From contig JALZWO010000142.1 of NCBI GenBank assembly GCA_023300375.1, forward strand, positions 1 through 59,077: a stretch of DNA of 59,077 nucleotides, written 5' to 3'. Positions 1 through 59,077 of this stretch are shown piece by piece (position 1 is the stretch's first letter; each line of letters begins with the position of its first letter). The position numbers were made by a program, and so were the translations under genes. Origin of the DNA: Granulosicoccus sp. GTDB taxonomy: Bacteria; Pseudomonadota; Gammaproteobacteria; Granulosicoccales; Granulosicoccaceae. The notes below the pieces were generated by a model. It was given only the letters and a program-made list of their open reading frames with translations, did no database searches and was not told the origin of the DNA.

Positions 1-411
1 GCTTGTATGCGTTCTGCAGATGCTGCGGGCGTTGATGCGGTAGTTATTCCTGGGAAAAACAGTGTCGGATTGACAGATGTGGTTCGCAAAGTGGCCAGCG
101 GTGCTGCGGAGAGTGTGCCCTTGTTTCAGGTGGCTAATTTACAGCGTACCCTTGCTGAGCTACAAGAACTCGGTGTTTGGATTTATGGAGCAGCTGGTGA
201 AGCCGACACCAGTCTTTATGACGTGGATCTCAAAGGACATGTGGCATTAGTGTTAGGCGGAGAGGGCAAAGGTTTAAGGCGATTAACCCGGGAACAATGC
301 GATGGCCTGTATCAGCTACCCATGATGGGAACCGTGTCTAGTCTTAATGTGTCCGTGGCCGCTGGAATCAGTCTTTTTGAGGCAGGTCGTCAACGTGTCG
401 CAGCGCGCTGA
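1..411 (+). CDS. rlmB: 23S rRNA (guanosine-2'-O)-methyltransferase RlmB, 3' part
   Basis: The reading frame is open from base 1, so the gene begins before the window and only the C-terminal part of the SpoU/TrmH-type SPOUT methyltransferase domain is present. RlmB methylates the ribose of G2251 in the 23S rRNA peptidyl-transferase region. The three SPOUT motifs are visible: the N-x-G-type region ending in LRSADAAG-like residues, the glycine-rich cofactor loop LVLGGEGKGLRRLTRE, and the motif 3 stretch VSSLNVSVAAGISLFEA, which forms the knotted SAM site. The protein ends normally. It is followed by the ribosomal-protein cluster starting with rpsF, a common gammaproteobacterial order. Confidence 0.95.
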   Translation, partial: ACMRSADAAGVDAVVIPGKNSVGLTDVVRKVASGAAESVPLFQVANLQRTLAELQELGVWIYGAAGEADTSLYDVDLKGHVALVLGGEGKGLRRLTREQCDGLYQLPMMGTVSSLNVSVAAGISLFEAGRQRVAAR

Positions 412-435
412 GACCGCTTTATCTTGTGTTAGCTA

Positions 436-457
436 TCTTGCATGTTCTGATGCAAGA
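436..457 (+). terminator. Hairpin after rlmB in the rpsF leader
   Basis: An 8-bp perfect stem (TCTTGCAT/ATGCAAGA) closes a 6-nt loop. It lies 25 bp after the rlmB stop and about 130 bp before rpsF. There is no T-run after it, so it may be a weak terminator or a leader structure. The rest of the 175-bp leader holds no gene I can support. Leaders of rpsF in many bacteria bind the S6:S18 complex, but I cannot confirm that motif here. Confidence 0.4.
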
Positions 458-586
458 GGGTATTATTGAAAGGCTTTGTCAGCCGACAAGGTCATCTTCC
501 TCGTCTAGCCTTTGCCTCAATTGGCGGGACCCTCGCGGTTCTTCACATTTCAGTGCAATGTCAGGCGTAATCCACAGGGAGCAATT

Positions 587-1006
587 ATGCGCCATTACGA
601 AATCGTGTTTCTGGTCCACCCTGACCAGAGCGAGCAGGTTCCTGCCATGATAGAACGCTATCGTGGCATCATTGAGAGTCGTGAGGGTGTTATTCACCGT
701 CAAGAAGACTGGGGTCGCCGCCAACTAGCCTATCCGATCAACAAGATCTACAAGGCACACTACACATTGCTGAACATCGAGTGCTCACAAGACGCGCTTG
801 ACGAACTCACCAGTGCTTTCAAATTCAATGACGCTGTTATCCGTCACATGGTCCTTAAGCAAGATGGCCCGGTTACTGAAGCATCTCACTTGATCAAGAA
901 AGAAGAAGTACGTAGTGATGATGAGCGAAAGCCTCGTGCAAGCGAGAGCAATGCTGACGACAGTGGTGATTCTGCAGAATCCGCCGCCCCCGCAACTTCA
1001 GACTAA
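587..1006 (+). CDS. rpsF: 30S ribosomal protein S6
   Basis: A 139-residue S6 protein that pairs with S18 on the platform of the 30S subunit. The start is the ATG at 587, giving the conserved [15 protein letters not shown] opening; an AGGGAG Shine-Dalgarno sequence sits just upstream. The open frame reaches back to 512, but those residues do not belong to the family. Conserved S6 features include [14 protein letters not shown] and the HMVLK core strand. After about residue 100 the chain becomes a low-complexity acidic, Ser/Ala/Asp-rich tail, a known variable feature of S6. rpsR follows 23 bp downstream, so the two are cotranscribed. Confidence 0.97.
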
Positions 1007-1029
1007 ACAATCGACCGAGGAGACCTCAC

Positions 1030-1254
1030 ATGTCACGTTATTTTCGCCGTCGTAAATACTGCCGTTTCACTGCCGAAGGCATCACTGAAATCGATTACAA
1101 AGACCTAGAACTGTTAAAGGGCTTTGTGACTGAGACAGGAAAAATTGTGCCAAGCAGAATCACTGGTACTAAAGCACGATATCAGCGTCAGTTATCAACA
1201 GCTATTAAGCGCGCTCGTTATGTGGCATTGCTGCCTTATACCGATCAGCACTAA
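1030..1254 (+). CDS. rpsR: 30S ribosomal protein S18
   Basis: A 74-residue S18 protein of normal family length that binds 16S rRNA together with S6. The RRRKYCRF opening, the [18 protein letters not shown] segment, and the [22 protein letters not shown] arginine-rich RNA-binding region are all typical. A GAGGAGA-type Shine-Dalgarno sequence lies a few bases before the ATG. The single Cys in KYC is retained, but the usual zinc-type C+ pattern is not apparent. The gene lies in the rpsF-rpsR-DUF2232-rplI cluster and a small hairpin follows its stop. Confidence 0.97.
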
Positions 1255-1265
1255 GTAAAATTCTC

Positions 1266-1287
1266 AGGGGCAGGTCAAACTGCCCCT
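1266..1287 (+). terminator. Hairpin between rpsR and the DUF2232 gene
   Basis: A perfect 8-bp G/C-rich stem (AGGGGCAG/CTGCCCCT) with a 6-nt loop, starting 12 bp after the rpsR stop and ending 25 bp before the next start. No T-run follows. It could stabilise the rpsF-rpsR message 3' end or attenuate read-through into the membrane-protein gene. Confidence 0.45.
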
Positions 1288-1311
1288 AGTTCACCGTTTA
1301 AACCATTTATC

Positions 1312-2274
1312 ATGATAGCTCTGGCTCGTCTGGCTGATAGAGGGCCTTTAATGGCAGGAGCGCTCGCGGCAGGTCTTTTACTTGCGGCACTCTGGGTTCC
1401 TGCCCTTGTTGTCTCTACAGGTGCAATGGGTTTGGTGTTTTTTGCCAGCCTGCTGTCTTTGGCTTGCCTGATTATCAGCGCATCAGTGGTTTCATTTGTC
1501 GCGCTCCGACACGCTGAGGCAGCTGCTTTTCGCGTGGTGGGGGGATGTTTGTTATTGCTGGTAGTGGTTTCGACAGCGCTGTATGGTTCTGTGCTTCACA
1601 TACCCACTATCGTGATTATATGCTGGCTTCCAGCCATTATCGCTTCTGTAGTCTTAGTGCGCAGTATAAGACTCGATTATGCGGTACTAGCGGTGGTCGG
1701 CTGCGGTGTGCTGTCTGTGGTTCTTCTGGTAGTGATGATGGGTGATCCCACGGCCTTCTGGAAGGCGCAGTTTGGTGGAATCGGAGATGCTGCCACGCTG
1801 CCAGACGCTGCAGGTTCAGGCGAGGTTCTTAGCGAACAACAGCGTGAAGAATTTGTCACAGTCATGGCTAGTATGATGACGGGAGCTATGGGTATATCGG
1901 TTATGAACATCGCGTTTGGTGCGTTGTTTCTAGCTAGGTCATGGCAGGCTGCCTTAGTCAACCCTGGTGGATTTCAAAAAGAATTTCACGCTTTGAGTTT
2001 GGGTAAAAATGTTGCTGTAGGCGGTATTTTAATTATCCTCATGTCCTTCGCCATGGGTGGACAGTTACCTAGAGCGATAGCGGTGGTGGTGATTTTTGCT
2101 TTTTTCCTCCAGGGCCTTGCGGTAGCGCATGCGCTGGTAAAACAACGCGGTATGCATCGATTTTGGTTACACGGCATTTATTTTTTGCTGGTGTTGCCTC
2201 ACACGTTGCTATTGCTCGCGGCATTAGGACTGGCTGATAACATGTTCAGTCTGCGCCGCTCTGAAAAACAGTAG
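1312..2274 (+). CDS. DUF2232 (YybS-like) multi-spanning membrane protein
   Basis: A 320-residue, highly hydrophobic inner-membrane protein with roughly eight predicted membrane segments. Its place between rpsR and rplI, and the C-terminal block FLQGLAVAHALVKQRG followed by a final HTLLLLAALGLAD segment, match the DUF2232 family that occupies this position in many gammaproteobacteria. Its biochemical role is not established. A less hydrophobic loop around residues 145-185 (DPTAFWKAQFGG to SEQQREEF) probably faces outside the membrane. The ATG at 1312 has a poor Shine-Dalgarno sequence, so it may depend on read-through from rpsR. The product assignment rests on context plus C-terminal motif. 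Confidence 0.8.
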   Translation: MIALARLADRGPLMAGALAAGLLLAALWVPALVVSTGAMGLVFFASLLSLACLIISASVVSFVALRHAEAAAFRVVGGCLLLLVVVSTALYGSVLHIPTIVIICWLPAIIASVVLVRSIRLDYAVLAVVGCGVLSVVLLVVMMGDPTAFWKAQFGGIGDAATLPDAAGSGEVLSEQQREEFVTVMASMMTGAMGISVMNIAFGALFLARSWQAALVNPGGFQKEFHALSLGKNVAVGGILIILMSFAMGGQLPRAIAVVVIFAFFLQGLAVAHALVKQRGMHRFWLHGIYFLLVLPHTLLLLAALGLADNMFSLRRSEKQ

Positions 2275-2301
2275 TTAATTGAATTTAATGGGAGATATGT
2301 C

Positions 2302-2754
2302 ATGCAAGTCATATTGCTTGAAAAGATAGACAAAGTTGGATTGCTCGGCGATCTAGTAGATGTGAAAGCTGGTTTTGCGCGCAACTTTCTGTTGCCTCAG
2401 GGCAAGGCAGAAATGGCTACGCCTACAAACGTGGAAGCTTTCCAACAGCGACGTGCAGAGCTTGAGAAGCAGCAAGCACAAGCTTTAGCAGAAGCTAACT
2501 CACGCAAAAGCACCCTTGATGGCATGATGATCAGCATCACGTCGCGTGCGGGTACAGAAGGTAAGTTGTTTGGCTCTATCGGCACTGAAGAGATTCGGAT
2601 TGCATTCGAGGCTGCTGGTCAAACAGTTGAGAAAAAGGAAATTCGCTTACCCGAAGGTCCATTACGAAATGTTGGAGAGCATCCAGTTGTTTTACATCTT
2701 CACGCTGATGTTGATTCACAAGTTGTTGTCAATGTCGTTGGTGAAGAGGTTTAA
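2302..2754 (+). CDS. rplI: 50S ribosomal protein L9
   Basis: A 150-residue L9 protein that binds 23S rRNA at the base of the L1 stalk. The N-terminal domain shows MQVILLEKIDKVGLLGD followed by the hallmark VKAGFARNFLLPQGKA loop. A long charged central helix (residues about 45-75) connects to the C-terminal domain with GKLFGSIG and EGPLRNVGEHPVVLHLH. A GGGAG Shine-Dalgarno sequence lies upstream of the ATG. It is the last gene of the ribosomal-protein cluster, and a strong terminator follows 12 bp after its stop. Confidence 0.97.
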   Translation: MQVILLEKIDKVGLLGDLVDVKAGFARNFLLPQGKAEMATPTNVEAFQQRRAELEKQQAQALAEANSRKSTLDGMMISITSRAGTEGKLFGSIGTEEIRIAFEAAGQTVEKKEIRLPEGPLRNVGEHPVVLHLHADVDSQVVVNVVGEEV

Positions 2755-2766
2755 CACCTGATATTA

Positions 2767-2790
2767 AAAGCCCAGGCTCGCCTGGGCTTT
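2767..2790 (+). terminator. Intrinsic terminator after rplI
   Basis: A perfect 10-bp stem (AAAGCCCAGG/CCTGGGCTTT) closes a CTCG tetraloop. The descending arm ends in TTT and is followed by CGGGTG. It separates the ribosomal-protein operon from dnaB. Confidence 0.85.
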
Positions 2791-2878
2791 CGGGTGTAAT
2801 CTGTTGTCTTTTTGAGGGTGTGCGATTGCGCTCACCGGTCTTGATTGACACACTCACCGATGCTGGAGCAGCAGCCTG

Positions 2879-4504
2879 ATGGTTCATACACCGGACGAAT
2901 TCGACGGCCCGTATCCTACCGACCAAGACGAATATGGTGTGTCGTTCGACGCCTCTCCTGAAGATTTTGGATTTGGTCCTGCCGATTTTCCAGGCAACCC
3001 ACCTGCCTATCCGGGCGCCGATGCTGCAACGCCTTACTCAAAACAAGGGTCAGGCCAGTTTTCTGGAAAAAACGGCAAAAATGGCAAGAACGGTAAGTTT
3101 GGTCGAAATACTACCGAAGAATTGCTGGATACACTCGCTCGTCGAACAAACAACGCCCCACCGCATTCGATAGAAGCTGAGCAAGCCATACTGGGTGTTC
3201 TCATGTTGGAGGCTGGAGACACGTTTGATAAAGTGTCTGAGACAGTGGTGGAAAGCGATTTCTATCAACTTAATCACAAGCTAATATTCCGTGCCGTTTC
3301 GGCATTAGCGATTGAAGGACGTCGTCCTGATGTGGTGACAGTCACCAACTGGTTGGAAACTCATGGTGAATTAGATGACTCAGGTGGTCTGATTTACGTT
3401 GGGGCACTTGTCGAGGTGGCCCCTAGCGCTGCCAACGTTAAGGAATATGCCGATATCGTGCGAGAGCGTTCGGTATTACGGCAACTTATTGCAGTTGCCA
3501 ACGAGATTGCTGATAGCGCTTACGATTCAGATGGCCGCACGTCCAAGGATCTTCTTGATGCAGCGGAGACCAAAGTCTTTGCGATTGCAGACCAAACAGC
3601 GAAGAGTGGTAGCGGTGGATTTCATGACATCACAGGTGTTCTTAAGGGGGCGGTAGAACGCATACAGCTAATGTTTGAATCGGACTCGTCAATTACGGGT
3701 CTATCGACAGGCTTTACCGAGCTGGATGAACAAACCAGTGGGTTGCAACCATCGGATCTGGTTATTGTGGCTGGTCGTCCTTCTATGGGGAAGACAACCT
3801 TTGCAATGAATATTGCAGAGAATGCCGCCATGGAGGCCAACGCACCAGTTGCTATATTCAGTATGGAAATGCCTGCTGAACAATTGGGCATGAGGATGAT
3901 TTCTTCACTGGGTAGAGTGGAATTACAAAAGCTACGAACAGGCAATTTATCAGAGCAGGATTGGCCAAGGATAATATCTGCCATAACGTTGCTCAATCAA
4001 AAACATAACGTCTATATTGACGATACACCTGCGCTAACACCCACTGATCTTCGTGCTCGCTCAAGACGTTTAGCTCGTGAGCACGGTTTGAGCCTGATAG
4101 TTATCGATTATCTACAGCTTATGCAGGTCTCTGACAGCCGTGAAAACAGGGCGACTGAGATATCCGAAATATCTCGCTCACTCAAAGCTCTGGCCAAAGA
4201 ACTGAATGTGCCGATCATTGCTTTGTCGCAGTTGAATCGTAGTCTTGAGCAACGTCCTGACAAGCGGCCTATCATGTCAGATCTTCGTGAGTCGGGTGCG
4301 ATCGAGCAAGACGCCGATGTCATCATGTTTATCTACCGAGACGAGGTTTACAATCCTGATGATGAGGCCAGTAAAGGTCGGGCTGAGATTCTCATACGTA
4401 AACAAAGAAACGGCCCGATAGGCGCTGTTAACCTAACGTTTCTTGGTAGGTACACTCGATTTGAAAACTTCTCTCCAGAGATTGTGACCGGTGAGTTTTC
4501 GTAA
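2879..4504 (+). CDS. dnaB: Replicative DNA helicase DnaB
   Basis: A 541-residue hexameric 5'-3' replicative helicase. The N-terminal primase-interaction domain starts at PPHSIEAEQAILGVLML (near residue 94). The RecA-like ATPase domain has Walker A GRPSMGKTT near residue 300, Walker B LIVIDYLQLMQ, and the motifs ALSQLNRSLEQR and DLRESGAIEQDAD with the arginine-finger region RNGPIG. Compared with E. coli DnaB it carries about 65 extra N-terminal residues, rich in Asp/Pro/Gly with a repeated G-K-N stretch. The ATG at 2879 has a GGAG about 12 bases upstream. A shorter start cannot be excluded, but the extension has no in-frame stop and no obviously better start. No intein is present. Confidence 0.96.
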   Translation: MVHTPDEFDGPYPTDQDEYGVSFDASPEDFGFGPADFPGNPPAYPGADAATPYSKQGSGQFSGKNGKNGKNGKFGRNTTEELLDTLARRTNNAPPHSIEAEQAILGVLMLEAGDTFDKVSETVVESDFYQLNHKLIFRAVSALAIEGRRPDVVTVTNWLETHGELDDSGGLIYVGALVEVAPSAANVKEYADIVRERSVLRQLIAVANEIADSAYDSDGRTSKDLLDAAETKVFAIADQTAKSGSGGFHDITGVLKGAVERIQLMFESDSSITGLSTGFTELDEQTSGLQPSDLVIVAGRPSMGKTTFAMNIAENAAMEANAPVAIFSMEMPAEQLGMRMISSLGRVELQKLRTGNLSEQDWPRIISAITLLNQKHNVYIDDTPALTPTDLRARSRRLAREHGLSLIVIDYLQLMQVSDSRENRATEISEISRSLKALAKELNVPIIALSQLNRSLEQRPDKRPIMSDLRESGAIEQDADVIMFIYRDEVYNPDDEASKGRAEILIRKQRNGPIGAVNLTFLGRYTRFENFSPEIVTGEFS

Positions 4505-4575
4505 ATTGTTTGGCTTTGATCGAACGTTCCCTGCTGTTGTATTGATTATTTCGCCTTTGACGAGAGGTAAAAGTC

Positions 4576-5778
4576 ATGTCGATTAAGGCCTCGACGCTCG
4601 ATGAGTTAGCCTCCAGAGAACAAATACTGAATAATCGGTCTGTCCGTATCGACATTAGCTTGGCAGCAATTCGTGCAAATCTGAGCACTGCTCGCCTGAG
4701 TAGTGGAGGTGCCAAGCAATTTGCCACGATCAAGGCTGACGCTTACGGGCATGGAGCAGTAATGGTTGCGCAAGCGCTCTCACCTTCTACTGAATGTCAA
4801 GATCAACCAACAGCACAAAGCGCAGTCGAGGATAGTAGGCAAGATAATGAAAGCTATGCCGATGGTTTTGCTGTGGTCAGCTTGGACGAAGCGCTTCAGT
4901 TGCGCTCTTCAGGCATCCGGCAACCTATTCTTATATTACAGGGGCCGCAAAGTCCTGATGCCTGTGTAGACATGCTGCACTATGATCTTTGGCCAGTTAT
5001 CCACGATATGGGTCAATACGAATGGTACCGGCAATTCAAACACCGGGGTGAGCTTCGGGCTTGGTTGAAAGTGGATACCGGAATGGGGCGCTTAGGTGTA
5101 CAACCCGATCAAGCTATAGCGATACTGTCTGCCAAAGAAGGTATTCATTGGACCGGCTTGATGACACATTTTGCGTGCGCTGATGAGCCAGACAACCCAT
5201 TCACTGGTCATCAAATCGAGCAATTTTTGTCTGTGTGCGCCAATGTTGAACAGAGCGACTCGCTGCAGCAAAGCATGGCTAACTCTGCGGCTGTGTTGGC
5301 TTGGCCACAATCCAACTCCGATTGGGCGCGACCCGGAATCATGCTCTACGGTTGCAACCCGTTGGATCGTAATCTGCCCGAGGGAGTCCGGCTGCAAATG
5401 GCAATGAATGTCAGTGCACCCCTGATTTCAGTGAAAGTATTAGCCGCGGGTGCGGGTATTGGGTATGCACAAACATGGCGCTGTCCAGAGGATATGCCCA
5501 TAGGCTATGTCGCATTGGGCTATCGGGACGGGTTACCAAGAATTCTGGATTCTTCGGCATGCGTGAGCATCGGCGGGGCGCTTTGCCCTGTGGTTGGCAG
5601 GGTTTCAATGGATTCCATAGCGGTTGATTTGCGGTTAGCCGCCAGCGCCAAACTGGGAGATATGGCGACTTTTTGGGGGCCAGACGTATCGATCGATTCA
5701 CTGGCTAGAGCCGCAGGAACTATCAATTACGAATTACTAACATCTATAAGAGGGTGCCGTCGATACACGAATGAATGA
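4576..5778 (+). CDS. alr: Alanine racemase
   Basis: A 400-residue PLP-dependent enzyme that interconverts L- and D-alanine for peptidoglycan synthesis. The PLP lysine is Lys53 in the signature IKADAYGHG. The second catalytic base, tyrosine, is near residue 297 in GIGYAQTW, and the C-terminal domain has RVSMDSIAVDL and the closing TSIRGCRRY. A GAGGTAAA Shine-Dalgarno sequence precedes the ATG. An unusual Gln/Ser/Asp-rich insertion of about 27 residues (69-95) lies between the first helix and the DGFAVVSLDEAL strand. The dnaB-alr order is conserved in gammaproteobacteria; here the gap is 71 bp. Confidence 0.95.
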   Translation: MSIKASTLDELASREQILNNRSVRIDISLAAIRANLSTARLSSGGAKQFATIKADAYGHGAVMVAQALSPSTECQDQPTAQSAVEDSRQDNESYADGFAVVSLDEALQLRSSGIRQPILILQGPQSPDACVDMLHYDLWPVIHDMGQYEWYRQFKHRGELRAWLKVDTGMGRLGVQPDQAIAILSAKEGIHWTGLMTHFACADEPDNPFTGHQIEQFLSVCANVEQSDSLQQSMANSAAVLAWPQSNSDWARPGIMLYGCNPLDRNLPEGVRLQMAMNVSAPLISVKVLAAGAGIGYAQTWRCPEDMPIGYVALGYRDGLPRILDSSACVSIGGALCPVVGRVSMDSIAVDLRLAASAKLGDMATFWGPDVSIDSLARAAGTINYELLTSIRGCRRYTNE

Positions 5779-5832
5779 TTGGGCAGGTGCATAAGTATCT
5801 GAAATCATTAAATATTGCCCACACTTCCTCAA

Positions 5833-5883
5833 TCGCCAGTATGGGCCTCCGCAGAAAAGGTACTGTTAAGTCCATACTAGCGA
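5833..5883. other. Inverted repeat between convergent alr and fdxA
   Basis: Two 12-base arms (TCGCCAGTATGG and CCATACTAGCGA) are complementary except at one position and are separated by 27 bases. They lie between the ends of two convergent genes, so a bidirectional terminator or message-end structure is the simplest reading. No T-run adjoins either side. The remainder of 5779-5996 shows nothing else I can support. Confidence 0.4.
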
Positions 5884-5996
5884 TCCAGAACAGCGCTTAA
5901 ACGCCACAACGCGCTATTTGTGGTGTTCAGCTGCCCTGATTCTTAAAGACAGTGACAGACGTGAGCGCAACTATTCCGCTGTGTCTGCCGAACTTC

Positions 5997-6320
5997 TTAA
6001 CGTTCCAGGTATTGCAGCTTGTCGGATTTGTCTTCCCATTCTTTTGCATCTGGCAACGGCTCTTTTTGAACAGTAATAACTGGCCAGATTGCGGATAGGT
6101 CCGCGTTAAGTGCCAAGTAGGCCTCATCTTCAGGTTTCATGTCCTCCTCTGCCACAATAGCGTTGATTGGGCACTCAGGTTCGCAGAGTGAACAGTCGAT
6201 GCATTCATCAGGATCAATAACAAGGAAGTTAGGGCCTTCGTGGAAGCAGTCCACGGGGCATACTTCGACACAATCTGTGTACTTACATTTGATGCAATTT
6301 TCGGTCACCACGAAAGTCAT
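5997..6320 (-). CDS. fdxA: 7Fe ferredoxin FdxA
   Basis: A 107-residue seven-iron ferredoxin carrying one [3Fe-4S] and one [4Fe-4S] cluster, a low-potential electron carrier in the cytoplasm. The chosen start gives [26 protein letters not shown], whose cysteines ligate the first cluster pair; the second set is [16 protein letters not shown]. The C-terminal extension (DLSAIWPVI to DKLQYLER) is typical of the FdxA family. The open frame continues upstream to 6413, but that part is unrelated to the family and AT-rich. The gene stands alone, divergent from galU and convergent with alr. Confidence 0.95.
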
Positions 6321-6493
6321 GGGCTTTTCTCTAATATGTGTAAATGGATAAAATATTAAATACTGTGAGATTTGGTTAAATGCCATTGAGTATGTGACAT
6401 ATACCGCTATCATCTTACTAACTTATGTGTAGATCATATCAAATATATTGGGCGTGTCATCAGATAGGATAGTCATCAATCCTTTGAAACATA

Positions 6494-6512
6494 ACAGGTG
6501 CAAACCACCTGT
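6494..6512. promoter_or_regulatory. Small inverted repeat upstream of galU
   Basis: ACAGGTG and CACCTGT form a perfect 7-bp inverted repeat around a 5-base centre, 44 bp before the galU start. In the 236-bp fdxA-galU divergent region it could be an operator or a leader hairpin. There is no independent evidence for a binding protein. Confidence 0.3.
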
Positions 6513-6556
6513 CAAACGATAAAACAACACAACCTATACAGGGACGTGGAGCAATA

Positions 6557-7468
6557 ATGAAACAAATTAAAAAGGCAGTATTTCCGGTCGCAGGTATGGG
6601 TACGCGATTTTTACCGGCCACTAAGGCAAATCCCAAGGAAATGTTGCCTGTTGTCGACAAACCGTTAATTCAATACGCTGCTGAAGAAGCTGTAGCTGCA
6701 GGTATCGATACCCTTATCTTTGTCACCGGACGCAACAAGCGCTCAATCGAGGATCATTTCGATACCGCCTACGAACTTGAACGAGAGCTTGAAGCAAAAT
6801 CTAAGCAAAAGATGCTCGAAGTACTTCGCAATATCCTTCCCAAGCACGTTAACTGCGTATTTATCCGCCAGTCTCAAGCTCTGGGTTTAGGACATGCGGT
6901 GCTTTGCGCTCGTCCTGTCGTGAATGATGAACCCTTCGCCGTCATATTGGCAGATGATCTGATCAACTTCACTGACAAGCCTTGCTTAAGACAGATGGTT
7001 GATCTTTTCAACTTCCAACACTGCTCTATTCTGGGAACAGAAACCATTCCCAAAGAAGACGTCAGTTCGTACGGTATTGTTGATGGGGTGAAACTTAAGG
7101 AAGGCTTGATGGAGGTCTCGGGGATTGTTGAAAAACCAAAAGTTGAAGACGCTCCCAGTAACAGTGCTGTTGTTGGTCGTTATATCCTGACCCCAAACAT
7201 TTTTGACCTACTTGAAAAAACTCAAAAAGGCGCTGGCAACGAAATCCAATTGACGGACGCTATCGCTGAATTGCTCAAGGAGCAAAGAGTACTTGCCTAC
7301 AACTTCGACGGCCGTCGATTTGACTGTGGTAGCAAGCTAGGGTACCTGAAGGCACAAGTGGAGTTTGCACTCGAGCATCACGAGGTGGGCAGTGATTTTC
7401 GTGCTTATCTTAATGAACTCAATGCTAGAGAAAACCAAAAAATTATCCAGATGAAAAAACCGTCCTAA
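6557..7468 (+). CDS. galU: UTP-glucose-1-phosphate uridylyltransferase
   Basis: A 303-residue enzyme that makes UDP-glucose from UTP and glucose-1-phosphate for LPS, exopolysaccharide and osmoregulated glucans. The nucleotide-binding opening [28 protein letters not shown] is diagnostic. VEKP (about residue 194), the [13 protein letters not shown] block and the [18 protein letters not shown] block near the C-terminus match the GalU family and its normal length. A GGAG-containing Shine-Dalgarno sequence precedes the ATG. The gene is probably monocistronic: an MFS gene follows 88 bp later. Confidence 0.96.
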
Positions 7469-7556
7469 TAAATTTTTTTTGGAAACCTTTCAAATCCAAT
7501 GCATTTGTAGGGTAGTTGCGAGGTAAGGTGTCGCGTCATGGCTAAGAGCGCACCTT

Positions 7557-8825
7557 ATGTCGCATCTGACAAGCAACTCAAAATCAGTATGGGCAATTTT
7601 CGGGGTGTTCTTTTTTGAATCCTCGATAATCGGGCAATGGATACCGCGTATCCCCGATATCAAGTTCAATTTAGAGTTATCGGATGGCGAGCTTGGCCTT
7701 GCTCTGCTTAGTATGCCGCTAGGCACAGTCCTTGGCTTAGCTGTATCGAGTAAAATTATCGAGCAGCTAGGGCTACGTGGCGCTTGCCGTTTGTTTTTAC
7801 CTTTGTGGGCATTGCTGTTTATCGCTCCCGGATTTGCAACGACAATGGGCCAACTAATGGCCTCACTTGTTGTCAGCGGTGTTGCCATCGGCCTCATCGA
7901 AACCGCAATGAATACCGAGGCTGCAAGGCTGGAGACCGTTAGTAAAAAACGCCTGATGTCTCGTTGCCATGGATTTTGGAGTATTGGAACCATGGTAGGA
8001 GCTCTATTGGGTGGGCTTATTGCCCAGCAGGGCGTTTCAGTTGCTATGCACTTTGCCATAGTCATGCCGTTGATAGCGATGGGTGGCTACTACGTGGCAA
8101 GTGCTTTGCCTGTCATTCCAACGGTTGCTGACTCGTCGGATAGATCGTCGAACCCACCGACGAATAACTCGTCCGCTGCTGCCACAGCATTGGACACCGT
8201 CGGATTGTCAGTTGATAAGGCGCTATTAACATCCAAGCCTACGGACAAATCACGACTGATCACTTTGCCTTCAAAGGCGATACTACTGCTATGCATCATG
8301 CCACTGGGTGTCATGATGGTAGAGGGCGCGTTCATCGATTGGTCCGCTGTATTTATGCGTGACATCATGTCTGCTAGTCCGCTGACTATTGCAATTACCT
8401 ATTCTTTTTTCTCAGTTGTTATGGCGGCTGTCAGGCTCAGTGGTGATGCTATTTCTGAGCGCTACCAAGAATCCACTATTGTGCGTTTTTCGGGCATGGC
8501 CGCCATGATCGGCATCGGGCTATTTGCACTGGCTCCGAATACTCTTTGGGCATTTGCAGCTGCCGCTATTGCAGGGGCAGGGGTTGCTATTGTCTTCCCT
8601 TTGGCAGTGACTGCCGCTGCTAATCGGCCTGGTCGATCTTCTGCAGAAAACGTGGCTGCGTTGAATATGATTGCATTTAGCGCTTTCCTTGTCGCGCCGC
8701 CTTTGATCGGGTTTCTGTCGGAGTGGATAGACCTGAGGTATGCGCTGTTGGCGTTGGTACCGTGTGCTCTATTAACAGTTGTGCTTGCTAAAGAAGTGCG
8801 CTCTAGTCCTCAAATTAAACACTAA
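7557..8825 (+). CDS. MFS transporter, YbjJ-like
   Basis: A 422-residue inner-membrane protein with about twelve membrane segments of the major facilitator superfamily. The first half shows the WIPRIPDIKFNLELSDGELGLALL signature and the RCHGFWSIGTMVGA helix common to the YbjJ-like subgroup. A hydrophilic Ser/Thr/Asn-rich loop (about residues 188-245) separates the two six-helix halves. The substrate is unknown; relatives are often annotated as sugar or drug carriers without proof. The start at 7557 is uncertain, since the Shine-Dalgarno sequence is weak and an ATG at 7538 in another frame opens a short overlapping frame ending at 7618. Confidence 0.85.
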   Translation: MSHLTSNSKSVWAIFGVFFFESSIIGQWIPRIPDIKFNLELSDGELGLALLSMPLGTVLGLAVSSKIIEQLGLRGACRLFLPLWALLFIAPGFATTMGQLMASLVVSGVAIGLIETAMNTEAARLETVSKKRLMSRCHGFWSIGTMVGALLGGLIAQQGVSVAMHFAIVMPLIAMGGYYVASALPVIPTVADSSDRSSNPPTNNSSAAATALDTVGLSVDKALLTSKPTDKSRLITLPSKAILLLCIMPLGVMMVEGAFIDWSAVFMRDIMSASPLTIAITYSFFSVVMAAVRLSGDAISERYQESTIVRFSGMAAMIGIGLFALAPNTLWAFAAAAIAGAGVAIVFPLAVTAAANRPGRSSAENVAALNMIAFSAFLVAPPLIGFLSEWIDLRYALLALVPCALLTVVLAKEVRSSPQIKH

Positions 8826-8890
8826 CATCGATGATCTCACCGACCGACTTCGGATCAACTCATCGTTTTCTTCTGTGTTTATCGTGATGT

Positions 8891-9463
8891 CTACTTTGGT
8901 GCGGGAAAACTGGCTTTTGATTTCATGTCTGGATAGATGAATCGAACCCACCATCGCCCAGGTAGGGTGCGTATTTCGATGTTGTACTTTTGCACAGCTG
9001 ATCTGTAGTTGCGACGAGCCAGAGCGATACCGTTTTCTATACTTTCCAGTTGTTGCTTTAGAGTGAGAAAACTTTGGTCGAATTCCAGATCAGGGTAGTC
9101 TTTAGCGATGTTCATCAAGCTCTGTAATGCGGCTGTCAGGGCTTCTTGATTTTGCTGATATCGCTCGAATGCGTTACGGTCTGTTAACGATTCAGGTGAG
9201 ATAGACATTTCTAGTATTTGAGCTCGCGCCTCGTTAAGCTCGTTCAGGACTTTATTTTCCTGCTTGGCAAAACCTTCCACTGTAGTGATCAAATCAGGGA
9301 TGAGATCGGTTCGGTTTTTATATTGGTTTTGCACATCGGACCAACGGCCGTTAACCGCTTCATCATAAGTTGGGATGTTATTGATGCCGCAACCGGACAG
9401 AAACCCTGTCGCTACAAAAACAGCGATGAGGGCAAACTTACTTAGTCGATGATGAGAAATCAT
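8891..9463 (-). CDS. LemA family lipoprotein
   Basis: A 190-residue LemA-family protein. A short basic N-terminus and hydrophobic stretch lead to a lipobox (LSGC, Cys25), so it is probably a lipoprotein rather than the usual single-pass membrane form. The LemA core is clear: YDEAVNGRWSDVQNQYKNRTDLIPDLI, ALQSLMNIAKDYPDL, and the NYRSAVQKYNIEIRTLPG block. The family forms a helical bundle of unproven function. It is often followed by a TPM-domain gene, but here it stands alone, convergent with the MFS gene and divergent from yheS. Confidence 0.92.
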   Translation of the reverse strand: MISHHRLSKFALIAVFVATGFLSGCGINNIPTYDEAVNGRWSDVQNQYKNRTDLIPDLITTVEGFAKQENKVLNELNEARAQILEMSISPESLTDRNAFERYQQNQEALTAALQSLMNIAKDYPDLEFDQSFLTLKQQLESIENGIALARRNYRSAVQKYNIEIRTLPGRWWVRFIYPDMKSKASFPAPK

Positions 9464-9527
9464 GAAACTTTCTATCGTTTGAATAGCGCAAATGTTATCA
9501 GAAGTGACGTGGCTAACAGTTAATCTG

Positions 9528-9580
9528 CCTGTGTAAGCAATTAAAGAGTATGTCGTTGCCTGTCAGCTTGCATACACAGG
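9528..9580 (+). promoter_or_regulatory. Inverted repeat that could mask the yheS ribosome site
   Basis: CCTGTGTAAGCA and TGCATACACAGG are complementary except for one pair and are separated by 29 bases. The downstream arm contains ACAGG, the only Shine-Dalgarno-like sequence before yheS, so folding would hide it. Just after it an ATG-TAA start-stop pair occupies 9585-9590, three bases before the yheS ATG. Confidence 0.35.
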
Positions 9581-9592
9581 TAAAATGTAAAA

Positions 9593-11569
9593 ATGCTTTC
9601 ATTTAATGATGTTGCCTGTCGTCGCGACGGTAAGCTTTTGTTTAGCCAGATCAGTTGTGTGATTCATGCTGGACAGAAAGTGGGTTTGACCGGAGCCAAT
9701 GGCTGTGGAAAATCGAGCCTGTTTGCCATGATACAGGGTCACCTTGAGCCAGATACGGGTAGTATCACGCGCCCGCAAAACGTGGGTATTACTCACGTGG
9801 CGCAGGAAATGCCCAATTCAGATTCCTCGGCGTTAGATTACGTTGTTGATGGGGACCAGATGTTGCGCAAGTTAGAGGCTGCGATCAGTGCTTGTGGGGA
9901 TCAAGACGGAGAGCGAATAGCAACACTCCTGGGGGAGTTTGAACAAGCGGGCGGCTATACCATCACTTCACGTGCAGGAGCATTGCTGCATGGTTTGGGG
10001 TTTTCAATCGACTCGCACAGTAACCCAGTATCCAGCTTTTCCGGTGGGTGGCGTATGCGCCTTAACTTAGCCCAGGCGCTTATCAGCCCCAACGAGCTTC
10101 TCATGCTTGATGAGCCGACTAACCATCTTGATTTGGATGCGGTGTTATGGCTAGAGACTTGGCTAAAGCAACGTGAAGGCACGCTGATTCTCGTATCGCA
10201 TGATCGTGAATTCCTCGATTCAATCACTAGCAACACCTTCCATATTGAATCTAAAACGGGCAATCTGATTACGGGCAACTACAGTGCGTTCGAGCGTTGG
10301 CGTGCGGCTCGTATGGTCAGTCAACAAGCCTTGCACGAGAAGACCGAAGCCAGACGAAAAGAATTACAAGGATTTGTTGATAGATTTCGTGCTCAGGCTA
10401 CCAAGGCTCGACAAGCGCAGAGTCGCCTGAAAATGTTGGAACGGCTGGGTGATACTCAGGCTGTACAAATAGAGTCGCCGTTTACCTTCTCTTTTAAAAC
10501 TCCAAAAGCGATGCCAAGTCCCTTGGTCGTATTGGATAAAGCTGATGTGGGTTACGATAAAAACATCATTTTAAAAGGCATAGATTTCACTATTCTTAGT
10601 GGTGATCGTATTGGTTTGCTCGGTGTTAATGGTGCAGGTAAATCAACACTAATTAAATCGTTAACTGGCGATCTTGCGCTCAGTAACGGCGAACGCACTC
10701 CAGCTCAGAAGTTAAAGATAGGCTACTTCGCTCAGCATCAGGTTGATCAATTGCGTGGTGATCAATCAGCACTACAAGCATTAATAACTCACGACAAAAC
10801 GTTCTCTGAGTCGGAAGCTCGAACTTACTTGGGCGGCTTTGGTTTTCATGGTGAACAAGCCTTGCAGTCTGCAGCTACGTTATCAGGTGGTGAGCGCGCG
10901 CGCTTGGCGTTGGCGCTCATTGTGTCTTCTCAACCGAATCTATTGCTCCTCGATGAGCCTACCAATCACTTGGACATTAACATGCGTCAGGCGTTGGCCA
11001 ATGCGCTTGTATCTTTTGAAGGTGCGCTAATAGTTATCTCGCACGATCGCACGATGTTGCGATCAGTTGTCGATGAGCTGTGGCTAGTGGCTGATGGATC
11101 GTTAAAACCCTTTGATGATGATTTAGATGGTTACGCTAAGTGGCTAGCAAAGCGTCGTGCTTTGGAAGCGTCAAAATTGTCAGACCCAAAGAACCAGAAA
11201 GCGAGTGCAGATTCGAGCCAAGCAGCCTCAGCACAAAACAGCACTGCAGACAACGAACCCAGTGTAGCTCCAGTCCCCGAATTGTCTGCTGTGGATCGCC
11301 AGCAACAGAAGCGCGAACAAGCTGCACTTCGAGCACAGCTTACGCCGCTTAAAAAAGCCGTGGCTTCTCATGAGAAAAAACTTGAGGGTGCCAGCAAAGA
11401 GCTTGATAAAGTCAGAGAAGCCTTAAGTGCCGATGACATTTACAGCGAACAAAATAAACAACAGCTCGCCACACTTCTTAAACAAGAAGGTGAAGCGCGT
11501 GCGAAAGTAGACTCTATCGAAGAGCTTCTGCTGGAGAGTATGGAAGTGCTAGAGAAAGCTGGCGGGTAG
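9593..11569 (+). CDS. yheS: ABC-F family ATPase, YheS type
   Basis: A 658-residue soluble ABC-F protein with two ATP-binding domains and no membrane segments; ABC-F proteins act on the ribosome. Domain 1 has Walker A GANGCGKSS (about 36-44), signature SFSGGWRMRLNLAQAL and Walker B LLMLDEPTNHLDLDAV. The linker helices contain the FVDRFRAQATKARQAQSR signature. Domain 2 has Walker A GVNGAGKST (about 344), signature TLSGGERARLALAL and LLLLDEPTNHLD. A charged coiled-coil tail fills about residues 570-658. Domain order and length match E. coli YheS closely. The gene stands alone behind a structured leader. Confidence 0.95.
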   Translation: MLSFNDVACRRDGKLLFSQISCVIHAGQKVGLTGANGCGKSSLFAMIQGHLEPDTGSITRPQNVGITHVAQEMPNSDSSALDYVVDGDQMLRKLEAAISACGDQDGERIATLLGEFEQAGGYTITSRAGALLHGLGFSIDSHSNPVSSFSGGWRMRLNLAQALISPNELLMLDEPTNHLDLDAVLWLETWLKQREGTLILVSHDREFLDSITSNTFHIESKTGNLITGNYSAFERWRAARMVSQQALHEKTEARRKELQGFVDRFRAQATKARQAQSRLKMLERLGDTQAVQIESPFTFSFKTPKAMPSPLVVLDKADVGYDKNIILKGIDFTILSGDRIGLLGVNGAGKSTLIKSLTGDLALSNGERTPAQKLKIGYFAQHQVDQLRGDQSALQALITHDKTFSESEARTYLGGFGFHGEQALQSAATLSGGERARLALALIVSSQPNLLLLDEPTNHLDINMRQALANALVSFEGALIVISHDRTMLRSVVDELWLVADGSLKPFDDDLDGYAKWLAKRRALEASKLSDPKNQKASADSSQAASAQNSTADNEPSVAPVPELSAVDRQQQKREQAALRAQLTPLKKAVASHEKKLEGASKELDKVREALSADDIYSEQNKQQLATLLKQEGEARAKVDSIEELLLESMEVLEKAGG

Positions 11570-11799
11570 GGCCTGGAAGCTGAGTTGTCAGCATTGAGAG
11601 GCCAAACTTACGCGCGCGTGGCCCCAACACTGATTCTTTTTCGTGGACTCCTGTGCTCATGTAGGCGTATGAGCTGACAAGACGGTCTGTGAGTAACATT
11701 GACTCGATGGTGGATAGAAATATAAGTCAACTTAGTTCAAACTAGACATTGCGGTGCATACCGTTGTGCCAACGCTGCGTCTATCTGGAATTCATTTTG

Positions 11800-12552
11800 A
11801 TGAAATTGAACAAATACCATTGTGCCAAGCCCCTTTTATCGTCCCTCGCCACCACTTTATGTGTGGCAGTAGTTATGGGGTCACCGGTTTTTGCTAGCTC
11901 GCTAGACGATATTGACCAACTTGATCAATCTCAATTTAAAGAACTAGGAGAGCAGTTGGGTGCTGCTACTAATTACAAAAGCGTCTCACCGGCGGAGAAT
12001 CTAGGGATAATTGGATTTGATGTGGGTCTTGAGGTCTCGGCGACTAACGTCAATCAGGATCTCTTTGATCTGGCCAGTAGTGGCAGTGTTGACGAAAGTC
12101 AGCTTATCTTTGGTCGCATACATGTCCACAAGGGCCTGCCGTTTGGCATTGACCTAGGTGCCTCATTGGGCAACGCACCCGGAATAGAAGCCACTGTCGC
12201 TGGAGCGGAGTTGCGATACGCTATCATCAAAGGCGGTGCGGTTACTCCTGCATTGGCGATTAGGGCAACCTATTCTCAATTACTAGATCCAGAGGCGTAT
12301 ACATTAACGAATGCAGGAGTTGAGCTTGCGGTGTCAAAGGGCTTCTTGCTCCTTACCCCTTATGCAGGTGTCGGCATAGTAAGAACATCCATAGACACCG
12401 AGAATGATGCGAGCAGTTTGCAGGAAGAGAGTTTCAATCAAACCAAAATTGTTGTTGGGGCAACGGTAAACTTTGGCTTAGCCTGGACTGTGGAAGCTGA
12501 ACGTACCGACGACACGGCGACTTACACGGCGAAAGTAGGGATTCGCTTCTAG
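11800..12552 (+). CDS. Exported beta-barrel-like protein, unknown function
   Basis: I do not recognise a named family. The protein (250 residues from ATG 11800) begins with a clear signal peptide, basic then hydrophobic, cleaved near VFASS at about residue 33. The mature part has alternating polar and hydrophobic strands with many Gly and Ala, and ends in a typical outer-membrane anchor strand with terminal Phe (TAKVGIRF). That pattern suggests a small outer-membrane barrel of about eight strands. The frame is open back to 11749, but those residues precede the signal peptide awkwardly. Its stop overlaps the start of the DUF2970 gene, implying one operon. Confidence 0.7.
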   Translation: MKLNKYHCAKPLLSSLATTLCVAVVMGSPVFASSLDDIDQLDQSQFKELGEQLGAATNYKSVSPAENLGIIGFDVGLEVSATNVNQDLFDLASSGSVDESQLIFGRIHVHKGLPFGIDLGASLGNAPGIEATVAGAELRYAIIKGGAVTPALAIRATYSQLLDPEAYTLTNAGVELAVSKGFLLLTPYAGVGIVRTSIDTENDASSLQEESFNQTKIVVGATVNFGLAWTVEAERTDDTATYTAKVGIRF

Positions 12553-12830
12553 TGGGCGAGTCAGATTCCAATAACTCAGAATCCATTAAAAAAGGGTTGG
12601 GTGTTAGCGACAACGCAAATACCCAAACAGAAGGCCAGAGAGGTACGGGTTTCTGGAGTGTAGCCCACAGCATAGGAGCAGGTTTGCTGGGTGTGCAGTC
12701 AAGTAAAAACCGTGAACGCGATTTTACTCACGGTAAGCCAATGCACTTTGTCATTGGCGGTGTGGTTGGCACACTGTTGTTCTTGTTAGTTATTTGGTTG
12801 CTTGTACAGTACTTATTAGCAACGAGCTAG
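12552..12830 (+). CDS. DUF2970 small membrane protein
   Basis: A 92-residue protein starting with a GTG that shares its first base with the upstream TAG stop, indicating translational coupling. A variable hydrophilic N-terminus of about 40 residues leads to the DUF2970 core: FWSVAHSIGAGLLGVQS, then the signature SSKNRERDFTHGKP, then one C-terminal membrane helix (VIGGVVGTLLFLLVIWLLVQYLL). The family is found in gamma- and betaproteobacteria and has no known function. The N-terminal extension is longer than in many members. A strong hairpin follows. Confidence 0.85.
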   Translation: MGESDSNNSESIKKGLGVSDNANTQTEGQRGTGFWSVAHSIGAGLLGVQSSKNRERDFTHGKPMHFVIGGVVGTLLFLLVIWLLVQYLLATS

Positions 12831-12879
12831 TGGGTAAGTCGGCCTCGCAAGGCGCGCCCCGAAACCCGCGACCAACGTT

Positions 12880-12925
12880 GCCCAACCAGCAAGGCCCGAC
12901 CAACGTCGGGCCCTGCTGGTTGGGC
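12880..12925. terminator. Strong bidirectional hairpin between DUF2970 gene and valS
   Basis: Two 20-base arms (from GCCCAACCAGC and to GCTGGTTGGGC) pair with a single mismatch around a 6-base loop. It lies between convergent genes, 50 bp after the DUF2970 stop and 12 bp from the valS stop. It lacks a T-run but its length and G/C content make it a likely two-way terminator. Confidence 0.7.
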
Positions 12926-12936
12926 CTATAGCCTAG

Positions 12937-15735
12937 TTACATAGCGGCGATCTTCTTTTGCTGTGTCTCAAGCTGTGCAAGGGCCGAGCGCGCATCATCA
13001 AGTTTCTGTTGCTCAATAGCAACCACTGCTGCTGGTGCCTTGTCAGTGAATCCCTTGTTTGACAACTTGCCGTTTAGTCTGCCCACTTCGGCGGTAAGCT
13101 TTTCGGTCTGTTTTTTAAGTCTTGCAAGCTCCGCTGTCTTGTCAATTAGGCCCGCCATAGGGATAAGCAATTTGAGTTCATCAACCAGAGCAACAGCTGA
13201 TTCAGGCTCCTGATCATCACTCGACAGTACAGTCATACTTTCCAGTTTTGCCAGAGACATGAGCAATGGGCCGTGGGTCTCCAGTCTGAGCGTATCCTTA
13301 GCACTGGCTTGGGCAAAGAGCAGGGGAAGTTTCTTGCCTGGATTAATATTCATTTCGGAGCGGATACGTCGCACCCCCATAACAACCTGCTTGACCCATT
13401 CAATATCATTAACCGCTTGTTCATCAATTTTAGCGGCGTCGCTAATGGGGTAGGGCTGCAGCGAGATAGTGGGCCCCGACTTAGCTGCTAGCGGTGCTAC
13501 TTGTTGCCATAATTCTTCGGTGATGTAAGGTATAAACGGGTGCGCTAATCTTAGGGTTGATTCAAGTACACGCACCAGAGTGACCCGTGTTGCCTGTTTT
13601 TCATCTTCAGTGCTATCGCCCGTGAGTATGGGTTTTGCTAGTTCTAGGTACCAGTCGCAGTACTCGTTCCATATGAATTCATAGATAGCGGTGGACGCCA
13701 GATCGAAGCGATAGGCGGCGATGTGCACTGCGACATCAGCTTCAGTTTTTTGCAAAAGACTGACTATCCATCGATCGATAACATGACTATTTTCGGGTAC
13801 ATAAGAGGGGTCCATGCTCTCAGTATTCATCAGCACATAACGACTGGCATTAAACAACTTGTTGCAGAAATTTCTGTAACCTTCTACACGTTTAAGATCA
13901 AATCGAACATCACGACCGTTGCTTGCCAGTGACGCAAATGTAAAACGCAGCGCATCGGTGCCAAATGCTGGAATACCATCGGCAAATTCTTTACGCGTCT
14001 CTTTTTCGATAGATTTGGCTTTGTGGTCCTGCATCAAGTTAGCAGTACGTTTCTCAACCAGTGCTTCCAATTCAATACCATCGATGACATCCAGAGGATC
14101 AAGAACGTTGCCTTTGGATTTGGACATTTTTTGTCCATTAGCATCACGAACCAGACCGTGCATGTACACATCTTTGAACGGCACTTCTCCATCACGAAAA
14201 TAGGTGCCGAACATAACCATTCGTGCTACCCAGAAAAAGATGATGTCAAAACCTGTGACCAATACCGATCCCGGATAGAACTCTTTTAATTCTGTCGTAT
14301 CGTCTGGCCAACCTAGAGTACTAAACGGCCACAGTGCTGATGAGAACCAAGTGTCTAGAACATCGTCGTCTTGTCTGAGCGATACGCTGTCTTCCAGTTG
14401 GTATTTTTTGCGTACGTCAGCTTCGTCTTTACCCACGAAGATACCGCCGTTATCGTCGTACCATGCAGGTATACGATGGCCCCACCAAATTTGTCGGCTG
14501 ATGCACCAATCTTGAATATTATCCAGCCACTGCTTATAGGTGCGGGACCAAGTTTCTGGAACAAATTTGATTCTGCCATCCTCTACAACATCCAAAGAGG
14601 GTTGCGTGATTGCAGTATGACCACCTGGTCTACCGTCATCGAGAGTTTTACGCGTTAGATCGACGTACCACTGATCGGTTAGGTATGGTTCAACAATGGC
14701 GCCTGATCTGTCTCCACGCGGCACCATCAGCATGTGGGGTTTGATCTCCACCAGCAAGCCTGCTGCTTCCATTTCCGCAATAATGCGTTTGCGCGCTTCA
14801 AATCGATCGAGACCCTGATAGGCCGCTGGCACGTTCGAATTCAACGATGCATCATCTTCAAGAATGTTGATGATGGGTAAATTGTGACGCATTCCAATCG
14901 CGTTATCGTTGAAATCGTGCGCCGGAGTGATCTTGACGCAACCTGAGCCAAATTCTGGGTCGACATAGTCGTCAGCAATGATGGGTATCTCTCTTCCGAC
15001 GATAGGCAGAGTGATAGTTTTACCCACCAGATCCTTGAAGCGTTCGTCTTCGGGATGAACCGCTACTGCTGTGTCACCTAGCAGGGTTTCGGGGCGAGTG
15101 GTGGCAATCACTAGTGAACCTGAGCCGTCGCTTAAGGGATAACGGAAATGCCAGAGCGAACCGGATTCTTCTTCATTAAGGACCTCTAAGTCAGATAGGC
15201 CGGTTTTGAGTGTCGGATCCCAGTTGACTAGTCTTTTACCTCGGTAGATCAATCCATCATCATGCAATCGAATAAAGACATCACGAACGGCCTCTGACAT
15301 GCCATCGTCCATGGTGAATCGTTCGCGTGACCAGTCTGCTGAGGCCCCAAGGCGTCTCAGCTGGCGCGTAATGGTGCCACCGGATTGTTCTTTCCAGTCC
15401 CAAACCCGTTCGAGAAATTTCTCGCGCCCCAGATCATGACGAGTTAGGCCTTCCTTGTTAATTTGACGCTCTACTAACATCTGTGTGGCTATGCCAGCAT
15501 GATCACAACCAGGTTGCCAGAGAGTTTTATCACCCAACATTCTGTGATAGCGAATAAGCGCATCCATGATGGTGTCTTGGAATGCATGCCCCATATGCAA
15601 TGTACCAGTGACGTTGGGCGGGGGAATCATGATGCAGTAAGGAGAACCGTTGCCTTGTGGTTTGAAGTAACCGTTCTCTTCCCAAGTCTGATACCACCGT
15701 TGTTCGATGGCTTGAGGGTCGTATGTTTTATCCAT
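12937..15735 (-). CDS. valS: Valine-tRNA ligase
   Basis: A 932-residue class I aminoacyl-tRNA synthetase charging tRNA-Val. The ATG at 15735 gives [20 protein letters not shown], aligned with the family start; an in-frame GTG at 15756 is possible. The HIGH-type motif is [13 protein letters not shown] (about residue 40-52), and the KMSKS motif is [10 protein letters not shown] near residue 530. The editing domain has [17 protein letters not shown]. The C-terminus ends in the usual coiled-coil tRNA-binding arm ([14 protein letters not shown] onward). It is the last gene of the pepA-holC-valS operon, 77 bp after holC. Confidence 0.97.
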
Positions 15736-15812
15736 GCGCGTAGTGTACTTCAGCACGCCCGTTCAGTGGATACCGACTCAGCGGTAAACCGGACTGTTCA
15801 AGGCGTACATTA

Positions 15813-16247
15813 TTAAAGATTGTGATGAGCTAGAGGATAGCCTCGTTCTTGATAAAAACGATAGCGGACTCGCCCGCTTTCCTCTATGTTCGGTTCTTTG
15901 TTGACAATTTCTAGAGTTCGTTCGAAACGACTGAAAAAAGAGGGCACGCTGTTATCCAGGTTTATCAACAATTGGCATTTATGACCAGGTTCTGAGCTTG
16001 AAAGGAGAACTGGATCGTTGTCAGCTAGGCTGGAGATATGATTTTCAGGGAGTAGTTGATGTGCAACGAAGCTACAGGCGCGAAAATTCCACAGCCGTTC
16101 ATCAAGTTCTCGCAGCATAGGACGTTCGGTGCTATAAACAAAAACCTGTTGGCCACGTGTGCCAGCTTTTTCGGCTAACTTGCAGGCCAACTCCAGTCGG
16201 GTTGGAGCGCTTGCATCTTTAAGCAGATAAAAATCTACTCTTGTCAT
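15813..16247 (-). CDS. holC: DNA polymerase III chi subunit
   Basis: A 144-residue chi subunit of the clamp-loader complex, which links psi to single-strand binding protein. Family marks are the opening RVDFYLLKDAS, the ACKLAEKAGTRGQQVFVYS strand-helix, the LDERLWNF helix, and the closing RYRFYQERGYPLAHHNL. Its ATG overlaps the pepA stop by four bases (ATGA), so the two are translationally coupled. The gene order pepA-holC-valS is conserved in gammaproteobacteria. Confidence 0.93.
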   Translation of the reverse strand: MTRVDFYLLKDASAPTRLELACKLAEKAGTRGQQVFVYSTERPMLRELDERLWNFRACSFVAHQLLPENHISSLADNDPVLLSSSEPGHKCQLLINLDNSVPSFFSRFERTLEIVNKEPNIEESGRVRYRFYQERGYPLAHHNL

Positions 16248-17737
16248 GAGTTAATCTGGCGGGTGAGATAGTTTAGTAACAACGGAACTGGTCGGCCAGT
16301 TGCGCCTTTTTTGTCACCGCTAAGCCACGCTACTCCGGCAATATCCAGATGTGCCCAATGAAGATCTTCGGCAAAACGTGCCAAAAAACAAGCGGCAGTA
16401 ATCGCACCTGCTGAGCTTCCACCGATATTGGCCATGTCAGCAAAATTAGAATCTAGCTGCTTCTGATACTGATCACTCATTGGCATCGGCCATGTTCTAT
16501 CACCTGTCACTTCACCAGACTCCACCAATGCATCGATAGTGGCCTGATGGTTACCAAAAACGGCGCTCATGTGATTCCCAAGCGCGACCACAGCAGCACC
16601 GGTTAGAGTCGCGATATCGATAACGACAGAGGGTTCGAAGCGTTTTGCGTAACTTATCGCGTCACACAATACCAATCGACCTTCCGCATCGGTATTGAGG
16701 ATTTCTACGGTTTTCCCAGACATCGTTGTAATGACATCGCCCGGTCTAGAGGCACGTCCATCGGGCATGTTTTCGGCCGCGGCTACGATACCGATGACGT
16801 TAATTGCTGGCTGAAGTTCGCCGAGCGCATACATGACACCAAAAACACTGGCAGCACCGCACATATCAAATTTCATTTCGTCCATGCCACTGGAAGATTT
16901 GATGGAAATACCACCACTATCGAATGTCACACCCTTGCCGATGAGGACCACCGGTTTACCACTGCGTTTTTTTCCTTGGTAGTTCATGACGATCATTCGG
17001 CCGGGCTGATCACTGCCAGCGCAGACCGATAGCATAGCGCCCATGCCAAGCTCTTGCATCTGGGCCTCGTCCAGAATTTTTGTGCTGAAGTTGTCGAATT
17101 GCGATGCCATGTCTATGGCTTGGTTCGCAAGGAACTCCGGGTTGCAGATATTGGGTGCCAGGTTACCCAAAGTGCGCGCAACAGCCATCCCATTAGCAGT
17201 AGACAGTGCTTCATGTGCCACTTGGTCAGTTTTTTCCAGAAGCTCTTTGCTGCACTGCAGAATGATTTGCAGAAGCTTGTTTTTGTTGGATGATTTATCT
17301 GATGTGTGCCATTCAAAAACATAGGAGGCTGCACCAATTTCACGAACCAGATGCTCTGCCATAGCAGGGGCAGCTAGCGAGTTAATGACAACGCTGGTCA
17401 GGCAATCACTAATAGCTACGGCGGCTGGTGTGTCGATGAGCTGCTTAGCTGCGGTATTACAAGCTGTATGCCATGTGTTCTTATCAGCCTGTTCTCTGCT
17501 GCCCAACCCAATGAGTATGTGTCGGGTGTCCGTGGTGCCGTCAAGCCCATGCAGTGTCAGTGCCTGACCAGATTTGCCTGTAAAATCCCCAGAGTTGTAG
17601 AGTCTTTTTAAGAGTCCATCTTGAACCGCATCAAATTTGCGAGCCTGACCTTTGAATTTTGCATCGTCGAACAGAAAATAGAGATAACAGGCGTTACTGA
17701 GGGGCTTGGGCAAACGATTAGTTATAGTGAGCTGCAT
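16244..17737 (-). CDS. pepA: Leucyl (cytosol) aminopeptidase PepA
   Basis: A 497-residue M17 zinc aminopeptidase, hexameric in relatives; E. coli PepA also binds DNA at cer/Xer sites and at carAB. The C-terminal catalytic domain shows LIGKGVTFDSGGISIK (metal-binding Lys and Asp), DMCGAASV, and the signature NTDAEGRLVLCDA. The N-terminal domain is less conserved, as usual. The ATG at 17737 follows a 213-bp region divergent from lptF. That region contains a CACAGT-GT-ACTGTG inverted repeat at 17775-17788. Confidence 0.96.
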   Translation of the reverse strand: MQLTITNRLPKPLSNACYLYFLFDDAKFKGQARKFDAVQDGLLKRLYNSGDFTGKSGQALTLHGLDGTTDTRHILIGLGSREQADKNTWHTACNTAAKQLIDTPAAVAISDCLTSVVINSLAAPAMAEHLVREIGAASYVFEWHTSDKSSNKNKLLQIILQCSKELLEKTDQVAHEALSTANGMAVARTLGNLAPNICNPEFLANQAIDMASQFDNFSTKILDEAQMQELGMGAMLSVCAGSDQPGRMIVMNYQGKKRSGKPVVLIGKGVTFDSGGISIKSSSGMDEMKFDMCGAASVFGVMYALGELQPAINVIGIVAAAENMPDGRASRPGDVITTMSGKTVEILNTDAEGRLVLCDAISYAKRFEPSVVIDIATLTGAAVVALGNHMSAVFGNHQATIDALVESGEVTGDRTWPMPMSDQYQKQLDSNFADMANIGGSSAGAITAACFLARFAEDLHWAHLDIAGVAWLSGDKKGATGRPVPLLLNYLTRQINS

Positions 17738-17774
17738 AATTGATAAACAGAGTTGATTTACGGTATTGGCATGT

Positions 17775-17788
17775 CACAGTGTACTGTG
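17775..17788. promoter_or_regulatory. Operator-like inverted repeat between pepA and lptF
   Basis: CACAGT and ACTGTG flank a 2-base centre, giving a 14-bp two-fold symmetric site in the divergent pepA/lptF region, 37 bp from the pepA start. A second looser repeat (GGTAT at 17762 and ATACC at 17801) surrounds it. A transcription factor site is possible but unproven. Confidence 0.3.
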
Positions 17789-17951
17789 TCTGAAACCGCG
17801 ATACCATTGGCGGATTGTGGATGCGCTGTTGCTGACAAGCCAAAGTAACTTCTGCTCGGCGCGATTCTCGTCTTTACAGGCAGTAATTTGTGAACAATGA
17901 CGAGCCACTTGCCGAGCTATTTATAACCAGATACGCCTGACTAATCACCTT

Positions 17952-19040
17952 GTGAGAATTCTCGACAAATATTTGATGAAAGAAATGCTACTGACATGGC
18001 TTGCCGTGTTGGTTGTGTTGCTTGTCATCATGATAGGCAATGTGTTGGGCCGCAGCTTGTCTCAAGTTACCGAGGGCGCTATCGAGGCGGATATGTTGCT
18101 TGTTCTTGTTGGTGTGAAGTCTATCAACTTGCTAGTTACTCTGATTCCATTGGGGCTATATCTTGGAATCATGCTTGCTCATGGCCGATTTTATCGTGAT
18201 AACGAAATGTCGGTTATGCATGCATGCGGTATCGGGTGGTTCGATTTGATGCGCCCCACCGCCATAATCGGGCTGATGGGAGTTGTTTCGATAACAGCAC
18301 TGACACTTTCCGCTTCTCCATGGGCAGCGCGTTACGAACAGAGCCTTAAACAGACGATGCGAGAGCAATCAACGCTAAGTTTGATAACTCCTGGTAAATT
18401 TATTGAATCAAGTGAAGGCAAAATTGTGTTCTTCGCTGGTCAAAGTAATGTTGCGCGCACACAATTTAATGATGTGTTTATGTATCGACGGAGTGAAGAT
18501 GGTCGTCCTGCCGTCGATGTAGCACGTGTTGCCAACTACCAAGTGGATCCAGACACCGGTGATGAATATCTGATTTTCAGTGACGGACAAACTAGTGTGG
18601 GCTCACCAGGAGAGGCGAACTACACCATTACCGATTTCAAGCGTCAAGGTGTTCTCCGTCCTCGCAAAGAGCCTACCGAGCCACGACTCATCCGCAAAGG
18701 CAAAACGATTGATCAGCTTTGGGGGTCAGATGATCTTGTTGACAAAGCTGAACTACAGTGGCGTATTTCGATTCCGTTGGCTGCTTTACTCCTGGCGTTA
18801 TTGGCGGTGCCGCTGAGTTATACCTCTCCGCGAGGAGGTAGATTTGGCAAAGTCGCCATTGCAGTTCTTATCTATATCCCTTATGCCAATTTGCTGGTGC
18901 TAATGCGGAAGTGGATAGCGTCGGGCGTAGTGCCGGCATGGGTGGGCCTCTGGCCTATACATATGCTGGTTGTTGCTCTTATCATTTTTCTGTTGGCCAA
19001 GCGAGTTGGCTGGCGTTGGTTATTCAGGCGAGCTGTTTGA
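17952..19040 (+). CDS. lptF: LPS export ABC permease LptF
   Basis: A 362-residue inner-membrane subunit of the LptB2FGC transporter that extracts LPS from the inner membrane. It starts with GTG at 17952 (MRILDKYLMKEMLLTWLAVL). Three membrane helices lie in the first 120 residues and three after about 270, separated by a periplasmic beta-jellyroll domain, the YjgP/YjgQ layout. Conserved stretches include VMHACGIGWFDLMRP in the coupling loop and TPGKFIESSEGKIVFFAG in the jellyroll. The stop overlaps the lptG start by one base. Confidence 0.95.
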   Translation: MRILDKYLMKEMLLTWLAVLVVLLVIMIGNVLGRSLSQVTEGAIEADMLLVLVGVKSINLLVTLIPLGLYLGIMLAHGRFYRDNEMSVMHACGIGWFDLMRPTAIIGLMGVVSITALTLSASPWAARYEQSLKQTMREQSTLSLITPGKFIESSEGKIVFFAGQSNVARTQFNDVFMYRRSEDGRPAVDVARVANYQVDPDTGDEYLIFSDGQTSVGSPGEANYTITDFKRQGVLRPRKEPTEPRLIRKGKTIDQLWGSDDLVDKAELQWRISIPLAALLLALLAVPLSYTSPRGGRFGKVAIAVLIYIPYANLLVLMRKWIASGVVPAWVGLWPIHMLVVALIIFLLAKRVGWRWLFRRAV

Positions 19041-20164
19041 TGTTTGGAATACTCGATAGATACATTGGACGATCAATACTCTTAACTAGTCTTTTGGTTC
19101 TGCTCACACTGGTTGCTCTTGCCAGTATCTTCGCTTTTATCGGCGAACTGGATGAGGTGGGTCAGGGCAGCTATACAGTGAGTGTGGCTTTGCAATATGT
19201 CTTGCTCACGATACCCGGTCAGGCTTATTTTCTATTTGCACCAGCGGTCTTGCTCGGGAGTTTACTTGGCCTGGGCGCACTGGCATCTAACAGTGAACTA
19301 ACAGTCATGAAGGCCGCTGGGATCTCGGGTGCAAAGATAATTCGGGCTGTTTTGTTAACAGGCATCATCCTGATGTTGCTTGTTACATTGATTGGTGAGA
19401 CCGTCATGCCTAAGTCTGAGCAAATTGCGGAAGCGTTGCGTCTAACGGCCCTTGAAGAGAGATCATCGGTAAAGGGCAGCGGTGGTTTGTGGCTAAAATC
19501 TGCCAATCGTTTTGTAAACATTGGCACTGTGATGCCTGATTTTTCGCTCCTCGATGTTAGTGTTCACGAATTTTCCAATCAACGAATAACCATGGCGTTA
19601 AGAGCTGCCAGAGTGGTACCTGTTGGGAAAGATTGGGAGCTTCAAGACGTTTTGATCACTAGGTTCGATAATCCTAGGTCGTTTGATGGACAAATTGATC
19701 GGATATTTTGGTCAGAATTCTTGCAACTCAATGCGAGATCGAATGATCGAGCTGCTCAGGTAGGTCGTGTTGAGAGTTTGGTGAGTTCTGATGTATTGAA
19801 AAGTATCACCGTATCTCCAGAGAGCTTGTCGGCTTCCGATTTGTATGAGCAGATTAACTACTTAAATGACAATCAGCTTGATAGCCGTCGAATTGAACTG
19901 GCATTTTGGGTGAAGATAGCCAGTCCATTGTCAACACTTGTCATGTTGATGTTGTCACTTCCATTTGTATTTGCATCACAACGCTCGGGTGGGGCTGGAC
20001 AGAAGATTTTCATTGGCATAGTGCTTGGAATTCTCTACACGTTGGTGAATCGGCTTCTCACTCAATTGGCTCTTGCTAACGGTTTTTCTCCTGCGTTGAG
20101 CGCGTTGATTCCTCTTGTTTGTTTTTTGATCATTGCTATCGTTGGTATCAAGCGAACTACGTGA
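19040..20164 (+). CDS. lptG: LPS export ABC permease LptG
   Basis: A 374-residue partner of LptF. The start is the ATG overlapping the lptF stop (TGATG), giving MFGILDRYIGRSILLTSLLV; the longer open frame upstream lies inside lptF and is not real. It has six membrane helices with the central periplasmic jellyroll. The coupling-loop stretch SELTVMKAAGISGAKIIRAV and the C-terminal VKIASPLSTLVMLMLSLPFVF and QRSGGAGQKIFIGIVLG segments are family-typical. LptF-LptG pairs are nearly always adjacent in Gram-negative bacteria. Confidence 0.95.
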   Translation: MFGILDRYIGRSILLTSLLVLLTLVALASIFAFIGELDEVGQGSYTVSVALQYVLLTIPGQAYFLFAPAVLLGSLLGLGALASNSELTVMKAAGISGAKIIRAVLLTGIILMLLVTLIGETVMPKSEQIAEALRLTALEERSSVKGSGGLWLKSANRFVNIGTVMPDFSLLDVSVHEFSNQRITMALRAARVVPVGKDWELQDVLITRFDNPRSFDGQIDRIFWSEFLQLNARSNDRAAQVGRVESLVSSDVLKSITVSPESLSASDLYEQINYLNDNQLDSRRIELAFWVKIASPLSTLVMLMLSLPFVFASQRSGGAGQKIFIGIVLGILYTLVNRLLTQLALANGFSPALSALIPLVCFLIIAIVGIKRTT

Positions 20165-20234
20165 TGATTCAACGCAAAGTTCTGGTGTTTTCAGAATTTT
20201 CAAGCAATTATTTCCACCAGAAAATACCAGTTAA

Positions 20235-20645
20235 CTATTTGTTATTTATGGTAATTTTTGTTTTGCTGAGCTTGTCATGCAGTGCTTGATTTTTCGTGGT
20301 GCCAAACATGAAAAACAAGGTTATTCCAAACGCAGCCAAGCCGCAAATAAACCTGTGAAGCGCTTGTTTGAAAGTAATACTAGAGCCATCTTCACTCGTT
20401 ACCTTCAGTCGCCATGCATGCATTCCAAGGGTCTGTCCACCATGGCGCCAGAACCAGTCAAAGAAGAGAAACGAAACAACGACCAAGAACAGATAGTAAC
20501 TCCAATGTTGAATACTCTCGCCGTCATTTAGTGGGACAAGTGCACCTGTAACGACAAAGAACAACGCGATGAGCAGTAAACAATCGTAGATAAATGCGGC
20601 GATGCGTCGAAAGAATAAATTCAGAGTAGATGGTTCTTTATGCAT
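20235..20645 (-). CDS. RDD family membrane protein
   Basis: A 136-residue inner-membrane protein with three membrane segments. The RDD signature is visible: an Arg and an Asp in the first helix (RIAAFIYDCLLL) and a second charged stretch GQTLGMHAWRLKV before the last helix. The last part, QALHDKLSKTKI, matches the usual DxxSxT end. The family is poorly understood; some members affect ion tolerance. An RDD gene next to lptFG and pepA is a recurrent arrangement in pseudomonads and relatives. It is convergent with lptG. Confidence 0.88.
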   Translation of the reverse strand: MHKEPSTLNLFFRRIAAFIYDCLLLIALFFVVTGALVPLNDGESIQHWSYYLFLVVVSFLFFDWFWRHGGQTLGMHAWRLKVTSEDGSSITFKQALHRFICGLAAFGITLFFMFGTTKNQALHDKLSKTKITINNK

Positions 20646-21227
20646 GATGTGTAAGGTGAGTTTATTCCTATATACGTGGTAAGACCTCGTACAGACATAT
20701 GATCTTTTAAGTGCACTGATTGTGTTAAAAGAATAAAATTTTATAAATTGTCTATAGTTGGATGATAAGTTTTTTATCTTATTTGCAACTTGCAGTTGAT
20801 ATTTTTTGTACTATATGCAAAATGCAAGGGCGCAAAGACAGTAAGTGTGCATTGTTATTGCATAGTAGGGGGTGTTGTTTAGCTAGATGTTGTCGAACTC
20901 TAAAGCTCGTTGAGTAATTTATGAGTTGTTTCATTTAGGTCAAGTACAGATAGCTGCCTTAGTGAGTTTTAGCATTGAGGTCGCGGTGGTTTGTTAATTC
21001 AGTTCGGTCTAAATAGTCCGCTAACTGATGTACTCATCATTTGAAGACCGAACTAATGCCGTCTGGCTTACGTTTGGAGTGATTAAAGATGTATAAGGAA
21101 GTTTTTGTTGAAGTAACAGGATTTTCTGGCCATCTTTATTAATTACTGGCCAGTGTGTATTGTCAGGGGGGTCTGGTGTGTTGGCTCCTGTTCTTTTGTG
21201 TATTAGATAAAGTTTGGAGTTACACGC
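20646..21227. other. Gene-free region upstream of the histone H1-like gene
   Basis: About 580 bp without a supportable gene. The first half is AT-rich with repeated TGCAA motifs (20784-20828). From 21001 it is structured: AGTTCGGTCT (21001-21010) and AGACCGAACT (21045-21054) are perfect 10-base inverted arms enclosing a TGATG-TACT-CATCA hairpin. CTGGCCA (21126-21132) and TGGCCAG (21147-21153) form another pair, the latter inside a 10-bp palindrome ACTGGCCAGT. Two tiny frames (22 codons from 21028; 17 codons from 21089, with GGAG 9 bases upstream) are possible but unproven. It could be a long regulatory leader or encode a small RNA. Confidence 0.5.
21001..21054. promoter_or_regulatory. Nested inverted repeat, candidate RNA structure
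   Basis: Perfect 10-base arms AGTTCGGTCT and AGACCGAACT are 34 bases apart. Between them TGATG and CATCA form a second 5-bp stem around TACT, so a transcript would fold into a long hairpin with internal bulge. It ends 173 bp before the H1-like gene. Confidence 0.45.
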
Positions 21228-21767
21228 ATGGCTCGAATTACCAAGCCAGTGGCAGCGAAACCTGCCAAAGCTGGAAAAAAGAAGGCTAGCGCCAAAAAAC
21301 GCGCTACAAAAAAGAAAACTGCTGGAAAGAAAAAGGCCGCTTCTAAGAAAAAAGCAGCTTCCAAGAAGAAAGTAAAAAAAGTAGCTTCCAAGAAGAAAGC
21401 ATCCGGTAAGAAAAAAGCGGCTTCCAAGAAGAAAGCAAGCGGCAAAAAGAAGGCTCGCGGTAAGAAGAAAGCTGCTGGCAAAAAGAAGTCAGCTGGCAAG
21501 AAAAAAGCCGCTGGTAAGAAGAAGGCTAGAGGCAAAAAGAAAGCCGCTGGTAAGAAGAAGGCTAGAGGCAAAAAGAAAGCCGCTGGCAAGAAGAAGGCTA
21601 GAGGCAAAAAGAAAGCAGCTGGTAAGAAGAAAGCGGCTGGCAAAAAGAAGTCAGCTGGCAAGAAGAAAGCTGCTGGTAAGAAGAAAGCCGCTGGCAAGAA
21701 GAAAGCTGCTGGTAAGAAAAAAGCCACTGGCAAAAAGAAGGCTAAAGGTAAGAAGAAAGCCTCTTGA
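21228..21767 (+). CDS. Histone H1-like lysine/alanine-rich DNA-binding protein
   Basis: A 179-residue, extremely basic low-complexity protein. After a short lead (MARITKPVAAKPAKAG) it consists of 26 Lys-Lys-Lys blocks; from about residue 53 onward they form an almost perfect hexapeptide array KKKAAG, with the fourth to sixth residues varying (AAG, ARG, SAG, ASG, ATG). This resembles the C-terminal tails of eukaryotic H1 and bacterial H1-like proteins such as AlgP/HC2, which bind DNA without sequence specificity. A GGAG Shine-Dalgarno sequence precedes the ATG. The 18-bp DNA repeat makes copy number likely to vary. It is expected in the nucleoid. Confidence 0.85.
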   Translation: MARITKPVAAKPAKAGKKKASAKKRATKKKTAGKKKAASKKKAASKKKVKKVASKKKASGKKKAASKKKASGKKKARGKKKAAGKKKSAGKKKAAGKKKARGKKKAAGKKKARGKKKAAGKKKARGKKKAAGKKKAAGKKKSAGKKKAAGKKKAAGKKKAAGKKKATGKKKAKGKKKAS

Positions 21768-21807
21768 AAGCCATTTAATCCATGGAACATATCATGGTTT
21801 AGTAGCT

Positions 21808-21837
21808 GAAACAGGGTGGCAATTGCCACCCTGTTTC
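21808..21837. terminator. Bidirectional terminator between H1-like gene and moeA
   Basis: A perfect 13-bp stem (GAAACAGGGTGGC/GCCACCCTGTTTC) around an AATT loop, located 40 bp after the H1-like stop and 22 bp from the moeA stop. Its ends carry AAA on one side and TTT on the other, so it can terminate in both directions. Confidence 0.85.
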
Positions 21838-21859
21838 GTATTGGGCGCAGTTGAACATG

Positions 21860-23113
21860 CTATAACGGACCTCGCCCATAATGCTCGAAAGGTATCACTG
21901 TAACGAGCTCACCATCTTCGGCCCCCGTACTGGTGGTTGACAGTTCGATCAGGCAATTGGCTTGTTGTAACGACATTAGTACATGCGAATCTTGTAATCC
22001 TGTTGTTGTCACTACCCAGTGATCATTCGCATCTTTCTCGATCACGGCACGCTGGTACTCGACACGTCCAGGGTTTTTGCTGAGTCTGCCGCTTAGTGGC
22101 AATGTCAGTGAAGGTATGTTTTGACGCGCAGCGCCACACATGAATTCGATAGCAGGCTTGACGAATAGTAGACATGTTATCGCCGCTGAAACCGGATTGC
22201 CGGGTAGTCCGAAGAATGATCTATTGCCATCAAGTTCTCCAAAGGTGAGTGGACGACCTGGCTTCATGGCTACTTTCCACAAATTAACTTTGCCCATGCT
22301 GGATACCACCTGTTTGACATAGTCAGCTTCACCAACCGAAACACCACCGCTGGATATGACAAGCTCAGCACCGTTGGCAGCTGCAAATGCTTCGCGGACA
22401 CCTTGCTCCGTATCCGACACAATACCAAGGTCGATGAGTTCAACGGCCTGGTCTTCTAGCATTGACAGTAACAATGCGCGGTTGGAGTCGTAAATCTGAC
22501 CTTCGGCTAATGGACTGCCCGGATTAACAAGTTCATCACCGGTTGAAAAAATAGCTATTTTCAAGCGAGCTTGTACGCTGATTCGCGCGACACCATTGGC
22601 TGAAAGCAATGCAATTGCAGCTGGGCCTATTCGGTCTCCAGCATGAATTAAAATTGAGCCTGTTTTTATGCCACTGCCAGGTAATCTTATATGTTGTCCA
22701 TTGCGTGGCATCTCATTAACGATGAGTTTGCTTTCAATAACGGTGGCGTTCTCTTGCTGCACAACGGCATCTGCATCGTCAGGCACCTTTGCTCCTGTCA
22801 TGACACGTTGAGCTGTGTAAGCGGCAAGTGTATTTTCGCCAGGATGTCCAGCAAGTGATTTGCCTGAGATCGTTAATTCTTCAGAGCATTCGCTGAGTCT
22901 TAGTGCATACCCATCCATCGCAGAGGCTCTGAATGGTGGAACCTCCACAGTGGCCGTTACGTGTTGCGCAGAATACCGGCCTAGAGAGTCGATAACGGAT
23001 AGAGATTCACACGATGATATTGGTCGCAAGACGCTCAGAATTTGCGCGGTAGCTTGTTCAATCGTCATTGCGTTTGGATCAGCATCATTTATGACGCCCA
23101 CTGGAGGATTCAT
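21860..23113 (-). CDS. moeA: Molybdopterin molybdenumtransferase MoeA (copy 1)
   Basis: A 417-residue enzyme inserting molybdate into adenylylated molybdopterin. Marks are PPFRASAMDGYALR (active-site region), GDRIGPAAIALLSANG, IAIFSTGDELV, the MoCF-fold signature SSGGVSVGEADYVKQV, MKPGRPLTFG and FFGLPGNPVSA. A second MoeA lies in this window at 40050-41336; the two are clearly diverged. This copy is not next to other Mo-cofactor genes and stands alone, convergent with the H1-like gene. Its start at 23113 (MNPPVGVINDADPN) has a poor Shine-Dalgarno sequence. Confidence 0.93.
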   Translation of the reverse strand: MNPPVGVINDADPNAMTIEQATAQILSVLRPISSCESLSVIDSLGRYSAQHVTATVEVPPFRASAMDGYALRLSECSEELTISGKSLAGHPGENTLAAYTAQRVMTGAKVPDDADAVVQQENATVIESKLIVNEMPRNGQHIRLPGSGIKTGSILIHAGDRIGPAAIALLSANGVARISVQARLKIAIFSTGDELVNPGSPLAEGQIYDSNRALLLSMLEDQAVELIDLGIVSDTEQGVREAFAAANGAELVISSGGVSVGEADYVKQVVSSMGKVNLWKVAMKPGRPLTFGELDGNRSFFGLPGNPVSAAITCLLFVKPAIEFMCGAARQNIPSLTLPLSGRLSKNPGRVEYQRAVIEKDANDHWVVTTTGLQDSHVLMSLQQANCLIELSTTSTGAEDGELVTVIPFEHYGRGPL

Positions 23114-23346
23114 ATCAGTATTTGTGTTGAAGGGCGTCTGGAACCGATGCCGAGTGTAGCCATGTATTTGCTATTCAATGAGTTAAGCACTCAGGAGAAT
23201 TGAGCGTGCTGTCCATGCTTTTGGGTCGAGGAAGCCTATTTACTAATACAAAGATGAACTAATTTACAAGATTCAATGGTTAAAATCATTAATTTAAGTA
23301 CTTCATTTTTGTGAATGAGAACGATCTGACCATTCTCGCATTTGCC

Positions 23347-23472
23347 AAAACAAGCAAAACAAGCAAAACAAGCAAAACAAGCAAAACAAGCAAAACGAGC
23401 AAAACGAGCAAAACGAGCAAAACGAGCAAAACGAGCAAAACGAGCAAAACGAGCAAAACGAGCAAAACGAGC
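23347..23472. repeat. 9-bp minisatellite, 14 exact units
   Basis: Fourteen tandem 9-base units: five AAAACAAGC copies followed by nine AAAACGAGC copies, with no other variation. The single A-to-G difference changes between blocks, not at random, showing unit-by-unit expansion. In the plus frame shared with dsbC it reads as Lys-Thr-Ser repeats; all frames are open because 9 is a multiple of 3. I treat it as non-coding DNA upstream of the DsbC-like gene, but an in-frame GTG at 23311 would allow translation through it. Confidence 0.95.
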
Positions 23473-23625
23473 AAATATAGCGTGAGTGATGTCGGCATAT
23501 ACCTTGCTGCAGAGCAGGGTTCTACAAAAATTGCTGCTCAAGTACATAAATTGTTGGCACAGACAGACGCAAAACATCATTTTGAACTTTATAATGAACC
23601 CTCAGACTATATTGGATGTCACCGT

Positions 23626-24612
23626 ATGAACGACCGGTCAATGAGCACAAAAAAAGTAATACCGATATTTACATTAGTTATCGCCTCCGTTGTAACGCTT
23701 ACGATTGCCGGCTACATCAAGCACAACCAGGCTGATGATGCCGTTGCCGAATCACCCAACGATCAAACACCTGTGGTGATTCAGTCAGAGCCACCGGTAG
23801 TTAACGCAGAACTCGATTCAGCAAGCAAGCCTGCAGTAGCTGAGACCGAAGTACCTGCCTCGGGGCCGGAGGCTAATGGAGCTGATGCTGCCGTTGTACA
23901 GGAAGTGGCGCAAGCAGCCAATTCACCGCAAGACTCTGAAGCTCTTGGTGAAGAAATCATTGAAAAACTCCGTGCTCGATTACCGCAATTTAATTTTGGT
24001 TCTGTCGTTGAAACAAGCGTCGCGGGCTTGTATCAGATTGAGAATGGGGGTCGAATCTTGTACGTGAATGAGACCGCTGACTACATTATCGATGGCTCAT
24101 TAATTAGAGTCGAAGACAGAGCCAATCTGACTGACTCAGCTCTTGGTCTTCTTCATGTGGGGCTAATTGCTGGTGTTGATGAAAAAGATATGCTGATCTA
24201 TGAGCCCGACGAGCCCTCTGATCGATCTATTACGGTATTCACAGATATTAGCTGTGGATACTGTCGTCTTTTACACGAGCAAATTGACGAACTACTCGAA
24301 TCAGGCCTGAGAGTTCGCTATCTACTATACCCACGAGCTGGGCTAGGTACACAAGCGCACAAGGATTTGGAGAGCGTATGGTGCGCAGACGACCCACAAG
24401 AGGCCATGACCAATGCCAAATCAGGCGGGGTTATTGAGCAGCTATCATGCGACAATCCGATAGAGCAACATGTAGCGCTTGCCAGTCAGGTTGGCTTACG
24501 TGGGACTCCGCTTATTTATACAGACAGTGGCGAGCAAATTCCGGGTTACAGGGAAGCAAAAGCGTTAGCAGAACTTGTTCTTAGCAATGAACCCCTAAGC
24601 GCATCTAATTGA
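23626..24612 (+). CDS. Membrane-anchored DsbC-like disulfide isomerase
   Basis: A 328-residue protein. An N-terminal membrane helix (about residues 11-28) is followed by a Pro/Ala/Glu-rich linker to about 105. A DsbC-type dimerisation domain (LPQFNFGSVVETSVAGLYQI, with ILYVNETADYIIDG) precedes a thioredoxin-fold domain with catalytic CGYC at 210-213. A second Cys pair (WCADDP and LSCDNP) and the cis-proline loop RGTPLIY match DsbC. It should act in the periplasm, kept reduced by DsbD. The start may be ATG 23626 or ATG 23641. The same frame is open to GTG 23311 through the minisatellite, which would add a 105-residue cytoplasmic tail. Confidence 0.88.
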   Translation: MNDRSMSTKKVIPIFTLVIASVVTLTIAGYIKHNQADDAVAESPNDQTPVVIQSEPPVVNAELDSASKPAVAETEVPASGPEANGADAAVVQEVAQAANSPQDSEALGEEIIEKLRARLPQFNFGSVVETSVAGLYQIENGGRILYVNETADYIIDGSLIRVEDRANLTDSALGLLHVGLIAGVDEKDMLIYEPDEPSDRSITVFTDISCGYCRLLHEQIDELLESGLRVRYLLYPRAGLGTQAHKDLESVWCADDPQEAMTNAKSGGVIEQLSCDNPIEQHVALASQVGLRGTPLIYTDSGEQIPGYREAKALAELVLSNEPLSASN

Positions 24613-24753
24613 CAATTGCGATTGAATGCTCCGCTAGATGATTCCTTCGTGGTTACGACGCATCACTGAGATCCGAACTGTTATTGACTGATACACGTAA
24701 ATTAAGAAGCGTTTCGGCATCTGAGCATTTTGTCGATCATCGCAAGATTACTG

Positions 24754-24823
24754 TCTCTAGATAACTATCTCTAGACAACTATCTCTAAATAACTATCTCT
24801 AAATAACTATGTCTAGATAACTA
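24754..24823. repeat. 14-bp tandem repeat, five units, upstream of the TPR gene
   Basis: Five contiguous 14-base units based on TCTCTAGATAACTA, each differing by zero to two bases. The last unit ends on the A of an ATG at 24823; the more likely gene start is the ATG at 24838. The repeat occupies the place of the promoter/leader of the TPR gene. The preceding 24613-24753 shows nothing recognisable. Confidence 0.9.
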
Positions 24824-24837
24824 TGGGTCCCAGTGTT

Positions 24838-25392
24838 ATGCCAAAACTATCGATTCTAGTTGTTATGTCGATCCTTTTTGGAGCTTGTAGCGCGCTTGCA
24901 AGCGCGGATCAAACTTCTGAACAACTGCCTGGTCTATTTGATCAACTTCAGGCTAGTTCCGATCCAATAGAAGCGGGGCGTTTGGAAAGTCAGATTTGGC
25001 AGTACTGGTTGGAGGCCCCCGATGCGGCGTCTAACTCGCAGATGGTACGGATTGGCCGAGCGATGGCTGGAGCAGAGCTTGCTGTTGCATTGAACTTGGC
25101 TGATCAGTTAGTAGATAGCTACCCCAACTATGCTGAAGCGTGGAATAAAAGAGCCACGATTCATTATTTGATGGGTGACAACACAGCTTCGGTGGCGGAT
25201 ATCCGCGAAACAGTGGCTTTAGAACCTAGGCACTTTGGCGCAATCTCTGGTCTTGGCTTGATTTTTATGCGTGAAAAAAACTTGGATGCAGCGCTTGATG
25301 CTTTCGAAAAGGTACTTGATATCAACCCAGCGTCGGTCAGCGCACAACGTAGCGTCGCTCGATTGCGCGCGGAGATGGGGCGCGAAATCTAA
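24838..25392 (+). CDS. Exported TPR-repeat protein
   Basis: A 184-residue protein from ATG 24838. The N-terminus MPKLSILVVMSILFGAC is a signal peptide with a lipobox-like FGAC, or cleavage after ALASA; it is therefore periplasmic or lipid-anchored. Residues about 75-180 hold three tetratricopeptide-like helix pairs: a first with SYPNYAEAWNKRATIHYLMGD, a second with EPRHFGAISGLGLIFMREKN, and a third with DINPASVSAQRSVARLRAE. An alternative start at 24823 adds MGPSV. The next gene overlaps its 3' end in another frame. Partner and role are unknown; TPR domains bind proteins. Confidence 0.8.
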   Translation: MPKLSILVVMSILFGACSALASADQTSEQLPGLFDQLQASSDPIEAGRLESQIWQYWLEAPDAASNSQMVRIGRAMAGAELAVALNLADQLVDSYPNYAEAWNKRATIHYLMGDNTASVADIRETVALEPRHFGAISGLGLIFMREKNLDAALDAFEKVLDINPASVSAQRSVARLRAEMGREI

Positions 25393-26392
25393 GCTTCAGG
25401 CTGGGATCTTTTTGCTCTGTTGCTGTGGGGCAGCTCTTGCGGAACAAACAGACGACGCCGTATTTTTTCAGCAGAATCCCCAACACGTGTTTAACTCTGT
25501 ATTTGGAGTGCCTGCACCTGCATCCCGAATTGTGCAAGGCATAGAATGGCAGTTTAGTCTGGAACATTCGAATCAATTCGCTGGAGGTCGCACAGCCGAT
25601 GAGGTGCTTGTGATTGATGGTGAAAGCTCAGTGTTTAGAATCAGTCACAAGCAACGGTTATCTGCTTGTTGGCAAGCTGAAGCCGTGGTGCCGCTCATTG
25701 CCTACGATGGCGGTGTTTTTGATCAGGCCATAGATGACTTTCATCAGTTTTTCGGCACACCCGATGGCAATCGTGACGCATCACCTTTTGATGCACTCAC
25801 GTTTCAATACACGAATGCTCGTGGGGAGACTCAAAATATTGAAACACCTCAAAGTGGTATTGGTGATGTTCAGCTGACTCTTCAGCGTGCTCTAGGCTGT
25901 TTTGCTACCGCCGATTCAACCAAAGCTGAGTCTATTGTCAGATTGGGTATCAAGCTGCCTACGGGTGATGCGGATGAATTGCGAGGTAGTGGGGAAGTAG
26001 ATGTGTTTGCAGATTGGCAATCAGGCATCAAGACACTGCGTAAGCGCTGGTATGGAGCCGCCTCATTGGGTGCGGCCTACCTTGGCGATACTGAGATTTT
26101 TTCTAATCAGAGACGATCAGCACTCTATGGTTCTGTTGGCACACAGTTCGCAATAAATCATAAGTGGCGTTTTATCACTCAGCTCGATGCACATACCGCT
26201 CTCTATGATAGCGCCCTGCGTGAACTGGGCGATCCAGCAATCAACTTGGGGGTTGGATTTCGATACTTGGCAGGTCAATCTTATTCGCTTGAGTTCTCGA
26301 TCAGCGAAGATATTGCTATCGATACCACGCCCGATATCGTTGCTCGATTAGCGCTGTCCTACCGACCATCCTTGGTCAGTCGACGGCGTTAG
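25316..26392 (+). CDS. DUF3187-like outer-membrane barrel protein, start unclear
   Basis: The mature protein begins after a signal-like segment (LQAGIFLLCCCGAALA, cleaved before EQTDD) and continues as about 330 residues rich in alternating strands, such as RLGIKLPTGDADELRGSGEVDVFADWQSG, RKRWYGAASLGAAYLGD, and a terminal LALSYRPS. This fits the DUF3187 family of predicted outer-membrane barrels. No ATG or GTG lies in frame between 25299 and the signal sequence; a TTG at 25316 with AAGG upstream is used here, and GTG 25271, ATG 25286 or ATG 25298 are alternatives, all inside the TPR gene. Removing one G from the GGGG at 25377-25380 would place ATG 25375 in frame as MGAKSKLQAG. Confidence 0.65.
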   Translation: MISTQRRSAHNVASLDCARRWGAKSKLQAGIFLLCCCGAALAEQTDDAVFFQQNPQHVFNSVFGVPAPASRIVQGIEWQFSLEHSNQFAGGRTADEVLVIDGESSVFRISHKQRLSACWQAEAVVPLIAYDGGVFDQAIDDFHQFFGTPDGNRDASPFDALTFQYTNARGETQNIETPQSGIGDVQLTLQRALGCFATADSTKAESIVRLGIKLPTGDADELRGSGEVDVFADWQSGIKTLRKRWYGAASLGAAYLGDTEIFSNQRRSALYGSVGTQFAINHKWRFITQLDAHTALYDSALRELGDPAINLGVGFRYLAGQSYSLEFSISEDIAIDTTPDIVARLALSYRPSLVSRRR

Positions 26393-26398
26393 TGGAGC

Positions 26399-28822
26399 TC
26401 AGCGCTTGGTTGCAAAGAGAAGAGGAAAGACATCAGGATATCGACTGGCGTGACTGATCTTCAGTCCTGCCAGAATATGCTTTGGTAACTCTTCAACATC
26501 ACGCCTGTTTGCTTTGGGCAAGATAACGTTTTTGATGCCTATGCGTCTTGCAGCTATGAGCTTTTCTCGCACACCACCAATAGGCAGTACTTCACCGGTT
26601 AACGTAATCTCCCCTGTCATTGCAAATGAATTTTTCGGGCTCTTGTTTAATGCAAGGGATAGCAATGCACTCGTTATGCTGATGCCGGCACTAGGTCCAT
26701 CTTTGGGCGTCGCACCCTCTGGAACATGAATATGAACATGGCTTTTCAGGAACCACTCCGGATCAACACCAAATTTTTCAGCGTTGGTTGTTACGTAACT
26801 GTGTGCTATCTGCACAGATTCAGTCATCACTTTACCCAGTTGTCCTGTCACGGTAATGCCACGGTCCTTACCGTGGATTCGTGTTGCCTCTATGGGCAGA
26901 GTTGCACCACCCATCGCGGTCCAGGCAAGCCCTGTGATGACTCCCACGCCGCCTAGATGCTTTTCAAGGCGGAAAGGAGGTTCACCAACAAATTCGACAA
27001 GGTTACGGCCGCTGATACTCACTGATTTTGTCTTACCAAGAAGTTTGACAACGGACTTTCTCAACACGCGATGGAGGAGTTTTTCTAGGCTGCGCACACC
27101 AGCTTCCCGCGCGTAGCCTTCTATGAGGGCTTTGATGGCCGAATCAGATATTTTTACTTGTGAGGGTTTAACCTTATTACGCTCTAACAATCGTGGCCAT
27201 AAATGCTTTTTGGCGATATCCAGTTTTTCGCTAGCGATATAGCCACCAAGCCTAATAACATCCATGCGATCGAGCAATGGTCGTGGGATAGTGTCTAGTT
27301 GGTTTGCCGTACAGACAAACAAAACCTTTGAAAGATCAACGCGCAAGTCGAGGTAATGATCAAGGAATTCACTGTTCTGTTCTGGGTCGAGGACCTCCAA
27401 CATAGCTGATGCTGGATCTCCTTGATGCGAACTACCCATCTTGTCGATTTCGTCGAGCATGATGACCGGATTACAGACATCAACGTCTTTCAACGCTTGC
27501 ACCAGTTTGCCAGGCATCGCACCAATGTACGTTCGTCTGTGTCCTTTGATTTCTGATTCATCGCGCATTCCACCTACGCTAAATCTGTAGAATTTTCGGC
27601 CGAGGCATTCTGCTATGGACTTACCAATAGATGTCTTACCAACGCCGGGAGGTCCGACGAACAGCATAATAGAGCCGCTTATTTCCCCACGAAATGAACC
27701 CATAGCGAGAAACTCGAGGATACGCTCCTTGATGTCCTCAAGCCCAGCGTGGTCTCGATTAAGCACCGTTTTGGCTGATCGCAGTGAGAGTTTGTCTTGG
27801 CTATGGATACCCCACGGCAATGCGCTGAGCCAGTCCACGTAGTTTCTTGTCACGCCATACTCAGGTGAACCGGTCTCTAGGATCGACATTTTCGTAATTT
27901 CGTCGTTGAATCTCTTCTCGACGTGTTCTGGTGGTTGGCGCTTAGACATGCGAGATTTGAATTCATCGATGTCAGCTGTACGATCGTCTTTAGCAATACC
28001 CAGTTCGCGTTGAATCACTTTGAGTTCTTCGCGTAAAAAGAACTCTCGCTGGTGCTTGGACATTTTTTGTTCGACTTCGGAACGAATTTCGGCTTGCAGT
28101 CGTGCAACTTCCAGCTCTTTGTGGAGCATGACCAGAACGCGCTCCATGCGTTTCTGTAAATCGACGGTGTCGAGTATCTCCTGTAAGTCTGGCCCTAGAG
28201 CTGTAGTGATGGCTGCAGCGAAATCTGCAAGCGGGGAGGGATCGTTAAGATTAAAGTGATTGAGAAAATTCTTCAATTCTTCGTTGTAGAGAGGGTTAAG
28301 TGGAATCAATTCCTTGATCGCCTGAATAAGCGCCATGGCGTAGGCTTTGATTTCTGGTGTATTGCGGGTGCGATCGGCCGGATAACTCACTGATGCAGCG
28401 AAAGGAGCTTTGGCGCTAATCCAGTCCTCAATCAGAAAACGTTGCATGCCTTGGGCTATGAATTGAATCTTGCCATTGCCGCGCACGACGTTATGTAAAC
28501 GCACCACACAACCCATCTGAGCGAAATCTTCGGGAGATGCTTTATCCTGCTCATTGCTTTCACCGGCGTAGCATAAGCCCAGCAGGTGATGGTCCATCTT
28601 GGCCAGCCGCTTAAATGTGTCTTCCCATGGGTCTTCATCAATGACCAACGGCTGAACTTGCGCTGGAAAAAAAGGACGCTCGAAGATGGGCAGGAGTAGT
28701 AGCTTACTGGGTAAATTTTGCTCAGGCAAAATGAGCTCGGTGCCCGTATTGCTAGAGTTTGAGTCAGAATCTGTGGTGGTTGACTCCACAACTACCGATT
28801 CGTCGCGCTTTTTTCGAGCCAT
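26399..28822 (-). CDS. lon: ATP-dependent Lon protease, AsrA type
   Basis: An 807-residue LonA-family protease. Domains in order: LON substrate domain (about 40-240), coiled coil, AAA+ ATPase with Walker A GPPGVGKTS (about 390) and MLDEIDKMG, then the protease domain with Ser in PKDGPSAG (about 706) and Lys in GGVREKLIAARR (about 750). The pre-LON linker and sequence are close to Pseudomonas AsrA, a heat- and aminoglycoside-responsive second Lon, rather than to E. coli Lon. The ATG at 28822 gives MARKKRDESVVVE; the longer frame adds eleven residues. A heat-shock-like promoter lies upstream. Confidence 0.94.
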   Translation of the reverse strand: MARKKRDESVVVESTTTDSDSNSSNTGTELILPEQNLPSKLLLLPIFERPFFPAQVQPLVIDEDPWEDTFKRLAKMDHHLLGLCYAGESNEQDKASPEDFAQMGCVVRLHNVVRGNGKIQFIAQGMQRFLIEDWISAKAPFAASVSYPADRTRNTPEIKAYAMALIQAIKELIPLNPLYNEELKNFLNHFNLNDPSPLADFAAAITTALGPDLQEILDTVDLQKRMERVLVMLHKELEVARLQAEIRSEVEQKMSKHQREFFLREELKVIQRELGIAKDDRTADIDEFKSRMSKRQPPEHVEKRFNDEITKMSILETGSPEYGVTRNYVDWLSALPWGIHSQDKLSLRSAKTVLNRDHAGLEDIKERILEFLAMGSFRGEISGSIMLFVGPPGVGKTSIGKSIAECLGRKFYRFSVGGMRDESEIKGHRRTYIGAMPGKLVQALKDVDVCNPVIMLDEIDKMGSSHQGDPASAMLEVLDPEQNSEFLDHYLDLRVDLSKVLFVCTANQLDTIPRPLLDRMDVIRLGGYIASEKLDIAKKHLWPRLLERNKVKPSQVKISDSAIKALIEGYAREAGVRSLEKLLHRVLRKSVVKLLGKTKSVSISGRNLVEFVGEPPFRLEKHLGGVGVITGLAWTAMGGATLPIEATRIHGKDRGITVTGQLGKVMTESVQIAHSYVTTNAEKFGVDPEWFLKSHVHIHVPEGATPKDGPSAGISITSALLSLALNKSPKNSFAMTGEITLTGEVLPIGGVREKLIAARRIGIKNVILPKANRRDVEELPKHILAGLKISHASRYPDVFPLLFATKR

Positions 28823-28861
28823 AGTGTTGCAGCTACGTGAGTTGTGAGATAACAATATAAA

Positions 28862-28889
28862 AAGATAGGCCGCTTTACTGGTATTTCAA
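28862..28889 (-). promoter_or_regulatory. Candidate sigma-32 promoter of lon
   Basis: Reading the minus strand, TTGAAA is followed after 14 bases by CCTATCTT, close to the sigma-32 pattern (TTGAAA, 13-15 bases, CCCCATNT). It ends 40 bases before the lon start. AsrA-type Lon genes are heat-inducible, which fits. Confidence 0.45.
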
Positions 28890-28946
28890 CGGGCTAAATG
28901 CTTTAAAGCGACTTTTTCTACTTTCAACTGAAGACTACAAGCTCAG

Positions 28947-30962
28947 TTACGAAGATCCTTGACCCGATAGCATTGCCTGTAGGCCTTGCAAAGCATCTTG
29001 TCCAACAGCACGTGACTGTTCGTTTGATTCCGCACCGAGCTCCCCCAATGTGACCACATCCTCGTGCGGCAAGTCATCAAGAAACCGGCTTGCATCGCAG
29101 GCGTTGGTTTCTCCAAATTGCTGGCGAGCACGTGAGCGAGTAAAGGTCAGGGTATGCTGTGCACGTGTCATGCCGACATAAGCTAATCGGCGCTCTTCTT
29201 CGATTGAATCCTCTTCTATACTGTTGCGGTGAGGAATTAAATCTTCCTCCATGCCAACCATGAAGACGTGTGGGTATTCAAGACCTTTGGCAGAGTGCAG
29301 TGTCATCAACTGCACTTGGTTGTTGTCAGAGTCGTCGTCCTGTCGGGACAGCATATCGTGCAAACACAACGAACGAATAACCTCTGATAGGGGTTGCTCT
29401 TTTTGATCGCTATCGGTCAACAGCCGTTCGATCCAGGCAAATAGTTCATTAACGTTTGCTAGAGCACGCTGCACTTTTGGTGGGGAGTCAGATTGCTTAT
29501 CAACCCAGTCGGTGTAGTCGATATCATCAAACATGCCTTTGATGACAGCCAAGGTATCGCCTCGCTCTGCGTTGTCTGCAGTTAGAGTGAGCCAATTAGC
29601 GAATCGTTGCAAGCGGTATAGAGCCTTACCCGACAGTAAGGATTCTAGACCCAGATCGTGGCATGCAGCGAACAGACTGCAGTTACGCGTGCGTGCGTGT
29701 TGACCAAGTTTACTCAGTGTTGTTGGGCCTATTTCCCGTCGTGGGGTATTTACACACCGGAGAAATGCGGTGTCGTCATCTGGATTGACCAATAGTTTTA
29801 AGTACGCCAGCATGTCTCTGATTTCGATTTTGTCGAAAAACGAGCTACCTCCACTAATGGTGTAGGGAATTTGTTTTTCACGCAGTGCTTGTTCGAAAGG
29901 GCGCGACTGGAAATTGCTTCTGTACAGGATTGCGAAATCGCCCCAAGCCGTACCTTTTTGATAGTGTTTAGTTAGGATTTCTGCGGCGACCCATTCGGCC
30001 TCATCTAGCGTGTGCTTGCAGACCGAAATACGCAGTGGATCACCAACGCCAAGATCACTCCAGAGACGTTTTTCAAAGTCGTGCGGATTGTGGCTGATCA
30101 CGGCATTAGCGCAGCGAAGAATGCGCTGGCTAGAGCGGTAATTCTGCTCGAGTTTGATGACTCTCAGATTTGGGTAATCAGTCTTGAGGTTCATTAGATT
30201 TTCTGGTCGCGCACCACGCCAAGAGTAGATCGATTGATCATCATCTCCCACGGCCGTAAATGAGCCAAATTTGTCGACCAGCAAGCGCACTAATTGGTAT
30301 TGCGCGCCGTTGGTATCTTGGTATTCATCAACTAGCAAATGTCTGACTCGGCCACGCCATTTTTCGCGGATATCCGTGTGTTCCCGCAGTAGCTTTACCG
30401 GGAGGCTTATGAGGTCGTCAAAATCAACCGAGTTACAGGCTCTAAGGAGTTCGTCATAGCGCGCGTAAAGCGCTGCAGCAATGCGCTCTCGATCGTCTGT
30501 TGCGTTGCCTGCGGCTGCAACGGGTTCAATGAAATCGTTTTTCCATTTTGAAATCTGGTTTTGTAGGTCACGCTCTTCGATTGCGCTGTTTGCCTCGCTA
30601 ATCAGCTCGCGCAGTGCACTGGCAGAGTCGTTTTGATCCAAAATAGTGAATCCCTTACGTAAACCGATAGCCTCTCCATCCTTATGTAGAATATCCATGC
30701 CTAGTCGGTGGAACGTGGCGATGGTCAAACCACGGGTTTGTGACGGTTGGAGCTGTTTTTTCAAGCGTGTTCGCATCTCGACAGATGCTTTGTTGGTAAA
30801 CGTGACAGCTATTATCGATTTTGGCGAATAATTTTGCTTTTCAATCAGCCAAGCGATTTTCTGAGTGATAACACCTGTTTTTCCACTACCTGCGCCGGCG
30901 AGTACCAATAGAGGCGTTGTGAAGTGCGTTACTGCGGCTAATTGTTGAGGATTAAGAGCCAT
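28947..30962 (-). CDS. rep: ATP-dependent DNA helicase Rep
   Basis: A 671-residue superfamily 1A 3'-5' helicase that helps the replisome through DNA-bound proteins. Visible motifs: Q-motif LNPQQLAAV, Walker A AGAGSGKT (Lys28), Ia VTFTNKAS, II VDEYQDTN, III DDDQSIYSWRGA, IV EQNYRSSQRIL, V LMTLHSAKGLEYPHV and VI RRLAYVGMTRAQ. The overall match and length favour Rep over UvrD. The start at 30962 gives MALNPQQL, matching the family; a GTG at 31019 would add nineteen residues. It lies upstream of lon on the same strand, separated by 124 bp. Confidence 0.95.
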   Translation of the reverse strand: MALNPQQLAAVTHFTTPLLVLAGAGSGKTGVITQKIAWLIEKQNYSPKSIIAVTFTNKASVEMRTRLKKQLQPSQTRGLTIATFHRLGMDILHKDGEAIGLRKGFTILDQNDSASALRELISEANSAIEERDLQNQISKWKNDFIEPVAAAGNATDDRERIAAALYARYDELLRACNSVDFDDLISLPVKLLREHTDIREKWRGRVRHLLVDEYQDTNGAQYQLVRLLVDKFGSFTAVGDDDQSIYSWRGARPENLMNLKTDYPNLRVIKLEQNYRSSQRILRCANAVISHNPHDFEKRLWSDLGVGDPLRISVCKHTLDEAEWVAAEILTKHYQKGTAWGDFAILYRSNFQSRPFEQALREKQIPYTISGGSSFFDKIEIRDMLAYLKLLVNPDDDTAFLRCVNTPRREIGPTTLSKLGQHARTRNCSLFAACHDLGLESLLSGKALYRLQRFANWLTLTADNAERGDTLAVIKGMFDDIDYTDWVDKQSDSPPKVQRALANVNELFAWIERLLTDSDQKEQPLSEVIRSLCLHDMLSRQDDDSDNNQVQLMTLHSAKGLEYPHVFMVGMEEDLIPHRNSIEEDSIEEERRLAYVGMTRAQHTLTFTRSRARQQFGETNACDASRFLDDLPHEDVVTLGELGAESNEQSRAVGQDALQGLQAMLSGQGSS

Positions 30963-31097
30963 GCAGTAAGGAGTGTCGTGTGCCGCCGAAGGGGAGCCAA
31001 TTGTACGTTGAATTGTCACGAATGCGCGGTTGGTGAAAAACTTCTTAGTGGAGCCGTATACTGTGGTCTTCCGGTGTCACGAATCTAGGGTTAAAAC

Positions 31098-31889
31098 ATG
31101 TATTGCGATCTAGAAGCTGCGATGAGTTCAGCTCAGAAAGCAGCTGATGCAGCTGCACAAACCATCAAAGAATTTCTCGATAATGGGAACTGGCAAGTCA
31201 GCTACAAGTCAGACGATTCGCCTGTTACAGAAGTTGATGTGGCGGCTGAAAAGGCCATTCGTGATGTGTTGATGGAAGCTTTGCCTGAGGCCGTGTTCTT
31301 TGGCGAAGAAACAGGTAAAAGTGGCAGTAGTGAGAGCGCTGAGTTACTTTGGTTGGTGGATCCCATCGATGGCACGAAGAGCTTTGTGCGTAACATGCCA
31401 TTCTATTCAACGCAGATTGCACTCGCCGTTGACCAGCGATTGGTAGTGGGAGTCTCCAATGCGCCAGCGTATGGCGAACGTCTAGTAGCTACTGAAGGTA
31501 GCGGTGCTTGGCTGAACGGCGAGAGGGTTTATGCTAGGGAGAATATAGTGTCCATTGAAGACGCTTTTTTGTCCTCTGGCAATTTAGGCTCTTTGGCTAA
31601 TGATCCTGAGGCTTGGATTCGCTACGCTGGGCTGGTGTCACGTGCGCGTCGAGTGCGTGGATACGGTGATTTTTGCCATTATCATCAACTGTGTTGCGGG
31701 CAGTGTGACTTGGTGGTCGAATCGGATGTCAATATTCTCGATATTGCTGCTTTGAGCGTGGCTGTTAGAGAATCTGGAGGTGTAATCACTGATCTGTCTG
31801 GTGCTGAAATTGTACAAACCACCACTTCAGTGTTGGCTGCCGCTAATCCAATTTTGCATGACAAGGCGCTTCAACTACTCAATGCCTAA
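31098..31889 (+). CDS. Inositol-monophosphatase-family phosphatase, HisN-like
   Basis: A 263-residue Mg-dependent phosphatase. Metal-site motifs are FFGEETG (Glu70-71) and LVDPIDGTKSF (Asp88, Asp91), plus a third Asp in NILDIAAL. The DPIDGTKSF form and the RGYGDFCHY stretch near residue 193 resemble the histidinol-phosphate phosphatases (HisN) found in actinobacteria and many proteobacteria more than CysQ or SuhB. It could therefore dephosphorylate histidinol-phosphate, but PAP or inositol phosphate remain possible. An AGGG Shine-Dalgarno sequence supports ATG 31098. It is divergent from rep and 38 bp upstream of the cyclase gene. Confidence 0.82.
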   Translation: MYCDLEAAMSSAQKAADAAAQTIKEFLDNGNWQVSYKSDDSPVTEVDVAAEKAIRDVLMEALPEAVFFGEETGKSGSSESAELLWLVDPIDGTKSFVRNMPFYSTQIALAVDQRLVVGVSNAPAYGERLVATEGSGAWLNGERVYARENIVSIEDAFLSSGNLGSLANDPEAWIRYAGLVSRARRVRGYGDFCHYHQLCCGQCDLVVESDVNILDIAALSVAVRESGGVITDLSGAEIVQTTTSVLAAANPILHDKALQLLNA

Positions 31890-31927
31890 ATCTTTGGCTG
31901 ATCAGTCTTCCTGCAGATCTCTGCCCT

Positions 31928-33238
31928 GTGATCGAAACGCTACCACCACTTGATGCTAATCCATTGACCATTCCATTCTACAAACGTACACACCGCACAT
32001 TGGCTCTCGGCTTGTTTCTGCTGTTGGTGTACCTACTGCTGTTGATGACAGGTCTGGGTATTTTTAGACTGTACTTTGCATTTGACTGGGCTCCAGATAG
32101 TCAATCTGATCGACTATTCAACATGAGCATTTATGGCGGTCAGTCATTAAACGTATTTGAAGCCAAGCCATTTGGACAATTATTCTGGCTATCCCAGGCT
32201 TGTCTTATTGTATTGGCGTTTTGCATGCCGTTCTTTCGGGTTGCTGGCGCATTGGTGCTTGCCACCATAGCGACGGCTGCAGTAGTAACGATGCATTTGA
32301 GATTGCCCGCATCGAGCACTGGAACGCCGTTGGAGTTCGAGCTTCTTATGTTGTTAGTGCTGGTGCTTATTTATCTTTTGCTGGCTTACATCGCTAGTGT
32401 GCGAGATCACAAAAAAGTGAGCAGTTTGTTGTCCAAGTTTGTTCCGCGAGAAGTTAGTGATCAATATCAGCATAGCCTTGAGCCGCTATCTCTAGCCGGA
32501 GAGGAGCGTGAAATAAGTGTGCTCTTTTGTGACATTCGGGGTTTCTCTTCAACGGCACAAGAACTTGACTCCGCTCAGCTGGCAACTTGGCTCAATGAAT
32601 ATTTCACGCTTGTTAGTAAGATTGTCGTGCGCTACCGAGGCAGCATAGACAAGTACATGGGAGACAGCGTCATGGCAGTCTGGGGCGCGCCAATCGCTAG
32701 CCAGACGCACGCTTACGATGCCTTGCAAGCCGCTCTCGATATACGACAAGAATTACGGTTACTCAATGATTCTCTTGAAGCCAGATTATTGCCAACTATT
32801 AGTATCGGTATTGGAATCAGCACGGGGTTGGCATTGGTAGGGCCCCTAGGTTCAGAGCACCGGATGGATTACACAGTGATTGGAGAAACTGTCAATGTTG
32901 CCCAGAGTCTAGAGCGGCAGACGCGAAAGTATCATGTGCCCATCATTGTCGGAGATAGCACCGTTGAGGATCATTCTGACCTTCTTTTTCGTGAACTCGA
33001 TACGGTTAAAGTGAAGGGTAGGGAAGAGCCTGTCACGATATACGAACCCCTTTGTGCCGTTGCTGATGCCAACGAGCTGTTGCTAGAGCACCTTGCGACT
33101 CACGAAAGGGCAATGACGGCTGCGTCAAGTGGTGAGTGGGAATCTGCGGCAGAATTGTTCACGCAATTGCGGGATGACTGGGGGCCTGCAAAAATGTACG
33201 ACATTTACTTAAAGGGGATTGAGCAGGCACGTTCCTAA
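31928..33238 (+). CDS. Class III adenylate/guanylate cyclase, membrane-bound
   Basis: A 436-residue protein starting with GTG. The N-terminal 160 residues hold three or four membrane helices with one short loop. The cyclase domain runs from about 195 to 350: metal-binding Asp202 in FCDIRGFSS, Asp246 in DKYMGDSVMAVWGAP, and the YTVIGETVN block. The transition-state Arg normally found in the NxxxR motif is replaced: Asn323 is followed by VAQS, so residue 327 is Ser. The C-terminal 80 residues look like a TPR-type helical pair, common behind such cyclases. Activity needs testing. Probably expressed with the phosphatase 38 bp upstream. Confidence 0.85.
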   Translation: MIETLPPLDANPLTIPFYKRTHRTLALGLFLLLVYLLLLMTGLGIFRLYFAFDWAPDSQSDRLFNMSIYGGQSLNVFEAKPFGQLFWLSQACLIVLAFCMPFFRVAGALVLATIATAAVVTMHLRLPASSTGTPLEFELLMLLVLVLIYLLLAYIASVRDHKKVSSLLSKFVPREVSDQYQHSLEPLSLAGEEREISVLFCDIRGFSSTAQELDSAQLATWLNEYFTLVSKIVVRYRGSIDKYMGDSVMAVWGAPIASQTHAYDALQAALDIRQELRLLNDSLEARLLPTISIGIGISTGLALVGPLGSEHRMDYTVIGETVNVAQSLERQTRKYHVPIIVGDSTVEDHSDLLFRELDTVKVKGREEPVTIYEPLCAVADANELLLEHLATHERAMTAASSGEWESAAELFTQLRDDWGPAKMYDIYLKGIEQARS

Positions 33239-33326
33239 CTCAGATGTTTTGCTTTGCAGTGACCGATGTTCTGTTCATGGGCCAATGCTATTTGTCCGAT
33301 GGTAGAACTCAACATAGAAAATGGAT

Positions 33327-34040
33327 TCACAGCGCAGGCGTGTAGCGCATCCAGTCGTGACCGTTAAAGTGCTCTTGCGGATGAAAGTCAGTTTTATATT
33401 GCATTTTTTGACTGCCATCCACCCAGTAACCCAGGTAGAGATAAGGGTGGGACATGGCTCTGCAGAGCTCAATTTGTTGCAATATGCAAAATTTCCCTAG
33501 CCCACGTTGCGCGTGTACTGGATCGAAAAAGGTGTACACAGCGGACAGGCCATTGGCTGTTGCATCGGTGACAGCGACAGCAATAATTTTGTTATTAAGT
33601 CTTACATCAACAAAAAGCGACTCTCCCCAAGGATTGAGTAGAAACCGCGAGAAATCCTCTGGCTCTGGATCGTCCATCCCTCCGTCTGGGTGACGCGCCT
33701 TGAGGTAACGGACGTACAGGTCAAAATACTCGTCAGTAAACCTAGATTTTTCGTAACTGACGGTTAAATTTTTGTTCTTGGCAATGTTACGTTTATCGGT
33801 ACGTCTGGGCCTGAATGCTTCGCAGCAAATGCGCACGGGTACACAGGCCGAACATCCAGTGCAGCCAGGGCGGTAAACGTATTCGCCTGAACGACGAAAT
33901 CCGTTTTTTATCAACTGGTTGTAGACTGCCCGGGGCTGTGGATGGTGGGGGTCAGCATAGATGTTGATCGCTTGGCGATTGTCCAAATAGCTGCATTCGT
34001 TCTCAGATCCCTGGTAGAGCTTGATTCTTTGCTGCGGCAT
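33327..34040 (-). CDS. bpt: Aspartate/glutamate leucyltransferase Bpt
   Basis: A 237-residue leucyl-tRNA-protein transferase that adds Leu to N-terminal Asp or Glu, marking proteins for ClpS/ClpAP. The ATG at 34040 gives MPQQRIKLYQG; the open frame runs back to 34100. Typical segments are PRAVYNQLIKNGFRRSGEYVYRP, the Cys-rich CTGCSACVPVRI loop, RHPDGGMDDP, YTFFDP and YLYLGYWVDGSQKMQYKTDFHP. It is usually next to aat and infA; here it stands alone. The adjacent divergent region carries two hairpins. Confidence 0.92.
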   Translation of the reverse strand: MPQQRIKLYQGSENECSYLDNRQAINIYADPHHPQPRAVYNQLIKNGFRRSGEYVYRPGCTGCSACVPVRICCEAFRPRRTDKRNIAKNKNLTVSYEKSRFTDEYFDLYVRYLKARHPDGGMDDPEPEDFSRFLLNPWGESLFVDVRLNNKIIAVAVTDATANGLSAVYTFFDPVHAQRGLGKFCILQQIELCRAMSHPYLYLGYWVDGSQKMQYKTDFHPQEHFNGHDWMRYTPAL

Positions 34041-34135
34041 TGCGTGTATCGTACCAGAGGTAGGAGAGAGCTCAGAATTGAATGTTTTTCTGTAAAACAC
34101 TTATCAAATATTGTAGTAAATTGTCACGTTATCGT

Positions 34136-34169
34136 GGTTTCGCTTCGAAACCCCAACTTTGCTTTTTTT
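34136..34169 (+). promoter_or_regulatory. Terminator-like hairpin in the leader of the 34242 gene
   Basis: GGTTTCG and CGAAACC form a 7-bp stem with a CTT loop (34136-34152); ten bases later comes a run of seven T (34163-34169). No plus-strand gene lies upstream that would need terminating, so an attenuator for the following gene is possible. Confidence 0.4.
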
Positions 34170-34194
34170 AGAATGGTATTGTGCTCGGATGTCA

Positions 34195-34218
34195 AGCAGG
34201 TGGGTCTCCACACCTGCT
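34195..34218 (+). promoter_or_regulatory. Second leader hairpin before the 34242 gene
   Basis: AGCAGGTG and CACCTGCT form a perfect 8-bp stem around an 8-base loop, 23 bp before the start codon and just before its Shine-Dalgarno sequence. With the hairpin at 34136 it makes a structured leader. Confidence 0.45.
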
Positions 34219-34241
34219 GATTCTCAATAAAGGGGTTCAGC

Positions 34242-34685
34242 ATGGCTACTTCCGTTCTTCAAAATACGTCGCGTATGGTCCTCCGACAAGTGAGGTTTCC
34301 CTCGTTTTTTCGTGCCGTAACCGAAACACTGTTGTTTTCAGGTGTATTTTTGGCTGCTGGTCATGTCAGCTTAGGAGCCCCACTTTTAGAAATGCTCGGA
34401 CCGATGGTCCCCATCGTCTTCGTCATGATGCTTTCTATGGTGATTAGCGGTGTCTATCGACGCGAAATCAACAATTCAATAATGAACCTATTCATACATT
34501 CAGTTTATGGTTACGTGTTTGGATCAGTGATGTTTGTTGCCAGTGTCTATGTGTTTGCACCGCAGTTCGCTACGTTGAAGTTTCAGTTCTTCTTTCTGTT
34601 CTTTTCGTTCTTCATCATGAACACTATGCGTCCCCTAATCAGTGGTACAGATTTCATGGACGGCGGCGGTCGTCGCACCAACTAG
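34242..34685 (+). CDS. Small membrane protein resembling the N-terminus of EpsB_2-type sugar transferases
   Basis: A 147-residue protein with about four membrane helices (residues 25-45, 51-70, 80-102, 113-130). The stretch VMMLSMVISGVYRREINNSIMNL followed by two helices recalls the membrane head of exopolysaccharide sugar transferases of the EpsB_2 type, but no CoA-binding or transferase domain follows. It ends in a hydrophilic GGGRRTN tail. It is either a truncated remnant or a stand-alone membrane protein. A good AAGGGG Shine-Dalgarno sequence supports the ATG, and the leader is structured, so it is probably expressed. The stop codon lies in an ACTAG repeat. Confidence 0.65.
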   Translation: MATSVLQNTSRMVLRQVRFPSFFRAVTETLLFSGVFLAAGHVSLGAPLLEMLGPMVPIVFVMMLSMVISGVYRREINNSIMNLFIHSVYGYVFGSVMFVASVYVFAPQFATLKFQFFFLFFSFFIMNTMRPLISGTDFMDGGGRRTN

Positions 34686-34744
34686 CTGCTCGTGACTAGG
34701 CTTCCGCGACTAGGCGTCCTCCGCAACTAGCCGTCCGCAACTGA
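34681..34744. repeat. Degenerate ACTAG tandem repeat between convergent genes
   Basis: ACTAG occurs at 34681, 34695, 34709 and 34726, with a variant ACTGA at 34740, spaced 14, 14, 17 and 14 bases, separated by similar GC-rich stretches (CTTCCGCG, CGTCCTCCGCA, CCGTCCGCA). ACTAG reads TAG on the plus strand and TAG on the minus strand, and it supplies the stops of both neighbouring genes. Confidence 0.7.
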
Positions 34745-36202
34745 ACAAAAAGAGAGCACCGCGTCTTTGTAGGCGGTCAATGCAAGTCGAAGCTCTTCCT
34801 CTTCTTCGGTCCACAAGTGCTCATTCATCGCTTGCTCAAAGCCCTCAAAGCTGAGCCAAGGGGCGGCAGTACTCTGCAACTTTTCACGACAATACTCGCG
34901 CCACTGTGTGAGCTGTTCTTGATCAAGAAGCTCTGGATAGTGTCTAGCCTGATAACGCCAAGCCAGTGTCTTTAGCCTTTGGTCTTCAAAATGATTTTGA
35001 TGGGAGCCCAGCTTGTTTGGCTCGGCATAGCGCAACGCTTTCGAGCGCTCTCTGTCTCCTTGCGACAAGAACGACCCGCTGTAAAGGCTACCCTCTACAT
35101 CGACCTGTTCATCAGGCCAGCTTCTACTCATCGCTTCACTGATTTTTTGTTGATGCTCGTGCGCAAGTAGTTGTTTGGCAATTTGGGCGTGATGCTCTAT
35201 CCGAGTCGTATCAATACCGAGTCGTTTGGCGTCGTCATTCCGCAAGGTTTTCCAGGGTACGACCACTGGACACTTGTTAATTTGGATTGTCCGAAGTCCC
35301 GGTCGATACGAAGACCTCTTGGTCGAACTTGTGACTAGATCAGGGCTAGTGATTTTTTTTGCAAACACACACTCATTAATTTCTTCACTGCTCATGTCGA
35401 GCAATCGACTTGGGTCATCGTGTAAGTCGAGCACAATAATGCTGTTGCGATTGTCTCGATGCATGGCTATCGGCAAGATGGCAGCTATGTGCGATCTTGC
35501 ACCTGGAATCATGCCTGATACTTGTAGGCAAATAGTTGGATTCTTGACTTTTAACAGATCAGCGACTGTGTTCTTTTGACGATGTGCAAAGGCGTATTCA
35601 TAGAGCTTGGGATGAGTGTTTCGTATCAGTCGCGCAACACTGATGGTTGCGCGAACATCGCTCAGCGCATCGTGTGCATGACCATGTTCAATATGATTAG
35701 CCTGTGTCAGGTGCTCTAGTCTATTGCTGGGTGTACCATCAGCGTTAACTGGCCAGTGGATGCCGTCAGGCCGCAAAGCGCGAGTGAGGCGAACAACATC
35801 CAGTAAATCCCAACGGCTGTTACCGTCTTTGTACTCGTGTTCGTACGCATCGTGGAAATTGCGGAATAGGGTGTTGCGGGTGAATTCATCGTCAAACCGA
35901 ATGCTGTTGTAACCAAGTGAACAGGTGCCAGGTGCGCCAATTTGCTCCAAGATTTTGGCTATGAATTCGTTTTCTCGAAGTCCTTGCGCATTGACATCCT
36001 GAGGTACTAAACCCGTGACTCGGCAAGCCGCAGGATGCGGTAGATAATCCATAGATTGCTGGCAATAGATCACCATGGGATCATCGATTTCATTCAAATC
36101 AAGATCAGTTCTCACACCAGCGAATTGGCAAGGCCTGTCCCAGGCGGGATGTGTGCCAAACGTTTCGTAATCGAACCAATACAGGCTGGGGGTTGTGTTC
36201 AC
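34727..36202 (-). CDS. sbcB: Exodeoxyribonuclease I
   Basis: A 491-residue DEDD-family 3'-5' single-strand exonuclease that interacts with SSB. It starts with GTG at 36202. Catalytic motifs: FDYETFGTHPAWDRPCQFAG with Asp and Glu, GYNSIRFDDEFTRNTLF, and HDALSDVRATISVARL. The SH3-like and helical C-terminal domains follow (LKTLAWRYQARHYPELL). The last residues (SVADG) are encoded in a degenerate repeat. It starts an apparent run with DUF2058 and the hydrolase upstream on the same strand (20 bp between sbcB and DUF2058). Confidence 0.94.
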   Translation of the reverse strand: MNTTPSLYWFDYETFGTHPAWDRPCQFAGVRTDLDLNEIDDPMVIYCQQSMDYLPHPAACRVTGLVPQDVNAQGLRENEFIAKILEQIGAPGTCSLGYNSIRFDDEFTRNTLFRNFHDAYEHEYKDGNSRWDLLDVVRLTRALRPDGIHWPVNADGTPSNRLEHLTQANHIEHGHAHDALSDVRATISVARLIRNTHPKLYEYAFAHRQKNTVADLLKVKNPTICLQVSGMIPGARSHIAAILPIAMHRDNRNSIIVLDLHDDPSRLLDMSSEEINECVFAKKITSPDLVTSSTKRSSYRPGLRTIQINKCPVVVPWKTLRNDDAKRLGIDTTRIEHHAQIAKQLLAHEHQQKISEAMSRSWPDEQVDVEGSLYSGSFLSQGDRERSKALRYAEPNKLGSHQNHFEDQRLKTLAWRYQARHYPELLDQEQLTQWREYCREKLQSTAAPWLSFEGFEQAMNEHLWTEEEEELRLALTAYKDAVLSFCSVADG

Positions 36203-36222
36203 GAGAGATGCTTGCTCGTTGC

Positions 36223-36918
36223 TTACCAGATGAGATCATCAGGAACAGGGTGTTCATCGTCCTGATCACTCGCTGTTTCTTCATTGATAAAGATACGCCA
36301 CTGGTCATTTATCAATCGAATGCTTGATGCTGTTTCAACAGGGATGAAGCAGGTTCGACCATTTAGCCAAGTTATGGCTAACTCGCCGTTGGCCAGTTGT
36401 TGCCGAACTTTTTCCAGAACTAGTAACTCGCGAATCTTGTTTTGCCAAGTGAAACGGTAAATGGCTTCACCTTTGTGTTCTTTGAGCATTGTCGACTCGA
36501 TCAAGGCATGTACTTGTCCTCTTTTCCCGTCTGACTCATGATCACTGTCTGCTGTTTTTGTGGTTCTATTGCCTTCAGCCTGTGGTTCGCTGCCACGAGT
36601 GCTCCATGAGCTGCTTCTGGACTTTACAGCGGGCGCTTTTTTGGATTTCTTCTTTTTGGGCGTAACTGCTGGAACGTCGGTGTATCCAACGACGACTTGA
36701 GGCTTGCCAGGCACCTGCGATGAGGGTTGTTTAGCAGTGTTTGTTGATTGTGTCTTAGCCGTATTTGTGGCCGAGTGTTGTTGGGGTTTGCCACCGCGTC
36801 GCGATTTGCTATTTTGATTTGTCTTGGCGTGTGTTTTGGGCTTTGCTTTAGGCCTAGCTGTGGGCTTGGGGGCTTCGAAGCCCGCTTGAAGCAGTTGGTC
36901 GCGCAATGAGTCAGACAT
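36223..36918 (-). CDS. DUF2058 (YaiL-like) nucleoprotein-associated protein
   Basis: A 231-residue protein. It opens with the family start SLRDQLLQAGFEAPK, passes through a long Lys/Pro/Thr/Asn-rich disordered segment (about 20-120), then the folded C-terminal domain: HALIESTMLKEH, AIYRFTWQNKIRELLVLEKVRQQLANGELAITWLNG, and the closing PVPDDLIW, which is diagnostic of DUF2058. Relatives such as E. coli YaiL have been linked to nucleoid or nucleotide binding without clear function. The basic disordered stretch would suit nucleic-acid contact. It lies between a hydrolase and sbcB on the same strand. Confidence 0.85.
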   Translation of the reverse strand: MSDSLRDQLLQAGFEAPKPTARPKAKPKTHAKTNQNSKSRRGGKPQQHSATNTAKTQSTNTAKQPSSQVPGKPQVVVGYTDVPAVTPKKKKSKKAPAVKSRSSSWSTRGSEPQAEGNRTTKTADSDHESDGKRGQVHALIESTMLKEHKGEAIYRFTWQNKIRELLVLEKVRQQLANGELAITWLNGRTCFIPVETASSIRLINDQWRIFINEETASDQDDEHPVPDDLIW

Positions 36919-36950
36919 GATTTTCTATCACAGCCAGAAAAAGTAAAAGT

Positions 36951-37733
36951 TTAATGTGTTAATTCTGAGGTCAAGAATTGTTCACAAATGCGTACAAATT
37001 GTTCAGGCTTCTCTGCGTGTGGCCAATGGCCAGTGCCCATGATGACTTTAACACTCGGTGACGAAAAAGCCTGCCGAATAATGGGTTCGTCGGTAGCTTG
37101 TAGGTAATCACTGTTGCCGCCCTTGATAAAAAGTGTAGGCTGTTCAACGAGTTGTTTCAGCGCAGGAGATTTAGCAATCAAAGAGTAGTCATCGCTCAAT
37201 TGTTGCAAGTCGAATCGCCAAGCAAAACCGCTGATCTTTTTTTTGTACAGGCTTTTGAGTAAAAAAGCCCTGACACCGGCATCCGTGATCGTTGAGCTCA
37301 GAAGTTTTTCAGCTGCGGCTCGGCTAGCGATAGACTCCAGATCGATTGCCTTCAGTGCTTCCAAGATGTCTTGGTGGTGAGGCGGGTAGTCTTTGGGGGC
37401 AATGTCCACTACGATGAGTTTTTGTAGGCCTTGGCAGCGAGGATTAGCGGCCATGGACATAGCCACTTTGCCACCCAGTGAATGCCCCAACAGGTGAAAT
37501 TGCTTGATGCCTTTGCTTTCCAGCATCTCCAGAACGGCATCGGCCATCGATTCAAGAGAGAGACTCGGTAGCGTTGGCGATAACCCATGACCAGGCAAAT
37601 CGGCTCGGATGACGCAAAAATGGTTTTGCAGTTCACGTGCCGCGACACCGAAGTTGTCGACGTTGCCAAACAAGCCATGCAACATGATCAACACGTCTCC
37701 TTCACCGTCTTGAGTTGTGTGTAATTCGATCAT
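36951..37733 (-). CDS. Alpha/beta hydrolase, YbfF-like esterase
   Basis: A 260-residue alpha/beta-hydrolase. The oxyanion-hole motif LHGLFGNVDNFG (about 19-30), nucleophile elbow GHSLGGKVAM (Ser near 87) and the catalytic His in GTGHWPHAEKPEQF form the usual triad; LFIKGGNSDYL holds the likely acid. These stretches match E. coli YbfF, an esterase acting on short acyl-CoA and other esters in vitro. The physiological substrate is unknown. It is divergent from gshA with a 51-bp gap and probably heads the hydrolase-DUF2058-sbcB run. Confidence 0.88.
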   Translation of the reverse strand: MIELHTTQDGEGDVLIMLHGLFGNVDNFGVAARELQNHFCVIRADLPGHGLSPTLPSLSLESMADAVLEMLESKGIKQFHLLGHSLGGKVAMSMAANPRCQGLQKLIVVDIAPKDYPPHHQDILEALKAIDLESIASRAAAEKLLSSTITDAGVRAFLLKSLYKKKISGFAWRFDLQQLSDDYSLIAKSPALKQLVEQPTLFIKGGNSDYLQATDEPIIRQAFSSPSVKVIMGTGHWPHAEKPEQFVRICEQFLTSELTH

Positions 37734-37784
37734 GAGGCTGGCGGCTGGGTTACAATTCTATGATATTGCCGAAGGATATTCATT

Positions 37785-39428
37785 GTGTATTCCGAAGTCA
37801 GAAAAAAAACCGAGCAGCTAGTCAACAGTTGTAACCCTGAGTTCTTTACGGGTCGCCAAATCGGCCTCGAAAAGGAATGTTTGCGTGTTGGGCTAAGTGG
37901 GGGTATCTCTCAGCAAGACCACCCCGTAGCGCTGGGTCGCGCGTTAACACACCCTTTCATCACGACAGACTTCTCCGAAGCGTTGTTGGAAATGGTAACA
38001 CCGCCGTGCGATTCAGCTGCACAAGCCATGAATTTCCTGAATTCAGTTCATCAGTTTATTGTTAGCAGGTTACCCGAGAATGAGCATATCTGGAACACCA
38101 GTATGCCGTGTATTCTAAACGAAGCTCGCAGTGTAAGAATTGGCGAATATGGCAGCTCACACAGTGGCCAGATGAAACATGCTTATCGGCGCGGACTTGG
38201 CTTGCGATACGGTCGGCGCATGCAGGCCATTGCGGGTGTGCATTTCAATTTCTCAATGCCTGATGCAGCTTGGCTATTTCGCAAAACAGCACAAGCGCCT
38301 GGCCAACAGGACAGCATTGAGCGTTGGGGCGCACTTGATGATGTGGCAAAGCAATCAGTGCGAACAACAGGCTATTTTGAGATGACACAAAATCTGTTGC
38401 AAGTCGGCTGGTTAGTGCCTTATCTTTTTGGTGCCTCACCTGCCATCTGTACCAGCTTTCTCGGTGAGGGTGAGGGTGATGATCTACAAGAATGGAACAG
38501 CACCACACGCTTTGCGCCTTTCGGTACCTCACTGCGCATGAGCAATATTGGTTATCGATATCGAGAAGATCAACCTATCGATTTAAGCGTTTGTCATAAT
38601 TCTGTTGACACCTATATTAAAGATGTCATCGCCCACGTCAACTCAACTCACCCAGCTTATGAAGCCATGGGTTTGCGCGATGAAAAAGGTAAGCACCAGC
38701 AATTAAGTACATCGCGGCTGCAAATTGAAAACGAGTATTACAGCTCAGTACGACCTAAACAGATTGCTAAGGATGGGGAGTTGCCAATAAAAGCCTTGCA
38801 AGATCGTGGTATCCGTTATCTGGAATTACGTTCGGTAGATGTCAATATTCTAGAGCCCAACGGCTTAGAACTGTCGCAGGTGGCCATGCTTGAATTGTTG
38901 ATGATGTTCGCTTGGTTAGCACCACCTCAGTCTTTGGATGCTGCAAATGTGCAGCGTTGTGCACGTAATGTACAGACGGTGGCCTACCGTGGTAGAGAAC
39001 CAGGCTTACAGCTGGAAACCCCGAGTGGCGAAGTAGGTTTACAGCAGTGGGGCAAGGATATTCTAAATTCTATCGAACCCCTGGCGCAATGGTTGGACCA
39101 AGGGCTTGAAGAACCCATCTATGCTAAAACCTTGCAACAACAAGTAGACAAGCTAAACGATCCTGATAAAACACCGTCTGCCACCATATTGAAAGGAATA
39201 AAACAAACTGGCTCGTTCTTTGAACATGCTCAAGAGTTGTCGGCGAAGCACCATGAGCACTTTACGTTAGTGCCTGTTGATGAAGCGATTAACAGTCTTC
39301 TCGACAGCAAGGTGACTGAATCTATACAGAAACAAGATCAGCTGGAGCGGGGCGATACAGGGAGTTTCGAGAATTATCTAGCGGCCTATCTCGATCAGAT
39401 AAAGTGTAAAGAAACCGCTGATGTCTGA
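37785..39428 (+). CDS. gshA: Glutamate-cysteine ligase
   Basis: A 547-residue enzyme for the first step of glutathione synthesis. It starts with GTG, preceded by a GAAGGAT Shine-Dalgarno sequence. Family marks are IGLEKECLRV, TTDFSEALLEMVTPP, the GLGLRYGRRMQAIAGVHFNFS block, FLFGASPA-like PYLFGASPAICTSF, and RYLELRSVDVNILEPNG. It is slightly longer than E. coli GshA. Its last eight bases overlap mobA, so glutathione synthesis is coupled here to molybdenum-cofactor maturation. Confidence 0.96.
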   Translation: MYSEVRKKTEQLVNSCNPEFFTGRQIGLEKECLRVGLSGGISQQDHPVALGRALTHPFITTDFSEALLEMVTPPCDSAAQAMNFLNSVHQFIVSRLPENEHIWNTSMPCILNEARSVRIGEYGSSHSGQMKHAYRRGLGLRYGRRMQAIAGVHFNFSMPDAAWLFRKTAQAPGQQDSIERWGALDDVAKQSVRTTGYFEMTQNLLQVGWLVPYLFGASPAICTSFLGEGEGDDLQEWNSTTRFAPFGTSLRMSNIGYRYREDQPIDLSVCHNSVDTYIKDVIAHVNSTHPAYEAMGLRDEKGKHQQLSTSRLQIENEYYSSVRPKQIAKDGELPIKALQDRGIRYLELRSVDVNILEPNGLELSQVAMLELLMMFAWLAPPQSLDAANVQRCARNVQTVAYRGREPGLQLETPSGEVGLQQWGKDILNSIEPLAQWLDQGLEEPIYAKTLQQQVDKLNDPDKTPSATILKGIKQTGSFFEHAQELSAKHHEHFTLVPVDEAINSLLDSKVTESIQKQDQLERGDTGSFENYLAAYLDQIKCKETADV

Positions 39429-40053
39429 AACCTTGCTAACGACAAATCAAACACGGCACGAAAGCGTTGGAGCTGTGTTGCTTGCTGGCGGTCTTGCCAG
39501 GCGTATGCAAGGGCAAGATAAAGGGCTTATGTTGCTCAACGGCAAACCCATGGCAAGTTACGCATTAAGCGTGCTCTTGGATAGGGCCTCCCAGTGCGTT
39601 ATCAATGCGAATCGTAACCAAGATGCCTACGCAAAGCTGTGTAACTCGTTAGTTCCCGTGATTTCAGACACACGCAGTGGGCATCTTGGCCCGCTGGCAG
39701 GGTTGAGTGCCGGGATTGAACACCTACAAACCTCCTATGTATTGATGTGCCCTTGTGACAGCCCTTTTTTGCAAGCAGGGTTAGTAGATGCGTTGGTGCA
39801 GCAGTGTCAGGTGAACGATGCAGACATCGCTGTTGCTCATGACGGCGAAAGATTGCAACCCGTATTCTCGATCGTCAACATACGAGTGAAAGATTCTCTC
39901 GATGCTTTTCTCGATAGCGGTGAGCGCAAAATTGATCGATGGTTTCTCGCGCACAAATTGATCGAGGTAGACGCGCGTAATTTTTCTGATTCGTTTCGTA
40001 ACATTAACACCGGAGAAGAGCTGCAGGCCGCAGAGCAGGAGATGCTCAAATGA
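39421..40053 (+). CDS. mobA: Molybdenum cofactor guanylyltransferase
   Basis: A 210-residue enzyme joining GMP to Mo-molybdopterin to give the MGD cofactor. The nucleotide-binding signature LLAGGLARRMQGQDKGLMLLNGKPM is clear, followed by LGPLAGLSAGIE and the metal-binding MCPCDSPFLQ. The ATG overlaps gshA by eight bases, and the stop overlaps moeA by four, so the three genes form one operon. An enzyme of this type implies that the cell uses DMSO-reductase-family molybdoenzymes. Confidence 0.94.
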   Translation: MSETLLTTNQTRHESVGAVLLAGGLARRMQGQDKGLMLLNGKPMASYALSVLLDRASQCVINANRNQDAYAKLCNSLVPVISDTRSGHLGPLAGLSAGIEHLQTSYVLMCPCDSPFLQAGLVDALVQQCQVNDADIAVAHDGERLQPVFSIVNIRVKDSLDAFLDSGERKIDRWFLAHKLIEVDARNFSDSFRNINTGEELQAAEQEMLK

Positions 40054-41336
40054 GCGAAAAAATTGAAAGCCAAGCGTCATGTGACGACGCTATCGAGCCG
40101 CATTTATTGCCTGTGGCACAGGCTCGGTCTCGGCTTCTAGCAGCATTGGAGCCCATTGCAGATACTCAGGTTATTGGTTTGCGTGACGCCTTGGGACGCG
40201 TACTTGCCACTGATGTGATGTCGAGTATCGACGTGCCTTCGCAGGCAAATTCTGCCATGGATGGCTATGCCATAAACTCTTCTAGTGTGCCAGCCAGTGG
40301 TATTGTTCAATTGGAACTCAAAGGTACAGCTTGGGCAGGACAGCCTTTTGAAGGGGACGTGCAACACGGTCAGGCTGTGCGCATTTTCACTGGCGGTATT
40401 ATGCCCGCTGGAAGCGATACCGTTGTTATTCAGGAACACGTAATAGCCAACGACTCTCATGTGTCAATAGATAGTGAAGTGGTGGCGGGCAAGAACGTTC
40501 GTCAAGCGGGCGAAGACGTACAACAGGGGCAGCTTGTTTTGTCCGCAGGCAAGCGGTTAGAGGCCGCTGACATTGGCGTGATTGCGTCTCTTGGTATCGC
40601 CCAAGTATCGGTTTGTCGAAAACTCAAAGTGGCATTTTTTACCACAGGTGATGAATTGGTGGCACTCGATGAGCACGTGCCAGTACAATCTCTAGAACCC
40701 GGCAAACTGTTCGACAGTAATCGTTATACGCTGGCTAGTCTCCTACAGGAAATGGGCGTTGACGCTATAGACTTGGGTATCGTTGGCGACAATGAAAACG
40801 AGACACGCAAAGCGCTCCAGCAAGCGGCTTCCATAGCGGATGTCGTTGTTAGTTCGGGCGGTGTTTCTGCAGGTGATGCCGATTTCGTAACGCGAGTTTT
40901 CCATGAGTTAGGCAACGTACATTTCTGGAAACTGGCTATGCGACCAGGGCGCCCTTTAGCGTTTGGAAAAGTGGGTGATGCTGCTTTTTTTGGGCTGCCT
41001 GGCAACCCAGTCGCCGTTATGGTGACTTTCCTTGAATTCGTAAAACCGGCGCTACGCCGCCTTTCTGGCATGCGCGACTTGGACACCTTAACTCTCTCTG
41101 CAGTGTGCCAATCAAAGCTTCGCAAATCTCTTGGTCGAGTAGAGTATCAGCGAGGCATCATGCGTGTGGACAATACGGGCTCTTTATTGGTTGAATCAAC
41201 AGGTAAGCAGGGCGCAGGCCGTTTGAGCTCAATGAGTCAGGCTAATTGCCTTATCGTGATAGACGCCAGTGTGAGCGAAGTGAATCCGGGCGACACTGTA
41301 GGTGTGCAACCCTTTCGTGGGCTGCTAGGAGGCTAG
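40050..41336 (+). CDS. moeA: Molybdopterin molybdenumtransferase MoeA (copy 2)
   Basis: A 428-residue MoeA. Marks: VPSQANSAMDGYA, FTGGIMPAGSDTVVIQEH, RQAGEDVQQGQ, VAFFTTGDELV, the signature SSGGVSAGDADFVTRV, MRPGRPLAFGK and FFGLPGNPVAVMV. It overlaps mobA by ATGA. It differs from copy 1 at the active loop (SAGDADF against SVGEADY) and elsewhere, so the copies are old paralogues. Two MoeA proteins may split work between molybdenum and tungsten or between substrates; nothing here decides that. It ends the gshA operon and is convergent with the P450 gene. Confidence 0.93.
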   Translation: MSEKIESQASCDDAIEPHLLPVAQARSRLLAALEPIADTQVIGLRDALGRVLATDVMSSIDVPSQANSAMDGYAINSSSVPASGIVQLELKGTAWAGQPFEGDVQHGQAVRIFTGGIMPAGSDTVVIQEHVIANDSHVSIDSEVVAGKNVRQAGEDVQQGQLVLSAGKRLEAADIGVIASLGIAQVSVCRKLKVAFFTTGDELVALDEHVPVQSLEPGKLFDSNRYTLASLLQEMGVDAIDLGIVGDNENETRKALQQAASIADVVVSSGGVSAGDADFVTRVFHELGNVHFWKLAMRPGRPLAFGKVGDAAFFGLPGNPVAVMVTFLEFVKPALRRLSGMRDLDTLTLSAVCQSKLRKSLGRVEYQRGIMRVDNTGSLLVESTGKQGAGRLSSMSQANCLIVIDASVSEVNPGDTVGVQPFRGLLGG

Positions 41337-41363
41337 GAGCCCGTCCAAGATCAGACTGCATTT

Positions 41364-42596
41364 TCACCACTTTACCTGCAACGCCTGAAGACCGTGGAAG
41401 TGGTAGGTATTCTGAAATTGTGGTTCCGCGGCGAGAGTTAAATCGGGCAGCCGTTGAAACAAAATTTGCACTGCAATGCGCAGTTCCATTTTTGCAAGCA
41501 ACGCCCCGATACAATAATGAATTCCAGCGCCTAATGACAAGTGTGCAGGATCTGCTCGATCCGGCCTGAACGTGTTGGCTTCGCTAAATTTTTTTGGGCA
41601 CCTGTTAGCTGCCGCCAACAGCAAGCCAATTTGCTCACCTTTTGCTATGCGCACATCACCCTGAAGGATAAGATCTGTTTGTGCGTATCGTGTGAACAAA
41701 TGTAAAGGTGCCGCAAAGCGTAGAGCTTCTGCCACGATAGCGTCGGCGGATACATCGTCTTTCAATGCATTAAGTAATTGTGCTCGGCGCTCGCCTTCGA
41801 AGTGCCTAAGCAAAGTCGCTATCATGTTACCTAACTGATGCACCGTAGCCTCATGGCCTGCGTTGAGCAGCAATATTGAGACACAAATAATTTCATCGTC
41901 ATTGATTGACTGTGCCTCGTCGCGGGCGGTAAGCATATGCGAGAGTAAGCCGTCATCAGGGTTACGGCGTTTTGATGCAATCATGTCCTTCAAGAACGCA
42001 TAAAATTCGGCGGCGGCCGTATTGGCTGCTACCTCATCGTCATGTGATTGCGTCATAGTGTAGACCTTCACCATGGCATGCGACCAAGCTACCAATTGTG
42101 GGCCGGCCTCCTCGGGTATCCCTAGAACCCGAGTAATGACCCTGAGTGGAAGTGGAGTAGCGTAGTTTTCAAGTAACTCAACCGTGCCCACACCTTCAAA
42201 TCGATTAATGCTGGCGTGAGCTATTTGTTTGATGAATGGCTCCATTGCATCGATCTGCCGAGAAACAAATGCCTTGTTCACTAATTTACGCAATTGCGTG
42301 TGAGTGGGTGGTTCCAAAGCCAGCAAGGAATAGCGCTCAGCTTTTGCAAATTCCCTGAGATGTGGTGGTGGGGGTGGCTGGTCATGGTCTTTTGGTGGTA
42401 ATCGTGCAAACCGTCGATCTCGTAATGCTGCGCTTACCTCGTTATAATTCAGAAGGCACCAAAATCCGTAATTTTCCCAAAAAACTGGAGTATCAAGGCT
42501 GTGCCATTGTGAGTAGCGTACATACGGGTTTGCAACAAAATCTGCAGCCCGAGGATCCTGCTGAATTGTGTTTTGCAGCACTATTTTTGAGATCAT
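41364..42596 (-). CDS. Cytochrome P450
   Basis: A 410-residue bacterial class I P450. The I-helix oxygen-activation motif is LLNAGHEATVHQ, the K-helix ExxR is EALRF, the Arg-containing AANRCPKKFSEANTFRPDR region follows, and the heme-binding loop SLGAGIHYCIGALLA places the axial thiolate at Cys362. A proline run (PPPPP, about residue 75) lies before the B-helix. No ferredoxin or reductase gene is adjacent, so redox partners come from elsewhere; the FdxA in this window is a 7Fe type. The substrate is not evident. Convergent with moeA. Confidence 0.93.
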   Translation of the reverse strand: MISKIVLQNTIQQDPRAADFVANPYVRYSQWHSLDTPVFWENYGFWCLLNYNEVSAALRDRRFARLPPKDHDQPPPPPHLREFAKAERYSLLALEPPTHTQLRKLVNKAFVSRQIDAMEPFIKQIAHASINRFEGVGTVELLENYATPLPLRVITRVLGIPEEAGPQLVAWSHAMVKVYTMTQSHDDEVAANTAAAEFYAFLKDMIASKRRNPDDGLLSHMLTARDEAQSINDDEIICVSILLLNAGHEATVHQLGNMIATLLRHFEGERRAQLLNALKDDVSADAIVAEALRFAAPLHLFTRYAQTDLILQGDVRIAKGEQIGLLLAAANRCPKKFSEANTFRPDRADPAHLSLGAGIHYCIGALLAKMELRIAVQILFQRLPDLTLAAEPQFQNTYHFHGLQALQVKW

Positions 42597-42753
42597 AAGC
42601 CACCAGAGATCAAATTTGTGGGACGGTTCACGGATTCAGTTCCCGTGAAGACTATCGACATGGGTTACCTTGTTCGGTTCTTGCACGGTGATGCTATTCA
42701 CCGGTCGTCCTTTTAATGAAACAGTTGTCTTAAACCTTGTGCTCTAGTCTTCC

Positions 42754-44496
42754 ATGACTCAACGAATACTTTTTGTCGAGCAATCGGCCACCATGCGACA
42801 TGTCATGGCAAAACACGCTGAATCCCTAGGCTTCACTGTGGATGCGTGTGAAGGCTTTGAGGAGGCAGTGAGCCTGCTTGATGTTCAGTTCCAACATTAC
42901 GGTTCAGACTATAGCGCTATTCTCTATGGTTGGCCTACCACCTTTCAGGAGGACGCCAAGGCGTTCTCCCAGCAACTAGAGAGTCCAGAACACAGCGGTT
43001 TGCCAGTAGTGGTGATGTCAACGGACATGCGGGCAGAGACGCGGGCATGGGTAGCTGCCAGAGAGTCCAGCGAACTGCTTTCCTGGAAAAAATACTATGA
43101 GCTTGGTGATTTGCTCAAAACTCTAATTGATGAAGCGCCGGACAAGTTATTAGCACCGAAGGGTGACAACGAGCATCGAGATGTGCGCCTTCTCATTGTT
43201 GACGACTCTGCGACCATTCGGTACTCGCTCAAAGACCTATTCGAATCTCAGGGTTATGAGGTAACGCTAGCCGTTTCACACGCTGAAGCGATGTCGAAGG
43301 CAGAGTCGCAGATTTTTGACATCGCCATCTTGGATTTCTATCTTTCTGAGACAACGGGAGATATTTTGTGTCAGGAGCTTATTGCCAGTAAATTAACTGG
43401 CGACATTCTATGCACCATCCTTACAGGAACCTACAGTGATCACATCATTAAGCAAAGTCTTGACGCTGGTGCTGTTGAATGTATGTTCAAGAACGAGTCC
43501 AGTAGCTTGTTACTGGCCAGAATTGATGCCATAAGCCGGCTGACAAAGAAGACCAGACAGATTCGTACTGAGCATGTTCTGCTGGAAACAGTGCTGCAAA
43601 ATATTGCTGGTGCCTTGATGCTCATCGGGCTTGATCAAAAAGTGATGTACGTTAACCCTCTAGCTGTGACCCAATTGAAACTGAAGAATGCGGATGCACT
43701 CATTGGTTATCCTTTGGAGCAATTGATGGGCGCAGTCACTGCCGCAAAAGAGGAGGCGCAGTTGCTTGAGGCTACCTGGCGCCTACCGAGCGGTGATCAG
43801 ATCGATGTTGACTACCTGCACTCAAACACAGAGCTCAGCGGCATGAGTCTGGTGCGTTTCACTCGTCGTGTGGTCGCTATTGAACCTGATAATGTCACCG
43901 TTTTACAGCAAGACAACGACCCTGCGCGAGTGGTCAGACTTATTGTTGAGCAACATAAATTGCACGCGCAATCTGACACCCTGTTATTGGCTGCACAGTG
44001 TTATTTGCAGGAGTCTAAGGCAGCATCAAGGGATGGCAGTAAGAGCGATGAGGTGGATGGTCACGTCAGTTTGTTATTACTTGATGTGTTTGTACGTGAT
44101 GGGCAGAACCCACTATCACCAGTGTCGTCAAATCCTCATCACGCTGAGCAAGTGCGTATCAAGCTGGAAACGCTACTGCCTCCAGAGAACAAATTTTGTG
44201 CTTTGAACAATAATCGGTATGCTTTTTTGTTTCGGCATAAGCAGCAGTCTCAAGCCTACTCAGTCACTCGAAAAGTGATGCAACGATGTCTTGAGTCATC
44301 TGGAAGCACTGGAGAGGCGCAAGGTTCAGCTCTAGCTTGCACAGGTAGTCTACTTAGTCTTACACAGAATTCAGCGCGCACTCTTGACGTTTTAGTACAG
44401 CACGCGATCACAGGCCTTGAACTGGTTAATAGCCGTGGTACTGATCAGGCTATTTTGCTAGATGTTCGTCGGCTGCTAAATGCCTATCCAGCCTAA
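42754..44496 (+). CDS. Tandem-receiver PAS regulator with degenerate GGDEF-like end
   Basis: A 580-residue cytoplasmic signalling protein. Receiver 1 (about 3-128) lacks the phosphoacceptor: where DLVLLD is expected it reads AILYGW. Receiver 2 (about 146-260) is intact, with VDDSAT, Asp194 in AILDFYLSETTGD, TGTY and Lys246. A PAS-like domain follows (about 270-370: LQNIAGALMLIGLDQKVMYVN). The last 170 residues keep the pattern of a diguanylate-cyclase fold, but the GGDEF position reads NNNRYAF, so no cyclase activity is expected. It may bind a nucleotide or partner. It is monocistronic and divergent from the P450. Confidence 0.75.
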   Translation: MTQRILFVEQSATMRHVMAKHAESLGFTVDACEGFEEAVSLLDVQFQHYGSDYSAILYGWPTTFQEDAKAFSQQLESPEHSGLPVVVMSTDMRAETRAWVAARESSELLSWKKYYELGDLLKTLIDEAPDKLLAPKGDNEHRDVRLLIVDDSATIRYSLKDLFESQGYEVTLAVSHAEAMSKAESQIFDIAILDFYLSETTGDILCQELIASKLTGDILCTILTGTYSDHIIKQSLDAGAVECMFKNESSSLLLARIDAISRLTKKTRQIRTEHVLLETVLQNIAGALMLIGLDQKVMYVNPLAVTQLKLKNADALIGYPLEQLMGAVTAAKEEAQLLEATWRLPSGDQIDVDYLHSNTELSGMSLVRFTRRVVAIEPDNVTVLQQDNDPARVVRLIVEQHKLHAQSDTLLLAAQCYLQESKAASRDGSKSDEVDGHVSLLLLDVFVRDGQNPLSPVSSNPHHAEQVRIKLETLLPPENKFCALNNNRYAFLFRHKQQSQAYSVTRKVMQRCLESSGSTGEAQGSALACTGSLLSLTQNSARTLDVLVQHAITGLELVNSRGTDQAILLDVRRLLNAYPA

Positions 44497-44743
44497 GGGT
44501 TCTGCTGTCGTACCTGTGTGTGGTGCTTAGTTTCAACTCTTAACATGATGTGTGGTCTACACGTGTGTGGTTAATGTGTACCCGTTGAAAAAGCGGGTGG
44601 CATCGGCGATCTTCGGCTGTACGTGTATACGGTTTGAGCCGTCTAGAAAAGTTGTCCGAAGTGTTTGTGATGCCACCTGCTAAGAATATAGGGAGCAAAA
44701 ATTGTTCCTGATAGTCCGTTTTTTAGATACAAATAGTGATTGT

Positions 44744-45805
44744 TCAGGTTCGTACTGCAATAACGATATCTCGCATAATGGCTTGATCGACACGATGTCT
44801 AAAGTCATTGCCCAGAGTGGGTTCATAAATAGTAAGCCCAGCGTTTTCAAGAAGGGGTATCAGCTCGGTTTTTTTCGCCAGATAGGTATTCCAGGCTAAC
44901 CCCATTGCTCCACCAGATTTAAGTAATGTTGCCCACACGGGTACTGCTTGTTCCAGAAGTGATAACGGTGATTTGTTAAGCCCCTTCGTGGATTGACTGC
45001 CATGCTTGATACCGTACGGCAAATCTGCAACGATCAACTCAACGCTTTTTTTCTTAAAATGTTCTGCACTGTGAAGTGTGTCACCCAGAACAAATTCTAT
45101 CTGTTGCACGGCACCCGCTTTATAAGATTCTTTATCCTCTCCAAGAGTAATCTGATGGCGATGAGATTGAGTCGTGTTGTCGCGCTTAAGCTCGATGGTT
45201 TTTGATTGATGCTTGAGTCTATTGTCTTTCAGCCAGCGATTGATGAACAAACCATACGTATCAAAATCGCGTCTGTCGATTTCTACACCCGCTACATCAA
45301 AACCGTACATGAGCGCCTGATTAAGGCTTGTGCCTCGGCCACAAAGCGGATCTAACAAGCGAATGTTGCGTGCCTCATCTTTATCGCTATAGGCCTCTGT
45401 TAAATAGTTTGACGCGAGCAGGGTGAGGTTGATTAGCAGTTTCGTAAATTGCTCGTTGGTTTTGCCTGCAAACTTTAAAATACTTAAAAGGTCATTTGGA
45501 AAACGATCAAGTCGCTTCAGGGTGATAGGAGTGAATTGCACATCCGAAGAACTGTCGTTAATTTTAAATAATGCGTACAGGCTGGATAAATTTGACAATA
45601 AGGCAATGCTTTTTGTACTTAATGGGTTGGCACTGAATGTCATGTACGGCACACTGCCAATGAGCACACTTTGCACATCGCTTATTGCAGCATCTGGCAT
45701 AGCGTAGCTCAGGGCAGACAGTTCGGTATTGGCAATATGTTGAGCTGCAACGCGATAGACGCGGTTGACTGATGGTAGTAGCAGTACGGCATAGCGTTGG
45801 GTCAT
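44744..45805 (-). CDS. Trm11/UPF0020-like SAM methyltransferase
   Basis: A 353-residue protein. The Rossmann methyltransferase domain starts at LLDPLCGRGTSLNQALMYGFDVAGVEIDRRDF (motif I, about residue 150). The catalytic-type motif IV is VADLPYGIKHGS, the (D/N)LPYG form seen in Trm11 and Trm14 N2-guanine tRNA methyltransferases. The first 140 residues are not a clear THUMP domain but do fill that place. The likely substrate is therefore tRNA or rRNA guanine, not DNA. It stands alone; the region 44497-44743 holds only a weak hairpin (44580-44598). Confidence 0.75.
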   Translation of the reverse strand: MTQRYAVLLLPSVNRVYRVAAQHIANTELSALSYAMPDAAISDVQSVLIGSVPYMTFSANPLSTKSIALLSNLSSLYALFKINDSSSDVQFTPITLKRLDRFPNDLLSILKFAGKTNEQFTKLLINLTLLASNYLTEAYSDKDEARNIRLLDPLCGRGTSLNQALMYGFDVAGVEIDRRDFDTYGLFINRWLKDNRLKHQSKTIELKRDNTTQSHRHQITLGEDKESYKAGAVQQIEFVLGDTLHSAEHFKKKSVELIVADLPYGIKHGSQSTKGLNKSPLSLLEQAVPVWATLLKSGGAMGLAWNTYLAKKTELIPLLENAGLTIYEPTLGNDFRHRVDQAIMRDIVIAVRT

Positions 45806-45910
45806 AAAGTGTGCTCAATGGCAAACAGAGTTTGCCGACAGTGGTAATGAAAAATACCTTTAGCGAACAAATCTAGGAGTTGTTAGAACTACCGCTGATG
45901 CTGGTTGCTG

Positions 45911-47137
45911 CTAATAACTATTGTCGTTCAACGATACTGGGTTAATGGGTGTTTTTAACGTACTGATAGCATCACTCAAACCATCGAGCGATAGAGGGAA
46001 CATGCGGTTTTGCATTAGCTCCTGAGTCATTCGTACAGAAGGCGTGCTGTTCCACCATTGTTGCTCTTCCGGATTCAACCAGACGCAATGGGGAAACTCG
46101 TTTTGCAATCGTTTTAACCATAAAGCACCAGGCTCCTCATTCCAATGCTCTACGCTACCTCCGGGTACTGCAATCTCGTACGGGCTCATGGTGGCGTCGC
46201 CTACGATGATGAGCCTATGATCGCGGCCGTACAATCGCATTAATTCTGTTGTGCCTGTGCTCTGGGTGTGACGCCGTGCGTTACTCTGCCAAACGCGCTC
46301 ATAGATAAAATTATGAAACCAGAAAGTGTCAAGTCGTTTGAATTCAGTTCTTGCAGCAGAAAACAGCATCTCGCAAATTTTTGCGTGATGATCCATCGAG
46401 CCACCAATGTCGATTAATAACAGCACCTTCATGGCGTTCTGGCGTTCAGCGCGCATGTGAATATCGAGCAGACCCGCATTTTTGGCCGTGGCGCGAATGG
46501 TGGTGTCAAGATCTAGCGAATCTGCTCGACCATCACGAGCAAGATGTCGTAGCTTGCGTAGCGCCATCTTAAAGTTACGGGTGCCCAGTTGGGTGTTGCC
46601 ATCCAGATCCTTGTACTGACGTTTTTCCCAGACTTTTACCGCTTTGCCTTGGCGCTTTGCTGCGTCCCCGATGCGAATGCCTTCCGGATTGTATCCACTA
46701 TGACCGAAGGGTGAAGTGCCACCAGTACCAATCCAGCGACTACCGCCGTGATGTTCTTCTTTCTGCTCTTGTAGCCGCTCGGCAAGGGTTTCCATCAATT
46801 TGTCCCAGCCACCTAAAGCTTCTACTTGTGCTTTTTGTTCTTCACTGAGGGCATCTTTTTCGAGTTGGCGAAGCCACTCGTCAGGGATGGGTGATTTCAA
46901 TGAATCAATTAATTCGTTGAAGGCCTGTGTCTGACCACTCCAGTAAAGTGTAAAAACTTGATCGAACCGATCGTATAGTGCTTCGTTTTTGACTAACGCT
47001 AAACGCGCAAATGTATAGAACCGATCAATGTCCAGAGTGCCTAGGCCCATAGAGAGCCCACGCATAAGTAGTAGCCATTCACTGAGTGAGACGGTAATGC
47101 CAGCGGCACGTAATCTGTCATGAAAGTCGAGTAGCAT
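45911..47137 (-). CDS. VWA domain protein, CoxE-like
   Basis: A 408-residue protein with a C-terminal von Willebrand A domain. The MIDAS is LLLIDIGGSMDHHAK (DxGxS), followed by FKRLDTFWFHN and VGDATMSPYEI. The N-terminal 180 residues are helical and contain a Gly/Trp linker (GGSRWIGTGGTSPFGHSGYNPEG), typical of the family that pairs with MoxR AAA+ ATPases. Such pairs act as chaperones that activate or assemble metalloenzymes or other complexes. The ATG shares one base with the moxR stop, so the pair is translationally coupled. Confidence 0.88.
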   Translation of the reverse strand: MLLDFHDRLRAAGITVSLSEWLLLMRGLSMGLGTLDIDRFYTFARLALVKNEALYDRFDQVFTLYWSGQTQAFNELIDSLKSPIPDEWLRQLEKDALSEEQKAQVEALGGWDKLMETLAERLQEQKEEHHGGSRWIGTGGTSPFGHSGYNPEGIRIGDAAKRQGKAVKVWEKRQYKDLDGNTQLGTRNFKMALRKLRHLARDGRADSLDLDTTIRATAKNAGLLDIHMRAERQNAMKVLLLIDIGGSMDHHAKICEMLFSAARTEFKRLDTFWFHNFIYERVWQSNARRHTQSTGTTELMRLYGRDHRLIIVGDATMSPYEIAVPGGSVEHWNEEPGALWLKRLQNEFPHCVWLNPEEQQWWNSTPSVRMTQELMQNRMFPLSLDGLSDAISTLKTPINPVSLNDNSY

Positions 47138-47973
47138 CAGCGCCTGTTCTGCTGTTGCTTGTGCAAGAAGATCACGCGTTCAAACAGATGAATATCCTGC
47201 TCGTTTTTTAGCAGGGCGCCATGCATACGGGGCAGCACAGTGCGGATGTCTTCAGCACCTAGCGCCTCTGCTGGCAAATCGTCAGCGATGAGAAGTTTTA
47301 GCCAATCCAGTAGTTCAGAGGTTGACGGTTTTTTCTTCAAGCCTGGTACATCACGCAAATCAAAAAATACATCCATTGCCGCTTTCAATAAATTTTGCTT
47401 GATGTCTGGGAAATGTGATTCCACTATGCGCTGCATGGTGTCCCTGTCTGGAAAGCTAATATAGTGAAAGAAACAACGACGCAAAAAAGCATCAGGTAAT
47501 TCCTTTTCGTTATTGCTAGTGATAATCACAAGCGGGCGTTTGCTGGCGCTAATGGTTTGCTTTGTCTCGTAAACATCGAAAGACATTTTGTCCAGTTCTT
47601 GTAGCAAATCGTTAGGGAATTCGATGTCTGCTTTGTCGATCTCATCGATGAGAACCACAGCTCGCTCAGTAGATTCGAAAGCCTCCCAGAGAACGCCTTT
47701 CACGATGTAGTTTGCTATGCTGGCCACTTTATCGTCGCCCAGCTGTGAGTCGCGCAGTCGTGATACCGCATCGTACTCGTACAGTCCTTGTTGGGCTCGA
47801 GTCGTTGACTTGATATGCCAACTGTACAGAGGAGCTTTCAGTCGTCGAGACACCTCATGTGCCAGTTCTGTTTTTCCAGTACCTGGCTCGCCTTTGATGA
47901 GCAATGGGCGTTCAAGTGTCAGCGCGGCATCGATCGCTATTTGCAGATCGTCGGTAGTGATGTAATTTGACAT
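47137..47973 (-). CDS. MoxR-family AAA+ ATPase
   Basis: A 278-residue AAA+ ATPase. Walker A is LLIKGEPGTGKTELA, Walker B VVLIDEIDKADIEFPNDLLQELD, sensor 1 VIITSNNEKELPDAFLRRCFFHYI, and the sensor 2 helix region is PSTSELLDWLKLL. The ATG at 47973 (MSNYITTDDLQIAIDAAL) matches the family; the longer frame lies in hinT. It starts 5 bp after the hinT stop and overlaps the VWA gene, so the three genes form an operon. Its partner is the VWA protein; the client is unknown. Confidence 0.9.
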   Translation of the reverse strand: MSNYITTDDLQIAIDAALTLERPLLIKGEPGTGKTELAHEVSRRLKAPLYSWHIKSTTRAQQGLYEYDAVSRLRDSQLGDDKVASIANYIVKGVLWEAFESTERAVVLIDEIDKADIEFPNDLLQELDKMSFDVYETKQTISASKRPLVIITSNNEKELPDAFLRRCFFHYISFPDRDTMQRIVESHFPDIKQNLLKAAMDVFFDLRDVPGLKKKPSTSELLDWLKLLIADDLPAEALGAEDIRTVLPRMHGALLKNEQDIHLFERVIFLHKQQQNRR

Positions 47974-47978
47974 GTCAG

Positions 47979-48350
47979 TTAGTCGCGTTTGGCCAGCATG
48001 GGGCCAACATCTGCACCACCCAGCAAGTGCATATGAATGTGAGGTACTTCTTGGCGCCCGTGTTCTCTGCAATTGATAATCAATCGATAGCCGTTGGCTT
48101 CGATACCCTCGTCACGAGCGATTTTTCTGGCAACCGTTAGCATCCGACCCATAGCGGCCTCATCGTCTGCGGTGACATCGTCAACGGTGGGTATGTGCCG
48201 GTTTGGCACGATCAGCACATGGGTCGGCAATCTGGGAGTGATGTCGCGGAAAGCAGTTACCAGTTCATCCTGATAGAGCATGTCTGATGGCAGCTCCTTT
48301 CTGATAATCTTGCTGAAAATGGTCTCTTCAATCTTTCGATCTTCGCTCAC
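47979..48350 (-). CDS. hinT: HIT-family purine nucleotide phosphoramidase
   Basis: A 123-residue histidine-triad protein. The active-site triad HIHMHLLGG lies near residue 102, and the family opening [19 protein letters not shown] plus [17 protein letters not shown] are typical. Enzymes of this type hydrolyse AMP-lysine or AMP-NH2 bonds. It heads the operon with moxR and the VWA gene (5 bp gap), which is an unusual association. It is divergent from the adenosyltransferase gene (70 bp). Confidence 0.92.
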
Positions 48351-48420
48351 AAGTAATCCTCAATCAGGGGGGGTAAGCGATTATACTGTGTACTCGTTTC
48401 AAACCTCGGATCTGCCTCGA

Positions 48421-48990
48421 ATGGGAAACCGTCTTTCCAAGATATACACCCGAACTGGTGACAACGGTACCACCGGGCTAGGCGATGGAAGTCGCACCGA
48501 AAAAGACAGCACGCGAGTCGCCGCTTACGGCACGACAGACGAACTGAACTCAATTATCGGTTTGGTGCTGGCTCATGGGGTACCAAGCGAGGTACAGGCT
48601 GTTTTGAATGAAGTACAGCACCACTTATTCGATCTAGGTGGTGAATTGTGTATTCCAGGCCACCAAGCTATCCAGCAAACTCACATCGATTGGCTAGAGA
48701 GCACCTTGGACCATTTCAACGAGGAGCTGCCAGCGCTTAAAGATTTCATACTGCCGGGTGGCAGCATCGCTGCATCAAATTGCCATGTTGCGCGTACAGT
48801 ATGTCGTCGAGCAGAACGTCTGGTTGTCACTTTACAGCACAGTGAAGATGTGCCGCCGTTCAGTATGAAATACCTCAATAGACTCTCAGATCTGTTATTC
48901 GTGATTGCCAGAGTAGTGGCCTTAACGGACGGAGGCAGCGAGGTGCTGTGGCAGAAGGACAGGGCACCTGTCGATCTTGGCGCTAAGTGA
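48421..48990 (+). CDS. Cob(I)alamin adenosyltransferase, PduO type
   Basis: A 189-residue enzyme that adenosylates cob(I)alamin to form coenzyme B12. Family marks: YTRTGDNGTTGLGDGSR (ATP-binding opening), AYGTTDELNSIIG, LPGGS, NCHVARTVCRRAERLVV and YLNRLSDLLFVIAR. The ATG at 48421 yields the canonical start; the open frame extends to 48280 inside hinT on the other strand and is not real. The Shine-Dalgarno sequence is weak. No other cobalamin gene is adjacent. Confidence 0.93.
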   Translation: MGNRLSKIYTRTGDNGTTGLGDGSRTEKDSTRVAAYGTTDELNSIIGLVLAHGVPSEVQAVLNEVQHHLFDLGGELCIPGHQAIQQTHIDWLESTLDHFNEELPALKDFILPGGSIAASNCHVARTVCRRAERLVVTLQHSEDVPPFSMKYLNRLSDLLFVIARVVALTDGGSEVLWQKDRAPVDLGAK

Positions 48991-49039
48991 GCGACACCGT
49001 GTTCGCAAGTCCTAAGGCAGGCTCCCTTACCTGAAACTA

Positions 49040-50089
49040 ATGATGCTCCGAGCAAAGCCAAGAAATAGACGGATTAACGTTGGCGGTGTAGCACTGTTAT
49101 GTGCCTGCACAACTGCGCTTACCGGTTTTTCTGATTCTGAGTCTTTGCAGAATAAAGAGAGTGAGGGCGCCGGCAGCGTTGATGCTCCAGCTGAGCAAGC
49201 TAACACGGCCTCAGCGCTCCAGAATTCTACACAAAGCAACGCATCAGAGCCCCATAGTACTGCCTCAGAATTACTCCAAGTCGACTTTGGATATCCAGAA
49301 TTCAACGACTTTCGGATTCGTCGCAAGCCTGTCAGTTATGCAGACAACACTATGTTGTCCAGTGTGGTTTCTGATCTCGATAGTGGCCTGTGGTTACCTT
49401 CGATGAGCTCAGAAGGCCTGAGTGGTGAGTTGAAAGCGCAGCCTGTTTACATTGGTGATTTTCGGGGAGTAGGCTTTCCGGATATCCGTACATACAAGAG
49501 AGCCAAACGCTCACCCTTCGACCCACCGGGGCTCTGGGCGCCGTTGGTGGCATGGCGTGATTTGCAAGGTGACCAGATAGGTAGCGAACCCATTGCTCGC
49601 GTCAGATGTATGGGGCTTTCACCGCAGGCGGTTGCCCAGCGCGCTGATCTCTATCTGGACACGATCTATCACTTGGCTGATCGCTACGATGTCGATCCAC
49701 GGTTGATAAAAGCGGTTATTGCCGAAGAATCCTGTTTCGACGATAAAGCCTTGTCGGTTGTCGGTGCGCAGGGTCTTATGCAATTAATGCCTGAAACAGC
49801 CACTTGGCTTAAAGTGAGCGATCCGCTCGATGCGCAACAAAATCTCAAAGGTGGGGTTAGTTATCTGGCCTCTCTACAGAAACAATTTGGCAGCATTGAA
49901 CTCGTGTTGGCTGCTTACAACGCAGGCCCTGGCAATGTGCGACGCTACGACGGCATCCCTCCCTTTGCAGAGACTCAGGCCTATGTGCGCAAGGTGCAGG
50001 CGAACTATCGACGCTATGAAGCAGCTCATCGCATGCTGAATCCGTTTGATGAGAGTGAGTTAGACGTAGGCAGTATTGAGTTCCAGTGA
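49040..50089 (+). CDS. Lytic transglycosylase with SLT domain
   Basis: A 349-residue exported protein. Basic N-terminus and hydrophobic segment (VGGVALLCACTTALTGF) suggest a signal peptide, possibly lipidated at a Cys near residue 21-23. A Ser/Glu/Ala-rich linker follows to about 80. The catalytic SLT domain starts near residue 210: IKAVIAEESCFDDKALSVVGAQGLMQLMPETATW (catalytic Glu near 230), with the LAAYNAGPGNVRRYDGIPPFAET block and final YVRKVQANYRRY. It would cut glycan strands in the periplasm. The 110 bp after it contain three tandem CGGCAAA units. Confidence 0.88.
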   Translation: MMLRAKPRNRRINVGGVALLCACTTALTGFSDSESLQNKESEGAGSVDAPAEQANTASALQNSTQSNASEPHSTASELLQVDFGYPEFNDFRIRRKPVSYADNTMLSSVVSDLDSGLWLPSMSSEGLSGELKAQPVYIGDFRGVGFPDIRTYKRAKRSPFDPPGLWAPLVAWRDLQGDQIGSEPIARVRCMGLSPQAVAQRADLYLDTIYHLADRYDVDPRLIKAVIAEESCFDDKALSVVGAQGLMQLMPETATWLKVSDPLDAQQNLKGGVSYLASLQKQFGSIELVLAAYNAGPGNVRRYDGIPPFAETQAYVRKVQANYRRYEAAHRMLNPFDESELDVGSIEFQ

Positions 50090-50199
50090 TTAGTCTTTAG
50101 CGATTTACGGCAAACGGCAAACGGCAAACGGCGTGTGGCGTGCGGTGAACTTGTTTGATAGTTGATAAACTACCCGCCCCCTATGCTGACGTTGTGCTA

Positions 50200-51129
50200 A
50201 TGAATGCTCTGACCATAAAAGGTCTTAAAAAAACTTACGGTGCTGATATGCAGGCACTCAAAGGTATTGATTTAGTCGTTCCCGAGGGTGATTTCTTTGC
50301 CTTGCTTGGACCCAATGGCGCCGGAAAATCCACCGCTATCGGAATCATCAGTTCACTGGTGAATAAAAGCGCGGGTAGTGTCAAGGTATTTGACTACGAC
50401 ATTGACCTGCAAAAAGAGGCCGCTAAAGCCAGCATTGGTCTGGTTCCTCAAGAATTCAACTTCAATGTATTCGAACCGGTGTTACCTACGGTTCTGAATG
50501 TTGCCGGTTATAACGGCATTCCTCGACCAGAGGCAATGCGACGTGCTGAATACTATCTAAAGAAGCTCGATTTATGGCATAAATGTAAATCTCCTGCACG
50601 TGAACTGTCAGGTGGTATGAAACGTCGTTTGATGATTGCTCGTGCATTAATGCATGAACCTAGATTGCTCATACTTGATGAGCCTACCGCGGGAGTAGAT
50701 CTGGAAATTCGACGTTCGATGTGGGAATTTTTGACTGAACTCAACGAGCAGCATGGCACCACTATTATTCTTACAACACACTATCTGGAAGAGGCGGAGG
50801 CTTTGTGTCGCAACGTTGCCATCATTGACCATGGCGAGATAGTCGAGCAGGGCGCAGTTGCTCAACTGCTTAGCCGATCCATGCTAGAGACTTTCGTACT
50901 TGATACCCGTGGGCATCCCGAGCAAGCGCCTCAACTACCTCCCTTCAGTATCCGAGTGAGGGATGCTCAGCGGCTGGAGGTTGATGTGCCAAAAGGCGAG
51001 ACAGTAAACGAACTATTCAAACTATTGACTGAGCAGGGTATTGAGGTCACCAGTTTGCGCAACAAGAGCAATCGATTGGAAGAGTTTTTCATACGTCTTG
51101 TTAGCCAAAAGGATTCGCAAGCCTCATGA
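50200..51129 (+). CDS. yadG: ABC exporter ATPase, YadG-like
   Basis: A 309-residue ABC ATPase. Walker A LLGPNGAGKST (about residue 37), Q-loop region VPQEFNF, signature ELSGGMKRRLMIARALM and Walker B LLILDEPTAGVDLEIRRSMWEFL identify an ABC-2 exporter of the YadG group, and the length matches E. coli YadG. The ATG at 50200 gives MNALTIKGLKKTYG; the longer frame to 50155 is unlikely. Its stop overlaps yadH by four bases. Substrate not known. Confidence 0.9.
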   Translation: MNALTIKGLKKTYGADMQALKGIDLVVPEGDFFALLGPNGAGKSTAIGIISSLVNKSAGSVKVFDYDIDLQKEAAKASIGLVPQEFNFNVFEPVLPTVLNVAGYNGIPRPEAMRRAEYYLKKLDLWHKCKSPARELSGGMKRRLMIARALMHEPRLLILDEPTAGVDLEIRRSMWEFLTELNEQHGTTIILTTHYLEEAEALCRNVAIIDHGEIVEQGAVAQLLSRSMLETFVLDTRGHPEQAPQLPPFSIRVRDAQRLEVDVPKGETVNELFKLLTEQGIEVTSLRNKSNRLEEFFIRLVSQKDSQAS

Positions 51130-52013
51130 GTATCGAGAACGAGAACAGCGTGCAAGAGACGATCGTTACAGTCCAAGGATCAGCTGAAGCAAGAGCTGAA
51201 GCCTCATCGTTTGCCAATGGTTATACGCGTGAACCGTTGAATCTTGTTGCCATTAATCGCATCGCTTTCAAAACAATAGTGCGTAAAGAGATACGACGGT
51301 TTACCCGAATCTGGATTCAGACCATCGTGCCGCCTTCAATAAATGCTGTGTTGTATATGCTCATTTTTGGTAGTCTTATTGGTTCTCGCATTAGCGATAT
51401 GGGTGGCTTTCGGTATATTGATTTTATTGTGCCAGGCATCATCATGATGTCGGTGATTATTAATTCCTATGCCAATGTGGTCAGCTCTTTTTTCAGTTCA
51501 AAAATGCAGAACTACATTGAAGAACTGTTGGTCGCACCTGTTAGTAACCTGACTATTCTGGTTGGCTACGTGGTTGGTGGTATGGTGCGAGGACTGCTAG
51601 TTGGCTCTTTGGTAGCGGGGGTGTCACTTTTATTTTCCGATATCAATCCCGTGCATCCGTTTATTACTATAGCTGTGGCTGTACTCACGTCGATGATGTT
51701 TTCGCTGGGTGGTTTGATTAATGCGGTATTCGCCAAGTCTTTCGACGATATCTCGATAGTGCCAAACTTTATCCTGACGCCACTGACGTATCTTGGTGGC
51801 GTGTTCTACTCCATAAGTTTGCTCCCGCCATTTTGGCAAACGGCGTCGATGTTCAATCCAGTGCTGTACATGGTAAACGGATTCCGCTATGGCATATTGG
51901 GTACCAGCGACATACCTATCTGGACCAGTTTTTTAGTCATACTGCTCTTCATTGGTATTCTGGGCAGTCTAGCTATGTGGTTGTTGAATAAAGGCATTGG
52001 TATCAAGAGCTAA
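51126..52013 (+). CDS. yadH: ABC-2 exporter permease, YadH-like
   Basis: A 295-residue inner-membrane permease of the ABC-2 type with six predicted helices. The opening of about 40 residues is hydrophilic and longer than in E. coli YadH. Family stretches: KEIRRFTRIWIQTIVPPSINAVLYMLIFG, FIVPGIIMMSVI, SSKMQNYIEELLVAPVSN and a C-terminal LTYLGGVFYSISLLPPFWQ. It forms a complex with the YadG-like ATPase just upstream. Start ATG overlaps that gene (ATGA). Confidence 0.9.
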   Translation: MSIENENSVQETIVTVQGSAEARAEASSFANGYTREPLNLVAINRIAFKTIVRKEIRRFTRIWIQTIVPPSINAVLYMLIFGSLIGSRISDMGGFRYIDFIVPGIIMMSVIINSYANVVSSFFSSKMQNYIEELLVAPVSNLTILVGYVVGGMVRGLLVGSLVAGVSLLFSDINPVHPFITIAVAVLTSMMFSLGGLINAVFAKSFDDISIVPNFILTPLTYLGGVFYSISLLPPFWQTASMFNPVLYMVNGFRYGILGTSDIPIWTSFLVILLFIGILGSLAMWLLNKGIGIKS

Positions 52014-52044
52014 ACACGAATGGCGCTGACTTAAGCTCGTGATA

Positions 52045-52106
52045 CCCACGTAAGTGGGAATCCATGTAGCTATACACTTTAAATTCTCACCATTCGCTGG
52101 AATGAC
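52045..52106. repeat. REP-like palindromic element
   Basis: A CCCAC-GTAA-GTGGG hairpin followed by AATCCATG, and after about 35 bases a CATTCGCTGGAATGAC stretch. The pattern of a G/C hairpin with GGAATCCA and a distal GGAATGAC resembles scattered extragenic palindromes of proteobacteria, here slightly decayed. It sits in the 220-bp gap after yadH. Confidence 0.5.
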
Positions 52107-52233
52107 ACTTCCTACTATTTTCGCTTAAGCACGTGCCATTGAGCTAAACGCTCGGTTTAATAAAGGCGTTCAAGTGCGTAAGTGCATCACAGCGTGTAGA
52201 CTTGCGTCCATTCACACATCACGGGTTTGAGCT

Positions 52234-53076
52234 ATGTGCTCCGCAAAGACAAAAAGCAAGCCAGGCACGGTTGGTACTCCAGCAACCATGGCAGATACCG
52301 CGGACAGGCATCTGCTGTATCAGGCTTCTGTTCAGAATCCAGATTTTGAACTGGATTTTATCGATAAAACGTTCAAGCAGATTCGTGGCAAAAAACCGTC
52401 GAGTATGCGCGAAGATTTTGCGGGCACAGCTATCTCGTCATGTCAATGGGTGCGCCGGCGCAAGTCAAATACGGCTATCGCAGTTGATTTTGACAAAGAG
52501 GTGCTAGATTGGAGCGAAAAGCACAATATCTCCACCTTAACTGAAGGCCAGAAGCAACGCCTTGAGTTAATTGAAGATGATGTCTTGAGAGTTAAGACTG
52601 ACAAGGTTGACGTGCTGCAAGCCTACAATTTCAGCTATTGGTTTTTCCAAGAGCGCTCTACCATGCTCGAGTACTTTAAGCGGACGCGCGCGGCGCTTAA
52701 AGATGATGGTTTGTTGTTTCTAGATGTTTTTGGTGGATCGGAATGCTACCAGACGCAAAAAGAGAAACGTAAGGTAGATGGTTTTAAGTATATCTGGGAG
52801 CAAGCGGAGTTCAACGCTATTACTAACGAACTCACATGCCACATACACTTTCATTTCCCTGACAAATCCAAGATCAAGAAAGCGTTCACCTACACTTGGC
52901 GAGTGTGGGGCGCGCGTGAATTACGCGAAATTCTGGCCGAAGCTGGCTACAGCCAAAGCGTGGTTTATAGACAAAAATTTGATGATAAAACCGATGAAGC
53001 ACTAGATGAGTACGTGGCCACAGACCAAGCTGAAGACTACGCCTGCTGGTTGGGTTACATCATTGCCTATCCGTGA
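52234..53076 (+). CDS. Class I SAM-dependent methyltransferase
   Basis: A 280-residue cytoplasmic methyltransferase. SAM-binding motifs: MREDFAGTAISSCQWVRRR (motif I-like, about 65-84) and AIAVDFDKEVLDWS (acidic residue after strand 2), followed by VDVLQAYNFSYWFF and GLLFLDVFGGSECY. The C-terminal ARELREILAEAGYSQSVVY helix-strand is typical of small-molecule methyltransferases. The substrate is unknown. Two starts are possible: ATG 52234 or ATG 52288 (MADTADRHLLYQ); the second gives a cleaner domain opening. Confidence 0.8.
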   Translation: MCSAKTKSKPGTVGTPATMADTADRHLLYQASVQNPDFELDFIDKTFKQIRGKKPSSMREDFAGTAISSCQWVRRRKSNTAIAVDFDKEVLDWSEKHNISTLTEGQKQRLELIEDDVLRVKTDKVDVLQAYNFSYWFFQERSTMLEYFKRTRAALKDDGLLFLDVFGGSECYQTQKEKRKVDGFKYIWEQAEFNAITNELTCHIHFHFPDKSKIKKAFTYTWRVWGARELREILAEAGYSQSVVYRQKFDDKTDEALDEYVATDQAEDYACWLGYIIAYP

Positions 53077-53132
53077 TTAGAGCTGTAAGCAATTAGTTAC
53101 AAGCTATGGAACTAACAACACAGTCTTCTTGC

Positions 53133-54467
53133 TCAGCTTGTGCCTTGTGCAAAATGCAGCTGAACCCGCGCACCGCCTGTTGGCACTCTGGATAGCTCTA
53201 GGGTGCCTCCATAGGCGTGCATTATCTGATTAGCAGCAGCCAGACCGATGCCTTGGCCTAACGTTTGAGTATCGGCTCTAACGCCACGCTGCAAAAATTG
53301 CTCTAAATCGCCTTCTGGCCAACCCGGGCCATTGTCCTCAATGCTGAGGACGTTACCAGACAGGGGGAGGGGAATGTGGACTTGAGTAGCGCCATACTTA
53401 CAGGCATTCTCTAACAAGTTGCCAAGCACCTCCATTAAGTCGGCCTGATCAATACGCGCTGCGAATTTATCATCAAGCTCTATCTTGAAGTGAACAGTGG
53501 CCGTATCGTAGAGTTTGCTCAGTGACTGGGTTAGACGGTCTATAACTGGACGCACTTGAATTGATGGAGATAAGTAGCGAGCACTTCTTATGGTTGCTCG
53601 CTCTGCATAGCGTTCTAGCGAGCTCTTCATTAATTGCGTTTGTTGCAGGATGCTGTCACCTGATTGCGAATCTTTTTCGCCGATGTTCTGTAACACTGAT
53701 AGAGGTGTTTTCAGATTATGGCTCAAGTCGCCCAGCAAATTGCGGTATTGCTCATGACGGGTTCTCTCGGTGGCTAATAAGGCATTGAGTCCACCGGTGA
53801 GTGGTTTCAACTCCTTGGGTACCTCATCGCTCAGCGCGTCTCTACTGCCTTGTTCAATTTCATTTATTTCCTGACTGATAGCACGCAGTGGTCGCAACGA
53901 AATACGCAGCATGAGAAATTGCACTAAAGGCAGGATTGGTGCTGTTGCTAATAATGCAAGCCAGAGTACTCGGTCAAAGCGTGCAAGTTGGCTGCTCAAG
54001 CCTTCGACATTTTCTGCCACATGGACAATGAATGGGAGTTCTTCGCCACCTGCCAGCTCCCAGGCAATCACGTATTGAACGCGTAGCAATTCTATACCGC
54101 TATGCCCCATGACTTTCTCGAACATCCAGTCGTTGATTGGGCGGATAGTTGTTTTCGGCAGTGGCTCAATCGTTGAATTGCTTTGCCACAGAGTCGAGCG
54201 ATCGTTACTGATGATTTCAGCGTACAAGTTCGCATTAAAACTATTGAGATCTTCATCGGGCAATATGGCTGAAGCGACCGATAAGTTGGCATTTTCATCG
54301 ATGTCTGTTGCACCAAGAATACCGTAAACAACACCTTTTAAAGCATCAAAGCGGGCGGCCTCTGCTCGCTTGTGGACAGACCAAGAGATGGACAATGCCA
54401 GCAGTGTGATAAAGACGGCAATGAATATACAGGTGCCAATGATCAGTCGAGAGGTAATTGACTGCAT
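53133..54467 (-). CDS. Sensor histidine kinase, PhoQ-like
   Basis: A 444-residue inner-membrane sensor kinase. Membrane helix 1 is at about 9-30, a periplasmic sensor of about 120 residues follows, then helix 2 near 165-185. The dimerisation helix holds the phospho-His in LLGDLSHNLKTPLSVL. The ATPase domain has N-box LGNLLENACKYGA, G1 IEDNGPGWPEGD and G2 TLGQGIGLAAANQI. The kinase pairs with the PhoP-like regulator 42 bp upstream. PhoQ kinases sense Mg, cationic peptides or acid; whether this one does is unknown, since its sensor is not obviously acidic. Confidence 0.88.
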   Translation of the reverse strand: MQSITSRLIIGTCIFIAVFITLLALSISWSVHKRAEAARFDALKGVVYGILGATDIDENANLSVASAILPDEDLNSFNANLYAEIISNDRSTLWQSNSTIEPLPKTTIRPINDWMFEKVMGHSGIELLRVQYVIAWELAGGEELPFIVHVAENVEGLSSQLARFDRVLWLALLATAPILPLVQFLMLRISLRPLRAISQEINEIEQGSRDALSDEVPKELKPLTGGLNALLATERTRHEQYRNLLGDLSHNLKTPLSVLQNIGEKDSQSGDSILQQTQLMKSSLERYAERATIRSARYLSPSIQVRPVIDRLTQSLSKLYDTATVHFKIELDDKFAARIDQADLMEVLGNLLENACKYGATQVHIPLPLSGNVLSIEDNGPGWPEGDLEQFLQRGVRADTQTLGQGIGLAAANQIMHAYGGTLELSRVPTGGARVQLHFAQGTS

Positions 54468-54509
54468 TAGCTACAGCGACTTCGCAGGCACGTGCGAGGC
54501 AATTCAGGG

Positions 54510-55196
54510 TTACTCACTGCTACTGCGCTCAAGTGCTAGCCGATAGCCACGGCCACGCAGTGTTTCAATTGGATTTAACGTTTTGTCTTTGTCTAATTTT
54601 TGGCGTAATCTGCGAATAAATACTTCCAGAATGTTTGGGTCACGATCGGTGTCTTCGTCGTACAGATGATCAAGTAATGTAGCTTTGCTAATAACGTCAC
54701 CACCGTGAGTCGCAAGATAAGCAAGAACTCGATATTCATAGGCAGTGAGTTCAACTGGCAGATCATCGACTTTTACCTGCTGTGCTCGGGTATCAATGCT
54801 GAGTCTGTCAAATTTCAGTACCGATTCGCTCCAGCCACCAGTTCGTCGGAGTAGGGCGCGGGTACGCGCCAGAAGTTCTTCCATGTGAAAGGGTTTAGTG
54901 AGGTAGTCGTCAGCTCCAGCCTCGAGACCATCAACCTTATCCTGCCAAGTATCTCGTGCAGTTAGGATCAGTACGGGGTAGTTGTGATTCTTTTTGCGCA
55001 AATTCTGAATGAGTGACAAGCCGTCGCGCTCGGGCAAGCCAAGATCAACGATGGCCAAGTCTATTGGCATGTTTTCCGCCAGATACAAACCTTCTACGCC
55101 GTCCGCCGCTTGATCTATCGCGAATCCCTGTTCTCGTAGTGCACTAACAAGTTGCTCTCGCAAGGTGGGTTCGTCTTCTACGATAAGTGCGCGCAT
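54510..55196 (-). CDS. Response regulator, PhoP-like (OmpR family)
   Basis: A 228-residue regulator. The receiver has acidic EDE near 8-10, phosphoacceptor Asp in AIVDLGLPERDGLSL (about 51), TAR and Lys in LTKPFHMEE. The winged-helix DNA-binding domain has LTAYEYRVLAYLATHGG, SKATLLDHLYDEDTDRDPNILEVFIRRLRQKL and TLRGRGYRL. The DLGLP-x-x-DGLSLI and ARDTWQDKVDGLEAGADDYLTKPFH stretches are very close to PhoP. The ATG at 55196 gives MRALIVEDEP. A perfect 24-bp palindrome lies 44 bp upstream of the start. Confidence 0.92.
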   Translation of the reverse strand: MRALIVEDEPTLREQLVSALREQGFAIDQAADGVEGLYLAENMPIDLAIVDLGLPERDGLSLIQNLRKKNHNYPVLILTARDTWQDKVDGLEAGADDYLTKPFHMEELLARTRALLRRTGGWSESVLKFDRLSIDTRAQQVKVDDLPVELTAYEYRVLAYLATHGGDVISKATLLDHLYDEDTDRDPNILEVFIRRLRQKLDKDKTLNPIETLRGRGYRLALERSSSE

Positions 55197-55240
55197 GACT
55201 ATGAACCCGTGTGGACGCGAATGCGTTGTGTGTTGGTGGT

Positions 55241-55264
55241 CAACTACCTTTGCAAAGGTAGTTG
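55241..55264. promoter_or_regulatory. Perfect 24-bp palindrome before the PhoP-like gene
   Basis: CAACTACCTTTG is followed directly by its reverse complement CAAAGGTAGTTG. It lies in the 142-bp gap between the PepSY-like gene and the response-regulator gene. As RNA it would form a 10-bp stem with a TGCA loop; as DNA it is a dyad operator. No T-run follows in the direction of the operon. Confidence 0.65.
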
Positions 55265-55338
55265 GTGAAGGCGGTATGCAAGAATAGTGGTCAAAGAGCT
55301 GGTAGCCAAAAAATAGGTGGTTAGCCGAGTTACCTGTA

Positions 55339-55611
55339 TCAGCTCCGCGGGATACGGATAACGCGCACTCGGCCATTCTTGATTAGTTTTACGGCAAAAA
55401 CGAGTTTGCCATTACTGGTGGTTTCTCTGGATACACTCAGAACTTCTCCGGAGCCACCGTTCTGCTTTATTGCTTGAGAAGCCGCCTGTTTGGCATTACT
55501 TGCCCCGTCTGCATAGACTGAGCTTGATGCCGAGACGCAAGCTAACATCACCAGTAGCCCGCACACTCTGGCTACTGATTTAACAACGTTAGTGACTTGG
55601 TGCAACGACAT
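55339..55611 (-). CDS. Small exported PepSY-like protein
   Basis: A 90-residue protein with a signal peptide (VCGLLVMLACVSASSSVYA, cleaved near residue 35). The mature 55 residues read as a PepSY-type fold: helix NAKQAASQAIKQNG, then GEVLSVSRETTSNGKLVFAVKLIKNGRVRVIRIP, a three-stranded pattern. Small periplasmic PepSY proteins are often encoded next to PhoPQ-like systems and may modulate the kinase. It lies 9 bp after the glycine-zipper gene, on the same strand. Confidence 0.75.
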   Translation of the reverse strand: MSLHQVTNVVKSVARVCGLLVMLACVSASSSVYADGASNAKQAASQAIKQNGGSGEVLSVSRETTSNGKLVFAVKLIKNGRVRVIRIPRS

Positions 55612-55620
55612 AAAGAGTTC

Positions 55621-56310
55621 CTATTGTCTGGCAGGAGCGACTGACACTTGCAGTTCTATCTGTCTGCCAGGATCGCGTCGCGTACGAGTCTGAAATGTAC
55701 GGCCTTTGTACCGGTAGGTTACATCATAGTGTTGGATGCGTTGCTCAACTCGCGACAGCGGCACATCTTTACACCGCTGCACTTCGTAGCTTTCGTAGAT
55801 AGGCGCTCCACGCCTTTGAACTGACTGGTTTCGCACACGCCTGTCGCGTGTGTAGTTGCTACTAGCGTTGCTACCTACCGCACCACCGATGATTGCGCCT
55901 GCAATGGTGGCTCCTGTGCGCGAGCCACTGTTACGTCCACGGGCAATCTGATTGCCGATAACACCGCCAACGAGTCCACCAACGATGGTTGAGTTTGAAT
56001 TTGATTGGCGACGCTCATTTGACTGATAGCGACCATAACGTGGTGCCTCGTACCCAATGATTTTTGTTTGAGTCTCCGTCCAGCACTCCTGACGAGGCTG
56101 TCGTGTGCGCGCGTTTTTGTACACCGGCTGAACATCAATGACATCTGCGTACTCAGTGAAGCGTTCAGTGGCAACCTGCCGATCGTTATAGCGATCAGTG
56201 GTAACACGACGATCGGCTGCGCTGGCGACACTTGCGCCAAGCGCCAAACTGAACGTTAACGACAATGCCAGTACTGGCAGTAACGTTGTCTGATTGATCG
56301 AGATTTTCAT
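55621..56310 (-). CDS. Glycine-zipper 2TM-domain envelope protein
   Basis: A 229-residue exported protein. Signal peptide at 1-31 (cleaved after VASAA). Residues about 35-100 are Arg/Tyr/Gln-rich. A glycine-zipper pair follows (TIVGGLVGGVIGNQIARGRNSG and TGATIAGAIIGGAVG, about 108-150), as in Rickettsia 17-kDa antigen-type proteins. The C-terminus is basic with YDVTYRYKGRTFQTRTRRDPGRQIELQV, like proteins related to umoD/17-kDa antigens. It probably sits in the outer membrane or periplasm. It heads the operon reading into the PepSY-like, regulator and kinase genes. Confidence 0.85.
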   Translation of the reverse strand: MKISINQTTLLPVLALSLTFSLALGASVASAADRRVTTDRYNDRQVATERFTEYADVIDVQPVYKNARTRQPRQECWTETQTKIIGYEAPRYGRYQSNERRQSNSNSTIVGGLVGGVIGNQIARGRNSGSRTGATIAGAIIGGAVGSNASSNYTRDRRVRNQSVQRRGAPIYESYEVQRCKDVPLSRVEQRIQHYDVTYRYKGRTFQTRTRRDPGRQIELQVSVAPARQ

Positions 56311-56496
56311 ATTTCAATCCTGTTTATCTTCTGGTTGATGCTCGCACTGCATGCTGTTATCGGACAGATGCTTGCATCATCTTAAAACACAGATTAATCG
56401 CATGGCCCTGAATGTTAGCTGAATGGCACGATCGAAATGTGTTGGTTTAAGCTCAGATGTTGTCCAGTCTTCACAGGCTGGGTGATAAATTGTGAA

Positions 56497-57168
56497 TTAG
56501 TTCACGGCAGCTATACCGGCTTTGTCTTCGAGCGGTGTAATTTGCGTCAGCAAGCCAAAACGTGGATTATCAATGTAGTGCAGCTCGCCACTGCGCATTT
56601 TGCGATCCTGCACCAACCGGAAACTTTGATTGGTTTCGGCGTCTGTGAAGCTCAATTGTGTGCTCATGTGTAAAAATCGACCTAGCCGAACTGTGATGCT
56701 GCCGTTCAACGTTCTCGTTTCTACTGCATCGGACATATTAAAGGTCGGGTTGGCAGCAGCAGGATAAAATTCTGTGTCAGCGCTGCGATCGTCTGCAAGG
56801 TATACGGGGATCGGATCGCCAAGCGCAATTCTTACTGGTATCGCGTTGTCAACATCAAGCCCAGGTTGTCTCCATGAGAGGTGGCGTAAGAGCCTATAGC
56901 GACCTGATGCGGCCACAGAGGCGGCTTTTTCGGTCAGTTTTAGATTTTGTTCCACAGGTAAAAACCCTTGAGCCACGGCGCTTTCAGAGCCTATCTGCAG
57001 GCTATTATCACTGTTTGGATAAAACAAGCCTCCAGCTGTCAGGTTCGCTCCTGCTACTGTCTCGAAAATGACTACTTCAATCAAATAGTCTTTTGCCTGG
57101 GCTGTGTTCACACCTAGCAATAATGCGAATGTTAACAACGCTGCGGGAATGCGGTGCTTCTTTGTCAT
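56497..57168 (-). CDS. CsiV family periplasmic protein
   Basis: A 223-residue exported protein with a signal peptide (ALLTFALLLGVNTAQA). Family marks: YLIEVVIFETV opening of the mature protein, GRYRLLRHLSWRQPGL, the ETRTLNGSITVRLGRFLHMSTQL block, and the closing RKMRSGELHYIDNPRFGLLTQITPLE. These match CsiV-type envelope proteins of gammaproteobacteria, whose role is little known. The gap to the glycine-zipper operon is 186 bp, and the gap to the HD-GYP gene is 243 bp with nothing recognisable. Confidence 0.85.
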   Translation of the reverse strand: MTKKHRIPAALLTFALLLGVNTAQAKDYLIEVVIFETVAGANLTAGGLFYPNSDNSLQIGSESAVAQGFLPVEQNLKLTEKAASVAASGRYRLLRHLSWRQPGLDVDNAIPVRIALGDPIPVYLADDRSADTEFYPAAANPTFNMSDAVETRTLNGSITVRLGRFLHMSTQLSFTDAETNQSFRLVQDRKMRSGELHYIDNPRFGLLTQITPLEDKAGIAAVN

Positions 57169-57411
57169 GAGTGATGTTTCGCGTTTAAACTCGAAAGGTG
57201 CCTTATTCTACGATGAATCTGCAGAGGTTCCTTGTTTTTCCGGTCTTCTGTGAGTTTAATGGTCTGAGAGGAGGAGCGATGCTTCCAGAATTCCTTGAGT
57301 GGTTTGACGAGGAAAATGACAACAGCTCTAGTATTGCTCAGAGTTCTGTATAAGAGGTCAAGCGGTAAGAATGAGTTCACGCTCAATTCATTATTGATCA
57401 CAGTGCAGCTC

Positions 57412-58914
57412 TTAGCTTGCAGCGCGAAAGGCTGTTTTGGCCTTGGAAAATGTAGCGGCGATTTGCTGAAATTCATCTTGCAACTCCATAAACGCCTCAA
57501 CAATATCGGGGTCGAAATGGGTTCCTCGTCCCTCGATAATGATGTCCCGTGCTTTCTCGTGAGTGAATGCCTTTTTATAGACACGTTCGCTGATTAAGGC
57601 ATCGTACACATCAGCCAGTGCCATCAACCTACCAGAGATGGGAATGTCCTCACCACGCAGATTTCTTGGGTATCCACTGCCATCCCATTTTTCGTGATGG
57701 GTTTCCATGATTTCACAAGACACGCTCAGAAATGAATTACTGCCAAGCTGCTCTCTGGCTGACTGAAGGGCCTGTGATCCAATCATCGGATGCTGTTGCA
57801 TGATTTTATATTCTTCATCGTTTAGAGGCCCGGGTTTGAGCAATATAGCATCTGGAATTCCGACTTTACCGGCATCATGGAGTGGTGCGGATTTAACGAT
57901 AAGCTCGACCTGAGCGTCTGTCAGGTATGCGCTGAATCGTGGGTGTGATTTTAGATGCTCCGCCAGAATGGCCACGTATTTCTGAGTGCGCAAGATATGC
58001 GCACCCGTTTCGTTGTCTCTAGTTTCTGCCAAAGAAGATAATGCAAGTATGGTGGCATCACGCACTTTGGTGAGTTCGAAAGTTTGTGTTTGTAATGATG
58101 CGATGGTGTGGTTAGTGTTTTTTGCAATTAGCCCGAACTCGTCGTTACTGGCAACAGGTACGCGGGCCGACAACTCGCCTTTGGCAACTTGCATGAGTAT
58201 GTTGCGCTGAGAATTGAGTAGCACCTGAAGATTCAAACCGAACTTCGAGATAATTTTTAATAGGTAGGTCAGCACCACTGCCAAAACGAAAGTGATCTCT
58301 AGCGCAACATGTATTGCGGCTTTTGTAAGATCTGCATCACTGGCTAGAGAGGTGATGTAAGCCAGATCTTTCAACACGACCAGTAAAATGACGCTTCCGA
58401 GGATAACCATAGACACGCAAGCGAATACGCTAAATTTTCTGGTCAAAGGAAAAGGGGCTTTATCAAGTATTATTTGGTCGCCAGATGCACTGATTAATGT
58501 GAACAAATTGTGTTCGCGATGCAACGCTAAATGACAGGCGATGAAGAATCCCATCACGCCCATCCCAAAAACAACTTTAAATCCACTGACTAGAGGAAAT
58601 TGATGAACAAGTGCGTTGAATGTTGCTAAAGCAATACCCCCAAATATAAATAGCAAAAAGTCAATTTGGAACTGTGTTTTTACTCTGTTGTTAAGCGCTC
58701 TGCTATCCAGCCAAGCTCCAAGCTGAAGTCTGATGCAATACAAAGCCCCTATTGTTAGAAATATAGGCACTGTCAGTTGAAAAACAGACAGAGACTCCAA
58801 AAACGGGCAAACCTGAGCTCCATAGATCGCGAGAAGTACACTGCTAGTGCCGTAGTGGATGGAGGTGATTTTTCGAAAATTCATAGGGTCTGCTTCAGCG
58901 TCATTTTTGACCAT
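57412..58914 (-). CDS. HD-GYP cyclic-di-GMP phosphodiesterase, membrane-bound
   Basis: A 500-residue protein from ATG 58914 (GTG 58956 and ATG 58884 are alternatives). The first 240 residues hold about six or seven membrane helices. A HAMP-like segment (NILMQVAKGELSARVPVASNDEFGLIAKNTN) leads to the HD-GYP domain: ETGAHILRTQKYVAILAEHL, the HD in SAPLHDAGKVGIPDAIL, the second-metal region MQQHPMIGSQAL, and ETHHEKWDGSGYPRNLRGEDIP with an intact GYP. It should degrade cyclic-di-GMP in the cytoplasm. The C-terminus ends normally. The last 120 bp of the window, its upstream region, show no gene. Confidence 0.9.
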   Translation of the reverse strand: MVKNDAEADPMNFRKITSIHYGTSSVLLAIYGAQVCPFLESLSVFQLTVPIFLTIGALYCIRLQLGAWLDSRALNNRVKTQFQIDFLLFIFGGIALATFNALVHQFPLVSGFKVVFGMGVMGFFIACHLALHREHNLFTLISASGDQIILDKAPFPLTRKFSVFACVSMVILGSVILLVVLKDLAYITSLASDADLTKAAIHVALEITFVLAVVLTYLLKIISKFGLNLQVLLNSQRNILMQVAKGELSARVPVASNDEFGLIAKNTNHTIASLQTQTFELTKVRDATILALSSLAETRDNETGAHILRTQKYVAILAEHLKSHPRFSAYLTDAQVELIVKSAPLHDAGKVGIPDAILLKPGPLNDEEYKIMQQHPMIGSQALQSAREQLGSNSFLSVSCEIMETHHEKWDGSGYPRNLRGEDIPISGRLMALADVYDALISERVYKKAFTHEKARDIIIEGRGTHFDPDIVEAFMELQDEFQQIAATFSKAKTAFRAAS

Positions 58915-59077
58915 GTTCCCACATGGCATTCGACTATCGGCCGACTGCTTGTCCACCTTGATTTTATGCGGAAGAGAGCTGAAAGTGACGTCGTGTAGCG
59001 ATTTATTCTATTTTGGCAGCTGTTCTATGCCGACGTGTTGTTTTTGTGAAACAGTTTGTAAAATACTTCACAAGTTG

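Follow-up and report, generated by a model that had tools for sequence, protein, structure and literature searches.

A 9-bp tandem array between moeA and dsbC in a Granulosicoccus genome, very probably a non-coding, lineage-specific repeat of the VNTR type

The intergenic region between moeA (minus strand) and a divergently transcribed DsbC-type disulfide isomerase gene (plus strand) of this Granulosicoccus genome holds a tandem array of 9-bp units. This array is very probably a young, lineage-specific and non-coding repeat of the VNTR type, which would have grown by slippage or recombination and is most likely neutral. The features on which the argument draws are given below, with positions in the window, that is, the whole stretch of 59,077 nucleotides that was analysed.

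21860 to 23113, minus strand: moeA (Pfam MoeA_N, MoCF_biosynth and MoeA_C), in the same order as in the sister genome
23252 to 23346, no strand: left flank, largely without an aligned counterpart in the sister (MAFFT), apart from a weak piece at about 23295-23315
23347 to 23472, no strand: 9-bp tandem array, from the sequence, TRF and pattern matches
23347 to 23391: first block of the array, five copies of AAAACAAGC
23392 to 23472: second block of the array, nine copies of AAAACGAGC
23493 to 23625, plus strand: block upstream of dsbC that can be aligned with the sister (34 mismatches at 132 aligned sites, one gap column)
23626 to 24612, plus strand: DsbC-type disulfide isomerase gene in its most likely extent, from an ATG common to the sister
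24745 to 24824, no strand: second array, 5.7 copies of the 14-bp unit AGATAACTATCTCT (TRF), between dsbC and a TPR gene

By direct reading, positions 23347-23472 consist of 14 perfect 9-bp units arranged head-to-tail, in a single draft assembly of 247 contigs. The original prediction of 14 units of equal length that switch only once, from a block of five to a block of nine, is borne out both by this reading and by TRF, which reports an array at 23346-23475 with a period of 9, 14.4 copies, 99% matches and a score of 225. In 50 mononucleotide shuffles of the complete window, the TRF score never rose above 59. The two versions of the unit differ by an A or a G at position 6, and a single switch among five A-units and nine G-units placed in random order has a probability of 2/2002, or 0.001. 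With 14.4 near-identical copies joined head-to-tail, the array has the form of a bacterial VNTR. All six frames are open through it, as was also predicted from the 9-bp multiples, and the openness of any one frame across the array is therefore automatic.

The closest relative by DsbC-type protein, here called the sister (G008), encodes a homologue that is 73% identical across query residues 35-378 (E 2.2e-155); such proteins were matched in 46 of the 57 genomes searched, the present one included. The sister keeps the gene order moeA, dsbC and TPR gene, and window positions 21867-23133, 23493-24701 and 24818-26150 align to it in that order. The 9-bp array was not found in this syntenic locus, whether by MAFFT or in the sister sequence itself: it falls in a gap of the alignment, except for a stretch opposite its last unit, which reads ATAATGACT in the sister. 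The left flank is likewise gapped over about 75 bp (23252-23294 and 23316-23346), and the array is separated from the dsbC ATG by the 133 bp that can be aligned (23493-23625). Because a sister with 73% protein identity is distant, the age of the array is only loosely bounded, and its loss in the sister, instead of a gain in this lineage, is possible.

On the long frame that runs into the neighbouring gene, Pfam identifies DsbC_N (PF10411; 2.9e-15) and Thioredoxin_2 (PF13098; 4.3e-17), and the translation contains CGYC. The gene product is thus predicted to have the DsbC/DsbG-type arrangement, in which DsbC_N is followed by a thioredoxin fold with a CXXC motif. The 14-bp array beyond this gene is near-palindromic (AGATA-AC-TATCT) and runs into the ATG listed for the TPR gene (24823). 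Elsewhere in the window, positions 21228-21767 hold a lysine/alanine-rich repetitive frame (KKKAAGKKKA...) with no Pfam match, which we take to be histone-H1-like in appearance, and the sister has a repeat similar in kind (L111, 2200-2572). TRF also lists ACGGCAA in 3.7 copies with 100% matches at 50107-50132.

Within the genus, two tandem units occur in one of 27 genomes, and there solely at the present locus. The set extends to drafts of as little as 63% completeness; among genomes that are 90% or more complete with no more than 5% contamination, a standard that 15 of the 26 others reach, the count is one in 16. The left flank (23114-23346), used as a query against the 27 genomes at E values up to 0.01, matched only itself, and a mobile element carrying the array was rejected on this ground. 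In a collection of species-level genomes, from which records of the present genome were possibly left out, three units were found in 17 stretches from several phyla. All blastn matches that these stretches make to the window are confined to the array (within 23343-23477), and the unit therefore seems, from such sequence matches, to arise repeatedly. One of the 17, from a Polynucleobacter MAG (L051), also encodes a DsbC relative; its array lies inside another long open frame, 3' of the DsbC-relative gene, and the association was taken as coincidence. A stretch from a Thermoguttaceae MAG (L041, 1734-1958) carries 25 copies of a like 9-bp unit (GCAAAACGA) and matches the window nowhere but in the array.

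The array is also of a kind that is common in the present genome. Beyond the window, 601 kb of this genome (G000) were sampled in 40 stretches, and compared with 303 kb of the sister (20 stretches, with a third of the sequence coming from its dsbC contig), 400 kb of another genus genome (G023; 20 stretches) and 350 kb of Escherichia coli K-12 (7 stretches), which serves as one distant control. The choice of stretches followed contig number or position and included many contig starts, so that the sample is not random. Arrays with a TRF score of at least 100 and a unit of up to 22 bp numbered 10 in the 601 kb (12 in 660 kb with the window), as against two in the sister, one in G023 and none in E. 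coli K-12. With all unit lengths counted at the same score, there were 16 in the present genome (19 with the window), nine in the sister, four in G023 and one in E. coli; by this count the array density of the sister equals that of the present genome, and the excess here is one of short units, in small numbers. Among the 12 short-unit arrays, seven lack a stop-to-stop frame of 100 codons that covers 80% or more of the array.

At each of the four array loci compared with the sister, the present one included, the array is not in the sister. For the 14-bp array beside dsbC, TRF found none in the sister locus (L010) at a score of 40 or more. The 7-bp array GTTCACT (11.3 copies) has no TRF counterpart in the 286-bp stretch between two aligned pieces in the sister; CTGGTT in 4.2 copies stands at another place in the same sister locus. 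A 15-bp array corresponds to a gap in the base-level alignment. A further 9-bp array, AAAACAAAC in 6.6 copies, stands directly before the likely ATG of another gene on contig 90 of the present genome (L076, 3532-3590). Three copies of the pattern AAAACRARC occur in only two places in the 27 genomes, namely this array and the one between moeA and dsbC. A protein search with the frame at L076 gave matches in four of four genomes, its own included; as the best match in the sister is only 33% identical, the frame probably lacks a counterpart there on sequence grounds, and the matching loci from G023 and G026 have no TRF array at a score of 40 or more. Loss of mismatch repair as a cause of the many arrays is unsupported, with the MutS N-terminal domain present in all 27 genus genomes. 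A broader proposal would have this lineage form short-unit arrays in non-coding DNA at an unusual rate, each one local and absent from the sister, so that spacing at moeA-dsbC and between other genes changes fast and some arrays tune their neighbours; we regard it as decidedly unlikely.

The plus frame had been claimed to run without a stop into the DsbC-like gene, and it does so over 433 aa, from a GTG at 23311 to the stop codon of dsbC (24612). If dsbC started at this GTG, the array would encode a Lys-Thr-Ser tail that could vary in length, and a unit length that is a multiple of 3 suits such a reading. The open frame here, at 439 codons, also exceeds that of any other among the matches listed (at most 373), and translation in this one species is formally possible. 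The tail is nevertheless not supported by comparison with the sister, where the frame of the common ATG (23626) meets a TAG three codons upstream and a TAA at 26, 51 and 58 codons upstream, and where alignment of the block just before the ATG requires a 1-nt deletion. Mismatches to the sister in that block (23493-23625) are spread evenly over the three codon positions (first to third), at 11, 11 and 12 of 44 each with one gap column. They number 23 of 96, 25 of 98 and 54 of 97 over the N-terminus and linker (23626-23955; 39 gap columns), and 30, 14 and 96 of 218 each over the DsbC part (23956-24609). The third-position excess that marks coding sequence is thus seen after 23626 and absent before it, from which dsbC most likely starts at 23626. 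In this comparison with one relative, the frame joining the array to the gene is not conserved as coding. No ribosome-binding sequence was seen by eye before 23311, and the stop-free frame does not speak for the tail, its openness across such a unit being automatic. A coding tail was accordingly rejected and is held to be extremely improbable. The main lesson is a corrective one: where a repeat unit leaves all six frames open, an open frame running through it does not count as evidence for coding.

A position between two divergently transcribed genes also raises the prospect of a cis-regulatory element, in which repeated protein sites or an A-tract module would let copy number tune the transcription of dsbC or moeA. 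Repeats in promoters change expression in other bacteria, as described for nadA, porA and hifA/hifB in a review (PMC3899988), and the similar array at L076 ends just before the likely ATG of its gene. Set against this are the lack of the array in the sister and of its unit pattern in all 26 other genus genomes, and its place upstream of a 133-bp leader that can be aligned between the two. A 9-bp period also does not keep phase with the helical repeat. A promoter scan of 23100-25000 gave a single site, on the minus strand (24113-24085), and none on the plus strand; shuffles average 3.5 sites. Candidate motifs noted by eye include GGATG at 23614-23618 and TATAAT at 23590-23595 (TATACT in the sister); the latter has no good partner hexamer, again by eye, and is without backing from the scan. 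An effect of array copy number on promoter spacing is unlikely, and the cis-regulatory reading as a whole very unlikely, although the array might conceivably act on expression from its upstream position. The array was also considered as an RNA element and rejected, since it folds no better than shuffles (200 of 200 and 199 of 200, for the two strands, fold at least as well). Rfam at E values up to 1 returned a single match, sR41 at 24172-24224, with 17.6 bits against a gathering score of 54.

The copy number, or the clean order of the two blocks, might instead be partly an artefact of assembly, for this is a draft genome in 247 contigs, one of which (contig 170) opens at its first base with a perfect array of AATCTG in 16.5 copies (L084, 1-99). 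The assembly may break at arrays such as that one, and a pure block of 81 bp is hard for short k-mers. The present array, however, is just 126-130 bp long, and its contig extends some 23 kb before it and 35 kb beyond it, which leaves such an artefact unlikely.

Under the non-coding VNTR-type reading, an A-rich seed would have been expanded into the array through slippage during replication or through unequal recombination. Of the two versions of the unit (A or G at position 6), one would have arisen from the other and then multiplied as a block; the block order fits one change followed by block spread of one version, in either direction. The recent slippage expansion originally proposed is upheld as something we infer from near-identical units in two blocks, with no array in the sister and no two such units in tandem in the 26 other genus genomes. 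The array lies upstream of that portion of the dsbC leader which can be aligned to the sister, and is most likely neutral.

Among known systems, the promoter repeats of phase-variable genes are one point of comparison, exemplified in PMC3899988 by the TAAA repeats of Neisseria nadA and the TA repeats of Haemophilus hifA/hifB. The present array resembles these in lying upstream of a gene, and the hif repeat is also placed between two divergent genes. Unlike them, it has no promoter element found at the array, it is followed by a leader alignable with the sister, and its neighbours are moeA and dsbC in place of genes for surface structures. A minisatellite within a MITE of Porphyromonas gingivalis, as reported in PMC4596501, is comparable as a tandem array in a repetitive intergenic setting. 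It differs from the present case, where a search of the 27 genus genomes with the flank (23114-23346) returned no match but the query itself. The bacterial VNTR loci on which MLVA typing relies are built of short, near-identical units placed head-to-tail. The array between moeA and dsbC shares this head-to-tail build, and is itself intergenic, lineage-specific and known from one genome; together with the other short arrays of this genome, it would provide a handy set of strain markers if copy number proves variable.
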